Assembly: GCF_964355755.1 (NCBI RefSeq) | Contig: NC_092679.1 | Location: forward strand, 7,874,001-7,938,000 | Direction of reading: 5' to 3' | Length of the DNA stretch: 64,000 nucleotides | Source of the DNA: Antedon mediterranea | Lineage: Eukaryota; Echinodermata; Crinoidea; Comatulida; Antedonidae | Shown here: positions 1 through 64,000 of the stretch, piece by piece | Layout: each line of letters opens with the position of its first letter | Numbering within the stretch: position 1 is the stretch's first letter | Notes under the pieces: generated by a model | Seen by the model: only the letters and a program-made list of their open reading frames with translations | What the model was told of the DNA's origin: nothing | The model's database searches: none | Position numbers and translations under genes: made by a program

Positions 1-1219
1 CTTTCCTGTTAGTTTCCTTCATTGTTTGTTTGATTGGGGTATGATCCGGTAATCTAATTATGTGTCCATACCATTTTAGTCTCCTTCGTTTAATTCTTTT
101 ACTCCATTCTTCTTGTTTTGTTATCCCGTATATTTTCGTGTTACACACTCTATCTGTTAATTTAATATCTATCATCTTTCGCAACATTTTCCTGTGATAT
201 ATATCTATACTCTCTTGTAATTTTTTGTTTAGTACCCAGAGTTCACTGTTATATAAGAAAATACTTGCTATGTATGCGTTAAACAAACAGGATTTCACGT
301 CTAAAGACATCGTCGTTGTGTTCTAGCGACGACTTCAGCTTGTTATATGCCATAGCTGCTAGTGATTTTCTTCTTTTAATGTCTTTTTCTGTGTCCAAGT
401 TACTACCGAGGTAGTTGCATTCTTCCCATTTACTATCGGTGTTTCTTCCTATTTACTATCGGTGTTTCTTCCTATTAGGTATTCTTCTGTTTTACTTTCG
501 TTTATCTTTAGATTGAATTCTGCTAATTTCTCTGTTACATTTTTCTTTATTTTAGTTATGTGTTCTTTTGAGTCGCTAATAAATGAAATGTCATCTGCAT
601 ACTGCATCTGGATATTAAGCTATTGTAGGGGTAGTGGTGTTGTGTTTGCTGATTCGAGTGCCTTTGCTAGGTATAGTGTGAACAGTATCGGAGACATACA
701 GTCACCTTGTGGTACTCCTAGTGTAGTAGTAAACAATTTTCCTGTCTGTTTTCCAATTCGAACGCTTAATTTTACATTGTTTATCAAAACTTTCAACATG
801 TGTAGTTCATCATCTTGTAATATATGTGCCAGTATGTCGAATAGAGTATTCCTCCGCACAGTGTTAAATGCACTGGTCATGTCAAGTACTGTAGTAGTAA
901 TATTATTTCATAGTTAGATGACGCAATTGCCTTTTCTGCTAACATTTTGCATGTATGTACATGTTCGGTAGTGCTTCGTCCTCTGCGATACGCGGCCTGT
1001 GTTACAGGGACATGTTCATCTAATCTGTCGTTTATCCTATTAAGTAAGCATATTGCTAGCATTTTCCTAAGAACCGACAGAAGGATGATGGGTCGGATGT
1101 TTTTTGGTGGACCTTTTTTCTTGCCTGGTTTCGGTATTGGATGCAATATGCCTTCGTTAATTTCTTTAGGTATGTTTCCTGTTTTAGCTGTTTGGTTATA
1201 TATTTCTGCTATGTGGTAT
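1..1219 (-). mobile_element. Degenerate non-LTR retrotransposon (LINE) reverse transcriptase fragment
   Basis: Reading the minus strand gives a non-LTR reverse transcriptase. It runs from a 'HPIPKPGKKKGPPKNIRPI' segment (about 1150-1080) through 'GVPQGDCMSPILF' (about 715) and the catalytic 'YADD' box (about 600) to a C-terminal part with 'LNKKLQESIDIYHRKMLRKM' and 'RLKWYGHIIRLPD' (about 240-50). The frame is broken. There is a frameshift near 890-900, just before the 'DMTSAFNTV' segment. There is an in-frame TAG near 620, shortly before YADD. A 23-bp tandem duplication at 428-473 also shifts frame. The 5' side ends at about 1219 against a tandem repeat, and the 3' side leaves the window. It is a dead, 5'-truncated copy; the clade (RTE- or CR1-like) is not decided. 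Confidence 0.88.
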
Positions 1220-1220
1220 T

Positions 1221-1657
1221 ATACAGTATTGCAATAATAATTTACGTTACGGTATTGCCGAATCTTTATATCTCATTTACATCGAATCTTTATACAGTAT
1301 TGCAATAATAATTTACGTACGGTATTGCCGAATCTATATATCTCATTTACATACTATCGAATCTTCATACAGTATTGCATTAATAATTTACGTACGACAT
1401 ATTGCCGAATCTTTATATCTCATTTACATACTATCGAATCTTTATACAGTATTGCATTAATAATTTACGTACGGTATTGCCGAATCTTTATATCTCATTT
1501 ACATCGAATCTTTATACAGTATTGCAATAATAATTTACGTACGGTATTGCCGAATCTTTATATCTCATTTACATCGAATCTTCATACAGTATTGCATTAA
1601 TAATTTACGTACGATATTGCCGAATCTTTATATCTCATTTACATACTATCAAATCTT
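1221..1657. repeat. Tandem repeat, about six units of 70-77 bp
   Basis: The word ATACAGTATTGCA recurs at 1221, 1292, 1367, 1444, 1514 and 1584, giving periods of 71, 75, 77, 70 and 70. Each unit also carries TTTACGTACGGTATTGCCGAATC and TATCTCATTTACAT. Length differences come mainly from presence or absence of ACTAT before CGAATC. The array starts exactly where the LINE fragment ends. The open frame through it (1325-1600) is a by-product of the repeat, not a gene. Confidence 0.9.
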
Positions 1658-2657
1658 GGTTTTTATTATTAGTAATAGGGTGTGTTATACATTTAAGTGT
1701 TATTCCATTGTAATACATTGTTTGTGTTTTCAATAAAGCAACGTGGAGACGAAAACGCGACCTTCTACAGCACTATTCCTGACCGGCCGCCAGTCGGGTT
1801 ATTAGCAGAAATTCGCGTAATTAATTACCGTACCGTACAGACACTTGCATCTTATTATTTTATTATTTAAATTGATCAATATTTATATATCTGAAGGTAT
1901 AAAACAATTTAGGATATTAAATAAATAAGTTGATGTCATCATGTTATTGTAATTAAATTATGTTTGCGAACACGTACTACTTACAGTAGTTACTTTACTA
2001 AAATATTAATATACAATATTAACAAATATATATATTTTGATATACTTTATGGAAATTATATATATATTATTCTTAATAATTGGCTTATTATATATTATAT
2101 TAATATACAATACAAACACCACAATGTATTTTATTGACTTTATTAAACATATATATCATTTAGAACAGTTAAAGTAAGTAATTAAAAGAACGTATCACAT
2201 TCAATCTGTAAAAAAAGAGAATAAATTACATAATATTAATAATGTAGTATTGTTATTTACGTCCGAGGAAAAGAAAACCTGTCGAAACAATGACAATCAA
2301 AAATGACAAAACAACGACAATCAAAGCGCACACGGCGTTCCATACAAATTACCTTATTGAACTAGCGGCCGCTTTGGTTGGCGGCCGCTTCGACCGTAAT
2401 CCCTTTTAATTTCACTCTCTTCTGCTGGCACTACCGTCGCGTCGTATCCGCGTGCATGGATGTACTAATCATAACTTAAGCCTACTGTAGTTCCATTTAA
2501 AATACTAGTAAGAAGCTTATTATATTAGCTATGGCTATAATAATTTATAAAACGTTATTTTGGTCACGACTCACATTACATGGTTATTATATAAATTATA
2601 TATTGCTTTCATTTTACTACACAGTACAGTTCCATCCAGTACACAGTGTTTGCCAAG
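1658..2657. other. Intergenic region upstream of CDKAL1
   Basis: About 1 kb of mostly AT-rich sequence with no open frame of note. GC-rich patches sit at about 1780-1800 and at 2365-2392, where GCGGCCGCTT occurs twice. The last 250 bases must contain the CDKAL1 promoter and 5' UTR, but I see no convincing core-promoter motif. Confidence 0.5.
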
Positions 2658-5600
2658 ATGTCTCATGGGTTAGATGATATTGAAGACATTGTCTCGCTTG
2701 AAGATATAACACCAAATGAGAGGTTTACTAACAAAACAGATGTGATTCCAAAGTTATCTAAGAAACGTCATAATGTATCACCACAACAAGAGGAATTAGT
2801 GGCAGACAGGTATTACTTACAAACAAACAAACAAACAAGCAATTTCATATTAAAATTATTTTATGATTGGCTAAATAAAATTAAATACTACATCATACAG
2901 CATAAATTTGTTTGTTGATATGTTATTTTAGCCATCACCCTGATCAAATAAAACTGACCTAAATATGTTCTTAAATTGCATACTTATGTTTAATTCAAGT
3001 ATTGTCCCAGGTACTCAGAAGATTTATGTGAAGACTTGGGGCTGCTCACATAACAATTCAGATGGAGAGTATATGGCAGGACAACTGGCTACTTATGGGT
3101 ACAATATCACAGGTAAAGCCTGACGATTTTACAGAAGAAGTTGATTAAAAACAAGGTTAAAAATCGTTGGAATCTGCAATTGTTACAAAAATTATAGAGC
3201 ATAGATTACATGAAAAACATGTAAAAACCCGTAACTTTTAAAATTTCATGCGGGCCCTGCTGCGCGTTGCCGGCCTTGGTTTTCCAACACTTCACGTCCG
3301 TGTGTCCCAGCAACCATCAGAAATCGAAGAAACTAAGAACAATTGCATAAAAATGTGTAAATATTAGCGGTCCAGCTTGATCATCAAAATCGTTACTTAT
3401 TTTCAACTTTAATGATTTAAAAATGTGTAATGTTGACAGGAAAACAAACTTAAGCTTGTATTAGGATAGTATGTAATATGTTTCTCACATAAATATAAGT
3501 TTCACAACAACATTAAAAAAGTAAACTTATATACCTGTGAAGGAAATTCTAAAATGATATGTACCATAAAAGTTTCAATTGCGTTTTATAGATAAGGCTG
3601 ATGATGCAGACCTTTGGCTGTTAAACAGCTGCACTGTGAAAAACCCAGCTGAAGATCACTTTCGTAATGAAGTAAAAAAAGCACAGAAAAGTGGAAAACA
3701 CTTGGTTGTATCTGGATGCGTACCTCAAGCTCAGCCACGCATGGAATACATTAATGGTGTTAGTATCGTAGGAGTTCAACAGATTGACCGTGTAGTAGAA
3801 GTTGTTGAAGAAACGTTAAAAGGTAAATCATACTTTACAAGTTAGATATGGTTACAACCAAAAGGTTCAAGTATGTAATTTTAATGACGATATATCGTAC
3901 AACTAACAAATGTCTATGAAATAAGACTATAGCAGAACTCAATGCATAACATAACTAAATAACTTTTTTTTCAGGTCACACAGTTCGATTGTTGGGTCAG
4001 AAGAAAGCAGCAGGAAAAAAAATTGGAGGAGCTTCTTTAAATTTACCAAAAATTCGAAAAAACCCACTAATTGAAATAATTGCTATAAATACAGGGTAAA
4101 TCCATTTCAAATCAAGTTTCAGAAATATCCTTTTCAAAATTGGACAACTAAAAGTAGAGAGTACAAATATGAACAATTTTTGATTAATTACAGATGTTTG
4201 AACCAGTGTACATACTGTAAAACAAAGTATGCCCGAGGAGAATTGGGTAGTTATCAACCTCAAGAAATTGTGGACAGAGCTAAACAATCTTTTCAAGGTA
4301 AGTTGCATCACTGTTTATAATACATTTGCAACAACACTGTATAATTTTAATGGCATCATTGATTGTGATCAAACTGTGAACTTTTCACCAATAGAGGGCG
4401 TTTGTGAAATATGGTTAACAAGTGAAGATCTAGGTGCATATGGAAAAGATATTGGAGTGACTATTGTAGAGTTACTATGGCAACTTGTGGAGGTTATACC
4501 TGAGGGTTGTATGATGAGGATAGGCATGACTAATCCACCTTATATACTGGAACATTTAGAGGTAAGATTGTTTGGTCAATTTTGAATTAATAGTTAAATT
4601 TTATCCTGGATTTTGCATATGATTCTGACTTTTAAAATTATTTTTAGTCTATCAGTAAAATATTATCACATCCAAGAGTTTATTCATTCCTACACGTACC
4701 AGTTCAATCCGGATCAGATTGTGTCTTGGCTGATATGAAGAGGGAATATACAGTAGATGATTTTAGACAAGTTGCAGACTTCTTAAAAGAAAGGTAAATT
4801 GACGTCAAGCTTTCAAAGGATACTGAATAAATACAGCACTTAAAATATCAAATATGATTTTTTTTCATTCATGAAATATAGTTTAAAGTGCAATGCTACT
4901 ATATTTGTGTACTTATTTACTTTTCTATAATTGGATCATCAAGAAGAAAACCACATTTAAATTATTTGTTAATTCCAACAGAGTTTCTGGTGTTACAATT
5001 GCCACTGATGTGATATGCGGATTCCCAACAGAAACAGTGGAGGTAGTAAAAATACACAAGTTTATATTTTTAATCATGTTCTGTAGCTCACTGTCATAGA
5101 TTTACTGTAGTAATAAATCAGATTCAGATTTTAATACCATTTTGTTAATTTTTACAGGACTTTAAAGGCACTCTGAAATTGATTGAGGATTATAAGTTTC
5201 CTAGTTTATTCATCAATCAGTTCTTTCCTAGGCCTGCTACACCTGCTGCTAAAATGCATCAAGTCCCTGCTAGTGAGGTATAATATTTAAATACCATACT
5301 CCATGGCTTTATTAACACTTTGACTGCCAAACACGAAGATCTTCGTTTTTGGAAACACAACGCTTGACTGCCAAACACGAAGATCTTCGTTTTTCGCGTT
5401 TTTTTACGAAATCTGGTAGATAGGTTAATTATTGGTATATACTATAAATATGAACACTATATTCGGTCTGGACCATAAATATTTTACAATTTGAAAGTAA
5501 CTAATCTGGTTAGGAACGACTGTCAAAATGGTACCTGTCGAAATAACAAACACCGCGCATCACAGTAGCGCGTACAGCGATGGCTTGGCGCATTGTGTAT

Positions 5601-7486
5601 CGGTCGCGCGCTAGCTATGCTGCCGAAGCATTACAAAGGTTTTTGTGGATTGACATGTTTGTTTGTTATCTGAATAAAAAATAATGGAGTCATTTTCAAT
5701 ACGAAGTCTTTAATTTTATTATTGTATGTATACCCTAATTGTTTTGGTGTTTTACTTAAAGTGACCGAGTTTCACGCAACAAACTTGTTTTGAAATGGTA
5801 TGGATATTATCATCAGTTTACTATCTAGGCTAGTAGTACAAGGCTAGCCTAGCCTAGGCCTAATCGTAAAATGGTTCCGGACCAACTTTAGGCCTGGTTA
5901 ACTAGGCCTGGTGTCTTTACTATGTGGATTTTGGCGAAACATTGATGTAAGATTTATGATTTATAAAATGTAATACATTTTTCGATAGTCATAACTTGTT
6001 TTTATAGGTCTATCGGTGCTGTGTAAGTAACTTTTTTGTTGTTTGTTGATCTCACCGGGCGATATTTTCATATTGTGATGTCTTGCACAAAATCGCCAAT
6101 ATCTCGACTTTCTTTCGCGAAACTACGAAAAACTCAAAAAGTGTGTTACTTTCATTTTACTATTACGATTTACATATTGCGCTTTAAAAATCGTTCTTGG
6201 TACCATTGTAAAGCTAAAATCTTTATGATTAGTCTAAATTACATATAAATCAGATCACATACATGGTTTCAATCAGCTGTAATAAAAACATCAAATTGGG
6301 CTAAAAACGCTGGCGGTGGCAGTTTCTAACTGGAAAAACCCCTGGCAGTCAAAGTGTTAATTAATACCTGTTTAGATATAGTATTATAGGTGGATCTAAG
6401 TGGTGTAGATCAAAGTTGTTTTGGTACACAGCCGGCCCAAGCCTCCTAAATTTTGAAAATGACAATGCAAAAGATAGGACATTAGGTCTAGTTCAGTACT
6501 TAAATTAATTAATTAAATACACTTTTTTAAAAACCTGGATACTCCACTGAGTATTACTTTATTTTCAAATCTTTTTACAGAAAAAGAGACGAACAAAGGA
6601 AGTATCAATATTGTTTAAAAGTTATGAAACATACAGTAACAAGATAGGAGAAATACAAAATGTGCTGGTTACTGAAGTATCTCATGATAAACAGTATTAT
6701 GTTGCCCATAATAAGTTTTATGAACAGGCAAGTTTGTTGTTAATTTTACACATTTTTCAGAAAATCCTAAAGTCAACTCTCTATAACACCAGCAATATTT
6801 AATGTTTTCATCTCACCTAATATAGTTTATATACAGTATATGCTTTTCTTCTTTTTTTGGGTTATCTTAGGATATTTAATGGATCATTTTTGTGTGTAAA
6901 GTGCTTAGAAACATTGTATTAGGCACTATATAAGACAACAGTACTATTATTATTATTATATTAGATCATTATTTCTTAAAAATCATTACAGTACTTATGT
7001 TTTATGATAGGTATTGGTACCAAAGGAAGAGAGATTTTTAGGCAAAATGATAACGGTAAAGATAGTATCAACAGGAAAGCATTATCTAATGGGTGAACTT
7101 ATTGAAAATAGTAAATTGGTAACAGCATCTATCGCACAACCACTCTCAAAGGGTGAAATATCTGGGGTAAGCCATTTAATTGGATATTTTTCTTTAAATC
7201 CTTAAAAAGTTTCTTGCCAAGTAATTACATAGACCAACTCGCACAGCGTCTGGTGTATACTGCTCCAAGATTAGATACGCATATTGTAATTCATCCAGGT
7301 AGTATAAATAAATAAAATTCTTTATTTTTAGTATTGAATATAACTTTTCCATTACAGGTGCGAAGATATTTACCAGCTACAAGCTCCAAAACGCCTCTCT
7401 GGCTGGGCATAGCTGTTGCAGTTGCTATAATAGCAGGTTTTCTTGATATTGTCAAAATATCTTACCAATATATATTGAATACATAG
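2658..7486 (+). CDS. CDKAL1: CDKAL1, threonylcarbamoyladenosine tRNA methylthiotransferase (12 exons)
   Basis: Radical-SAM enzyme that converts t6A37 to ms2t6A37 in tRNA-Lys(UUU). Exons: 2658-2809, 3000-3112, 3592-3822, 3975-4095, 4194-4297, 4395-4561, 4648-4793, 4982-5042, 5158-5277, 6581-6727, 7011-7166, 7358-7486; 548 aa. The N-terminal MTTase domain has its three cluster cysteines at about C66 ([15 protein letters not shown]), C102 ([15 protein letters not shown]) and C131 (SGCVPQAQ). The radical-SAM motif CLNQCTYC lies at 207-214. A TRAM-type domain occupies the region encoded by exons 10-11. The last exon encodes a hydrophobic segment ([15 protein letters not shown]) that fits the family's ER tail anchor. 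The ATG at 2658 is chosen because it precedes the conserved LDDIEDIVS start and is the first ATG in frame. The intron after exon 10 begins with GC rather than GT. The human protein is slightly longer, mainly before the tail anchor. Confidence 0.95.
5312..6360. mobile_element. piggyBac-like non-autonomous element in CDKAL1 intron 9
   Basis: The 1049-bp block is bounded by TTAA on both sides (5312-5315 and 6357-6360). Immediately inside are perfect 14-bp inverted ends, CACTTTGACTGCCA and its complement. TTAA target sites and a TTTGACTGCCA-like end are typical of the piggyBac superfamily. Behind the left end a 44-bp-period direct duplication contains the palindrome CGAAGATCTTCG twice (5320-5400). 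No transposase frame is visible, so this is a MITE or deletion derivative. It accounts for most of the largest CDKAL1 intron. Confidence 0.85.
6728..7010 (+). other. CDKAL1: GC-AG intron of CDKAL1
   Basis: Exon 10 ends with GAA CAG at 6727 and the intron starts GCAAGT, a good U1 match except for C at +2. It ends with TAG at 7010. The flanking protein, FYEQ|VLVPKEE, matches the family without gap, so no GT donor in the vicinity is needed. Confidence 0.85.
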
Positions 7487-8547
7487 TAGTACAAATGTGT
7501 TATGTTTTAATATCATACTGATACGGATGATATAAGCCCACCCTTAATGTAGGCTTTTATATCGCATCTTTACTGTATTAATATGTATATACTGTACCTA
7601 ATTATTCACACAAACTCAACCTAGGAAGAGTTACTTTAAAACCCAAACAGAATATTTTATAGTTATCGGCATTTTATGAACTTGTCAATAAATAATACAT
7701 TATTTCTTTTTATAATGTTTTAAACTTGTGTCTGAGTAAATGTTAACATAAGTAATACACATTCAATGTAGTTTTATTTATTACCATTTTCACTTGAATT
7801 GGATCCTCAGAACGAGGTGTGTGTGGTTGAGCAAAGTTAAAATGTTTATTTTTGATGTTGTTGGCCTAAATCTGGTAATTTAATAATTATGTGTTTTTAA
7901 TATAGATTGATAACATTTTTAAAATACTGTTTCAATTTTTGTAAACTGCATGATGTACTGTGCGTATGACACAAAATAGTACCGGTAATAACGCCTAGCT
8001 AGGCCCCTATACACTATACTCCTAACTAGGGCCCTAATGCCGAATGGACTGGTGGAGAGCCATGCCTTCATTATTAGTCAGAGGCTGGAGTGTGAAAAGT
8101 ACTGTCTGTAGGCCTGCTAACAGTGCTAAAAAGAACACCATCATAATTAGTGAAGATTTTTCTTTAAAAAGCGTCTATATGAATCACAATTCACAGTAGG
8201 CTGTTTGACTAAATTATAAACTTACGCACGTGGTGTTTGATACAGCGCTTCCCCATTGGAAAAAAGTTTCAAAATTACGTCACACGCGCTTGGTTCACAT
8301 CGAACGTTGGTGGCGTGCGCTGGATTCCTGCAGTAGCGCGTCATCATCGTACGACGACGATCCAATCAATTGTATTGTTTTTTGAACATCGAAAGACATG
8401 TGATGTCACAATCACGTGAAAAGTACCAGGAAGTATTTTCGCTCGAGTTCAGCTAGCTAGCTAGTCTTTTGCAGATTTCAGTAGTGACAGTGTGGTTGTA
8501 TTTGTTGGTGTGTGTAGCCTCTAGTGGTTGAAATTTGATTGTTAAAA
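7487..8547. other. CDKAL1 3' UTR and CDKAL1-NPC2 intergenic region
   Basis: Polyadenylation-like AATAAA words occur near 7689 after the CDKAL1 stop. The rest has no supported gene. Around 7980-8040 is a GGCCTA-type patch, and 8220-8460 is relatively CpG-rich, as expected for the NPC2 promoter. The open frame at 8237-8419 has no recognisable protein features. Confidence 0.5.
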
Positions 8548-11500
8548 ATGCATTTTCTTTATCAAATTACGTTTACTATACTTCTTTTTATATCTTTTAC
8601 ATTTTCAACTAAAGTGGCTTTCAAAAATTGTCCAGGTAAAGTACAGTATAGGCCTAGCTAGGCTAGGCCTAGGCTAGGAGGGCTAGGCTAGGCCTACCTC
8701 TAGCTAGCTAGTAGGCCTAATTTGTTTTACTTTTTTAAATTTAATTAAAGTAGGCTAGGTCCTAGGCCTACTTACTGTACTAGCATGTAAGTACTAGCTA
8801 GACCTAGCCGGCGCTAGTTCCGTTTCGCAACTGTCGTTAATATTCGACTCAAAATTGGTTAAAGACCCCTTCCCTGCAATTTTGGACGTTTTTTGGAAAA
8901 TAATACATATATATCACTTTAAAAACATTAAACCATGTCATTCCTTGTCTTAAATGTACGTTTTATGGTAAATTATGATAAAAAGTGAGAAACAATGCAC
9001 TACCTAAGTAGCTCGCGGCGATCGACCTCTCGTGGACGGTCTCAGGCCTAGCCTAGCTAGGCTTAGTTTTGTAGGCCTAGCTGGTAAACATCGGTAACGT
9101 ACGAACATCGTACGCTAGCTATATACCTAGCCTGACGTTGTATAGTTGCTGCATTAATTATCTTTCTATTTTTGCCAGACTCCGTTGATACAAATTGGAG
9201 AAAACCCGGTATTTTCGCTGAAAAGTTAGGAGTCTTCCATTTGTTTTGGCTTCACGATCGATCGAAAAGTGGGCGAATTACAAGTGAAAAACAACAATAT
9301 CAATCCGCGCGCAATGCATTTTGGGATTTATAGCGGGCCGCTATAATTATTAAAATCGATTTATTTTTCACATTTTTAACCGTTTAAAGACGAAAAAAGT
9401 TATCGCAATAGGACCATATAGTATTATTTTTACATTAAATATAGTTTGTGATCTTAAATTAGATCTAAAAAACGTAGGGAATGGGGCTTTAAGTAACTTT
9501 ATCGTGAATAAGTGCATTTTGTAGGATTGTAGATAATAAATAAATCATTTTGTTTGACAAATCCAAAAGAAATTTTGGATTTGTCAAACAAAATGATTTA
9601 TTTAACTTTATCGTGAGTACCACACCTTAAAGGCTTAAGCTTGGTTCCCACTAGAAACGTAACGCAAGGACGTAAACGCAACGCAAGCGTTTTAACCAAT
9701 GACAAGCGAAGTTATAGACAGTTAGTTAGCAATCACAAGCGAATAAGCCATCGCTTGTAATTAGTCAATTAACTTGCGTTGCGTTACGTCCTTGTGTTGC
9801 GTCGCTAGTGGGAACCACGCTTTAGAATTAGACGTGTTTCTCGCACATCGGTTCGTGAATTTCGCATACTCCATGTTCAATGTTGTTTATATGGAGTGCC
9901 AAAAGAGCAATCATAATAGAGGGCTAAAAACTCAGTAAATTGCATATATTTAATGCATTTATTGGTGAAAATTACGTTCAATTTTATCTGTACATGGTTT
10001 TTGCAGGAACTTTTAGGAATGAAAATCGACAAATTCATCATCATATTACATGTACTGTAGGGGTATACCTGATCTAAATAATATTCCTCTTAGTCTTACT
10101 CTTAGGCCTAGGGTTGGTTGCTATTTGAAAACAGCAAATTAGTAGCAGTAAAATGTTACAGCATTTTTATTGACAAAATATATTAAAATTAAACGTGTAT
10201 TTCAATAATAAATTCATTAAAAGAAGACACATTCCACTGAGTTTTTAACCATCTATTGTTGTTGCTTTTCTAGCGCTCCATAGAAACGAAAATATTGAAC
10301 TTCGAGTATGCTAAATTCGCGAACGGTATGCGAGAAACATGTCTGTAAAATCATCAATTTAAGGATTTATTTGTTAATTTTTATGTGATTCTTCTTCATA
10401 AAAGTACTCATGAGGCCCAATTTTAAGGTGTGGTATTCACAATAAGTTGCTTAACAATTTTGGAGTCAAAAGGAAGTCGAAATAAAAACAGGTGCGAAAC
10501 GGAACTAGCGCCGCCTAGCCTAGGGCCTAGGCCTAATAAGAGTAGATAAGAGAGGGAGATGAGGTGCGAAAGTGCATTAGCACCCTACCGATTGAGACAG
10601 GGTATCATTCCATTGTCTGTAGGTCCTATGTTTTTATCCTCTTGCTGAATGTTAATTTAAAAGCTAATTATATTTAATTTTTAATTTAAATAATGTTTTT
10701 TTGCAGATACTAAAAGTGATGTTACAGCAGTAGATGTTGTCCCTTGTCCTGCAGACCCCTGTCAAATTAAACGGGGCTCATCTGTTGCACTTAAGGTTAC
10801 CTTCAAGGAGTGTAAGTCATTATTGGTCTCGCCCTTTTCATGTTTGACCCATGTCGTGTTTTTCGCAGATTATACAATGACACTGCGAGAACTTTGATTG
10901 CACTATAGTACAACTTGTCTCATAAAATATGTCTTTTTTTTTCTTTTGTCTTTTTTGTTCATTCTCACAATTCTCATGACTACTTTTTTTTTCATTTTTT
11001 TAAACTCATCTTTTGTAATATTTTGTTTTCATTTGATTAAAAGAAAACAACTGTTTGAATTGAGTGTAGACTGTAGCTTCAATAAACTTTGATAAACACA
11101 TTCTTGCAATTGTTAATCATATTAAGATATAGATAGCTAGATGTTAGCATACTACACTATTATAGTTAATCCATACAAAGCATGAAGTTACGGTCCTACT
11201 AAATACCACCAGATACCTACTAAAGCAATCTATGAGGCGCTACCGATGAATTTATTTGGTCAAATAAAATCAGAAATTCGTTTAATAAATAAAACTTAAT
11301 GCAAACTACCTTTTGTCAGTGATGTTCGTTACCGATTTTGACATACGAAACATGATCAAAACATAATGAAAAATGAAAGACTAATCGCGCAATCGATTGG
11401 TGTATTTTATGTGACTGACTAAGGTAACAAAAAAAACCATCGGTAGCGCCTCATAGTTCACCGTTGAATACAATACACAAGAGACACTGATGAATACGTT

Positions 11501-12279
11501 TGTTTCGTTGCTATAATGTTTATCAAACGCATTCGGTTCTGGAATACGACGGCGAGAAATTTAACTTTAAACTTAAATTTTATCAGTTTCTGAAAGAATT
11601 AAGCTTTGAAATGTGTAATATACCATTAATAATCAATTCCAAACAGGTGGCTGCTCTCTGGTGGTAGGATTTATTGCTCTAGTACGTATCTGGTGGTGTT
11701 TAGTAGGACCCTGAAGTTATTATTGTTCTCATTTTTGCTTTTAGTGTTGAATGCAACTGCTGTTCAATCTAAAGTGTACGGCTATATAGATGGTGTTAAG
11801 GTTCCCTTTCCTTTGAACAATCCAGATGCATGTAAAGACAGTGGCCTAAAATGTCCATTGGCCGCTGCTCAAACGTATACATTCAACTCATCACTTCCTG
11901 TAAAGTCCATCTACCCAAAAGTAAGTTTCGTTCTACATTTTTTTAAATTTTATTACGTCAATACCCAAGTAAGATACCTTCTATAGTCATATTTCATGCT
12001 TCATTTTATGGTGAACTACCTTATCCTTGATGATGAGGCAGCTTACAACTTGAAACTACCTACCTTTATAGTCATAGTTCATGCTAAACCACCTTTCAGT
12101 TTCTTCATTTGATGATGAACCACCTTTCATGATGAAGCATCTCACGACTCCAATTCTGTGGTAAAAATATATTGGTACAGTATTTATTTTTCTAGATTAA
12201 GTTGGTAGCTGAATGGCAACTTGTTGATGGTAATGGTGTACAAGAATTCTGTTTTCAAGTTCCACTTCAGATTGTTTGA
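8548..12279 (+). CDS. NPC2: NPC2, lysosomal sterol-binding protein (4 exons)
   Basis: Small secreted/lysosomal ML-domain protein that hands cholesterol to NPC1. Exons: 8548-8635, 10707-10811, 11745-11920, 12196-12279; 150 aa, close to the usual length. A signal peptide of about 20 residues (FTILLFISFTFST core) is followed by VAFKNCPG. Six cysteines sit in the family pattern: C in KNC, VVPCPADPC, ACKDSGLKC and EFCFQV, giving three disulfides. GYIDGVKVPFPL and LPVKSIYPK match the conserved lipid-pocket strands. A candidate poly(A) signal AATAAA is at 12807. Intron 1 (2.1 kb) and intron 2 contain transposable elements. The 11693 ATG upstream of exon 3 lies in the intron and is not the start. Confidence 0.93.
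8647..8800. repeat. GGCCTA/CTAGCC-rich low-complexity cluster
   Basis: Dense runs of overlapping TAGGCCTAG and GCTAGGCCTA words directly after the NPC2 exon 1 donor. Similar clusters lie at about 5826-5905, 9048-9080, 10513-10535, 32638-32710, 33143-33232 and 35985-36020. Confidence 0.75.
9537..9604. repeat. Perfect 32-bp-arm hairpin
   Basis: Arms 9537-9568 and 9573-9604 are exact reverse complements separated by only GAAA. On each side lies the direct repeat TAACTTTATCGTGA (about 9494 and 9603), as if the palindrome arose or inserted within a duplicated word. Confidence 0.9.
9638..9821. mobile_element. MITE family A, copy 1 (ends AGCTTGGTTCCCACTA)
   Basis: A 184-bp element with inverted ends AGCTTGGTTCCCACTA and TAGTGGGAACCACGCT, flanked by the 3-bp direct repeat TTA (9635-9637 and 9822-9824). 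The interior is a foldback of ACGCAACGCAAG-type words around CCAATGACAAGCG. A 3-bp TWA duplication suggests PIF/Harbinger mobilisation. Related copies are at 17669-17827 and about 18509-18699. Confidence 0.82.
11231..11455. mobile_element. Short TIR element in NPC2 intron 2
   Basis: An 18-bp perfect inverted repeat TATGAGGCGCTACCGATG at 11231-11248 and 11438-11455. If the outer TA is the target duplication, the TIR starts TGAGGCGC, as in Tc1/mariner-type MITEs. No coding potential in the 225 bp. Confidence 0.75.
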
Positions 12280-13259
12280 AGGAGATCGTGCACAGTACTT
12301 GAAGAGAAATTCAGCTGAAAAAAAATCAACAAATCAACCAACCTAAAAGCATGAACTTAAAGGCTATGTGTGTATAATACATAAAAGATCCTAGGATGCA
12401 TGTCATACTAATGTATAATGTTCTAATTTACAACATTCCAGATAAATTGTTTGTACTTTTTTGTTAGATAACTACTTTTTATTTACATTAGTAAGTATTT
12501 GTAAAGAACTAAACTAAAAGATTGATAAAAGAAATTTGTATATCTTAAAATGAATATTTGATAAATTCATTTAAATTTAGATCTAAATTATTTTTGAGAA
12601 AATGGTGGTGAACCGCTGTAACATATATGTACTGATCATGGAGAATCATCGTCGCTATTAATTCAAGTTCTTTATTTTATGTGAAGATATGTGTGGCCAT
12701 CCTTTGTAAAACTATTCTAGATAAATCCACATCCCCCCATACCAGGTAAATATATTTGTAAATTCTTCTTGTTTTATAGGTAATTTTCTAGATGTAAGTT
12801 TGCTCAAATAAACAATATAGAATTTAAATCGTCTCTGTGATTTATTAAATTTATTATTTTTACTATATTTTTCATAAATTAAATTTCATAAATGTCAATT
12901 TCATGATGATTTTCTAAAATGTACCAAAAGAACAATAAAAGGTCATTTGTAGACTGTATTTAACTGCCAGTGTGCATTGAATGCAGATTGGCAACAGCTA
13001 GAGCTCTAGTAGTAGAGGTGCTACTAAACATAGAGATATTATATAATAATACTGTATCTCTATGTACTAAAACAACACAGACGAATATAAATGGTTATTT
13101 ATTTCTTTTTATGAAGTTCCTTAATGGATAATGAATTAATACTGCCACAATTAAAATGAAAAAGTGGATAAATGTTAATTATATGGATAGAGAAAAGTAT
13201 TGTGAAACTCTGGTTTAGTTGCTTTTTTGAAAAAATTAAAAAGAAAAAAAGAAAGTCAT
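12280..13259. other. NPC2 3' UTR and intergenic spacer
   Basis: The NPC2 3' UTR probably ends after AATAAA at 12807. The remainder is AT-rich and has no gene. An 11-bp inverted pair ACATAGAGATA/TATCTCTATGT sits at about 13027-13064. Confidence 0.5.
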
Positions 13260-13331
13260 TTCCCGTGCCGGGAATCGAACCCGGGCCGCGTGGGTGAAAA
13301 CCACGAATCCTAACCACTAGACCACACGGGA
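13260..13331 (-). tRNA. tRNA-Glu (UUC)
   Basis: 72-nt tRNA gene on the minus strand. The acceptor 5' TCCCGTG pairs with CACGGGA, followed by discriminator A. The A box is TGGTCTAGTGG, the anticodon loop is TTTTCAC with anticodon TTC between GATTCGTGG and CCACG, and the T arm is CCGGGTTCGAATCCCGG (B box). A T-rich run just downstream on the minus strand (about 13240-13252) would terminate Pol III. It lies 119 bp upstream of, and divergent from, the TSNAX start codon. Confidence 0.97.
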
Positions 13332-13450
13332 CTTGCTTGTATGAGACAACCTTTATAAAAATATGTACGTTTGAATGCTACGTACTCGTCACGCTCTATT
13401 GATTACCATTATTTCGTGACGTACGTCGTCAGGTGTTTGTACGTATAAAT

Positions 13451-15972
13451 ATGGCAGCCAGCATGGTAGTAGATCGTCGGGAGGGCAAGAAAGCAAAACA
13501 CACAAAGGAAAGTGGTAAATAATGATGGAATAAGGCGTTAATGTACTTTCGCACCTGACACAAATCCTTACTTAATTGAGGCCTTACTTAATTTGTCTAG
13601 GCGCCTAAAATAAAGGCCTTAATTTAGTGAATTAGTGTAGGCTGGATCCTATTCCTAGACCGAGATCTGATTAGCACCGTGTTAATTCCGTGTTACTGTT
13701 AATAATACTAGGCCTAGTACTAGTAAGGCGAAGGTTGGACTGGAAGCCTGCCCTCTAGCACCAGGGCCTAAGGCCTACTTTTACTACAAATGACAAGGAG
13801 ATTTTTGTCTTTATTTCTTGTTTAAAAAGTTGGTCATAAGAGGAAGAGTGATGATGACTTTTATACTAAATCTGCTACCACCAGTGATGAGGATGATAAT
13901 TCAGTTATTGTTGCTGCATTCAGGTACACTAAAATTTCATGATGATGATTTTGTTTATTTATAATAATTAATATCATCTATTCATTTATCATCTATTTTT
14001 GTTTATCATCTATTTGTTTATCATTTATTTGTTTATCATCTATTTTTGTTTATCATCTATTTATTTATCATCTATTTTTATCATCTATTTGTTTATCATC
14101 TATTTTTTTATCATCTATTTGTTTATCATCTATTTTTTTATCATCTATTTGTTTATCATCTAATTTTGTTTATCATCTATTTGTGATTGTGTATCATCTA
14201 TTTTTTTATCATCTATTTTTGTTTATCATCTAGTTTATCATCTATTTTTGTTTATCATCTAAATTTGTTTATCATCTTACACTACAGCAACAATTAATCT
14301 TTTGTACAAATGAAAGATTCCTTTTATGGCTACGTTAAAATGTTCAATTATATACCTTTAGTTTGTCAAACAAGAAATATGAAATAATAATTAATAAATA
14401 AACCAAAAAGGATTTATGCACTAATAAGATTTTCTCATGTGCTTGAGCTGAATATATAAATGTAAACATTTTGTAGAAGTTACCAGCAAGAGCTTGATAG
14501 AAAGCACGACAAACATGAGCGCTTGGTGAAGCTAAGCCGTGATGTTACTATTCAAAGCAAACGACTCATATTTTTGCTTCATAGGATAAGTAGGTATGAT
14601 ATATACCTCATTTTTTAAATATTCTGTTTAAATTTTAAATTCTTTTTCAAACTTGCTTTAAATATTTAGGCATGGGATAAATAATAAGTAGAATTTTGGG
14701 TGTATTTATATTTTTGCACACATGTTGTGTCATATCTATTGAGAAAAAAAAAACACCCACTGGTGGCGCTACATAAAAATAAATAACTAGGGACTTGTGG
14801 CTGCACACGTCTAGATCCTAGATTTTTTCTTTTAATGGCTTGCATATTATGTTCAAATAAAATGATGTGTTTTGTTTTCTAGTGACAATACCAGAGAAAC
14901 CATTTTAGTAGAAGCTGATACAAAGATGAATGAAATAAGTGTCAATTTAAAAAACATCGCTATTGAACTTGAAGGGGAAGATCCTTACCAGTTTTTACGT
15001 GCTTACACAAATGGTTTGCAAGAGTACATTGAAGCTATTTCGTTTTATGAGTATTTACTTAATAAACATATTCTCACATTGGAAGCAGCTCAACTGAAAC
15101 TTAAATTCAAAGTCAACAATCTAACTGAAGTAAGTATCCAACAAAACTGTTTATTGCAAATTGCCAAGGATAGCCATAAGCAGGAGGAAGAGTGAAATTG
15201 CATTCCATAAGTGAGTTCATTCACTCTCCTTAAAGGTGGCAACCCTGTTCATAAGAAAAACATATACACACGATGCTCTACATCAATGATTGGAGAGGAT
15301 TTGTGTTTTGTCCTGATAAAAAATCCTGGCATATAACAGGATTAGAATCCAGCACCCTGGGATTGGTAGTCGAGCATTTCAACCACCAAGCTACATTTTC
15401 AATCCAATAGTAAATTATTATTGTCATCTGGTTTTATATTAAATATCTGTATACAATTCTTTACATGTGTGCGACGTTTCGACTTGTCAGAAGATTTGTT
15501 GACAACAAGTCTAAACATCATACGTATCTTATTACTATAGTGGTTTACCGTAACGAAATGTATACAGATGTTTTAATTGCATAACTTTCTTTAGGCTGAG
15601 TTGGATAAGGAGAGCAGTGGATTGTTACCAGAAACAAATAAATCAGAAGAAATTCAGTTACATCTTCCTCCATTAGAGTATGTGCTTGGCCTTGCAGATC
15701 TAACAGGAGAACTTATGAGATGTTGTATAAATAGTATCGGTCATGAAGATATGGATAAACCATTTGAACTTTTGACCTTCATGCGCAATCTCTATGAGGG
15801 TTTTTCGTTATGTTCACGTTCTGCTTCACGGGACTTAAGACAAAAGATGGACACAATGAGACAGAGTTTAGTAAAGGTAGAGAATACATGTTATACATTA
15901 CAAGTACGAGGTTCTGAGATACCTAAGCATATGCTGCTAGATGCTATTAAAGTTGAACCTCAGACTGCGTAA
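13451..15972 (+). CDS. TSNAX: TSNAX, translin-associated factor X (5 exons)
   Basis: Partner of translin in the C3PO complex, the Mg-dependent endoRNase that clears siRNA passenger strands and trims tRNA leaders. Exons: 13451-13514, 13830-13923, 14477-14593, 14883-15129, 15595-15972; 299 aa against about 290 in vertebrates. The basic N-terminus ([12 protein letters not shown], then HKRK) resembles the family's nuclear-localisation region. Conserved helices include [31 protein letters not shown] (with an acidic catalytic position, LQEYIEA), [17 protein letters not shown] and [11 protein letters not shown]. The ATG at 13451 is the first one in frame and lies just after a TATAAAT-like word. The 3' side carries a decayed partial duplicate of the last exon. 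Confidence 0.93.
13970..14285. repeat. TTTATCATCTATTT tandem repeat in TSNAX intron 2
   Basis: About twenty imperfect copies of a 14-17-bp unit (TTTATCATCTATTTTTG and shorter forms) run from about 13970 to 14285. It is a simple minisatellite; copy lengths vary by insertion or loss of TTTG. Confidence 0.9.
15323..15394 (-). mobile_element. tRNA-derived SINE-like fragment in TSNAX intron 4
   Basis: On the minus strand a tRNA-like stretch begins TAGCTTGGTGGTTGAAATGC (A-box-like) and reaches CTGGATTCTAATCC (B-box-like). It cannot fold as a functional tRNA because the acceptor ends do not pair well. It is read as a SINE head or tRNA pseudogene. Confidence 0.55.
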
Positions 15973-16140
15973 TCTCTGAGGGTTTTTCGTTATGTTCACA
16001 ATCTGCTTCACAGGACTTAAGACAGAAAATGGACACAATGAGGCAGAGTATAGTAAAGGTAGAGAATACCTGCTGTTATGCAGTACAATATGATATACCC
16101 AAGCATAGTTGTTAGATGCTATTGAAGTTGAACTATCTTA
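15971..16140 (+). pseudogene. Decayed partial tandem duplicate of the TSNAX last exon
   Basis: Starting at the stop codon, AATCTCTGAGGGTTTTTCGT... repeats the exon sequence that begins at about 15788 (AATCTCTATGAGGGTTTTTC...). It continues through CTTAAGACAGAAAATGGACACAATGAGG and AAGGTAGAGAATACCTG to TAGATGCTATTGAAGTTGAAC. The offset is about 183 bp. Small indels and substitutions break the frame, so it is now 3' UTR. The A and A of the present TAA stop (15970-15972) may come from the first bases of the duplicate, so the duplication could have set the current C-terminus. Confidence 0.88.
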
Positions 16141-17398
16141 TTGGATGGATTGGCTTGTTAAATCAAAGTGAAAGTACTGTAGTATTTTGTGAAGAAAGAA
16201 ATAATGCTTTTATACAATTTAACATGTGAAGATTTGTTTACACTTGTTCCACTTGGATGGCTTAAGCATGGACTTATAAAATACTTAATAGAATAGGTCC
16301 ATATCTGAAGCTTTGATGTGGGTGGCACTAAGTGTGAAAGCTAAATTAGCAATACCTCCTACTGTAAGAGTGTCAACAGTGTTTGTTTCAACATGGATCT
16401 AAAGGTCCGTGGTTTGAAAAAAAACCCCTTAAAGTCTTGAGGTAAACTCTGATTTCAGCTTGTATATGATTGTTCATGTTAACATATTTTCAATACACAA
16501 ATTAAAGTGACAAACCTGTAATCATTTTTCTAAAATCTATTGTTTTATTGCCGACAGGTAACCTGTAACAGAAATCTAGTTATAGAAACTAACATTTGCG
16601 GATTGAGAAATACTATGCTTTGTTACATAATGAAAGTATTATAAAAATAATTTCATTATTTCAAAACACAAGATCATGTATTATGTAATTCTCACAGAAG
16701 CAGTCACAAAATTACACCTAAAATAGTAATGGCATTCTGTAATTACTGTCGATGTTAAAACAGTAAATAGTACAACGGTCAATTAGTGATGATATTTATT
16801 CACTATTAGGTTTATTTTCTAAATTATTAAGCAACCCGAAGGCACCACCTAACTGTAACATGGGGACATTCAAGGAGGTTTGTTATAAATAGTTGTGTTT
16901 AAACATAATCAATAGAAAGTATTGACTATGTTTAAATACAAATATTTAAATATCATTTAAGAACATTCGTGAATGGTAAGATTGTGATTATTATTGCACA
17001 CTCACGACACTTCAATCAAATATAAATTGCTTTCAAACAAGATTATACACTTTTTTTTTACGCATCGGGTAGATGTACGTACATAATTTTATACGCGTAG
17101 GGTAGATTCGCTAATTTGGCGTACGTGGTACTGTGATTTTGTATAAATTAACCAGGTATCAAACAGTGACAGTTATGTAACACACCCAGTATTCTATGTC
17201 GTATCATGGTATGTATTATTCACAAATTTAATATTTAAACATAATACCTGTATACATTTTTTGTTGGTGCAAGAGAAATCATTGATACCGTACATTATAT
17301 AGACAAAGTTTAACCATTATTTCAATATCAGATTCATAATATTAATAACAACACAAAATCTAATCAGATTTGTATAATCTTCTGTTTTTCGTCTCCAT
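16141..17398. other. Convergent 3' ends of TSNAX and arginine kinase
   Basis: 1.26 kb between two convergent genes, with AT-rich 3' UTR-like sequence from both sides. ATTAAA at about 16501 is a candidate TSNAX poly(A) signal. No supported gene. Confidence 0.5.
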
Positions 17399-20300
17399 TT
17401 AAGAGGAAGAGGGGATAAGAGAATCGATTGATTCTCCCTTTTCCAATGCCTTTTCCATGTTGATAATGGTTTGTACACCATCAATAACGCACTGGACTTG
17501 TTGTACCTCTGAGCTTCCAAGACGGTCCAAGTTCGATATGTCGTAAACGCCTCCAACAGATTCTGTGAACTCTCCGCCTAAGCAAAGAAAAACAAAAATA
17601 GTGAAATGTACCGGGTGACATACAATTTCTTGATTTTTACTTTCTTTCTTTCTTGCTGTCATTTCCTAAGCTTGGTTCTTGTGGACGCAACAAGAGGATG
17701 GACGTGGAAAACAAAGTACTTTTGACCAATCGCCGCAAGCTGGATCATCCCAACTATCGTTTGTGATTGGTCAACTCACTTGCGTTGGGCTTACGTCCTT
17801 GTGCTGCGTCCTAGTTGGAACCAAGCTTGACACCTTACCGCAAACGATGTATTATCTATAATTAGAAAAAAACTTAAAACTCACTTGTTCCACGTTTCTG
17901 CAACCTCATAGCTGTACAGATGGATTCAAAGCGACTGTCCTTAGCTAGGTATGGTACTTTAACATGTACACTGCAGCGTACTCCAGTACCAAGGTTAGAT
18001 GGGCACGTCAAAATAAAACCTAAATGCTCGTTCCACATAAAACCTGTTCCCTTAGATTTGATGTGCTTCTCTACCTGGTAATAGAAATAATAAGCGTATG
18101 TTATAAGTGGTACAATATTTATATTGTATGATCGTTATTTGCATGCATTACGACGAGAGAAATTAGTCGTATTTTGTATGTGCGCGTCCTCCTGATTGAA
18201 CGTCTAACGTTAATTCTCAGCCTAATGCAGTATTTGAATATAAGGTGATATTCTGTTTAGGCTACCGTACGCCTAAACGTCGACATCCTTATAACATGGT
18301 GTTATCTTACCTCGGTTAATCCAGTACAGAAACGAGTGAAAACTCTCTTCATGTTGCCTCCCATCTCCATGGAGATGATTCGCGTGTGATCTTCTTCATT
18401 AATCCAAACAAGAAAGTTCTTTACGTCATTATGCCTGAAAGGAGATACGCTACTAATTAAGCTAGAAATACATCGTCGCTCTTTTTAAGAGCTCTTTGTG
18501 CATCTTAAAACGTACTTGTTCCCACTATTGCAACGCAAATGCAAGGACGCAACGCAATGCAAGGACGTACGTAGACGCAACGCAAGCAAGTTGACCAATG
18601 GCAAACGACAGTTCAGACAAAATAACTTATAACTTACAGTGATTGTTCAAATCGTTGCGCTTACGTCATTGCGTTTCGTCTTATAGTGGGAACCAAACTC
18701 AAATCGTTAACGATACCAAAGATAGTGTAGTACTACTACACTATCTTTGACGATACTTAATAACTTACACGCATCTATTAAGTTGTTAAGTTTGTACATG
18801 TAAAATTTATTTTAAAACGTATTCCTAAAACACTAACAAAAAAAAGGCTTACCAGATACCACGTCCATCGGGGAAATCACGGGCCATGCCACCGCTAGTA
18901 AAATGACGAGACACTGGTCTGTCAAATAAGAAATGGTCATCGATTAGTTGCTGCTGGTCTTTTTCATTGAGGGTCAGCAGTGAATAGTATTTGCCTTTGA
19001 ACTCGCCTCCCAAAGAATTCAAAGCTGAAAATAGAAAAATAAAATATTGCAATCCATTTCCTATGTTATATAGTATTAGTATCGGTACGAATATCATCAT
19101 GAAAATATATAAATTAATAATACCATGGAGAAAATATATAGAATTTCCTTCATGATAATACAAATTCAATATAGAGTGTGGTATTATTACGGTACCTTCA
19201 ACAACAGTCTTCTCAATTCGTCGTCTCTCAGATCGACAGACGAACGGTGAGAGACAGTATCCCTTGACGTTACGTCCAGTACGAATACGTGAACTAATAA
19301 CGTACTTAGGGTCCAACTCATCAGGGCCAGTGAGTTTGCTTGGGTCCAAATCGGTCTTGTGATTGTCTGAAGATGAGAAACATTATGTTTTACTTTATCA
19401 TAATAAGTACAGGTCAACAGAATTCTATTCAATGATGTATAAAAAATGAATATCATTTTTTTTATACCAAAATATTTATAACCAGGAAACAAACTGTTTT
19501 TCTGAATTTCATTTCTTTATTAGCCATAAAATAAATCTCTGTCTACACTATTACACTTTATGTGAATAAAGATATGATGTGCCCAAATTTTGGATGCTCA
19601 TAAATGTTCGATTTTAAAATCGTAACATAATTTAATATTATCATGAATTATATGAATGTTCATTTTTTAATTATTTTATGATAGCAGCCGGTTTAGGAAC
19701 ATGAACATCTCATTAAGGATGTACGGACGATTTGTAGCTATATTTGTAAACGACCTTTAGTCTTCCTCAGAATTATCATTACTATTCAATCACGTGATAT
19801 AAGAAATCTAACATAATATATGAGAGTGCGAGCAGACATTTACATCTACTTATTTTTAAACGATCGTATACCGTTCGATTAATCTTTTATGCAGAAACCC
19901 AAGTATCAGAAGTCAATAATTATTATAATTATATTCTTTTTTTTATCATCATCATAATAATCAAATTGCCATCATTTCCATTAACACTTTCATTCTGAAT
20001 AAATATCACCATTAAAATGTTGTTTTTTTATCTGATCCCATCACATATAATCACGGAGAACGTCATCATAATCAACCGTCGTCATCATCAATATCCCCTA
20101 GATCATCATCATCACTATTATAATGACCCCTGTCATGTTTATGCCAGAGGTGATGACGTAAACGTTGTGCTACATAATTAAATCCATTCTCAGATAGCTC
20201 ATTATAATATGAAATTTGAGATCCCGAGTTCGGGTGTTTTGATTGCTCTGTGATGCGGAATTACACGAGTGACGTTCCATACTACATTTTGTATCTTTTT

Positions 20301-23300
20301 TAACATTTTTACACATAGAATGAATGGAAAAAGTGAATACATAGCGCTGGCTATACATTCGATGCGTCTTCATTATATGTCACAGTAACACACGGACGAC
20401 GTATCATCAGCAGATCTCACTGAATCATGATTATTGTTGTCATGAACTAATTTCATTGATATCCTTGGTAATTATATGAAACATAATTTTAAATTTTAGT
20501 GATTATATTATTTTTATTAGGAAACATGTTCATCCACACCCAGCCACAATATTGTGCCGTAACGGTAGGCGTACTGTTAATTGAATACAGTATATAGTCA
20601 CGTGACATTAAACGCATACCCGGCGTTCCGGTCGTCTGCTTTGGCATCTGAACAATTTAAAATATAAATGTTATACCAGGGAGTTGTTAATACTTAATAA
20701 AATATACATGACGATGCACCCAAAACAAACTGGCGTGCAGTTAGATGTCGCTGGCGACGCCCCTTGCTTAGATATCATGTTTGCAGGCTGATAAAGAAAA
20801 CATGTTATTCAAACAAGATTTTACGGCTTACGTGCAAAACCTCACATTTGTTAAACTGCGTCGTGAATAAAAACAAATTTATATATCATTTATTGCTTGA
20901 AATAATCGTAATAAAGAAATGAAACCAAAAGCAATAAGAATATGTGTTCCTTATATATTATTAATAATTATCCTGGTTTGGACATTATGCAAAGTCATTT
21001 GGCCAATCACGACGCGATAGATTATATATCGCTTGTAGTATATATTGGTGCGCGCAAAAGTGAATGTTACGTTATCATACACAAAACTCAATGTCAACTG
21101 GTAAAAATTAGAAATTCATTATATTTTAATTTACTGTTATTACGGATAAAAACTAATAGTCGTTATTATCGTCCTATCAATTTTATGCGAATGGTTACTA
21201 AGCAGTTCCACTCTCTCAGAGACTGTCTCTGCACGCGTTAGTAATATTTTTGATCATCCATTCATGCGACCAAATCACAAATTAGAAGTCGTGCTTTTTA
21301 TTTTCAGTGATTTAATTTGCGAATTGAGACTAAGGATGATGGAAGAGGTTGATTTATTATTTAATTTAGATGTTCGCTTCATACTATGGCAAATTCAACA
21401 TATTCACAAAGGTGCGGCCCGGGTCCCCCAAACAATAGGTGGCCCAAAAAGTCGTGTACAATTGCAAGAGAATTACATTTAGTTGACGTTGTTTATTATC
21501 GTCTGAATAAAAGAAGTTTAAAAAAATATAATATTGAAAGTTTATGTCGTTGTTACGTACGTATGACTTTCTCCAGCGGTAATTTGAAATTCATTGAATA
21601 TTTTAGCATGGTTCTTAGTATGAACTTAATACCAAGACTACGTGATATAACTAACAAAAGCATAAACTTATTATACTCCACATGTATCTTGAACCAGGTG
21701 TCATCATACTAATGAACAAAATTAATACAACAAACATTAACACAAATTAAAGTAAATTCATACTCAGCAGACACGGAGCTGTTATCAAAAACAAACAACG
21801 ATGTTGTACTTGACGAAGTCGATTTCAGACATTAATCAAACATTAAAAACATAATGGATTGAAGGAAGACTCATTAGGATTAATGAACATCATGACGTCA
21901 CAACAGCAAAACTGATATTTATGAGGAAGTCTGTGATGGAAAAATCCGGCCGAACGTTAACCACGCCCGAGATTCGAACTCGGAACGTTATGCTTGATGC
22001 AGATGTCCAACCAATGTATCACTTAGGAATTCGTGGTTTATGGTACAAATTCGACTGACTTAATAAATATAAATAAGTTATTACTAAAAATAGACCACAT
22101 TAAGTAACTATCAATCAATCACACCCATTATAAACCCTTGAATTCAATAACCATTGGCTAATCTAAGTCATCATTATCATCAACACATTTATTTATCAAT
22201 GTTAACATGCTAGAAGATACTAGCCAATCAACGGATTCCTTTAGCTAATAACTTAGCATTCCAAATTAGGCAGCATCAATACGCGGCCTCTGTCGTCGTC
22301 GTCGTCGTCGTCAGAACACAAGTGCAAGACCTAAAGATAATATTAACTTTACTACATGATACGGTACTTGAGATTCCAACGATCAAGTAGACTTATTTGG
22401 CATCGCTCAAACAATACAATTATTATACTGTATAAGAAATAGAATTTGAACAAAAAGTAAATTATTTCAGTGTAAGTTTTGTGTATTTATTGGAATACAA
22501 CCCCCTGATTTAAGAACGGCATAATCATGAATATTGCAGTTCGCTTTCTTCGACTAATTTCGACATCTACTTTCTGTAATTTTGCCATTGAATTCATTTG
22601 AATTTGAACATGAAGCGTCACTGTCGACAAATAAGGCGGCTTCTCAATCATAAAACAGTTTCAATAAAATGTTTCGGCTATTGTTTATTTTTAGTCTATA
22701 AACATGATTCCACTGTTAAATCGCCGTGCTGTGATCAAAATAGACACGACTCGTGTTTTAATGTATAATTTCAAAAGAAAATTATAATTATGAAAACATA
22801 ACTCATCTTATGATAATTGTTTTCCAGAATGGAGTCGATAATTCTGGTAAGATCAATACCGTTCTAAGTCAATCTTCGACAAAGAAAACAATTATCATTA
22901 TATACTATGTATGAATGACTTTATAAATAAATAAATTGAATCTGAATCTGAATCTTTCAAAATTGTCTAATGATTAGATTAAAAATAAACTCGACTTGAA
23001 TCAATATTTATAATGAGCGTACCTGTTTTCTTGAATCCATTGTGGTATTCATCAATTACAGGATCAAAAAGGTCAGAAAAGACAGTATAGGTCTCTTCAT
23101 CTCCAGCCAAAAGACCGAGATGGAAATCTAGATTCAAATAAAATGTTTAATTCATTAAATTATTGATAATGCCAAATTAATCTTGTATACTGTTTGCCGC
23201 GCAATAATGGTAACATGGTTTGTGAGTTGGAGAGTGTTGTATAAGGGAGTAGGAAGAGGTGGGGGGGGGGGGGTATTGATGAACGCCAGTAATGGTTAAT

Positions 23301-23713
23301 ATTATTAAAATTCATAATGATGGCGTTGGGAATGATAAGGAGCATATAGTTGTGGTCAAAATTGAAAGATTGACTAAAGCTCTGTCTACACTATCAAACT
23401 TCATGCGACAAACAAATGTGATGTGCCCATATATGGACATGAGGATGTCATATCACTACCATATTTGGGCACATCAAACTTTTTTTGTCAAACTAGTTTG
23501 ATAGTTTAGACAGAGCCTTAGAACGGTATCGGTCTTACCAGAATTATCGACTCCATTCTGGATAGCTTTGTCGATAGTATAACCGCTTGAAGTTGTAACA
23601 TCCCTCAACTTCTTATACATTGCGTCAGTCAAATGCTTCGACAGAAGACTTTTGTGCCCCTTAAAATTGGGGTAGTCTTCAGAAGTATCATACTTAAGTT
23701 GGTTCTTGTTCAT
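17399..23713 (-). CDS. Arginine kinase, creatine-kinase-like dimeric type (7 coding exons)
   Basis: Phosphagen kinase that moves phosphate between ATP and a guanidino acceptor for energy buffering. Coding exons in transcript order: 23713-23539, 23127-23023, 19366-19196, 19024-18853, 18434-18311, 18074-17885, 17577-17399; 371 aa. Overall sequence follows creatine kinase, for example [45 protein letters not shown] and [18 protein letters not shown]. The reactive cysteine is C273 in [10 protein letters not shown]. The guanidino-specificity loop between VDN and AGDEE has 8 residues (SDFHLGLL) against 12 in vertebrate creatine kinases. A short loop goes with arginine as substrate, and echinoderm arginine kinases are known to derive from the creatine kinase line. 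Creatine kinase activity cannot be excluded by sequence. An acceptor just before the ATG implies an upstream 5' UTR exon. Confidence 0.9.
17669..17827. mobile_element. MITE family A, copy 2
   Basis: Inverted ends AGCTTGGTTC and GGAACCAAGCT at 17669 and 17827. Interior words (TTGACCAAT, TTGCGTTGGGCTTACGTCCTTGTG) match copy 1 at 9638. It is diverged and the target duplication is not preserved. It lies in the last intron of the arginine kinase gene. Confidence 0.75.
18509..18699. mobile_element. MITE family A, copy 3
   Basis: Left end CTTGTTCCCACTA, right end TAGTGGGAACCAAAC. The interior carries CGCAACGCAATGCAAGGACGTA and TTGACCAATGGC as in the other copies, with a small internal duplication of the GCAAGGACG word. 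It lies in an arginine kinase intron. Confidence 0.75.
18717..18749. repeat. Perfect 33-nt palindrome
   Basis: Arms of 16 bp (CAAAGATAGTGTAGTA and its complement) around a single C. The direct repeat CGATAC flanks it at 18711-18716 and 18751-18756, as a target duplication would. It is too short and too perfect to be judged as a microRNA. Confidence 0.8.
19536..19600. mobile_element. MITE family B, truncated copy
   Basis: TCTCTGTCTACACTATTACACTTTATGTGA followed by GATGTGCCCAAATTTTGGA matches the left half of the family B elements at 23377, 40418 and 56197; the right half is absent. Confidence 0.55.
21940..22030 (-). mobile_element. tRNA-derived SINE head in arginine kinase intron 2
   Basis: On the minus strand, CTAAGTGATACATTGGTTGGAC resembles a tRNA A box region. 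About 35 nt further on, CCGAGTTCGAATCTCGGGCG forms a T-arm-like stem with a B box. The acceptor stem is not tRNA-like. The 3' extent of the SINE body is not resolved. Confidence 0.55.
22290..22313. repeat. (GTC)n microsatellite
   Basis: Eight or so GTC/TCG triplets within an arginine kinase intron. A G homopolymer of about 14 lies further on at about 23262-23275. Confidence 0.85.
23377..23518. mobile_element. MITE family B, copy 1 (ends AAGCTCTGTCTACACTATCAAA)
   Basis: About 142 bp with inverted ends AAGCTCTGTCTACACTATCAAACTT and TTTGATAGTTTAGACAGAGCCT, bounded by TA on both sides. The interior has GTGCCCATATATGGACAT, a GATGTCATA core and ACCATATTTGGGCAC, so it is a complete foldback. It lies in arginine kinase intron 1, between its first two coding exons. 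Confidence 0.82.
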
Positions 23714-25686
23714 GGTTGGTGGCTGCTTAAAAAGAAAGTTTTAAAAGGTCTTATAACTAGCCAAAATCCAAATGTTTGCTTGTGTGAAAGTTTAGTTCAT
23801 ATTCAAATTCAGTCATAATATTTTAATACACAATTATGAACACAATCCGGATATAAAATTGTATTTAATCAACTTTGTTTACGTATATCAATCCACTAAG
23901 ATAAAACATTGATAATAAGAGGGAAGTCACGATTCAACGTTTCGATCATTTTTTTAAATAATCATTATAGGAACGACAAAATACAACATGTTGGGCAGTA
24001 ATAATTTATGTTTTGTGCGGTTCGTCGATGTAATTAGGTTATTTTATATATATAGAAAAACAAATAATATTGAATACAATTATATTGTATCTTCCACCAA
24101 AGATCGTGTTCGTTCAAGTTTGTTTATGGTCAATAATTCACACAGTAGAAGTACACAGAATCATTGATTTGCCAGGTCGTCGGGTCGGTTTAGTCTTTCA
24201 ATTTAAAAACAATGATTTATAGTTGCGAAATCTTTCTTCAATAAATATAATTCAATAAGTTGATAGCAGCATTGCTATTAGGTCTGCAGCGTCTTGTTAC
24301 CTAGCAACTTGATCTAACAAACGCTAACAAAACCGATAGCAAATTTAAGTAGATCTTAAAAATTCGAGTCTAATGAATACTGGTAATTAACAGCAGCTTT
24401 GTTTTTAGTAAGCCATGCATTGTGAAAGTTGTGTCTTTTGTTGCGTTGTATCATAAAACTATAGAATTCTCTCAACAGAACCAGCTTAATTCTGTTCGTA
24501 TTCTGTAGGTGCAGATACGGTTACGGGACTAACTTATTTAACAATAGCATGAGTACTTGTGTTGTTGTTTGATATTATTGATTTAGTCTTACATTACAAT
24601 ACATGAGAATGTTCAATGGGACGCTACTCTCTCAAGCATCTCTTAAACGTATAAAGGTTAACGGCATCACCTTGGCAACCGACAACACTTATTCGTGAAC
24701 TTGGTAATCTTAATCCAATCATGGCGGACGTGTTGTAATATTTCCAAAATGTGTATTTTAAGAATACCTCTGTATTAGGTTGGACCTAGCAAATATGTTT
24801 GTGATATATTCGGCTGTATTTCAATTATTTAATAATTAAACGCGAATAAGCAATTCTATTAAATATGGTCAGAGAAACAATAGTCTTTGACCAAACGCAA
24901 ACGTATGCCTTTGAGTGAATTTCAACACTAAAACAAACATAACAATGTTAGTTATGCAATTCTTTCAATCAAGCTCCGAGGAAGAACGTTCGGGATTCAT
25001 TCTAGAGAACTTTGGAATTTAGTTATGTTGGGGATAGATAATCTATTGAACCTAAAAGCGTCGAGCAAACATAAAAAGTTGTTTAATCAGTTTTTAGGCC
25101 TCTGCCTTCGCGACTATGAAAAACACATTTAGAGTTTCATACATTTACTATAGTAATAAAATAGGCAAAACTAATTATTTTGACAAAAATACAATATTTA
25201 GCAGCAATTCTAACACACATGCATTAAAAATCGCTAAAACCAGAAATAAGAACGATATTATGACGAGTATTTGGTAATAATACGTCATAACATTCTGCCT
25301 CTGAACATTATGGTTCGAAAGATATTAATCACATTGAATATTCGAATGTTTATGCGCACATAATTATATGGAATAGAGATTTATATTGCTATGGTAACCA
25401 GTCTAAGTACATAAGCAATTCTTTAATGGCCGGATGATTTAATGTCTATTATTTAAATTAACAACTGATATTTCGTTTTTTGACTTTGACTTACATACAC
25501 GACATACATTATGTGAAGCATTTAGTTAGTGAAAACTGCCTAAACAATTTTCGATTTATAAGAGCAGCAATAGGCCTAATATAATTAATACAAATACGAA
25601 AAAGAGTTTGCATTTACTTACTGATGAAGTCGATATAAATTATAAATAATTATGTATATATTTGTGATTAATAAAATATATCTTAC

Positions 25687-25800
25687 CCTTTTGAGATGCT
25701 GATGTTCAGTTGGATACTAGCAGTAGCGTTATCTGCAAAGCTATGCCAATCTTGCGCCAGGAATTCTATTATAGAAGACATGACACTTCGCACTGATTGG
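25687..25800 (-). other. Candidate 5' exon of arginine kinase with an upstream ORF
   Basis: On the minus strand a possible exon ends at 25687 with donor GTAAGA. It contains an ATG (25781-25779) that opens 31 codons plus 2 nt. Spliced to the acceptor just before the arginine kinase ATG, this frame ends in a TGA that overlaps the start codon as ATGA. The 5' limit is not visible; this exon is inferred from the splice sites only. Confidence 0.4.
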
Positions 25801-26474
25801 TTGAAAATGTCCAGGGAGTTGGGTGTTTTCTGAATGCGCCCTCTACCATCAAGACATTCTTTTCATCAGTACTTGACTCAATATTTTTTGATGTCCAAAA
25901 TATGAATATCATGGACCTATAAATTACATGGAGATATCTCACTGGTGTGATGTAATAACAAAATTACCACCAAAAAGAGCGTAATTGATTATAGTGTAAC
26001 AATGTAGGTCTAGCTGTAAGAAGTATCACCACCACCAGTGCGGCGTATGTTGATGTTGATGTTGCTGATTGACACCATTCAATCATGAAATTGTGATCAG
26101 TTGAAAAATAACTTTCCATATAAATCCAACTGTTACAGTCTCAATAAATCAAACATTAATTAGATGACAGTCCACCGCACATTGGAGGGCGTACTTACAA
26201 AATAAATTTACTTATGATGACTGTATGATGAACCAAATATTAGGCCTACTATTATATATTATATACATAGGCCTACATAAATCCAAAGGCAAAATACTGA
26301 AAAAATGACAATGCTGTGGGTATCACTGGCTGGATCTAAAAAAGCGAAAAGATAAATCAAAACGATACAGTAAAACAGCCAGAAAAACACACTGCCCTTC
26401 ATATAGGCCTACAATATACTTTGATCGGCAAGTAGGCATTGAAACGCTCTTTTGTCGATAATTCGTTGCCTCCA
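25801..26474. other. Upstream region of arginine kinase, no gene seen
   Basis: Probably holds the arginine kinase promoter. AT-rich, with scattered GGCCTA words (26243, 26270, 26405). No open frame with protein features. Confidence 0.4.
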
Positions 26475-27264
26475 CATTACGCGGACCAGGCTACGTTAGC
26501 GTTACGGTTAGGCAATTTGGTTTTGACAAGCAATTACTGTCAGTGCTTTGTAAGTTATTGTGATTTTATTGCCCTGGAGTGTCATTTGAGCCACAAGTTC
26601 TAACTACAAGTCCTGCCCACTGGAGGTTGGTCTAACCTGAGATGATTCGCATGGAAGAGCTTGAGTCATTCTCTTAAGTTTGGCCTCGATGACCTTTGCG
26701 CAGGCTACCTAGAATTCTCATGGGCCATTAAATATTCAGTTTCAACTTTTAGATTTTATGTGGTTTGAGACTTTGTTGAGCATTTTTAAAAATGTGTATA
26801 GGCCTACTACAGTACATAATATTAATATTTAATCAAAGATAAGAACAATAATGCAATATACATTGAGATATAAATGATGTAAAATAAACCATAAAGATTA
26901 ATACAATAAACTACAAATAGCCAATTTTTAAGTTTTAATGGAAAAAAATGATTGACCTATGAAAGAACCCTAAAATAAACATATAAACAAAAATAAACGC
27001 CAAGTGATGATAACCAATTTAAATTAATACACATTCAAAAGTTTTATCATCATGTAAATAATTATCTTAAATTAAAAATGAAAGATATATTTAGGTTAAC
27101 AAATTGAATATAATATGTTTCCTTTTTTCTTATCACTCTTGAAAAGTAATGTTATCTGTTATCTGCCAGAGTCACATGTTCTGACCCTTTCCTTCATTTG
27201 TTTAGCTCTGTTGATGAATACTCTGATACTTTTTTTCGTAAAATGCTACAAATAAGTGTGTATG

Positions 27265-28311
27265 TTTTTTACCCTGCCACTGTTTTAGTACAACACAATT
27301 TTGTGTACCCTGCCACTGTTTTGTATCCCTGCCACCGTTTTTGTATCCCTGCAATCTTATTTTTTCACAGAAACTTTGTATACAACACAAGTTTTTGTAT
27401 CCTAGATCATTGTTTTGTACCCTGACACCGTTTTTGTTCCCTGCTACTGTTTTTGTACCCTGCCACCGTTTTTGTACCCTGCTACTGTTTTTGTACCATG
27501 CCCCAGTTTTTGTACCCAGCTGCCATCGTGTTTGTACCCTGCCACTGTTTTTGTACCCTGCCACTGTTTTTATACCCTGCCACCGTTTTTGTACCCTGCG
27601 ACTGTTTTTGTACCCTCCCACCGTTTTTTTATCCTGCCACCGTTTTTGTATCCCTGCCACCGTTTTTGTACCACTGTCATCGTCTTTTTTCCCAGACACT
27701 TTGTATACAACACAAGTTTTTGTACCATAGACCACTGCTTGTCATACCCTGTCTCTGTTTTTGTACCCTGATACCGTTTTTGTACCATGTCACCGTTTTT
27801 GTACCCTGCCACTATTTTTGTACCTTGCCACTGTTTTTGTACCCATCTGCCATCGTTTTTGTACCCTGCCACCGTTTTTGTACCCAGCTGCCATCGATTT
27901 TGTACTGCCACCGTTTTTGTACCCTGCCACTTTTTTGTACCCTGCCACCGTTTTTGTACCCTGCCACTGTTTATGTACCCTGCGACTGTTTTTGTACCCA
28001 GCTGCCATCGTTTTTGTACCCTGCCATCGTTTTTGTACCCTGCCACCGTTTTTGTACCCTGCCACCGTTTTTGTACCCTGCCACCGTTTTTGTATCCTGC
28101 CACCGTTTTTGTACCCTGCCACTGTTTTTGTACCGAGCTGCTATCGTTTTTATACCCTGCCACCGTTTTTGTACCCTCCACTGTTTTTGTACCCTGCTCA
28201 TTTTTTGTACCCAACTGCCATCAATGTTGTACCCTGCCACTGTTTTTGTACCCTGCCACTTTTTTTGTACCCAGCTGCCATCGTTTTTGTACCCTGCCAC
28301 TGTTTGTACCC
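27265..28311. repeat. 19-bp-period minisatellite, block 1
   Basis: Tandem copies of TTTTTGTACCCTGCCACCG with variants (CCACTG, CCATCG). Longer 22-bp units carry CAGCTGCCATCG. Two interruptions contain ACTTTGTATACAACACAAG (27373 and 27698), showing a higher-order duplication of about 325 bp. Because the unit has no stop in any frame, long open frames arise on both strands (up to 298 codons). They are repeat artefacts. Confidence 0.95.
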
Positions 28312-28486
28312 TTCTACCAGGGCCTTCCAGCCTTTTAAACACTGCCTGACATACAAAGATATTTTAAGTCATTTTGTGAAAAATATACATTTATTTAGTT
28401 TAATGGAATATCACAACCACTAAGTATTTATTCCTGTATAAGGTCAGCAATCAGATTTCCCGCGAACTATTGTATAAAATTAGTGA

Positions 28487-29104
28487 CGCTGTTTTTGTAC
28501 ACTGCCACCGTTTTTGTACCCTGCCACCGTTTTTGTACCCTGCCACTGTTTTTGTACCCAGCTGCCATCGTTTTTGTACTCTGCCATCGTTTTTGTACCC
28601 TGCCACCGTTTTTGTACCCTGCCACCGATTTTGTACCCTGCCACCGTTTTTGTACCCTGCCATCGATGTTGTACCCTGCCACTTTTTTTGTACCCAGCTG
28701 CCATCGTTTTTGTACCCTGCCACCGTTTTTGTACCCTTCCACTATTTTTGTACCCTGCCACTGTTTTTGTACCCATCTGCCATCGTTTTTGTACCCTGCC
28801 ACCGTTTTTGTACGCTGCCACTGTTTTTGTACCCTGTTACTGTTTTTGTACCCAGCTGCCATCTATTTTGTACCCTGTCACCTTTTTTGTACCCTGCCAC
28901 TGTTTTTGTACCCTGCTACTGTTTTTGTACCTTGCTACTGTTGTTGTACCCTGCTACTGTTTTTGTACCCTGCTACTGTTTTTGTACCCAGCTGCCATCG
29001 ATTTTGTACCCTGCCACCGTTTTTGTACCCTGTCGCTGTTTGTGTACCCTGCCACTGTTTTTATACCCTGCCACCATTTTTGTACCCAGTCAATGTTTTT
29101 GTAC
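28487..29104. repeat. 19-bp-period minisatellite, block 2
   Basis: The same unit as block 1, resuming after a 175-bp interruption (28312-28486). The interruption includes a 65-bp sequence repeated at 31341-31412. About thirty units, again with periodic CAGCTGCCATCG variants. Confidence 0.95.
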
Positions 29105-31655
29105 AAAACAATTTTTTTTTACAAGTGTTGTACCCAGAAACGTTTTATAACAATTTTATACAATGCAAAATAGAACAAAATACGTGATAATTGCAAATAA
29201 ATATAATTTCATTTTCAATTTAATTTTATTTCCTCAATATAATAACATACATACAGGATAATACATGCAATGAAGTAATCATGTGGGGAGAGAGTCATAA
29301 TAAGTCAGTCAGTAAGTTTGACCCACCACGAAATATAACATTAAATACGAATACGAAAAAAAAAATAATAATAAATAATAAATAAAAGAAAACAAAGCTA
29401 CAATTTATGCATATTCTCTGTTATACTCATTACTTACTAAATGTTTACTGTTAACATGATATTGTTCTCATCCTTTAACATTAATATTAATATTTTTGTT
29501 CTTTAATGTTTACAAAACTTTTATTTCCAGCAGATTATCCTTTTTTTGCACTATAACTTCTTAAATTTTCATTTAACTTTTTTACTTTCTTCTCTTATGT
29601 GGATTCATTCCACTTTTTTTAAACTTATTTTCTTTAAAAAAACTATTTCCATATATCATTTTGTTTATACATACATTATCATTTAACCACATTGATTACA
29701 TAGTTTCCTCTTTTTATACATAATTATTATCTATTACACATTTTCATTAACAAAGCTTATTTTTTCTTACATAGTTGTTTTTTTTCATCTACATGGATAT
29801 TTATTTCATACAATTATAATACGTTTATGTTTACTAAATCCATCCCATGGGTTTGTCCCATTTTATTTTTCTTTGGATTTATCTATGCAAACATATTTTC
29901 ATTTAAACAATGCATATTCTCTGTTATACTAATTACTTACTAACTTTTTACTGTTAACATTATATTTTCCTCATCCTTTAACATTGATTTTTTTGATCTT
30001 TAAATGTTTACAAAATTTATTTCCAACAGATTATCCTTTTTTGCATCTACAGTATAACCCATCAAAGTTTCATTTAACTTTTTTTTTCTTATGTGGGTTC
30101 ATTCAATTTTTAATTATTCATGATCTAACGTTATTACATAAGAAATTACTTCTGGTGCAGTCCATGGAAAGCATTTCTTCCACCTAATCTTCTCCTCCGA
30201 TGACAACTTTAAAGGAGTAGGCCTACTCCGTCCGGTCCGAAACGCCTTGCCATAATCTATTGTTACAGGTATAAATTAATTTTACCATCAATCATGAAGC
30301 ACGTACCACGTTATTACCTGTAAGAGAAAAGACAATTGGGAAAATGAGAAAATAATTGTAAAATAATCACTGAATTGTGTATAATATAATTGAATTTAAT
30401 GTATGATAATGAAAAATTAGTGGCTTAATTTAAAAAAATTACGCATAGGCCTATAACAGATTCTTATTATTGATATCATTATGGACATAATCCTGAGTTG
30501 TGGAAATTAGGATATTTTATACGAATATATATTAGGCCTACTGATATACTGTAAATAAGACCTCTTTAGTCCTACTTCACACGTTTACGTAGATCTATCT
30601 GATAAGAATTTGTTAATTATTTTATTTTTATCGGCACGTTGATTTCTACCTACCATGCAAACGCATGCAGCAAGTCAGATTTTCCTCCACAATGAATCTT
30701 CCGAGAAAGATCTTTTATTTATTTTCGATGCGCTTCCATTCAATTTTAAAATCGCTTTGATGCCTGCCGCCTCAATCCATCAAGAGGAATGGCGGGGGAT
30801 ATTTGAACTCCGTGGTATATCTGGCTTAGGCCTAACCCTTTTGCGATTAATTCTTTCTAATAGTTCTGTTGTAGGCTACATTTTCTTTCACGGGCTCGTC
30901 GTTTATATTATCAAGTAGACGGTCATTGATGACCGAGTCTACGCATTTATCTCGTATAAAATCGCGTAGAGTTATCAAATTTAAATTGTGTTTATTTGTA
31001 TCAATTATGTATGTTTGTTGCTGCTGTACATTGTCTACAAGATGTCCACCACCCAACAACAGGGGAATAAAACATGAAACACTAATATGCTTTCGTGATA
31101 CATTAGCACTGTTCGGAAGTACTCATGATTGACTATCAATCCATTTTGTTCCCAAAAATGTGAAAGATATATGCTTTCCCATTAAATTTAATAAATTGAA
31201 TATCACATGGCCATCCCAATTCCCTAACAAAACTATTGTTCATGTTTAAAAGTATTTATTTAATGTGTCTGTAGTTCTAGTTAAATTGCTTTGCATAAAG
31301 CAGCATTGAGAAATATTTAGATTATTATTATAAACAACCACTAAAGTATTTATTCCTGTACAAGGTCAGAAATCAAATTTCCCGCAAACTATTTTATAAA
31401 ATCAGTGACCTATCTAATAGTACATTGATTGGTTAATACCCAGTCAGTGAGGACCTGATTGACAAGCAGTGCCTGTTTGCTATTGGTCATTGGTAAGAGG
31501 AAGTTGAAAATGGACAGCAAGTTATTATTAACACTTGCAGTCTTAAATAAACACGCTGGCATTTTTATTACACCACAGAGTATTATTCCTGTCAACTTAT
31601 ACCACAATTGACATGTTGAGGGGATAGGTCATCCACTGATTCAGTGGATGCCAAA
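29105..31655. other. AT-rich spacer after the minisatellite, no supported gene
   Basis: A segment of about 215 bp at 29401-29620 is repeated at 29904-30120 in direct orientation (GCATATTCTCTGTTATACT, TTATTTCCA[GA]CAGATTATCC). An open frame on the minus strand (31059-30847) has ordinary amino-acid composition but no recognisable domain, and no splice context that I trust. CATCCACTGATTCAGTGGATG at 31630-31650 is a short hairpin. Confidence 0.5.
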
Positions 31656-31810
31656 CGTAACGCTAAAGTAGCCTGGTCCGTGTAATGAGCATGAATTAAG
31701 GAATAGATACATGGTTCCAGTTAACTATTTTATTAAAAATGTAATAATAGGCTTTCACTGCAAATTTAATTTAATTATTTACTTTATATATAATTATAAT
31801 AATAAACAAA

Positions 31811-32587
31811 TTATGTTGGCGGTGGTGAGTTGTGTTGGAACTTGAACAATGTACTAAATCTAAATCGAATGTCCCTTTCAATAGGTTCACAATCACCAAA
31901 CCTTATAAAATTATAAAATTGTAAAGTTATCTTTAAAACCATTAATGATATGATGATTATTAAAAATTGAAAGAACTTAGTTTGGCTTAACAATCGTTTT
32001 ATAAGACGGTAAATTCTTGATTTTTTTAAAATACTATCGTCAACTGTGAGAGCTGGTTTCATCAAAGAGTCTTTATTTTCACAGTGCGGCGATGTATCAT
32101 CTCTGCAGATGTTCATTTTTGAATCGTTTGTTATGTTATATTCGGATGATTCCGACTTTGTCCGACGGCATAATCCGATACTGTTAACACATGATTGTTT
32201 TTTTGTACGAATATCGTTTTTATCTTTGATATTTAGCTGTTGAGGTTGTTGAGACGACTGTGAAACATCATCTTTTATATATTCATCATCTTTTATTTTT
32301 CGTCTACATTCAAAAACTTCGAAAGAACTTTTATTTGATTGCCGTTTATGTTTCTGATTTATCCTCTCAGTAGTCGTTTGATTTGATGACGTATGTATGG
32401 TCAGTGATGAACCAAACTGATGAGACATGGTTGGAGGAGGTGATTTCTTTACTCTGACACTTCCAAGAGCCGACTTAATCTCGGTTATCAGTTGCTTCAT
32501 TTCGTTGAATTCTTTGTCAATGTATTTTGCACAATTTTGTATTTTATGTACCGCAACAAACCCTGCACCATTTTCTGACTTCATCGC
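31811..32587 (-). CDS. Unrecognised protein with one C-terminal membrane segment
   Basis: I do not recognise this protein. A minus-strand exon opens just after a pyrimidine-rich acceptor (TTTATTTCAAG|GCG) and starts ATG at 32584, giving 257 residues to the TGA at 31811. The N-terminal 45 residues are helical and charged (YIDKEFNEMKQLITEIKSAL). The middle is Ser/Thr/Lys-rich and probably disordered. Residues of about 204-227 are hydrophobic (FFQFLIIIISLMVLKITLQF), followed by a 30-residue basic tail ending PPPT. This suggests a membrane-anchored protein with a large cytosolic N-terminus. A candidate first exon ends at 33362 (GAT GAA|GTAAGT); it has no in-frame ATG, so it would be 5' UTR. Confidence 0.5.
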   Translation of the reverse strand, partial: AMKSENGAGFVAVHKIQNCAKYIDKEFNEMKQLITEIKSALGSVRVKKSPPPTMSHQFGSSLTIHTSSNQTTTERINQKHKRQSNKSSFEVFECRRKIKDDEYIKDDVSQSSQQPQQLNIKDKNDIRTKKQSCVNSIGLCRRTKSESSEYNITNDSKMNICRDDTSPHCENKDSLMKPALTVDDSILKKSRIYRLIKRLLSQTKFFQFLIIIISLMVLKITLQFYNFIRFGDCEPIERDIRFRFSTLFKFQHNSPPPT

Positions 32588-33117
32588 CTTGAAATAAAGA
32601 CAACCAATAAATCATAATTATAAAAAAAAATGTGCTTAGGCCTACGTGTAGGCCTATTATATTGACCAAATAGACTAGGCCTAGAAGTAGTGCACAACTA
32701 TAGGCCTATACGAAAGAGTAGGCCGTATTGCAAGTCAGTAGTGAGTAGGCCTGGCCCTCAATTATCCGATTGAATCAAAGTCTATGGATATTTAAACGTA
32801 ACGTCAAGAACCACTATTTCAACATTTTAAAAGCTGCAGATCAATCTTTATAATTTAATTCACAGACTTATCAATCATGTTTTAACATGTTTCCAATTTG
32901 TAATGTTTATTTTTATATATATTTTGTAATTTTGTGTGTTTGGTAGTAGTTTCCACAATGGAAATAAGTTTAATTAATTTTAAACCTTTTGTGTTATCCT
33001 TGTTATATCCATTTCTTTTGTCTATTATGTAAGTTTATTTGTAACTTGCCGTCTCTTGTTTCATAAAAATTGTATTATATATTTATATATATTATATATG
33101 GATATTTCGAAATAAAT

Positions 33118-33142
33118 AAATCAATCAATCAATCAATCAATA
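33118..33142. repeat. (AATC)n microsatellite
   Basis: Six AATC tetramers followed by a GGCCTA cluster at 33143-33232. Confidence 0.8.
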
Positions 33143-33430
33143 CTAGGCTAGCTTAAGCCTGGTTTTTTAGAGGCCTACAGTACTAAAATTAATAAGCCTA
33201 GGGCCTAGGCCTATAGGGCCTAGGCCTATTATTATTATTTTTCCGTCTGCAGTATGTCCGTTTATTGGCCCTACCAAGCCCTAACATACTCATTGGTCTT
33301 CTGACTACTATACATGAGCACGTTTTTTAAAATTATATGGTGAAAGTAATTATTTACTTACTTCATCAATAAGCACGTGCTGTTTAAAATAGAAAGCCGA
33401 AAAGAGTTTGTAAAACGCCTCGATTTTCTG

Positions 33431-34346
33431 CGCGCGCGTCTTATTCGAACGAATAGCCCCCTACACGTGCCGCAACAATATCAACCGTACCTATTGACAG
33501 ATTCAACGATTTGACAGGAAAAGGGGTAAAAATAAACGCAAGAAATTGTTATAAATCGGTAGAAACGATTACGTTAATCGTTAACGATTTACGCGATCGT
33601 TCATAGTTTCTTGGTTCTCTGCTGGGACACGTGGACGTGAAGTACTACAAAACCAATGCCGGCCGGCCACGCGCAGCCGAGCCCGCGTGTAAATTAAACA
33701 TTATAATATTTAATTGGCTTAATATTATAATTTAATTTGACTTAGGCTTGTTGTTTTGAAATATCAGACCTTAAAAGTGTACAAAAAAAGGTACAAAACA
33801 TCGTCGCGTTGTAAAAATTCAAGAATTGTCGCGTACCTATTTTTTCACAAACTGCAATGATGTAATTTGTGGACCATTTAATTGGTCAGTTTTAACGATC
33901 GTAATCGTTAAAGTTGAACCCAGTTCGATTGAAGATTTTAACGATTTTAACTTTTCAATTTCAACTTAACGATAGTCACATTTTGTCATCAACTTTTTTT
34001 ACTATTTGCTAATAAACGATAATCATCCTTTTTTTTAAACTGTGTTTAAATCGTGGTAAACTGTTTTGTTCAGGTGCCCACTATACATACAAAATAGGTA
34101 TTCCGAAATAGAGAAGAATGCATTTAGTTCATCCTCAAAGTCAGTAGTATGGACGTTATTTTAACTTCATAGTGTCAACTGGTTGTACACAGTTGTGAAA
34201 GAACAATCTCTTGCCAGGGATTGCTAATGCTGTTGATGTGAATCCATACTACTTTAAGATTTCGTTATTATTCAAATCAAACTATAGATAAATAGATAGA
34301 CCTCGTTACATTTTCACTGTAAACACAACCTTCAAATTAACATCTT
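33431..34346. other. Intergenic, with a dispersed GC-rich repeat and AACGAT words
   Basis: 33595-33705 is an inverted relative of a sequence in CDKAL1 intron 2 (about 3236-3345). The shared words are GCTGCGCGT, GCCGGC, TTGGTTTT, ACTTCACGTCC and GTGTCCCAGCA. Around 33536-33600 and 33895-33980 are repeated and inverted TAACGATT words, possibly the ends of a decayed foldback element. No gene. Confidence 0.5.
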
Positions 34347-36185
34347 CTATAATGTTGTTGAATTTGATTCATCAAAATGTCTAATGAGTTCTCTGTTTTT
34401 GGTTAACTGTCGGCGAAGGTCCTTTCTTCCTTCCAAAGAAAGGTACCGTACCTCACAGTTTGGCAGCGCTGTCCTTAAAGTGTTCAACACACTTTCAATA
34501 TCCCTGACAGCTGGCAGATCACACAGGAAAATGTATTGCAGTTTGCTGTGTGAAAATGACATATAACATTATTCAAAGAGCATAATAATAATATATCAAT
34601 ATTATCAACTATCATGAAGCAAAAATGGATTAAGTTCGATCCATCGATAGAAGAACTCACCATAGCTTACAGAGTGATGCAATGCCCTTGTCCGATACAT
34701 CTCCACAACTGGTCACTTGAATATCTTCCAAACTATCTTTTAATATTTCTAGTTTGTCCATACTTTCATCTGTGATGTACGTTGCATGGTGCAGTTTCAG
34801 AGATCTCATCTTCTCCAGTCCTCCTGTAAAAATAACAATAACCAATTAGGACTAACTAATACTAATTTTGTAAGTTATAAAGGAAATTGAAAATTATAAA
34901 GACAAAAGACAAAACCATTATGCCAATGAAAAACCATTAATTATCAAACTCTATGTGACAAAAAAATGTTTTGAAAAAGAATTTTTTTCTTACTGAAATG
35001 GTCAAAGCCAATATGCATGATGCTGGAGTCAGTGGCATCAACAGCCTCAATCCGATAGCGATCCTTTGCTCCAGTTGGCAATGAGTTATAATCATCATTC
35101 CATTTCTCATAACCACTGAATTTGACTGCTGCACCACAACGCAGCAACCACTCAGCTGCAGCCCTGTCTGGTCCTACTTCATTTACTCTGTTCTGATCGA
35201 ACCTAGGAAGAAAGAAAAGTTTCAAGTGAGTTTGTCAGCTTTGCTTATCTTTAAAGGAACTGGAAATTAAGTTCTGAACTTAATTAAATCCAATCTTTTG
35301 CATTGTAATGTTTTTTAATTTAAGGGGAAGGCTGCACCCTCCTCCATCATTGTTTCCACCAATGGGAATTCTTATCAAAAGCTCTCTTTGTCAATAGACA
35401 CAAATTTAATTTTAGTTTATCCTTCTATTCCTTAATCCATGCACTAACTCATTTAAAATACAATCTCACTTGTTAAATATGGAGTTGAGCATTCCCCATA
35501 AACACCGTTGTGATGACAACCTAAACAACCCATTACATGATGACAATATTACGTTTGCACCATATTTTGTTGTCATCTATGAAATAAGTAAAACATTATA
35601 TTAGTAGCTATACTAACTGTTGAACAAAATTACAATAGCATGATTACAGTGTATTACTATCTAGGCCTACATTAGTATTTACTAATCTATCCTAAAAAAA
35701 AAATAAATATAGGCATATCATCAACATTTCGCTTTAATAAAAAAACACTTTATTTAAGTATTCAAACTTAAGTTAAACTGATAGTAGTAGTATGTCTAAA
35801 TGATTAGCCTCTACAGCAGCCATTCCATACTACTGAATAAAGTTGTACTACAGTACTAACTAAATATCCAGGCAGGTCAGAAGAGGAAAGAGCATACTAG
35901 CGGATGCTACAGTAGTCAAGCTAGTCGACTTTGATTGGGGGGACTTGACTCGATCCCAGCCAGGCTGACCAGGCGCGCCGAGCCGAGGCCTAGCTAGCCT
36001 AGCCTGGCTAAGGCCTACATACAACATAAATAGGTAACCATACAAGTTAAATTTCATTGCATATAACTAAGTTACCAATTAGGTAATGAATGCAATAATG
36101 CAAACAAATTTCCTACCATAGGCCTAGATACATATTAAATTTAACAAAATAATTCCCTTACAAAAAATCTACTGGATAGCGCCAT
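34347..36185 (-). CDS. DMAC2L: DMAC2L / ATP synthase subunit s-like LRR protein (5 exons)
   Basis: Mitochondrial leucine-rich-repeat protein (formerly ATP5S, coupling factor B) linked to ATP synthase and respiratory complex assembly. Exons in transcript order: 36185-36162, 35576-35470, 35202-34994, 34823-34661, 34545-34347; 233 aa. The tiny first exon encodes MALSSRFF. With the basic, Ser-rich start of exon 2 it makes a plausible mitochondrial presequence. Conserved blocks are CLWGMLNSIFNK, VGPDRAAAEWLLRCGA, LPTG, IEAVDATDSSIM, IGFDHF, then LRR-like LEDIQVTSCGDVSDKGI and LQYIFLCDLPAVRD. The exon 1 start is less sure than the rest: exon 2 opens with its own ATG directly after the acceptor. A GC-poor 390-bp gap separates it head-to-head from the Rab gene. 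Confidence 0.9.
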
Positions 36186-36574
36186 GTTTGTTTATAAATA
36201 ATTGTAGGCCTAATTTATTTTTGAAAAGGGGAATTAAACGTAACATTTACTTAAATAATGTTCCATAGTCATTACAAAATAAAATACAATTTTTTAACCT
36301 ATCTCTCTATGTTAAATTCTTGATTTATCTTATAAGTAATTTGCTAACCAAAATAGCTACACAGATGTGTGAAAAACATAAAACTCTACCTTCCTCTGTG
36401 GTGAAAATGGTATAATCCTAAATGATAAACAACAAAATTAAACTCGACTTGTATAAATCAGGTGACTGGGCTGCTCTCTCTGATTGCCGAGTGCTCTCGA
36501 TCTCATGACTGTTATTTTATCAAAAATGATTGATTTATTATCGAAGTTACTTAATGTACAATATCAAGTAAATC
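36186..36574. promoter_or_regulatory. Shared upstream region of DMAC2L and the Rab gene
   Basis: Two divergent genes start 389 bp apart, so this must hold both promoters unless further upstream exons exist. No TATA element or known motif stands out. It is inferred from gene positions. Confidence 0.45.
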
Positions 36575-39500
36575 ATGTCGCATGAACAAATGAATATCGA
36601 AGAGCATTTGTACAAGATTCTTGTAATTGGAGAATTTGGCGTTGGTAAGTTGAACGAGACCTCTCCAGTGTCTCAGTCTCATCAATCAATCATCATGATG
36701 GGGAGTGGAGGAAGGTCAAACAAGCATGTTTAATCGCGGTACACACATTTGGACTCGGTATCAAACTGTAAGATAAAGGAAGGCTAACCCTGCACTTTTA
36801 TTTCCGGTATTCATTTACAGAATGCTGTTAGTCTTAGCAAATAATACTAGGCCTGTTAAGGCCCATTTACACTAGGACGATGACAAAATAAACAAATAAT
36901 ATGCATTGTTCATACATAAAATAAAATTAATTTAGGCCTGTATTTTGAATAATGTTGCAAAGCCAGAGAAAATCTCTGTACATAATATTTAAATCCAATT
37001 TCTACCTTGATTTTGCTGGTACAGTATTTAGCTTAGCTTAAATTAACTCAAATGAATGGTATGATCATGAAATGTCTAATTTTTTGTGTATAAGTCTAAG
37101 AATTTTGATTACTTACTTTGTTCTCTTTTCTTGCAGGAAAGGTAGGAGTCTAAAAAATAATATTGATTGGTTTGTTAAAATGAAATTCAGGAAATGGCAG
37201 AACTGGAGTTTGGTAACAAGAAGATAATGATGGAAAAATAACACTTTATAAATAATAATGCAAATAATCATTGTTTGTTAGTTTAAAACATTCTCTAGAA
37301 AATGGCAAAATCATTATTAATAATGATTAATTAACAGTTTGTTAAATTATGGCAATCGTGAAATAAAAAATATATTCACATTAAAATTAAGTATTGATAC
37401 TGATAGCGTTACATATTTGTCCATAGACACTCAGTATTCTACATTAGAGTTACATGTTTGTCTATAGACACTTATACAACTATATAGACAGATTTTCTAA
37501 ATACTAGAGCAATTGTCACCAACATGGAACATGTTAATGTTTAATTAATATTTTCTTTTAACTATACAGACATCAATTATAAAACGATACACTGAAGGTA
37601 AGTTTCATGTTGGTTTTTCCAATTAATAACAAAACTACATGTGTTTTTATGCACTTAATGTACACAGATTGAACTTTCATATGATCTATATTATTTCCTT
37701 ATTTACCAGTTAAGCCGGAAATGATGACCAAACACTGGAAGCAATGTGTTTTTTAATATCATCAAAACAAAAACTTCCTAATAATAAAAAATATTGATTT
37801 CCCAATCCATGAATCTTTCCATTTGCTTTTATTTAGGTACATTTTCTCCAAATTATAAACTTACTATTGGAGTTGATTTTGCTTTGAAATCTATTAATTG
37901 GAATGATGCAACCAAAATTAACTTACAGTTATGGTAAGTGTATTAATTGAGTAGTAAGTACAGTATACTCAAGTAGATCATAAAGATGATGATGTTATTC
38001 AGGTTATAATAACCTTTGATCTTTACTATTTCTAGGGACATAGCTGGACATGAAAGATTTGGTCACATGACCAGAGTTTATTATAAATATGCGTAAGTAA
38101 AAATAACAAAGTTCTTTAATTAAATAAATCATATTTTGTTGTCTATTCTACTGCCACGATCATACAGGTATATAAATCTCTTTTTTATCCAAAAATAAAG
38201 TATTCTAGAATATGTGACATAATTATACATTTCCTTATAAATTTTGATAATTTTCTTGCAGAATTGCAGCAATTATAGTCTATGATTTATCAAGGTAAGT
38301 GTGTTTAATATGTAAAGAATATTTGTCTAAAAATATAAGACCCTGGCAGACTTTCAATTAAAATAAAACAGATGGTATACTGTATGTAGCATTTCATAAC
38401 ATATATTAGATACTTTAATGTAAGCTGTTATAACTACCTGCTACAGTATTCTATTTGTATAACCTCTGAATGTTTACTGATCACCCCCTCCCCACACCCA
38501 ACAACAAAAATAATGTTTCCTTTTATTACAGACCGGCCACATTTGAGTCTGTCTTAAAAGTGAGTTAATTTTTTTTAAATAAAGTTGAAAGAAGTTCTAA
38601 AAATATATTGTACAGTACCTGGTGTCACAATATAATGTTGATGATATGATGTAATTGTTGTTTTTACTACAGTGGTATACAGATGTTAACCAAAAGGTGA
38701 TGTTAGCAAATGAACAACCAGTACCTATACTACTAATAGCAAATAAGGTATATTTACAATTATCCATTCAATATTAATATGCCATGAACAACTATGTACA
38801 AGTTTAAATAGACTATCATGTATGATTTTATATAGACAGTTTAAAACCATTAATTGTATTATGTCTACTTCTATGTTTAAATAGAGGCGCTATCATGTAT
38901 GAGTTTAAATAGACAGTTTAAAACCATTGATACATAGTATAGGCTGCCTCCTCTCATAGACTTTATGTGTGTTGTCTGTTTACCAATTATATTATTACTG
39001 TATTTACTGATGTGTTTCAATATCGTAGAGTGACCTTCACACAAGTCCTTTGGATGAAGCATCTTTAGATGAGTTTTGTAAGCAGCATAAGTTTGTTGGC
39101 TGGTTCAGCACTTCTGCCAAAGATGACAAGAATATAGGTAACTACATAAACAAATATAAACTGCATAAGCATATCTTTTTTGTATATTTACCAGTTAAAG
39201 GTCAAAGTTCACCCATAAATCCCTATGGGCAATAACTATTGTACCTGTAAAAATGTGCCTATGCATATATTAATAGTAAGATAGTTGCTTACCATACTGA
39301 ATAAATAATGGCTTATATCCATATGGATTTACCTCAGTCAAACTGTATGCAGTTATTTTAAATAATCAGCAAAGCCCCTACTTTAATGGGGGCGCTGGTG
39401 ATTGTTAAAACATACTGTTTCCCAATTTTTTGCATTTTATGGTTAAGTGTCCCTTGATGCTTGAGGCTTTTGTTGATACATATCTTTTTTTATTTCATTA

Positions 39501-39808
39501 AAATTTATGTGTTTATATGTAGTGGTTAAAACCCTATGTAATAAATGTTCATGGGAAAAATTCCATCCCTAAATGACTCATATCACAAATATCAAACATT
39601 TCACCCAAATTAGTTGATTTATTTCTGTCTTCTCAATACGTTGTTTTCAGATAAAGCAATGCACTTCCTAGTAGAAACAATATTATCTTTAACTAGCGAT
39701 GGACAAAAACCAGAGGAACATATTTCATTACAGCAGCCAGATACAAACTATCTACAAACAATAGATGAAGAGGAATTTAAAGAAACTAGTTGCTGTGGAA
39801 AAAATTGA
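36575..39808 (+). CDS. Rab32/38/29-family small GTPase (10 exons, one of 5 nt)
   Basis: Vesicle-traffic GTPase of the Rab32 group, which serves lysosome-related organelles and mitochondria-associated membranes. Exons: 36575-36644, 37137-37141, 37570-37597, 37837-37933, 38036-38092, 38262-38294, 38532-38559, 38673-38747, 39029-39137, 39651-39808; 219 aa. The P loop GEFGVGKT is at 19-26, followed by TSIIKRY, switch I TIGVDFALK, switch II WDIAGHERFG, NKSD in place of NKCD, and TSAKD. The C-terminus ETSCCGKN supplies a double-cysteine prenylation site. The 5-nt exon 2 (GAAAG) encodes the end of G24 and K25 of the P loop. Residue 72, Gln in nearly all Rabs, is His here. AATAAA near 40249 is a candidate poly(A) signal. 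Confidence 0.92.
37137..37141 (+). other. 5-nt microexon
   Basis: TTCTTGCAG|GAAAG|GTAGGA. The five bases are needed to join ...GGC GTT G to ACA TCA ATT in frame and to restore GVGKTS. Skipping it shifts frame and removes the P-loop lysine. Confidence 0.85.
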
Positions 39809-40417
39809 ATGTCATAACATTCTCAACATTTTACTGATTTGAATATATATCTACCAAACAGAAGTAAACTTAGCCAAAGGGTTTTGCCTTTAGCTATGTG
39901 GAATTGAAAAAAAAAGTCTGCCTATACCTACATGAAAGTGTTAATTTTTTTTTAAAGCATTCATGATTTGGTAAAATGTTATTATTTTAATCAATCCCAC
40001 TGTGACTAAGTTTTCTAACTTTTTTGTCAATGTTCTCCCTGGTTAAAATTACCATTAAAGTAAGTTACCTTCTCTAATAAAATACAATTAAAACCATTAT
40101 CAATGACACAGCAAAGAAAGTAATTCAATTAAAACAGTTTAAAATGTGTTAAGGATTTTCAAACACAAAATTCAGATATATATAGAACAGTTATTATGTA
40201 GTGTGTGTTATTTAAACTATTTAAGCAGTTACTCAGTTTAATGTTCTCGAATAAATTATACTGCAGGACTAAAGTTTAATTATGTAAATTAAGTTGCAAT
40301 ATGATATTTTAAAAGACTTTATTTCATGTTTTATGTGACATTTTATCATAATCAAAGAAAGTTCTATTACCTAGCCTTCTGCTCATGAATGAATGATAAA
40401 TGAATCTTCTGTGAAGC
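39809..40417. other. 3' UTR of the Rab gene and short spacer
   Basis: AT-rich; AATAAA near 40249 probably ends the transcript. No other gene. Confidence 0.5.
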
Positions 40418-40549
40418 TGCTCTGTCTACATTATCAAACTTTATGTGACAAAAATGTACCCAAATATGGTAGTGACATGACATCATCATGTCTATATATG
40501 GGCACATCACATTTTTTCAAATAAAGTTTGATAGTGTAGACAGAGCTTT
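40418..40549. mobile_element. MITE family B, copy 2
   Basis: GCTCTGTCTACATTATCAAACTTTATGTGAC on the left, AAAGTTTGATAGTGTAGACAGAGC on the right. The interior carries the CCAAATATGG and TATATATGGGCACATCACA words of the family in inverted order relative to copy 1. Confidence 0.82.
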
Positions 40550-40856
40550 AGTCTATGTACAGACATGCTTACTCACATAAAATACTGATTTTTATGCCTA
40601 AAAAATATATAACTTATGATAATTTGATTATTTATGTGCAGGAAAATGCAATGCTTATCTTTAATTGTGAAAATTTAGATTTTAAAAATAGTGTCCTGAT
40701 TATGGGCATAATATATTGTAAATTAGAACTGTATTAAATTGGAAAGTACAACAGTATTTTCATAGAAACTTCCTGTTATCCTTCCTCAATTAAATGGGTT
40801 TTTAAACTTCACACTAACACATGACTGACAACATAGTCCAGGAGTATTAGACTTTG

Positions 40857-43800
40857 AGGTAGAAATAAATATGCTAAAGCTGAATTTTTCAGGATAGGTC
40901 CCTAATGTTGTCTGAAACAACATACTAAAAGTCCCCGGGTTTTCCCGTTGTGCTTCAACCCGATTGGGCCATTTTTCAAAATGGCGGCCATCTTAAAATT
41001 ATTTACCATATGCTGACAACCAGTAGGTGTAAGTAAACAATCTTGGTGTCAAAATACTCAGAAGACCCATATTTATATTCACTGTAATGAAAAAGTTTAA
41101 CAAAAAATGGTCAGAAATGCCTGTTTTGACCTTTGACCATAAATTTGGATTATCTCAATATCTCAACGACTGGCCGTAGAGACTTCAAAGTTGTCCCAAA
41201 TTATTCAGAATGCCCAACTTTCTATTCACTTTAATGAAAGGAAAATAACAAATTCCTTTAGAAACCTTCTATTTTGACCTTTGAACTATTGACCTTTGAA
41301 CTATTGACCTAGACATTATAGACATCTTGGTGATCGATAGGAGTACACAAGCGAAATTGGTGTCAAAATACTCAGAAGACCCATATTTATATTCATTATA
41401 ATGGAAAAGTTTTTTAAAAAATGACCGGAAATGCATGTTTTGAACTTTGACCCTAAATTTGGATTATCTCAATATCTCATCAACGACTGGCCGTAGAGAC
41501 TTCAAAGTTGTCCCAAATTATTCGGAATGCCCAACTTTCTATTCATTTTAATGAAAGAAAAATATCAAATTCCTTTAGAAACCTTCTATTTTGACCTTTG
41601 AACCCTTGATCTGGTCATATTTTATACCAAAATTGTATAGAAATCTTGGTGATCGATAGGAATACATAAGGGAATTTGGTGTCAAAATACTCCAAAACAC
41701 CCATGTTTCTGTTTACTCTTATAGAAATAATGTACTAAATGCGATTGTAAGTGTTTTGACCTTTGACCTTAATCATTACATTTTAATGAGAATTAGTCTA
41801 TTTCGTGCCTAGCTTACCTGTATAAACCGACAATAGCCTGTGTTCTCCAGAGGGAGGGCTTAGATGCAAAAAGTTAAATTTAAGTTGACATAAAGATAGA
41901 CAGAATCTAAAAATTCATCAGTATGGCCATTGCCATGAGAGGTAAAATTCATTCCAAATTGTTCAGATGCTAAACAGACAAACCAAGCCCTAATTTAAAA
42001 CTATATATATATATGATACATTTTACTGTCTGTTTGGGCTTTAGCCTATTTTCACTTCTTTTATTCATTAGTAACCAAACAAATTTTATTATTTATTTAT
42101 TCTTGAAATATTAGGTTAGAAATTAGTCCTCCAAAAAATGCCACGCCTTCTCTATATGGCTAATGTCCATGTTTAAACTTTAGAGCTACACCAATTCTGA
42201 AATGTTTCCTCTTCGGCAGTGCCATTTAATATAGCAGAGACCACTAATGGTTGATTTGACACACACTTATTGATAAAATTGTGTTTTTTTTTCAATTGAG
42301 CTGCACTATTACATTTCTTTGTGTATATAGGTCTGGAGTACATAATTCATCTTATAACATTTTTTAAATTGTCTAAAACTGCACACTGTACATAGTCACC
42401 CACCCAACCATTTATCAAGGTCTCAGTCTAAGTCTCATTTTAGGCTCTAGTCATACCTCCGATTCTTATCTGATATGATGCAATTTAATTTTAAAAGAAT
42501 TACTGTATTGCATTTATCTTTAAGATGTGAACATTTTTTTCTGTTTTTTTTCTAATCAAATTCTCTAAAAATCGAAAATACTTCAGGACTATATGATGGT
42601 TAATAAAATAAGGGCATGGAAACCCCCTGTTGAAGACCATAACAACTTTACAGTGACAATTTCTTTATAATCCATCTTGATAGATAGATAGTTTCATATT
42701 GTATTTTATTATTTAGGTGATTTGTCAAATGACACTGTCATTGTGACCCTTTGATACCTGAAATTATGGCCTCATATCTATATTGATGAATATTATTATT
42801 CGTCCATCGGACCTTTTTTCTAGGCTGTTTCGGATAAATTTGACATCTCATGGCATGATGAATGGTATGATATGTCCATCATGCTATTTGGGACTTAAAT
42901 TATTAAATTATAATGTAGTGATTAAAGTCAAAGGTAAAAAAACATGGGTGTTTTGGAATATTTTGACAACAAATTCGCTTATGTATTCCTATCGATCACC
43001 AAGATTTCTATATAATTATGATATAAAATACTGTATTGGCCAGATCAATAGTTCAAATGGCAAAATAGGTGGTTTCTAAAGGCTTTTAGTATTTTTCTTT
43101 AACTACAGTGAATAGAGTTGGGCACACTGCTTAATTTAGGACAATTTTGAAGTCTCTACGGCCAGCAGTTGATGCGGTATTGAGATAACCCAAATTTAGG
43201 GTCAAAGTTATAAATTTTGAAACCAATTTCGTATCCTATCGATCACCAAGATGTCTATAAAAATAAATATGCCTACATCAATAGTTCAAAGGTCAAAATA
43301 GAAGGTTTCTAAAGGTTTTTGGTATTTTTCTTTCATTAAAGTAAATAGAAAGTTGGGCATTCCGAATAATTTGGGACAACTTTGAAGTCTCTACGGCCAG
43401 TCGTTGATGAGATATTGAGATACTTCAAATTTAGGGTCAAAGTTAAAAACATGCATTTCCGGTCATTTTTTTAAAAACTTTTCCATTATAATGAATATAA
43501 ATATGGGTCTTCTGAGTATTTTGACACCAATTTCGCTTATGTACTCCTGTCGATCACCAAGATGTCTATAAAATTAAAATATGCTTAGGTCAATAGTTCA
43601 AAGGTCAGAATAGAAGGTTTCTAGGGCATTCTGAATAATTTGGGACAATTTTGAACTCTCTACGGCCAGTCGTTGATGAGATATTGAGATAATCCAAATT
43701 TATGGTCTAAGGTCAAAACAGGCATTTCCGGTCATTTTTTTAAAAACTTCTCCATTACAGTGAATATAAATATTGGTCTTCTGAGTATTTTGACACCAAA

Positions 43801-43985
43801 ATTGTTTACTTACACCTACTGGTTGTCAAAATATGGTAAATAATGTTAAGATGGCCGCCATTTTGAAAAATGGCCCAATCAGGTTGAAGCACAACGGGGA
43901 AACCCGGGGACTTTTAGTATGTTGTTCCAGACAACATTGGGGACCTATCCTGAAAAATTCAGCTTTAGCATATTTATTTCTACCT
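40857..43985. mobile_element. 3.1-kb foldback element with internal tandem repeats
   Basis: Two arms of about 0.94-1.1 kb (40857-41795 and 42890-43985) are near-perfect inverted copies, starting AGGTAGAAATAAATATGC. Each arm contains GGCCATTTTTCAAAATGGCGGCCAT. Each also has two to three copies of a 270-290-bp module with AAGTTGTCCCAAATTATTC, CTTGGTGATCGATAGGA and GGTGTCAAAATACTC. The roughly 1.1-kb centre is AT-rich and without a gene. No transposase is present. The right end is only 355 bp upstream of the L3HYPDH start codon. Confidence 0.9.
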
Positions 43986-44339
43986 TTGGCCCTTACTAAC
44001 AGTAATAACCTTGAATATGTAATCCCATTGCCACATGGCAAGTTAGACATCGCCCTCTGGAGGCATTTTTTTTTACAACCAACACCAGATCATTCTTGTC
44101 TAACTAAATACTGTATAACTGAACCAAGGCAATTTAAAGTAAAGGTAGGTTATGCATAAGTACCAAAACAACTTCTTCATGAATTGTCATGCAATGGATT
44201 TGATAACAAAATAAAAGCATAAAATATAAATCTGCAGACCAATTATACTATACACAGACAGCTTATGAAATTGTCCTAATCATAATGTCTCAGGTATTAT
44301 GAAAATAATATTTGTGATTCTTGTTTTATAGGATTCAAC
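43986..44339. promoter_or_regulatory. L3HYPDH upstream region
   Basis: Between the foldback element and the start codon. A TTTTATAG acceptor directly precedes GATTCAACATG, so an untranslated first exon probably lies here or further upstream. Confidence 0.4.
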
Positions 44340-45816
44340 ATGAGTTGGACACTCAGCCAGTCATTTTTATCATATTCATCACCTGTGATCAAAACTATTG
44401 AAATGCATACAGGCGGGGAACCCCTGCGTGTTATAATTTCAGGATATCCTAAAATCCATGGAGATACAATTCTACAAAAAAGACGGTATGCGAAAAACAA
44501 TCTGGATCATTTGCGAAAGATGCTTATGTTTGAGCCTCGAGGTCACAATGATATGTATGGTGCAGTACTTGTAGATACTGATCTTCCAGGAGCCGACATA
44601 GCAGTGCTATTCATGCATAATGGGGGATACAGTACTATGTGTGGACATGCTATAATAGCACTTGGCCGCTTAGTTGTAGATAAAAAGTATGTAACAGCAA
44701 CAGAGCCTGAAACTGAAGTCAACATTCAATGTCCTTGCGGACTGGTCAAAACCGTAGTTGAGTACAAGGATGGCAAGTCAGGATATGTCCGATTTCATAG
44801 TGTTCCAGCATTTCTATTTGCTTCAAGTAAGCTATCTCAGGACTATAGGTCTTCATGATTCATCTGGTCCCTCCATGAAAAGATCTTTCTCGCAATGCTG
44901 GTTGAATAGAAACTGAGGAATTAAGTACCTAGATCTGTCCAATAAGCCTACATTATGCAAACTCTCCACAAAGTAGCTTAACATATTAAAGATCATACTC
45001 TATTATGAAAATAATGTACATCGTTATATTTTTCAAAATATTTCCATTTTTAGATGTCGAGATAAAAGTTAAAGGCTACGGAATGATGACGGTAGACATC
45101 AGTTATGGTGGCGCTTTCTATGCCTTCATAAGTGCTGACGTTTTAGGATTAGATGTCAGAAGGTCAAGTACGAGTGACCTAAAAAAAACAGCTACTGCAG
45201 TATCTGATGCTGTTAAAGAGCAAGTGAAGATTCTCCATCCTGGAGATGATGACTTAAGTTTTCTCTATGGTACTATTCTAACAGATGGTCAAGACAATTG
45301 GTCAGCGGACCCAACAGCCAATGTCTGTGTGTTTGCAGATGCTCAGGTAACCATACTTAGTACTCGTAGGAGGTACTTAAACTGAAGTTTTCCCTTTTTT
45401 GTTGTTCTGCTTAAAAGTCTACTTCTAGACTTATTGTGACCACCATCCACATTTATAAATATTAAATAATAATTAAAAATTATTTGTGGAAATTAATAAG
45501 CAACAAGTAATTAATATGGTTGAAATATTTAAAACCATATTTTTAATTTCAGGTTGATAGATCTCCAACAGGGTCTGGTGTTACTGCAAGAATTGCACTA
45601 CAACATGCTAAAGGCTTTATACAAATCGGCCAGAAACGAATATTTGAAAGTGGCGTAACTAAAAGTTTGTTTTCAGGAACTGCTATCAAGCAAGTAAAAT
45701 GTAATGATTTTGATGCCGTTGTTGTGGAGGTGTCAGGTCAGGGACATTATACCGGAGAGGCGAGTTTTATTCTTGAGGAAGGGGACATTGTTGGTGAAGG
45801 ATTTCTACCAAACTAA
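44340..45816 (+). CDS. L3HYPDH: L3HYPDH, trans-3-hydroxy-L-proline dehydratase (3 exons)
   Basis: Proline-racemase-fold enzyme that dehydrates trans-3-hydroxy-L-proline, derived from collagen, to pyrroline-2-carboxylate. Exons: 44340-44826, 45054-45346, 45553-45816; 347 aa. Markers are EMHTGGEPLR, LMFEPRGHNDMYGA, STMCGHAIIALGR with the catalytic C101, IQCPCGLVKT, YGGAFYAF, LYGTILTDG and CVFADAQVDRSPTGSGVTARIALQ. The second active-site position is T266 (SPTGSG), not Cys. This is what distinguishes the dehydratase from proline and hydroxyproline racemases and epimerases. The chosen ATG gives a start about as long as in vertebrates. Confidence 0.94.
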
Positions 45817-45956
45817 AGTGTACAGTACAGTAGTACAGTAAATAAAATATTTAAAAAAATGTAAATTTACAAATGGTCAATGATAACAACTCTGAAGCAG
45901 CATCAATAAAGTGGTCTATTGGAATAAGGAAAATATTTTAATAGCAATTTTTTGTT

Positions 45957-46282
45957 TTGAATTGAATTGAATTGAAATTTATATTTATACTGGGTAACCT
46001 CTTCAGTCAAAGACTGGTCTCCCAGAAGGCCCAGTTGGTGATCAGTGGCTGTGATGTACTAATACACCGGGGTAACCCCCTACTCGTCTCGAAAGATGTA
46101 CTAGGTTCTTTAAAGTGCACACGAGCTAGATGTGTACACTGGACCTACGGTTTATAGTCCTTATCCGAGAAGACTCGTTCTACCACCAGAACCATGGAGT
46201 GAGTGAGCCTCGAACCCCTGCCGATGTTATGGCTACGTAATTACGGTTCCACTGTCATAACCGCTCGGCCACTCACTCACTT
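45957..46282 (-). mobile_element. tRNA-derived SINE with (CAATT)n tail
   Basis: On the minus strand the head contains A box TGGCCGAGCGGTTATGAC (46271-46254) and B box GGGGTTCGAGGCTC (46218-46205), as in a tRNA-Leu/Ser-like promoter. An unrelated body of about 220 bp follows, then a pentanucleotide tail seen on the plus strand as repeated ATTGA (45957-45977). Class II SINE architecture. It inserted between L3HYPDH and the RhoGAP gene. Confidence 0.8.
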
Positions 46283-46828
46283 GTTTGACCCCAGTCTGAC
46301 CATTTTGAGACCCGTCACAAATGCAAAAAAAAAAATATCTAGAAAAACTTTTATTCTAAAAAGTGAATGATATTTTTGTATTCAATTTAAAAAAAAAATG
46401 CAATTTATTAGCTAAGAAATGTACATCTGTGTGAGATAATAATAAAAGTGATACTGTATATGCATTTTATTTGTTCAGATATTTTTCTGGAATAATTGCA
46501 CTGTATGAAATTATAGGCCTCGAATGTATAGAGTAATACGTTTTATTATTTGACTCTGATTTGCAAACACAAAATTGAAAAACGATTGTTTCATGAATTA
46601 AAATTGTTTTGTTCGAGAAACTTTGATAGAAACTTATTTTTTTAGCCGAGCGCCACCAACATAATGATCGCGTTTAATCCGTCGATAGCCAATCAATTTC
46701 AAGGACCTTGAGCAAATGTGCTCAGCGGTGTATTTTGATTTTTTTAAACATACTGCTGGTGTAGGAAACAGGCTAGGCCTACTAGGTTATTTATACATTT
46801 GTACGTTTCTAAATGTTATATAATAAAC
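46283..46828. other. Upstream region of the RhoGAP gene
   Basis: AT-rich with a CpG-bearing patch around 46640-46740; no gene. It probably contains the promoter. Confidence 0.4.
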
Positions 46829-49800
46829 ATGAAACATATATTAGAAATAAATGACCGTGAAGCATTGAGGTATGTTATTTCCAGAGAGCTGAAGAATTAT
46901 GGATTGAAAGTTCCTAAAGAAAAGAAATCGAGCAGCAATAATTGCGTGTGTAAAGTTCACACGCAAGAGGTAAGGCCAACCAATATTTGTCGCTCGACGC
47001 TGATAAAAATAAGTCGGATGTTGCTGGGCTAGAGCCTAGCCTAGCTAAGTTGATAAATTGTCTTGCGCTTGGGAGAGAGCCACCATCTAGCCTTATGCAA
47101 CATTTTATCAGTCTGATTATTATCACAAGGAATGTAATCCTTGTTTTGTCCCTTGCTTGAAGAACTAACATTAACAAAACTAACTTAACTGCTCAAGTTG
47201 AGTGGGACTGAACTGAGAGTGTTCATCGAGGCTAGGCTGTTATGCGCGATTTGAACGATTTGCGCAATTTGAAATTGCGCAAAAAAAATCCTTGCGCAAT
47301 TTGAATTGAAACATGTGTTTCAAATTGCGCAAGCAACGTATTAAATTGCGCAAGTAATCTGCAAATTGCGCAAGGTTTTTCGACAGATTGTGAAATCATG
47401 CACATCCATATTTTTATAGTAATTTCTAAGAATGATTCAAAATTAAAGATAAATATCGCATTTCCTTATTTTAGTAGTGCAAATATTGTTATAAGTTAGC
47501 ATACCGTCGAAGAACCGACGAAGGAAAACGAAGCGGTGGTGTTCCACCAGGCGGGCGCGGGCGGCCGGCTATACTACTCTAGCCTAGCTAGGGTCTGGAC
47601 TACTGATACTGACTAGGTTACATGGCCTAGCTTAAACTAATATTAAAAACTTAATTTTTACATTTATTTTGATTTATTTCAAGTTACAGTGATAATATTA
47701 TTTAATTGTAATAATAAATGTTATGTATTTATTATACACATGTTATCTTCGCATTTATTATGTTTTATTTTGAGTTATTTAGTTTCCAATAAATTATTAT
47801 AATACCGATTGTCTGGTAGAATTTTGTTGCGCAATTTGAAAATTTACAGGTTGTTTTCAAATTGCGCAAAGGTGTCATATTGCGCAAGAACTATCTTGCG
47901 CAATTTACAAATTGTGCAGCGCAATTTAAAATTGCGCAAAGATTTTCTTGCGCAATTTGAAATTGCGCAAGTTGATTGCGCAATTTCAAATTGCGCAAAA
48001 AAATCCTTGCGCAATTTTAAATTGCGCAAGAATTCTTTGCGCAATTTCAAATTGCGCAAGGATTTTTTTGCGCAATTTCAAATTGCGCAAATCGTTCAAA
48101 TCGCGCATAACATAGGCTACTCTTCTTGTAAATTAATTTAATTCTTATTTACAGGAGTTGTGCACATTTGGTTGCCCATTGGGCTGTCTTCCATCAATTT
48201 CAGTTGATGATGCATCTGCTCACACCGTCCCAAGGTAATGCACTTGTCAATTGTATGACCCACTATATGACCCCTGGGAGAGGTGCGTCATGGGTGCGTC
48301 ATTTACAAATAATTACTGACGCAGGTGTGCGTCAAAAAACCTAGATGGTACGTCACATCAATGAACAAGGTGTGTCAATGTCCGTCACTTTACCACCCAC
48401 CATATCATAAACAACATGGTCACAGTGCGTCAAAATGGGTGCGTCATGGTCACCTAAAGGTAAGTCACCTTTTTGACGCACGGGTGCGTCATGGTATTCA
48501 AAAGTATGACGCACATCGGAAAAATGACGCACCTCTCCCGGGGGTCGTATACTGGGTCATACAATTGACAAGTGCATAAGAACATGATGATATGTATTAA
48601 GTGAGATTATTGGTGTTATGGTTCAGTGATTTTGTTTGATTTTTTGATAATGGAATAGCCCATGGGGGATGGGAACCCTGCTGGACACCCAAGCCTAGAG
48701 AGCTGTATCCAAGGAGACATCTTTCTCTTTGGCCTGCGTGACTGGCAGGGAGAGGTGTGTTCTCCTTGCTAATAAAGCAAATAATAAATGCTAGAATTTG
48801 TAATTAAAACTGCTATAAACTGAGCCTGTTTTGCTTGCCTGTTTTGCTTGCCTGTTTATATTCCAATAAATGTTTGTTGTGAGATCAAATCAAGACGATT
48901 TACCTGGTACAGTATCATTATTGTTGCACGTGTCAACCGCAATCCCACACAAGTTAGGGAGGCCGGAGCCTTTTACATTGGAAAACATTTTAACGTTTAT
49001 ATTCTTGCGTGTTGGAGATTATTTTTAATGTTATCTTAAAATAATATGATAGTGTCATTGTATTATTTTTCTCTTTTAGATACTTAGTTGAATGTGTTGA
49101 GTTTCTTAAATTACATTTGAATTTAGAGGGTTTATTTCGTAAACCAGGATCAAGAGTAAGGCAAAAGGAACTAAAGGTAGGTTTTAAAAATGAGAAGAAA
49201 AAATTTAAAATATAAACCTGTCGTACTTAAAACTTGATGGCATGGTCATCTTGTCCGTGACTGTAAAGGCTCAATGTTTACTAGTGGAAGTACAGTTGGC
49301 CTAGGAGTGAGTGTAGTTATAAACTGAATTTAAAGAGATTGCACCTTTTCTACCTCTTGAATTCTTCAAATATCATAATTTCCACTTAACAGTTCAATTA
49401 TTTTCAGAATAATAATACATAAAAATGTGTTTACCATTAATCGCGGAGTTGAATCGTGGCAATAACAAGGTCAGAGTCAACTCTCGGTAACCCTAGTTTA
49501 AGACAATGTCATGAACACTGACCTGCATTATACTTTGTTTTTGTAGAAGCATATCAAATTAACCAATTGATTTAATTCAATATTTCTTTGTAGCAAATTA
49601 TCCTTAATACTGGGTCAGTTCCTCAAGATTCACATTGTGCTGATGTTGCAAGTCTTCTGAAGGAGTTCTTTAGAGAACTTCCAGATCCTCTCTTTACCCA
49701 CAAGCTCCAGGAAACCTTCCTGAAATGTGGCCAGCTGGAAGAGGAATGGAAGCAGAAGAATGCCATCCTTCTGTTGGTGACTATTCTACCAGAAAGTCAT

Positions 49801-52800
49801 TTCCATACTTTACTTTATCTTATGAGCTTCTTAAACGACGTAGCAGCACATTCTGAAAATAACAAGATGAATGTTAGAAATATTGCGTTAGTTCTTACTC
49901 CAAATTTAATCGGTCTTAATGAGAAGCAAGAGAAGAGCTCAACATTGTCGGAGAAGATCTTAAGAATCTTTATGTCTGTGATCGCCCTTCTCATTCAGCA
50001 AGCTAATCGGATTGGCTTTGTTTCTGAGACTCTTGCAGAGAAAATTAATAACTGTGCTAATAAATCGTGGAGCGCAGTTGATGGTGGGTTGACGTCTGAA
50101 GATGATTTGGATTGCAGTGCAGAGGCAATTCTTGATGCAGAGAAAGTAATAAAAAAGAAAAGGAGAAGAAGTGGCTCACTACAAGGTATTCATATTATTT
50201 CACTCTATTTATTATTTTATTCACAACATAGAATCAACTTTGCACATTTCTATTTGGTATTCTTAAACCGACGCCGAGAGAGGTGCAATTGCAATTGAAA
50301 AAAATAATTATGCACTTGTCAATTGTATGACCAACTATACGACCCCCGGGAGAGGTGCGTCATTTGTCCTATGTCTGTCGTACCTTATGAATACCATGAC
50401 GCACCCGTGCATAAAAAATGTGACTTGCCTTTAGGTCACCATGATACACCTATTTTTACGCATTGTGACCATGTTGTTTATGATATGGTGTGTGGTAAAG
50501 TGTGGGACACACCATTGTTCATTGATGTGACGTACCATCTAGGTTTTTTTACGCATCTCTGCATCAGTAATTATTTGTAAATGTAATTACTTTATAAATG
50601 ATGTTTATTTTCATTTTATAATTTGTTTCATGTTTTCATTTATTATATTTAGCACCATAAGAATTGTTGCTGGTACACTAAAACAGTATGTTCAGACCAA
50701 CAGTGTGAAGCATGTTAATCTATTGTGGAAAATACACCCATGTTTATATGGGGAGGGGTCCTCAATTTTCCCCCAGAATAAATGATGATACTAGGTCAAG
50801 ATATGATCCTTTTGCTTTGCAAATAAACGTTTTCACCTCAGAACCACATCCAGAGCAGAATGTATGCATAAAGCTGTTGGTCTGAATATCCTATTTGCAC
50901 TTGTTGTCACAATTCATATTGCAGAAGCTGTGAACAGTCTTGGAACACTTCTAGCATCTCCATTTGTCACTAGTAATCATTATAACATAGGTATGACATC
51001 ACACATTGTCACTAACCATTATCCATATACCCTGCATCACTAATGTTTAATCATATCAGGTATTAGATGATCAGTAGAATTTTTACTACTAGACTACAGA
51101 ATAAATGTATATTTCATAAGAACTTTATACTGTATGTGTTATGTATGGAACAGCCTTACAATTACACACACAAAAAAAAATACTATTTAAAAGTTAATAT
51201 CCAGTTTTGTGTAACAGTAAAATCATCTAATATTTTGGCATTATGGCTGGGCAGTTCCAGTATTAATTTCTTTCCATTATATTAAACTGAATTCATATTA
51301 ATTATAAACATGAATCTCTACTATTGTAGTTCTTACTCCTTCACGTAATCATCAAGGAGTTTATGAAACACCCAAGATAATGAGATCAAAGCGTAAGGCA
51401 AGTGAAGATAGTGGTGCATTTACTTCTGCTAAAAGGTGGGCTCTTGTTTCTTTTGAATTCTGAAATATTTTAGCTTTTAACAAATAATTTGATCTATGAA
51501 GAGTCTAGTATAAATGAGTTCTATTTTCAACAGGAAAGCTTTATTAAAGCAATTGCCAGCTGATCAGAGGTTTAGTAAGCATAGAGCTTGTGTTGACACG
51601 ATTCAAACCACACCAGGAGGATATGAAGGACCCCCTCTAGGTGAAGTTGGTAAGTAAACTGAACACTACAGCATATTATCCGTAATTGCACATGTTTAAA
51701 TATAGATCCAAACAAGTTGGCGCCCTCTATAATCACAATGATATTCCCTAAAAACAGACAGACATTTAATTAAAGAAAGTGTTTTTTTGGGCACCAAATT
51801 TATTTGGAAAATGTTCAATTGCATCTTAAGCACCTGCTAAGATACATCAATGATATTTTCCAGATATTGTCATTTTTCTTTTGATGCTTAGATGACATCT
51901 CTAGATTTGTGAGAGATTACTGTACCAGGCAGTGGTTGTCCATAAACTGCACAAAAAAAATGTGTAGGATTTGCCATACTTAAATAAAGACTAACTAGAT
52001 TTGAATTTAACTACATAGAAGGAATGATTATTAATTATAATTAATTCAATTGATTGTTTTAATTAAACAATATCTTCAACAACGTCTTTTATACAGTAAC
52101 CATATATGCATTTAAGCTTGTCTGTATATTTAGCATGAGTGAAAATAGCTTTCACTGTGTCACAATTGGCATTCTCCTTCATTTGCAAAATCCATAAAAT
52201 CTAACAAAACAATTCCTCTTCAGACTTATGAACTTTTTTTTTAATTTGAAAAGGTCAACATATTTAAACAATTAAATAAATGTTGTGTAAAATAAAAAAT
52301 AACAGTCAACTAAACCGTTTACAATGCCAATACCGTCAACTTAGCTTATTGAACGATTTTGATCAATGCTATGCTGTTTGTACAATTGTTGTGTAATGCA
52401 GTCTACTGTAGACTAACGCCCGTATTCTTAAACCGGACTTTAGTCGTAGTTCGAGCTAAAACTAAAAAAATGACGTCATTTTAATTCATAAACCAAACTT
52501 CAACTAAATCACCGACTAAATCAGGCCAACCTCGACTAAATCGAGACGGATTTTGATCGATTTTTTTAGTCCTGGAGGGGGCAGGCTAAATGGTCGACTA
52601 AATGGTTTTTAAACGATGTTTATAAAAAACGTAACAGTCATTGAGTTGTTATATTGGCCAGATATTGAAGAATGAAATATCTATATTTATATTACCGTAG
52701 CTTAATTAAATATACATTAGTATAAGTTATAATAATGAAAATCAACTTTATTTACAACTGTATACAAATTACATTATTTTCTTCGCGCAAGTCCGACTTG

Positions 52801-55360
52801 AGCTACGTCACGCCATAGCGACAATGGGAGATGCGGCAATTCACCACGCGATGGAATGTTTAGGGGGCCTAGCGCTTTCTTGTCAAGCTATGAAGTGCGT
52901 GGTTCGTCGCGATCATACTTTGTTGGGGGCCTAGAAAATATAAAAGTTACCGTACCGCCATGGTTCCTAAATATATTTTGAAGATTTTATTTGTTGTTAA
53001 TCAAATATACTTCACTGTTAAATTAATACTGATATTGTTCTAATAATTAACGATTAAAATTATTTTTCATGTATATAGTCCTGATGCGTAAAAAGTGTTG
53101 TAAGAAATGGAAAGTGATATCAATGCGCAAAATTTTGTCTGCTCCTCAAATACTCTCTTGTCATTGGCCAATGTATAGCCTTTGTTACCCAGACGTGTGC
53201 AACTCGACTAAAAGCTCGACTTCATTTAGTCGAACTGCAAACTTCGACTACTTCGTTTTTTAATCGAATTTGAAGTAATAGCTCGAACTACGACTTTTTC
53301 AAGTCGAACTTCGAACTACACCTAAAGTCCGGTTTAAGAATACGGGCGTAAGCCTAATAAATAGCATTTTCATGTTACGATGCGTTGCGCGATAGCCTTA
53401 CTCGTCACAGTGACAAGTTAAAATCTAGTATAGTCTTATTTTGCAATTGTTCAAATTTGTTTGGAATTGGAACACAGGGTACTGTATGTAAAACTGCAAT
53501 TTAAATATGAATTTATTTTTTATTTGACATATTCTTCTTTTTAGTTTCACAATTTTATGTAGTGCTAGAATAGTAGGCCAAATACTAACCCATTCTTTAG
53601 TTCAATAGGTTGTGTCGTCGCGATGTAATATACAGTTTTTGATTAGGATAGCATTTGTCAAGACAAGAGTGCTGTTATTTGTAACGCAGACTCATTATAA
53701 TCAACAGGTTTCCATTGTTTAACACACAGTCCTTCAGAGTATTTCCACAAGGCTTTTATGTCTCTTGTGGACTCTAGTTAGATATTATTTACGCCATCAT
53801 AATCACATCTTCAATTACATAGGCCCTGAGATATGAAAGCATCTCTTTGTTTTAAAGAGTGAACTACTTATTACAGTAAGTGTGCCTCTTACCTTTTAAA
53901 ATTTACCATAAATTTGTTCTTGGGTTTCTATTTCTGTGCTTAGTGTCAATATAAGGTCAACACTAAATGTTGGAGTCATTTTCATGTAAAATATTTAATA
54001 TGCACACACCACTACTACATTTGTTTGTCTTGTGTGGGATCGTCCCCCTTTTTATTTTATTTTATTTTTAAAACTTTTATTATAATACTCTGTTAAAAAT
54101 ATATACACCACTACTACTCGGGTAAATGTTAAAGGGAGATCCTCATAGTCTACTCAGAACAGTATTCTGGTCGTTGGAAAGTCAACCATCGTAACCACCA
54201 AACTAAATCCTATTAATTTCCAAGGTTTATGAATCATATTTGTAAACAATATATTGGTTGGTGAGATAGCCTTGGCAAAATATACTTTCACTTTATATAG
54301 AACAGATAATGATAATCTTGTCTCTTTTTGTCTGAATATAATATTTATTATTTGAATAAACTGTCTTAGGGCCTGTTTCTGCTGCAACTGCTCAAAATAC
54401 GTTATAAAATACGGTATTTTTTATACCGTATTTTTTAGTACCCCGTTTCTGCTAACAATACTTCTTGGGTGGTCGTGTTAAATTTCATCCTTTTTACCCA
54501 AATTTCCAATCATTTATTATTCCTTTATTAAAGTCGTAATAAAGGAAGTTTAAGTTCAAAGCCTAGCCCTAGTGATAGAGATGTTGTGAGAGCACAGAAA
54601 ACATCGTAATGGGGACAAGTAATTCGTTGCCTCCCCGAGTTATTGTCTTTTGCAATGTTGTACTGCTTTCGCAGGCTCTTCAGCTTTGAATTTCCTTGCT
54701 TTGGAGACAAGTCTTTTCCGTACTCCTGCTTTACTTTTTTAGAAATGTCTTTATAAATGTGGTTGTCCCTTTTATTACCTTTTAGTTTGCCGGACATTTT
54801 AGCTCACCCCCTCCTTCCCCACCCCTGCTTCCCCACACAGATTTAAATAGTAAATACTGTGACGTCTTTGCTCCACATTTTTGCCAAATATATCTATACA
54901 CGTGTGTAAAACAGCTGACAGCGACAGAAAATAAAAACACGATGTTGACCTCATGTCGCAGGTTAAAAAAAATACGGTATTTTTTATTGGCAGCAGAAAA
55001 GGGTACAAAAAATACGGTATAAATTTGTAAATGCCGTATTTTATCCACAAATTTTGTGGGAAAAATACGGTATACAAAATACAATATTTTTTTATGAGCG
55101 CAGTTTCTGCTGCCAAAAAAATACGGTATATATACGGTATTCAAAAAATACCGTATAAAATACGGTATTTTCTTGGCAGCAGAAACAGGGCCTTACAGTA
55201 TTTAATTTATCTTGCAATACAGTAGCAACATTCTCTGTTATCCTTATCAAGTCAATAATAATCATTTTACAAAATGTTACTATTTATTGCAGCATTTGAG
55301 TCAGTTCCTCTACAGAGAATGTTGAACTGTTTCACACGGTGTCCACATATACACTCATGA
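46829..55360 (+). CDS. ARHGAP11A: ARHGAP11A-like Rho GTPase-activating protein (8 exons)
   Basis: RhoGAP that switches off RhoA-type GTPases, in vertebrates during cytokinesis and neurogenesis. Exons: 46829-46969, 48155-48234, 49080-49176, 49594-50185, 50925-50990, 51330-51435, 51534-51649, 55293-55360; 421 aa. The N-terminus (YVISRELKNYGLKVP) matches the family's leading helix. The GAP domain spans about 75-235: EGLFRKPGSRVRQKELK with arginine finger R94, ADVASLLKEFFRELPDPL, NKMNVRNIALVLTPNL. A basic KKKRRRSGSLQ and KIMRSKRKAS region follows, like the family's nuclear signals. The last exon (FESVPLQRMLNCF... then TGA) is chosen because its phase fits and AATAAA follows at 55555; it is not conserved enough to be certain. 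Vertebrate ARHGAP11A is over twice as long. Confidence 0.85.
47239..48111. mobile_element. TIR element made of TTGCGCAA palindromes, RhoGAP intron 1
   Basis: The ends GTTATGCGCGATTTGAACG and CGTTCAAATCGCGCATAAC (47239 and 48111) are exact inverted copies, and the symmetry continues inwards for over 60 bp. About 21 TTGCGCAA octamers lie in two clusters (47259-47380 and 47827-48090). Between them is an AT-rich core plus a GC-rich patch near 47510-47570. No coding capacity. Confidence 0.85.
48239..48576. mobile_element. MITE family C, copy 1, inserted in a 5' splice site
   Basis: Inverted ends TGCACTTGTCAATTGTATGA and its complement, flanked by TAA on both sides (48236-48238 and 48577-48579). 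The 338 bp contain ten TGACGCA/TGCGTCA heptamers. The left TAA belongs to the donor GTAA of RhoGAP intron 2. Confidence 0.9.
50311..50583. mobile_element. MITE family C, copy 2, inverted and truncated
   Basis: Starts TGCACTTGTCAATTGTATGACC after TTA (50308-50310) and follows the reverse complement of copy 1 through CATGTTGTTTATGATATGG and GTGACGTACCATCTAGG to TAATTATTTGTAAATG. It then stops about 70 bp short of the far end. Most TGACGCA words have decayed. It lies in RhoGAP intron 4. Confidence 0.85.
52417..53348. mobile_element. Harbinger-like TIR element, RhoGAP intron 7
   Basis: Ends CGCCCGTATTCTTAAACCGG and its complement extend over 27 bp, flanked by TAA on both sides (52414-52416 and 53349-53351). 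Inside both ends are repeated TCGAACT/AGTTCGA words. The 932 bp contain no recognisable transposase. The TWA duplication points to PIF/Harbinger. Confidence 0.83.
54369..55192. mobile_element. Non-autonomous Harbinger-like element carrying a Myb/SANT-like ORF
   Basis: Ends GGGCCTGTTTCTGCTGC and GCAGCAGAAACAGGGCC are flanked by TTA on both sides (54366-54368 and 55193-55195). Inside each end lie several AAATACGGTATTTT palindromes and a second copy of the GTTTCTGCT word. The element holds one short ORF on the minus strand (next entry) and no DDE transposase. Confidence 0.85.
54528..54797 (-). CDS. Myb/SANT-like (MADF-type) DNA-binding protein of a transposon
   Basis: 89-residue frame. The first 60 residues have the pattern of the Myb/SANT-like domain found in the second protein of PIF/Harbinger transposons: NHIYKDISKKVKQEYG, LSPKQGNSKLKSLRKQYNIA, KDNNSGR. 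In autonomous elements this protein recruits the transposase to the ends and the nucleus. Here it is short and may be truncated after residue 75, where an oddly Leu-rich tail begins. Whether it is expressed is unknown. Confidence 0.55.
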   Translation of the reverse strand: MSGKLKGNKRDNHIYKDISKKVKQEYGKDLSPKQGNSKLKSLRKQYNIAKDNNSGRQRITCPHYDVFCALTTSLSLGLGFELKLPLLRL

Positions 55361-55768
55361 ATAGACTATACAATAGCTATGTTTGTTGAATGTCATCAAA
55401 GTTGTACAGGCATTTGAAAACATTTTCAGAATTAATAATGTTGTTTTCTATTTGGATGTTGTGTCATCTTAATAGAAACTTAAGTATCGTACTGTATGAC
55501 TTTATGAGTGAATCTTAAATATGTAAATCTACTTAAGAACATGGGATTAAAGTCAATAAAACTTAATAGCACATTTGCGCAGGTGTAGAGAGCTTGAGTA
55601 AATTCACCGTTAATCATGTGTTGAAGACTATATCTTTTAGAGTAAAAATGACTTTCTTCTTCAGGGGTCTTTATGCCACAGGAAGTCTATAATCTACTCT
55701 TTCGTTGAGTACCGTATGCTTCGCAGTCTGTCTAGCAAATGAGCTTACCATCTTTGAGTTCAAGACCC
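55361..55768 (+). other. Probable 3' UTR of the RhoGAP gene and flank
   Basis: AATAAA at 55555-55560 lies 195 bases after the proposed stop. Beyond it no gene is seen up to the next repeat. Confidence 0.45.
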
Positions 55769-56056
55769 TTAAAGATGTATTGTCCCTTGAAACACAAAAA
55801 CTGAAAAAACAAATATTCTAAATTTAAATTGGCCATATCAAAGTAATATTAAAGTTATTCACTTTAAGTCGAAAATTCGAGCCAAAAACAACAAGTTTAC
55901 GTAATTAACAGATAAATTAATTTGATAACATTTCGTCTGGAAAATCGTCACGAGTGAAAGTAAACAAAGATTTCAAACCATTAGTATGCATTATGCATGA
56001 TGCTAATTGGGATTTTTTTTAATTAGTCAAAGGAGGGACAATGCATCTTTTTTTAA
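55769..56056. mobile_element. MITE family D, copy 1 (TTAA-AGATGTATTGTCCCTT)
   Basis: TTAA on both sides, with inverted ends AGATGTATTGTCCCTT and GGGACAATGCATCT. The 288-bp interior is about 80-90% like the first half of the copy at 62513. TTAA target choice is typical of piggyBac-type transposition. Confidence 0.83.
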
Positions 56057-56196
56057 GTCCACTAAAATAAGATAAAGTAATTATAAATTTTCATTGACTG
56101 TTATTTAAAAGTATATTTTAAAGTGTTTGGAGTATAGGGTTTAATTACGGAATTCCCTATTGCAAACTAGCCAAGCCTTAGATTAAATGCATTTAT

Positions 56197-56349
56197 AATG
56201 CTCTGTCTACACTATCAAACTTTGTGATGTGCTCATATATGGACATAATGATGTCATAGCACTACCATATTTGGGCATATCCTTTTCATATTTGGGCATA
56301 TCACATTTTTTGTCACATAAAATTTGATAGACTGTGTAGACAGAGCTTT
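56197..56349. mobile_element. MITE family B, copy 3
   Basis: TGCTCTGTCTACACTATCAAACTT on the left and AATTTGATAGACTGTGTAGACAGAGC on the right. CATATTTGGGCATATC is duplicated internally and part of the left arm after CAAACTT is deleted. Confidence 0.8.
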
Positions 56350-59300
56350 AGAAACAATGACCTAGTTATCCCATAGGAGAGTAGCAAGAAGTTGTGGAAG
56401 GAAACAAAGTTGAATTGGTTAACTAAACTTATATCCCATGTGTCACTCACAGGTTTCATGTTAATATTCAACACAGTGAATGTTGCCTATGGTATAAAAG
56501 GAAAATGACTAGATTCAGAGTGTATTGATACACCAACTTTATTCACATCATCATCATACATAAATAGTACAATACAATATGTATGTGTGAAAAGGAGCCA
56601 AAAAATAGCTTTCGCTATAAAATACAAGATTACTACATTCTTAAATACTGCTCCAGGCTTGGCATTTGTGCAGGTCAAAATAGTAACAACAGGCTGTTTT
56701 TACATCTGCCAAATGGATATTTTCATTGACTTGAATTGAAAATGAATAAACCGTTATCTTTTGATACTTTAAATTCCAAAAAGTTTTTTTTTTTACTATA
56801 GTATAATCAGGGAAGAGGGTAATTCTTCCCCTATGATAAATAAATAATAAACTAATTAATTGGTATACCACAATATGATTACAATATTATTATTTAGGCC
56901 TTTTGATTAACCACTAAACAATTAATAAATCACTATAATTTATTGTTATCGAGATACTGTGTATAATAATAATAATCCAAAATTCATATATTGATTTGTT
57001 TTATTAATTTTTTTTCATTCTCATCATCCAAGTAGAAGTGATATATACATGGTTCAGATCCATGTCTACCTACATACAACATGTTATTTATTAAGGATAT
57101 TGTAACAAAGAGCTATAAACTTTCATTTACCATGAAGTTAGCTTGTAACTGACTTGCAAAGTGTTCACTTTGATCTTAAGCCGGCTGCCACACTTGGATG
57201 TGGATAGTTAACTTCTATAGGCATGAAGAATCTTCCCATGATGTCGGCAAGAAGCACAGAGATTGAGAATGAAACAAAACAATGCCTTATTCATACCATC
57301 AGTTATGCAAAACAGACACCCAATAAATCTTACTGGATTGTATTTAACCAAACTTATCAGAGTAGTTACTGTTAGTTTAATCTCAATTAATCATGAGGAA
57401 TATCTGTTCAATATGCTGATTTTATCATCACTTCATTGTTTTTATGGGTATATTATGTGGTTTATTAGGTTTGCAATCAAAGGTCATTCACCTCTACTCA
57501 TTAAAGTAATATTATTCATCTAATGTGAAAGAAATTTAACATAGGTTTCTTAACAAATGGTTACCAATTGAAATTGCTGTGTTTATGTAATTTCTAATAA
57601 ATGCCAGTCGTCACACATTAATTATATAATTTGTAACTTTATTAAAACCAGATTTTGTGAAAATTTCTGATACTTTGAAAGAAATGAGTTTCTTCTTGTC
57701 GGTAAAAAATGTTAATAAATGAATTTTAAAGTTGATTATTTGAATGGTAAAGCAATAAGGTGGTAAATTCACATTAATAGGTCAGGAAGCATGCTTACCT
57801 TTTGGATGGGGTCAATATTTTATGAGCACACCCGCTGTTAATTAAGGATAATTAGATCAAAAAAGTGAAAGTACATAATCTTAAACTACTTATTTATTGG
57901 CGTCTTCAATGTATCCTCTATTGAATCATTGTTCAACTCACAAAAACCACTATTATGTACAGTTATTTACTTTATTTATTTGGTCTACCAAATGAAGATG
58001 TTTATATTTATTAGCTGTTGATTGTATGTTAATTTTAGGTTTACATAATCAGGTCATTCATGTATGTTTTATTTATCATTATGCATTAGAATATACTGTA
58101 TTAATGTGTTTCTAGATGATGGTTGTCGTATGTTTTATCTATCAGTATCATTAAGGGCTAGCTAGATTGTGTTTGATTGCATCACCATTAATTACAGACC
58201 ACTCATACAGTCTCATCATGTCAGACAAGATAATTAATAATAAAACAATTCTATGATTCCTATCATAAATCCATACATTAAATTACACCACAGAATCTTT
58301 CCTCAACTGATCAAGGAGGTATCTAGACCTACACCACAGAATCTTGTCTTTGAAGGAAGTATAATTCTGGTCTAGACCTACACCTGCCTGATTTCTCTTT
58401 AACATATGTGGTCTTGTCTAAAGGAGTCATTGAATGTTGATGGTTAAATCATAAACCATGGTAGTAACAATCAAATTCAATAATGCATAGAGAATAGATC
58501 TCAGCTATTACAGTATTTTGTTTGAGTAAACTTGTATCAAAATTACATATAGTAGACATGTTAATCCAACACAATAAAGAGCATTCATTTACTATCCACC
58601 TCTTCCATCCAGTTAGGTTACTACTACTAATTATGTATTTTACTACTACTGTGTAAATGAGATGCTTCCCTTTCAATCCCAAGGTCCAGGGTTCAATCCC
58701 TAACATGGTTCCAGGGTTCAATCCTGACATAGTGTAGTGCCATGGTTTCTACTCCCTAAAGCCTCAACTTAAATGAGATTTTATAATATTAAAATTATAT
58801 ATAGTTTATAAGCATTTCTGTACATCCCATAATTGGTGACTTGCTGTTGGATGTGTATGATTCATGAAATAAAAATGTGTGAAAAACGCTTTGTATGCTT
58901 GATAAAATGTATCTTACTAGCCATACATTAGCAATACTGTAGGTTATTTCCTATGTTTTTTACATTCTGTCTTTAATCTGTGATGCCATACATTATCAAG
59001 GTTTCGTACAAACTATTCCTTCTTTAATCTCTTATACCCTTAGTGATCTTTAAGGGAGAGAGGCTTGTTTTGTTTCTTATTAATTAATTGTCAACTCTAC
59101 CTCAATTCTATGTTCCTGTAGGAATTTGTGATTCAGTTCCTCTCATTTTTTGCAGCATGAAAAATGGAGAGCTTTCGAAAAATAAGAAATATACTGAGAG
59201 AATGAAGCCCTATAATCAAATATGATACTACCTTACATACAAACTGTTCCAACAAGTTATACAGACTAGTCTTTAGTAGAAAAGTTCTTTGTAAGTTAGT

Positions 59301-60428
59301 TTAGTGGCGACAAATGGGTTTCTTTGAACGGTACAAATACAACTAAAACTTGTTTTTGGAATTTTTCTTTTGGTAAATTCATTGTTGGTAACAATAGTTA
59401 TTATAATAACAGTATAATAACATAGGCATTATATAAAGCCTTCAACAAAAATACTGTACTTATAACTATTAGTATAAACCAGAATCAAGAAAACACAATG
59501 GTTAATCTTGGGTTTTGTTGATTCTTTGAGTAATCACTTGGAAAGATAAGTTTGTGAAGCCTGCTGACTTAGGAGATTAATCTTGGTGTATTTTAATACT
59601 AACTAAATATGGGTTAATCAGTAATCACTACTTTGCCTTTTTAAAGCTTAATTAAGCAGTTTTTACTTTCATATGAAAAAAAGGGGATAAAAAAATAGTT
59701 GAACTCTTTTCAGCACTATTTTATAACATATTCAATGACCCTATCAAATACACTATGGACCCATTATTCTTGCAAATCAATTAAATGTGAATAAAGGGGC
59801 TAGGATTCAGTGTAAATATTCAATAAAATCAGCAATATTTGTTAAAATCCCTTGATACTTATAAATCAGTTATGTTGCTATAAAGCGGTTAGACTTGATA
59901 CTTCTGTCTCTGTTTAAATCCAGGAAACCTCAAATACTCAGAAAACATTGAATGGTTTGTTGTAATAAAAGTATAGTGTCCATTCAGATAATATTAATTA
60001 CGATCTTATAGAAAGAGAAAAAGCTCTCTGTGTACAATTAATTAAAGCTACTAACAATGATTAACTACTAACACTATACTAGCATTAACTACAGTAAATG
60101 CATGCATATAGGAATATTACAATTATGTATTGAATTAATTATTATTGAGTTAATGTATTGTCATTAAGTTCTATTTCATTATTTACCCTATTATTATGTT
60201 AACATATTCACAGGTAGTACATTACGTGTATAATTAAGTTACTATTGAGACTAGGACAAATCAAATACAGATGCTTGTTAATGTTAGAATCAAATACAGA
60301 TGTTCTTTATAACATCAGGCTATCCCATTAATGCAGGATGAGGATCATTTAATTGTAGTCTGTTCATGGTCATTTACTTGACCATTGGTCAATGATATGA
60401 TGAAGTACAGCAGAGTTTTGATAACCAA
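56350..60428. other. Gene-poor AT-rich region
   Basis: 4 kb in which I find no supported gene on either strand. Open frames are short and lack domain, splice or codon-use support. 58687-58725 repeats CCAGGGTTCAATCC twice, a B-box-like word that may be a tRNA-like remnant. Confidence 0.5.
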
Positions 60429-61093
60429 GGGCCTGTTCGTAGGGGTTGAAAATACCAGCTTATTCCCGATTTCCGTTCGCGTGATCCAATTAACTTTTGC
60501 CTCAGGCTACAAAAAATTCGAGGTAAAATGTTCACCAAACTTGCAGGTTATTTCAGCGATAATCCAATTATACTCGGCCTACCCTGCCTAGGCCCGTCAT
60601 TTCTCCTACGAAGCTCTTCCATACACGCTTCGAGAGCGATCGTCAGCTGGTGCTGTCCTTGTTGGTGTAGACCGCTTAGTAGGCCTAGCTGGTCGGGGAG
60701 CCGCTGGTCGGTGGTGTTTCCGTCGTGTAACATTGGGCTCAAATTCTTCGTCAATGAGTAAAATAATGGTCGTCAGGAGAAGGCATATTTCGGCAGGATT
60801 ATCGGCGTTAAGAGGCATAAGGTTTGTCGCAAGGATAAGCAGTGTAAAAGGTAGCAAGTAATTGTTATTGTAAAGAAAGATCGCGAGTAAAAAATATACA
60901 ACACGAAACTAGCGTGCGAAAATGGGGTCGTAGGTTGTAAAGACAACTGACCTTAAAACGTAATTTCCGGTTTGTGATTCGTCGATTAAGCATTTAAGCG
61001 GTTAAATATTTCAAGTACGAACAACGCTCAATTTATAACCCGAGGCATGGGTGAAATTAAGCGCTTATTTTAACCACCGTACGAACACGACCC
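60429..61093. mobile_element. Imperfect TIR element (ends GGGCCTGTTCGTA)
   Basis: GGGCCTGTTCGTAGGGGTTGAAAATA at the left matches the complement of TATTTTAACCACCGTACGAACACGACCC at the right, with several mismatches. The interior is CpG-rich, unlike its surroundings. Overlapping minus-strand frames (60857-60548) are Arg/Pro-rich and show no DDE motif. No clear target duplication. Confidence 0.6.
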
Positions 61094-62512
61094 AAGTCTA
61101 GTTTCAATACTAAAAAAAATGGAATTGGATCAACTCAGAACATTGATTTGATACACAGAGTGTAAAATGAATAATGCAATTAACTAATGTTGGCTTTCTT
61201 GCATACAGTATTATTTTAGTGATTTCCCTAATGATAAAGACAAACTTAAATTCTTCATAGTACCTATACTTGAGAGACTGTACTCAAATGTCTGATAATT
61301 TACTCAAGTCCAAACTTGAAACTGTACTCAGATGTATGTTGATTTTTCAATCATAGTAGTAAAGTCTGTATTCAAATGATGATTTTCCTATTTACTACCA
61401 AAAATGTTGTTTTTCATTCCAACTTTCAGTCAATTAATAGGTCTCCTTGTTTATAGTATTAATTGATGTATCAGCAATTTTGTCAGAATTTGACATTGAC
61501 CTTAAGAATTAAATAGTTGTCAGGACAGGTTATGTTATCCTTGACTTTAGTCTACCACCACACACATGTAAATTCTGATCATTTTTAAAAGGGAATCTTT
61601 ACTATAAATAGTTGAACCCCTATTTGAAACCAGACTGAAGGAAATTAAATTTTATATTTTATTTGAATCTGTCTTCATTGCATACTTACTTGGGATGCTT
61701 GGTAATTGACCCTTCAGTTCTTAAATAAAATAGCGTTCTCATCTTAACTGACAATATTTTGAAAGTTAATTTCTACAATTCATTATGTATCTTGTGTTAA
61801 TTTAGACAAAAAAAATATAATAACGTACATTGTTTCTAACTAATTTGATAAAATCCACATTGTACTTTTACTATACTTGTTAATTATTGTAATTTACAAT
61901 AATTACTGATATAAGAATAGCCTGCCTATAGGTGTTGTTTATAGAGGATTCACTCAATTAGCCACCTCATTAGGTGTGGGAAATGTAATTGAAGTTTTAA
62001 TTGAATTTTCCGTTTACTTTAAATTTAATTAAAAGTTAAGATGACGGGGTTGGGTTTCTTGATGTCGTCTCAAATTTATTTACTGTGATTATTAATCATA
62101 ATATAATTGAATTATAAAATACATTCATTTCCTATTTAATCACCTGTCATTTTTAACATATCAAGCGGTACAAAAACTACAGATATTAAATTAAAGAAGA
62201 GTTTTATTTTAGAAATGTAGTGAGCTAAGAACAGTACTAAATTTACCATCAGCTCTTCAATTAAGTTTTTGATATTATATAAGGTATAACTAACTTTTGA
62301 AGGTTATTATAATAAGTTTAAGAAGATTAAATGGTAACAACAACAATATATAAGGTTTTACTTTTTATTGAACCAAAAAAAATGGTAAATACCTTAGTTG
62401 ACTTTTCGTTGACTGTCAACTTTTTCATTCAAACTACTGTTTGGAATAATTTTCCACTTTATAATATTTGGAACCAGATGAATTTATTTAATAATATAGG
62501 GTTTAGCTTTTT
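61094..62512. other. AT-rich region without supported gene
   Basis: No conserved frame, RNA gene or element ends recognised. Confidence 0.5.
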
Positions 62513-63029
62513 TTAAAGATGTATTGTCCCTTGAAACACAAAAAATGAAGGTCAAAATATTATAAATTTAAATTGGCCATATCAAAGTAATAAAGTTATT
62601 CACTTTAAGCTGAAAATTCGAGCCAAAAACAACACGTTTACATAATTAACAGGTAAATTAGTTTGATTAAATTTTGTCTGGAAAATCGTCACGAGCGAAA
62701 GTAAACAAAGATTTCAAACCACCAGTATGCATTATGCATATGCTAATTAGGATTGTTTACAACTCGTCCTGGTTGAGAAGGTGTTTTCACACAGATCGCG
62801 AGGAAGTTTTATGATATGCATACAGAGTAGCCAAACAAGTGCATTGCATTATGGGATATGTTTTGATTGAAAACAAAAACGTCTGTATTTCAGTTGAATT
62901 ATTTTTTTTTCAACTAATTTTTGGTGAAAGTTAATAACTATTATGATACTTCAAAATAACCCACCTATTTTCGAAATCTTTTATTTTTTATTTTTTTTGG
63001 AATTCGTCAAAGGGACAATACATCTTTAA
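62513..63029. mobile_element. MITE family D, copy 2 (517 bp)
   Basis: TTAA on both sides, ends AGATGTATTGTCCCTTG and AAAGGGACAATACATCT. It matches copy 1 up to about 62755, then has about 230 bp absent from copy 1 (ACTCGTCCTGGTTGAGAAGG, GCATTATGGGATATG). Copy 1 therefore appears to be an internal-deletion derivative. Confidence 0.83.
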
Positions 63030-64000
63030 ACATATTTATGTTAGCAATGTATTATGGATCACTCAACTTAAGTTTAATGTGCTTTTGAAACATGTTCATA
63101 AGCCTATCCCAAGGAAGGAAATAATGATTTATTTTATACTGACTGTAATAACATTAGTAAAATAGGTTTTTTATGGGTAAGGTAATATAATATCTATTTC
63201 AAAAATACATCCTACAATTTGTTGTAAAAGTTTCTAATTGATTCAATATGAAATGAATTATTAAAGGAAGACAACTTTAGCCAAAGAGTGAAATAAGAGG
63301 AAGGAAGCCCACACAAAGTTCATTTAACATTGATTGGATATTTATATAACAATGTAAATATATCAAAACAATTAATATACTCCTATTGGAGGAAACATGT
63401 AATTTGGTAAGATACAAACCAGTGAAACTCAAATTGGCCTTGGGGTTTGCAAACTCTTTCATATACCTTGTTTATTTTTACATGTGGATAGACATTCATT
63501 TGTTAGTTTACTTTTACACTTTATTAATCATCAACTTCCAGTTAATTTTTTTTTTAAGAACCTTGAAAAAGCTTTATTGGAAATGGTATAAAATATCTGA
63601 CTCAACTTTTCCACTAGTTTTCAAGAACATTTTGAACCCATTTTGTACTATATGAGAAGTTAGCATTTCTAATATACAGTATTTAAGAATCGTTGACATT
63701 GTCAAAATGTAATACTGTTTGGAGGAGGATATTAAATTTGTCGTCATTCTTTTATTAGCCATTTTCAATACTACTACAAGTTGGGAATACATTGCATTTT
63801 TGTTACAAGAGTGATACATAAATCTGTTACTGTCAGTAAAGAAATGATACATTTATTTGTTTGTTGATTTGTGGTCTATTTCATCCTTTGTCCGGAAATA
63901 ATTTATCATACCGTCACTACTAAAGACATAAATCTTAAAAAAGAAGGCTTTTGTTTTAATCTTTTAAATCGTACAAACACAGACACAAAGTTTCATTTTC
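63030..64000. other. AT-rich region without supported gene
   Basis: Open frames at 63386-63655 (+) and 63852-63574 (-) overlap each other and have no domain or splice support. Confidence 0.5.

Follow-up and report, generated by a model that had tools for sequence, protein, structure and literature searches.

The pentanucleotide GAAAG at positions 37137-37141 of the window (the whole 64,000-nt stretch of Antedon mediterranea DNA that was analysed) very probably represents a genuine 5-nt coding exon that is constitutively included in the transcripts of a Rab32LO (Rab32B) gene. It would be included in essentially all transcripts, with mis-spliced products being removed by decay.

The gene was rebuilt from the window. 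Its full 10-exon chain formed an open reading frame, and all introns were of the GT-AG type, with lengths of 102-513 nt. No Rfam structure was found within the gene. All bit scores given below derive from a generic splice-site matrix, which was based on general human frequencies and not trained on A. mediterranea. The reconstructed gene comprised the following features:

36575-39808, + strand: whole Rab gene; 10 coding exons, 660 nt with stop, 219 amino acids
36575-36644, + strand: coding exon 1, 70 nt, with phase 1 at its end; MSHEQMNIEEHLYKILVIGEFGV + G; 8.3-bit donor gtaagt
36645-37136, + strand: intron 1, 492 nt; tract TTTGTTCTCTTTTCTTGCAG; candidate branch points of the yUnAy type, TTGAT (A at -29) and CTTAC (A at -22)
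37137-37141, + strand: microexon GAAAG (exon 2), 5 nt; supplies the Lys codon and the rest of the Gly codon in the P-loop GEFGVGKT
37142-37569, + strand: intron 2, 428 nt; donor gtagga; weak exon 3 acceptor, 4.9 bits
37570-37597, + strand: coding exon 3, 28 nt; TSIIKRYTE + G; starts ag^ACA TCA
37837-37933, + strand: coding exon 4, 97 nt; contains switch I as well as the FALK stretch (TIGVDFALK)
38036-38092, + strand: coding exon 5, 57 nt; switch II DIAGHERFGHMTR
38262-38294, + strand: coding exon 6, 33 nt
38532-38559, + strand: coding exon 7, 28 nt
38673-38747, + strand: coding exon 8, 75 nt; ends ...LLIANK
39029-39137, + strand: coding exon 9, 109 nt; SDL... TSAKDDKNI
39651-39808, + strand: coding exon 10, 158 nt including the stop; encodes the C-terminal ETSCCGKN, with putative prenylation cysteines

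In its genomic context, the microexon reads tactttgttctcttttcttgcag^GAAAG^gtaggagtct, with exon bounds at exactly 37137-37141. Exon 1 ends with GGA GAA TTT GGC GTT G^gtaagt, and the spliced junction, GTT G-GA AAG-ACA TCA, is translated as V G K T S. To this junction, the microexon contributes the last two bases of the Gly codon and the complete Lys codon, so that two introns are situated 5 bases apart within the codons of the P-loop (...GTT G^GA AAG^ACA...). Reading of the sequence and reconstruction of the gene confirmed that the first-pass annotation had placed GAAAG exactly, and the translated junction bore out its proposal that this exon codes for Gly-Lys in the P-loop of a Rab. The spliced sequence across exons 1-3 is GEFGVGKTSIIKRY. 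Predicted junction k-mers are GGCGTTGGAAAGACATCA with GAAAG included and GGCGTTGACATCAATT with GAAAG skipped.

The acceptor of the microexon scored 15.1 bits, the highest value among the 3,124 AGs on the + strand of the window, and exceeded the next-best acceptor in the gene by 7 bits. No AG on either strand of nine other loci from the same genome matched this score. Acceptor positions -20 to -5 (TTTGTTCTCTTTTCTT) represent the richest tract of the gene, with T at 12 and a pyrimidine at 15 of 16 positions. The donor, AAG^gtagga, is canonical and, at 8.7 bits, ranked fourth among the nine donors of the gene. Both sites are good, as had been claimed. In human cells, stronger splice sites compensate for the shortness of constitutive microexons, and in 96% of these a motif of the U2AF type lies 10-20 nt upstream (PMC4317164). 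The GAAAG exon showed sequence features of this constitutive type (flanking AG and GT, strong sites with a U-rich tract, and necessity for both frame and motif). Its strong acceptor and 5-nt length differ from the weak sites and lengths divisible by three of regulated, neuronal-type microexons. That the shortest exon of the gene carries by far the strongest acceptor makes it a natural example of splice-signal compensation.

Exons this small are thought to be unable to accommodate the factors of the 3' and 5' splice sites next to each other, and GAAAG would be too short for ordinary exon definition. The exceptionally strong branch point, polypyrimidine tract and AG upstream of it may make up for this shortness. 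In the proposed order of events, the donor of exon 1 would probably pair first with the acceptor of the microexon, which should be preferred over the weak exon 3 acceptor because of its higher score (15.1 versus 4.9 bits). This first splice would yield a 75-nt composite exon, consisting of exon 1 and GAAAG, whose 8.7-bit donor would then be joined to exon 3.

Mis-splicing of this region was predicted to be destructive. Skipping of the microexon shifts the frame, as noted in the first-pass annotation, and the exon 1-3 product (...GEFGVDINYKTIH-stop) continues from GEFGV with DINYKTIH, eight codons that are followed by a premature stop. If intron 2 is retained, the product is GKVGV-stop; if intron 1 is retained, translation ends 28 codons past a lysine that is encoded by chance in the first bases of that intron. 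Since skipping of the exon and retention of either intron all lead to a stop, inclusion of GAAAG is obligatory for formation of the protein. It had also been suggested that the exon acts as an on/off splicing switch, in which tissue- or stage-specific skipping, frameshift and nonsense-mediated decay would turn the Rab off. The skipped product, ...GVDINYKTIH-stop with several junctions downstream, would indeed constitute a clean off state. However, almost any out-of-frame exon gives the same formal 'off' when skipped, and the stops are therefore no sign of regulation. In a mouse survey, the strongest sites occurred in constitutively included clusters, and regulated microexons of animals, including neuronal ones, are weaker-sited and mostly in frame (PMC7821500; PMC4317164). 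The strongest acceptor of the window, a tract with 15 pyrimidines in 16 positions and a length of 3n+2 consequently speak against a switch, no sequence feature points towards regulation, and a regulated exon is considered very unlikely. A profile search for PF15230 (SRRM_C), directed at SRRM4/eMIC-type regulators of tissue-specific inclusion, gave no match in the genome, with a control that was also silent.

Judged by its sequence, the gene is a member of the Rab32LO (Rab32B) class, based on the FALK stretch and the class-specific DIAGHERFGHMTR. The spliced protein aligned with the entire Ras domain in Pfam (PF00071, 140.6 bits) and is a full-length Ras-domain protein. Its best matches among solved structures were human Rab32, Rab38, and Rab7L1 (Rab29), with E-values from 1e-67 to 1e-53 and the next match at 4e-32. 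In the alignment with human Rab32 (PDB 5oed_B; E 1e-67), the P-loop was free of gaps. Switch II contains DIAGHERF, with a His where the catalytic Gln usually stands, a feature of the Rab32LO class. This arrangement refines the earlier description of the P-loop lysine as 'catalytic': its location in the microexon was correct, but the lysine binds nucleotide phosphates and the catalytic position is that of the switch II Gln. Substitutions of Ras Q61 provide an analogue for loss of this Gln, and by that analogy intrinsic GTP hydrolysis by the Rab32LO protein may be weak. An extension of this reasoning, in which the 5-nt P-loop exon would be ancient and conserved in Rab32LO, and its inclusion would set the Rab level, with splicing and decay replacing weak GTP hydrolysis as off control, is a speculation to which we give very little credence.

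Alternative ways of linking exons 1 and 3 were searched for by combining all GT donors near the end of exon 1, AG/GT pairs enclosing an exon of at most 250 nt, and acceptors near exon 3. Solutions were retained if the frame stayed open and G....GK[ST] was preserved, and the search was exhaustive for zero or one intermediate exon. Six formal solutions were found, among which GAAAG alone had good sites (8.3, 15.1, and 8.7 bits); the remaining five all required a donor of -5.9 bits at 36649. In chains of one or two intermediate exons with sites of at least -2 bits, G....GKTSIIKRY was obtained from the GAAAG exon alone. The claim that GAAAG is the only in-frame link that keeps the GKT/S motif thus holds in the sense that it is the sole solution with credible splice sites. 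The pattern AG-GNAAR-GT occurred once in the 925-nt interval from exon 1 to exon 3. Upon dinucleotide shuffling, any such site arose by chance in 4.4% of cases, and one with an acceptor and donor of at least 5 bits in 0.05%; none of 4,000 shuffles reached 15 and 8 bits.

These results also bear on two further explanations. Gly-Lys might be supplied by another junction, for example by extension of exon 1 to GGTAA^ (donor 36649) and use of a 1-nt exon, G, at 37448. This route is the only other formal solution that yields the exact GVGKTSIIKRY, and the resulting protein would be identical. Its -5.9-bit donor, however, lies 4 bases from the 8.3-bit donor, and its acceptor (1.7 bits) and second donor (-3.6 bits) are poor substitutes for those of GAAAG, which makes this route extremely improbable. 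Hardly any weight is given, likewise, to a protein that truly lacks Gly-Lys, as a non-binding pseudo-GTPase or the product of a decaying gene, with the GAAAG sandwich as a coincidence: the Ras superfamily does include pseudo-GTPases, but locus-specific support is lacking, direct joining of exons 1 and 3 causes a frameshift and a stop, all other exons are open and well conserved, and a site of such quality was absent from the 4,000 shuffles. No processed (spliced) copy of the Rab gene that would show the junction was present in the genome. A search for mitochondrial COX1, through whose genetic code the assignment to echinoderms could have been examined, gave no match and hence no mitochondrial contig.

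The 5-nt exon was further compared with the P-loops of related genes in the same genome. A Rab32/38 gene (C1, L013; GDLGVGKTSVIKRYVHQFFSQHYRAT^IGVDFALK), with switch II GQERFGNMTR, encodes the P-loop within one exon, and a second FALK-class gene, probably Rab29/7L1 (C9, L014), also has an unsplit P-loop exon. Because the P-loops of both paralogs are unsplit, Rab32LO is the only gene of this FALK-class set with the two introns in its P-loop. A Rab35-like gene (L015, C3:34265500-34275000) has a P-loop intron too, at a different place, near GDS^GVGKSS.

Rab32LO, earlier named Rab32B, is a class that was lost in tunicates and vertebrates (PMC4728774). As described for this class, the A. mediterranea protein has FALK after switch I, a DIAGxERFGxMTR switch II with two His, in agreement with the published consensus (DIAGHERFGHMTR, 38036-38092), and a P-loop of the GExxxGKT form (PMC4728774). 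The main text of that study mentions no microexon, and its intron analysis dealt with Rab32/38. Linkage to Tim9, reported for Rab32LO in sea urchin and amphioxus (PMC4728774), was not seen here: PF02953 (Tim9) gave no match near the window, and the nearest was on C10, ~13.8 Mb off. The neighbourhood of the Rab gene in the window contained the following:

18852-19382, - strand: ATP:guanido phosphotransferase exon
27263-29104: minisatellite, ~95 copies of a 19-nt repeat, TGTTTTTGTACCCTGCCAC, showing higher-order periodicity at 79 and 117; long open frames on both strands, apparently spurious
34500-35205, - strand: exons of a gene oriented head-to-head to the Rab gene, similar on visual inspection to ATP synthase coupling factor B/DMAC2L; no Pfam match for the exon tested
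40857-43985: ~3.1-kb fold-back-like element immediately downstream of the Rab gene; its inverted arms are long and imperfect (outer 314 nt, 94% complementary; inner 307 nt, 95%)
44286-45382, + strand: proline racemase family exon, probable trans-3-hydroxyproline dehydratase
49594-50295, + strand: RhoGAP domain exon

An annotation without GAAAG would lose or break the P-loop, so that an intact Rab could be mistaken for a pseudogene or a pseudo-GTPase. Should the exon prove to be shared by other animals, an age could be given to two introns 5 bases apart in one of biology's most conserved motifs. A partial literature search found no report of a microexon in a GTPase P-loop, its single hit being an unrelated root-hair transcriptome of Arabidopsis, and nothing on the Rab32LO gene was evident from titles and abstracts of the sea urchin and amphioxus microexon literature. 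Drosophila Ubx microexons are alternatively spliced. They have been cited as 5 nt long (PMC8042270) and, like GAAAG, are small internal exons in an animal, although the signs here favour constitutive inclusion. The first-pass annotation fairly described constitutive exons this short as rare, yet such exons are documented. Human MPC1 contains a constitutive 4-nt microexon, for whose inclusion 67 bp of upstream and 6 bp of downstream sequence suffice (PMC9929638), Arabidopsis APC11 has a 1-nt exon (PMC4674806), and RT-PCR has verified an exon of 5 nt in rice (PMC8831610). In kind, GAAAG is therefore ordinary; distinctive are its position in a nucleotide-binding motif and the contrast between shortest exon and strongest acceptor. 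With the plant microexons of 1-15 nt, such as those of APC11 and rice, it shares the status of an ultra-short coding exon of the sort that annotation often misses, although those occur in plants and in other genes. The MPC1 exon resembles it in being very short, in having a length that is no multiple of 3, and in its constitutive inclusion, which depends on a strong proximal 3' splice-site region; the two belong to different genes without a relation by descent, and inclusion, shown experimentally for MPC1, is predicted for the Rab32LO gene.
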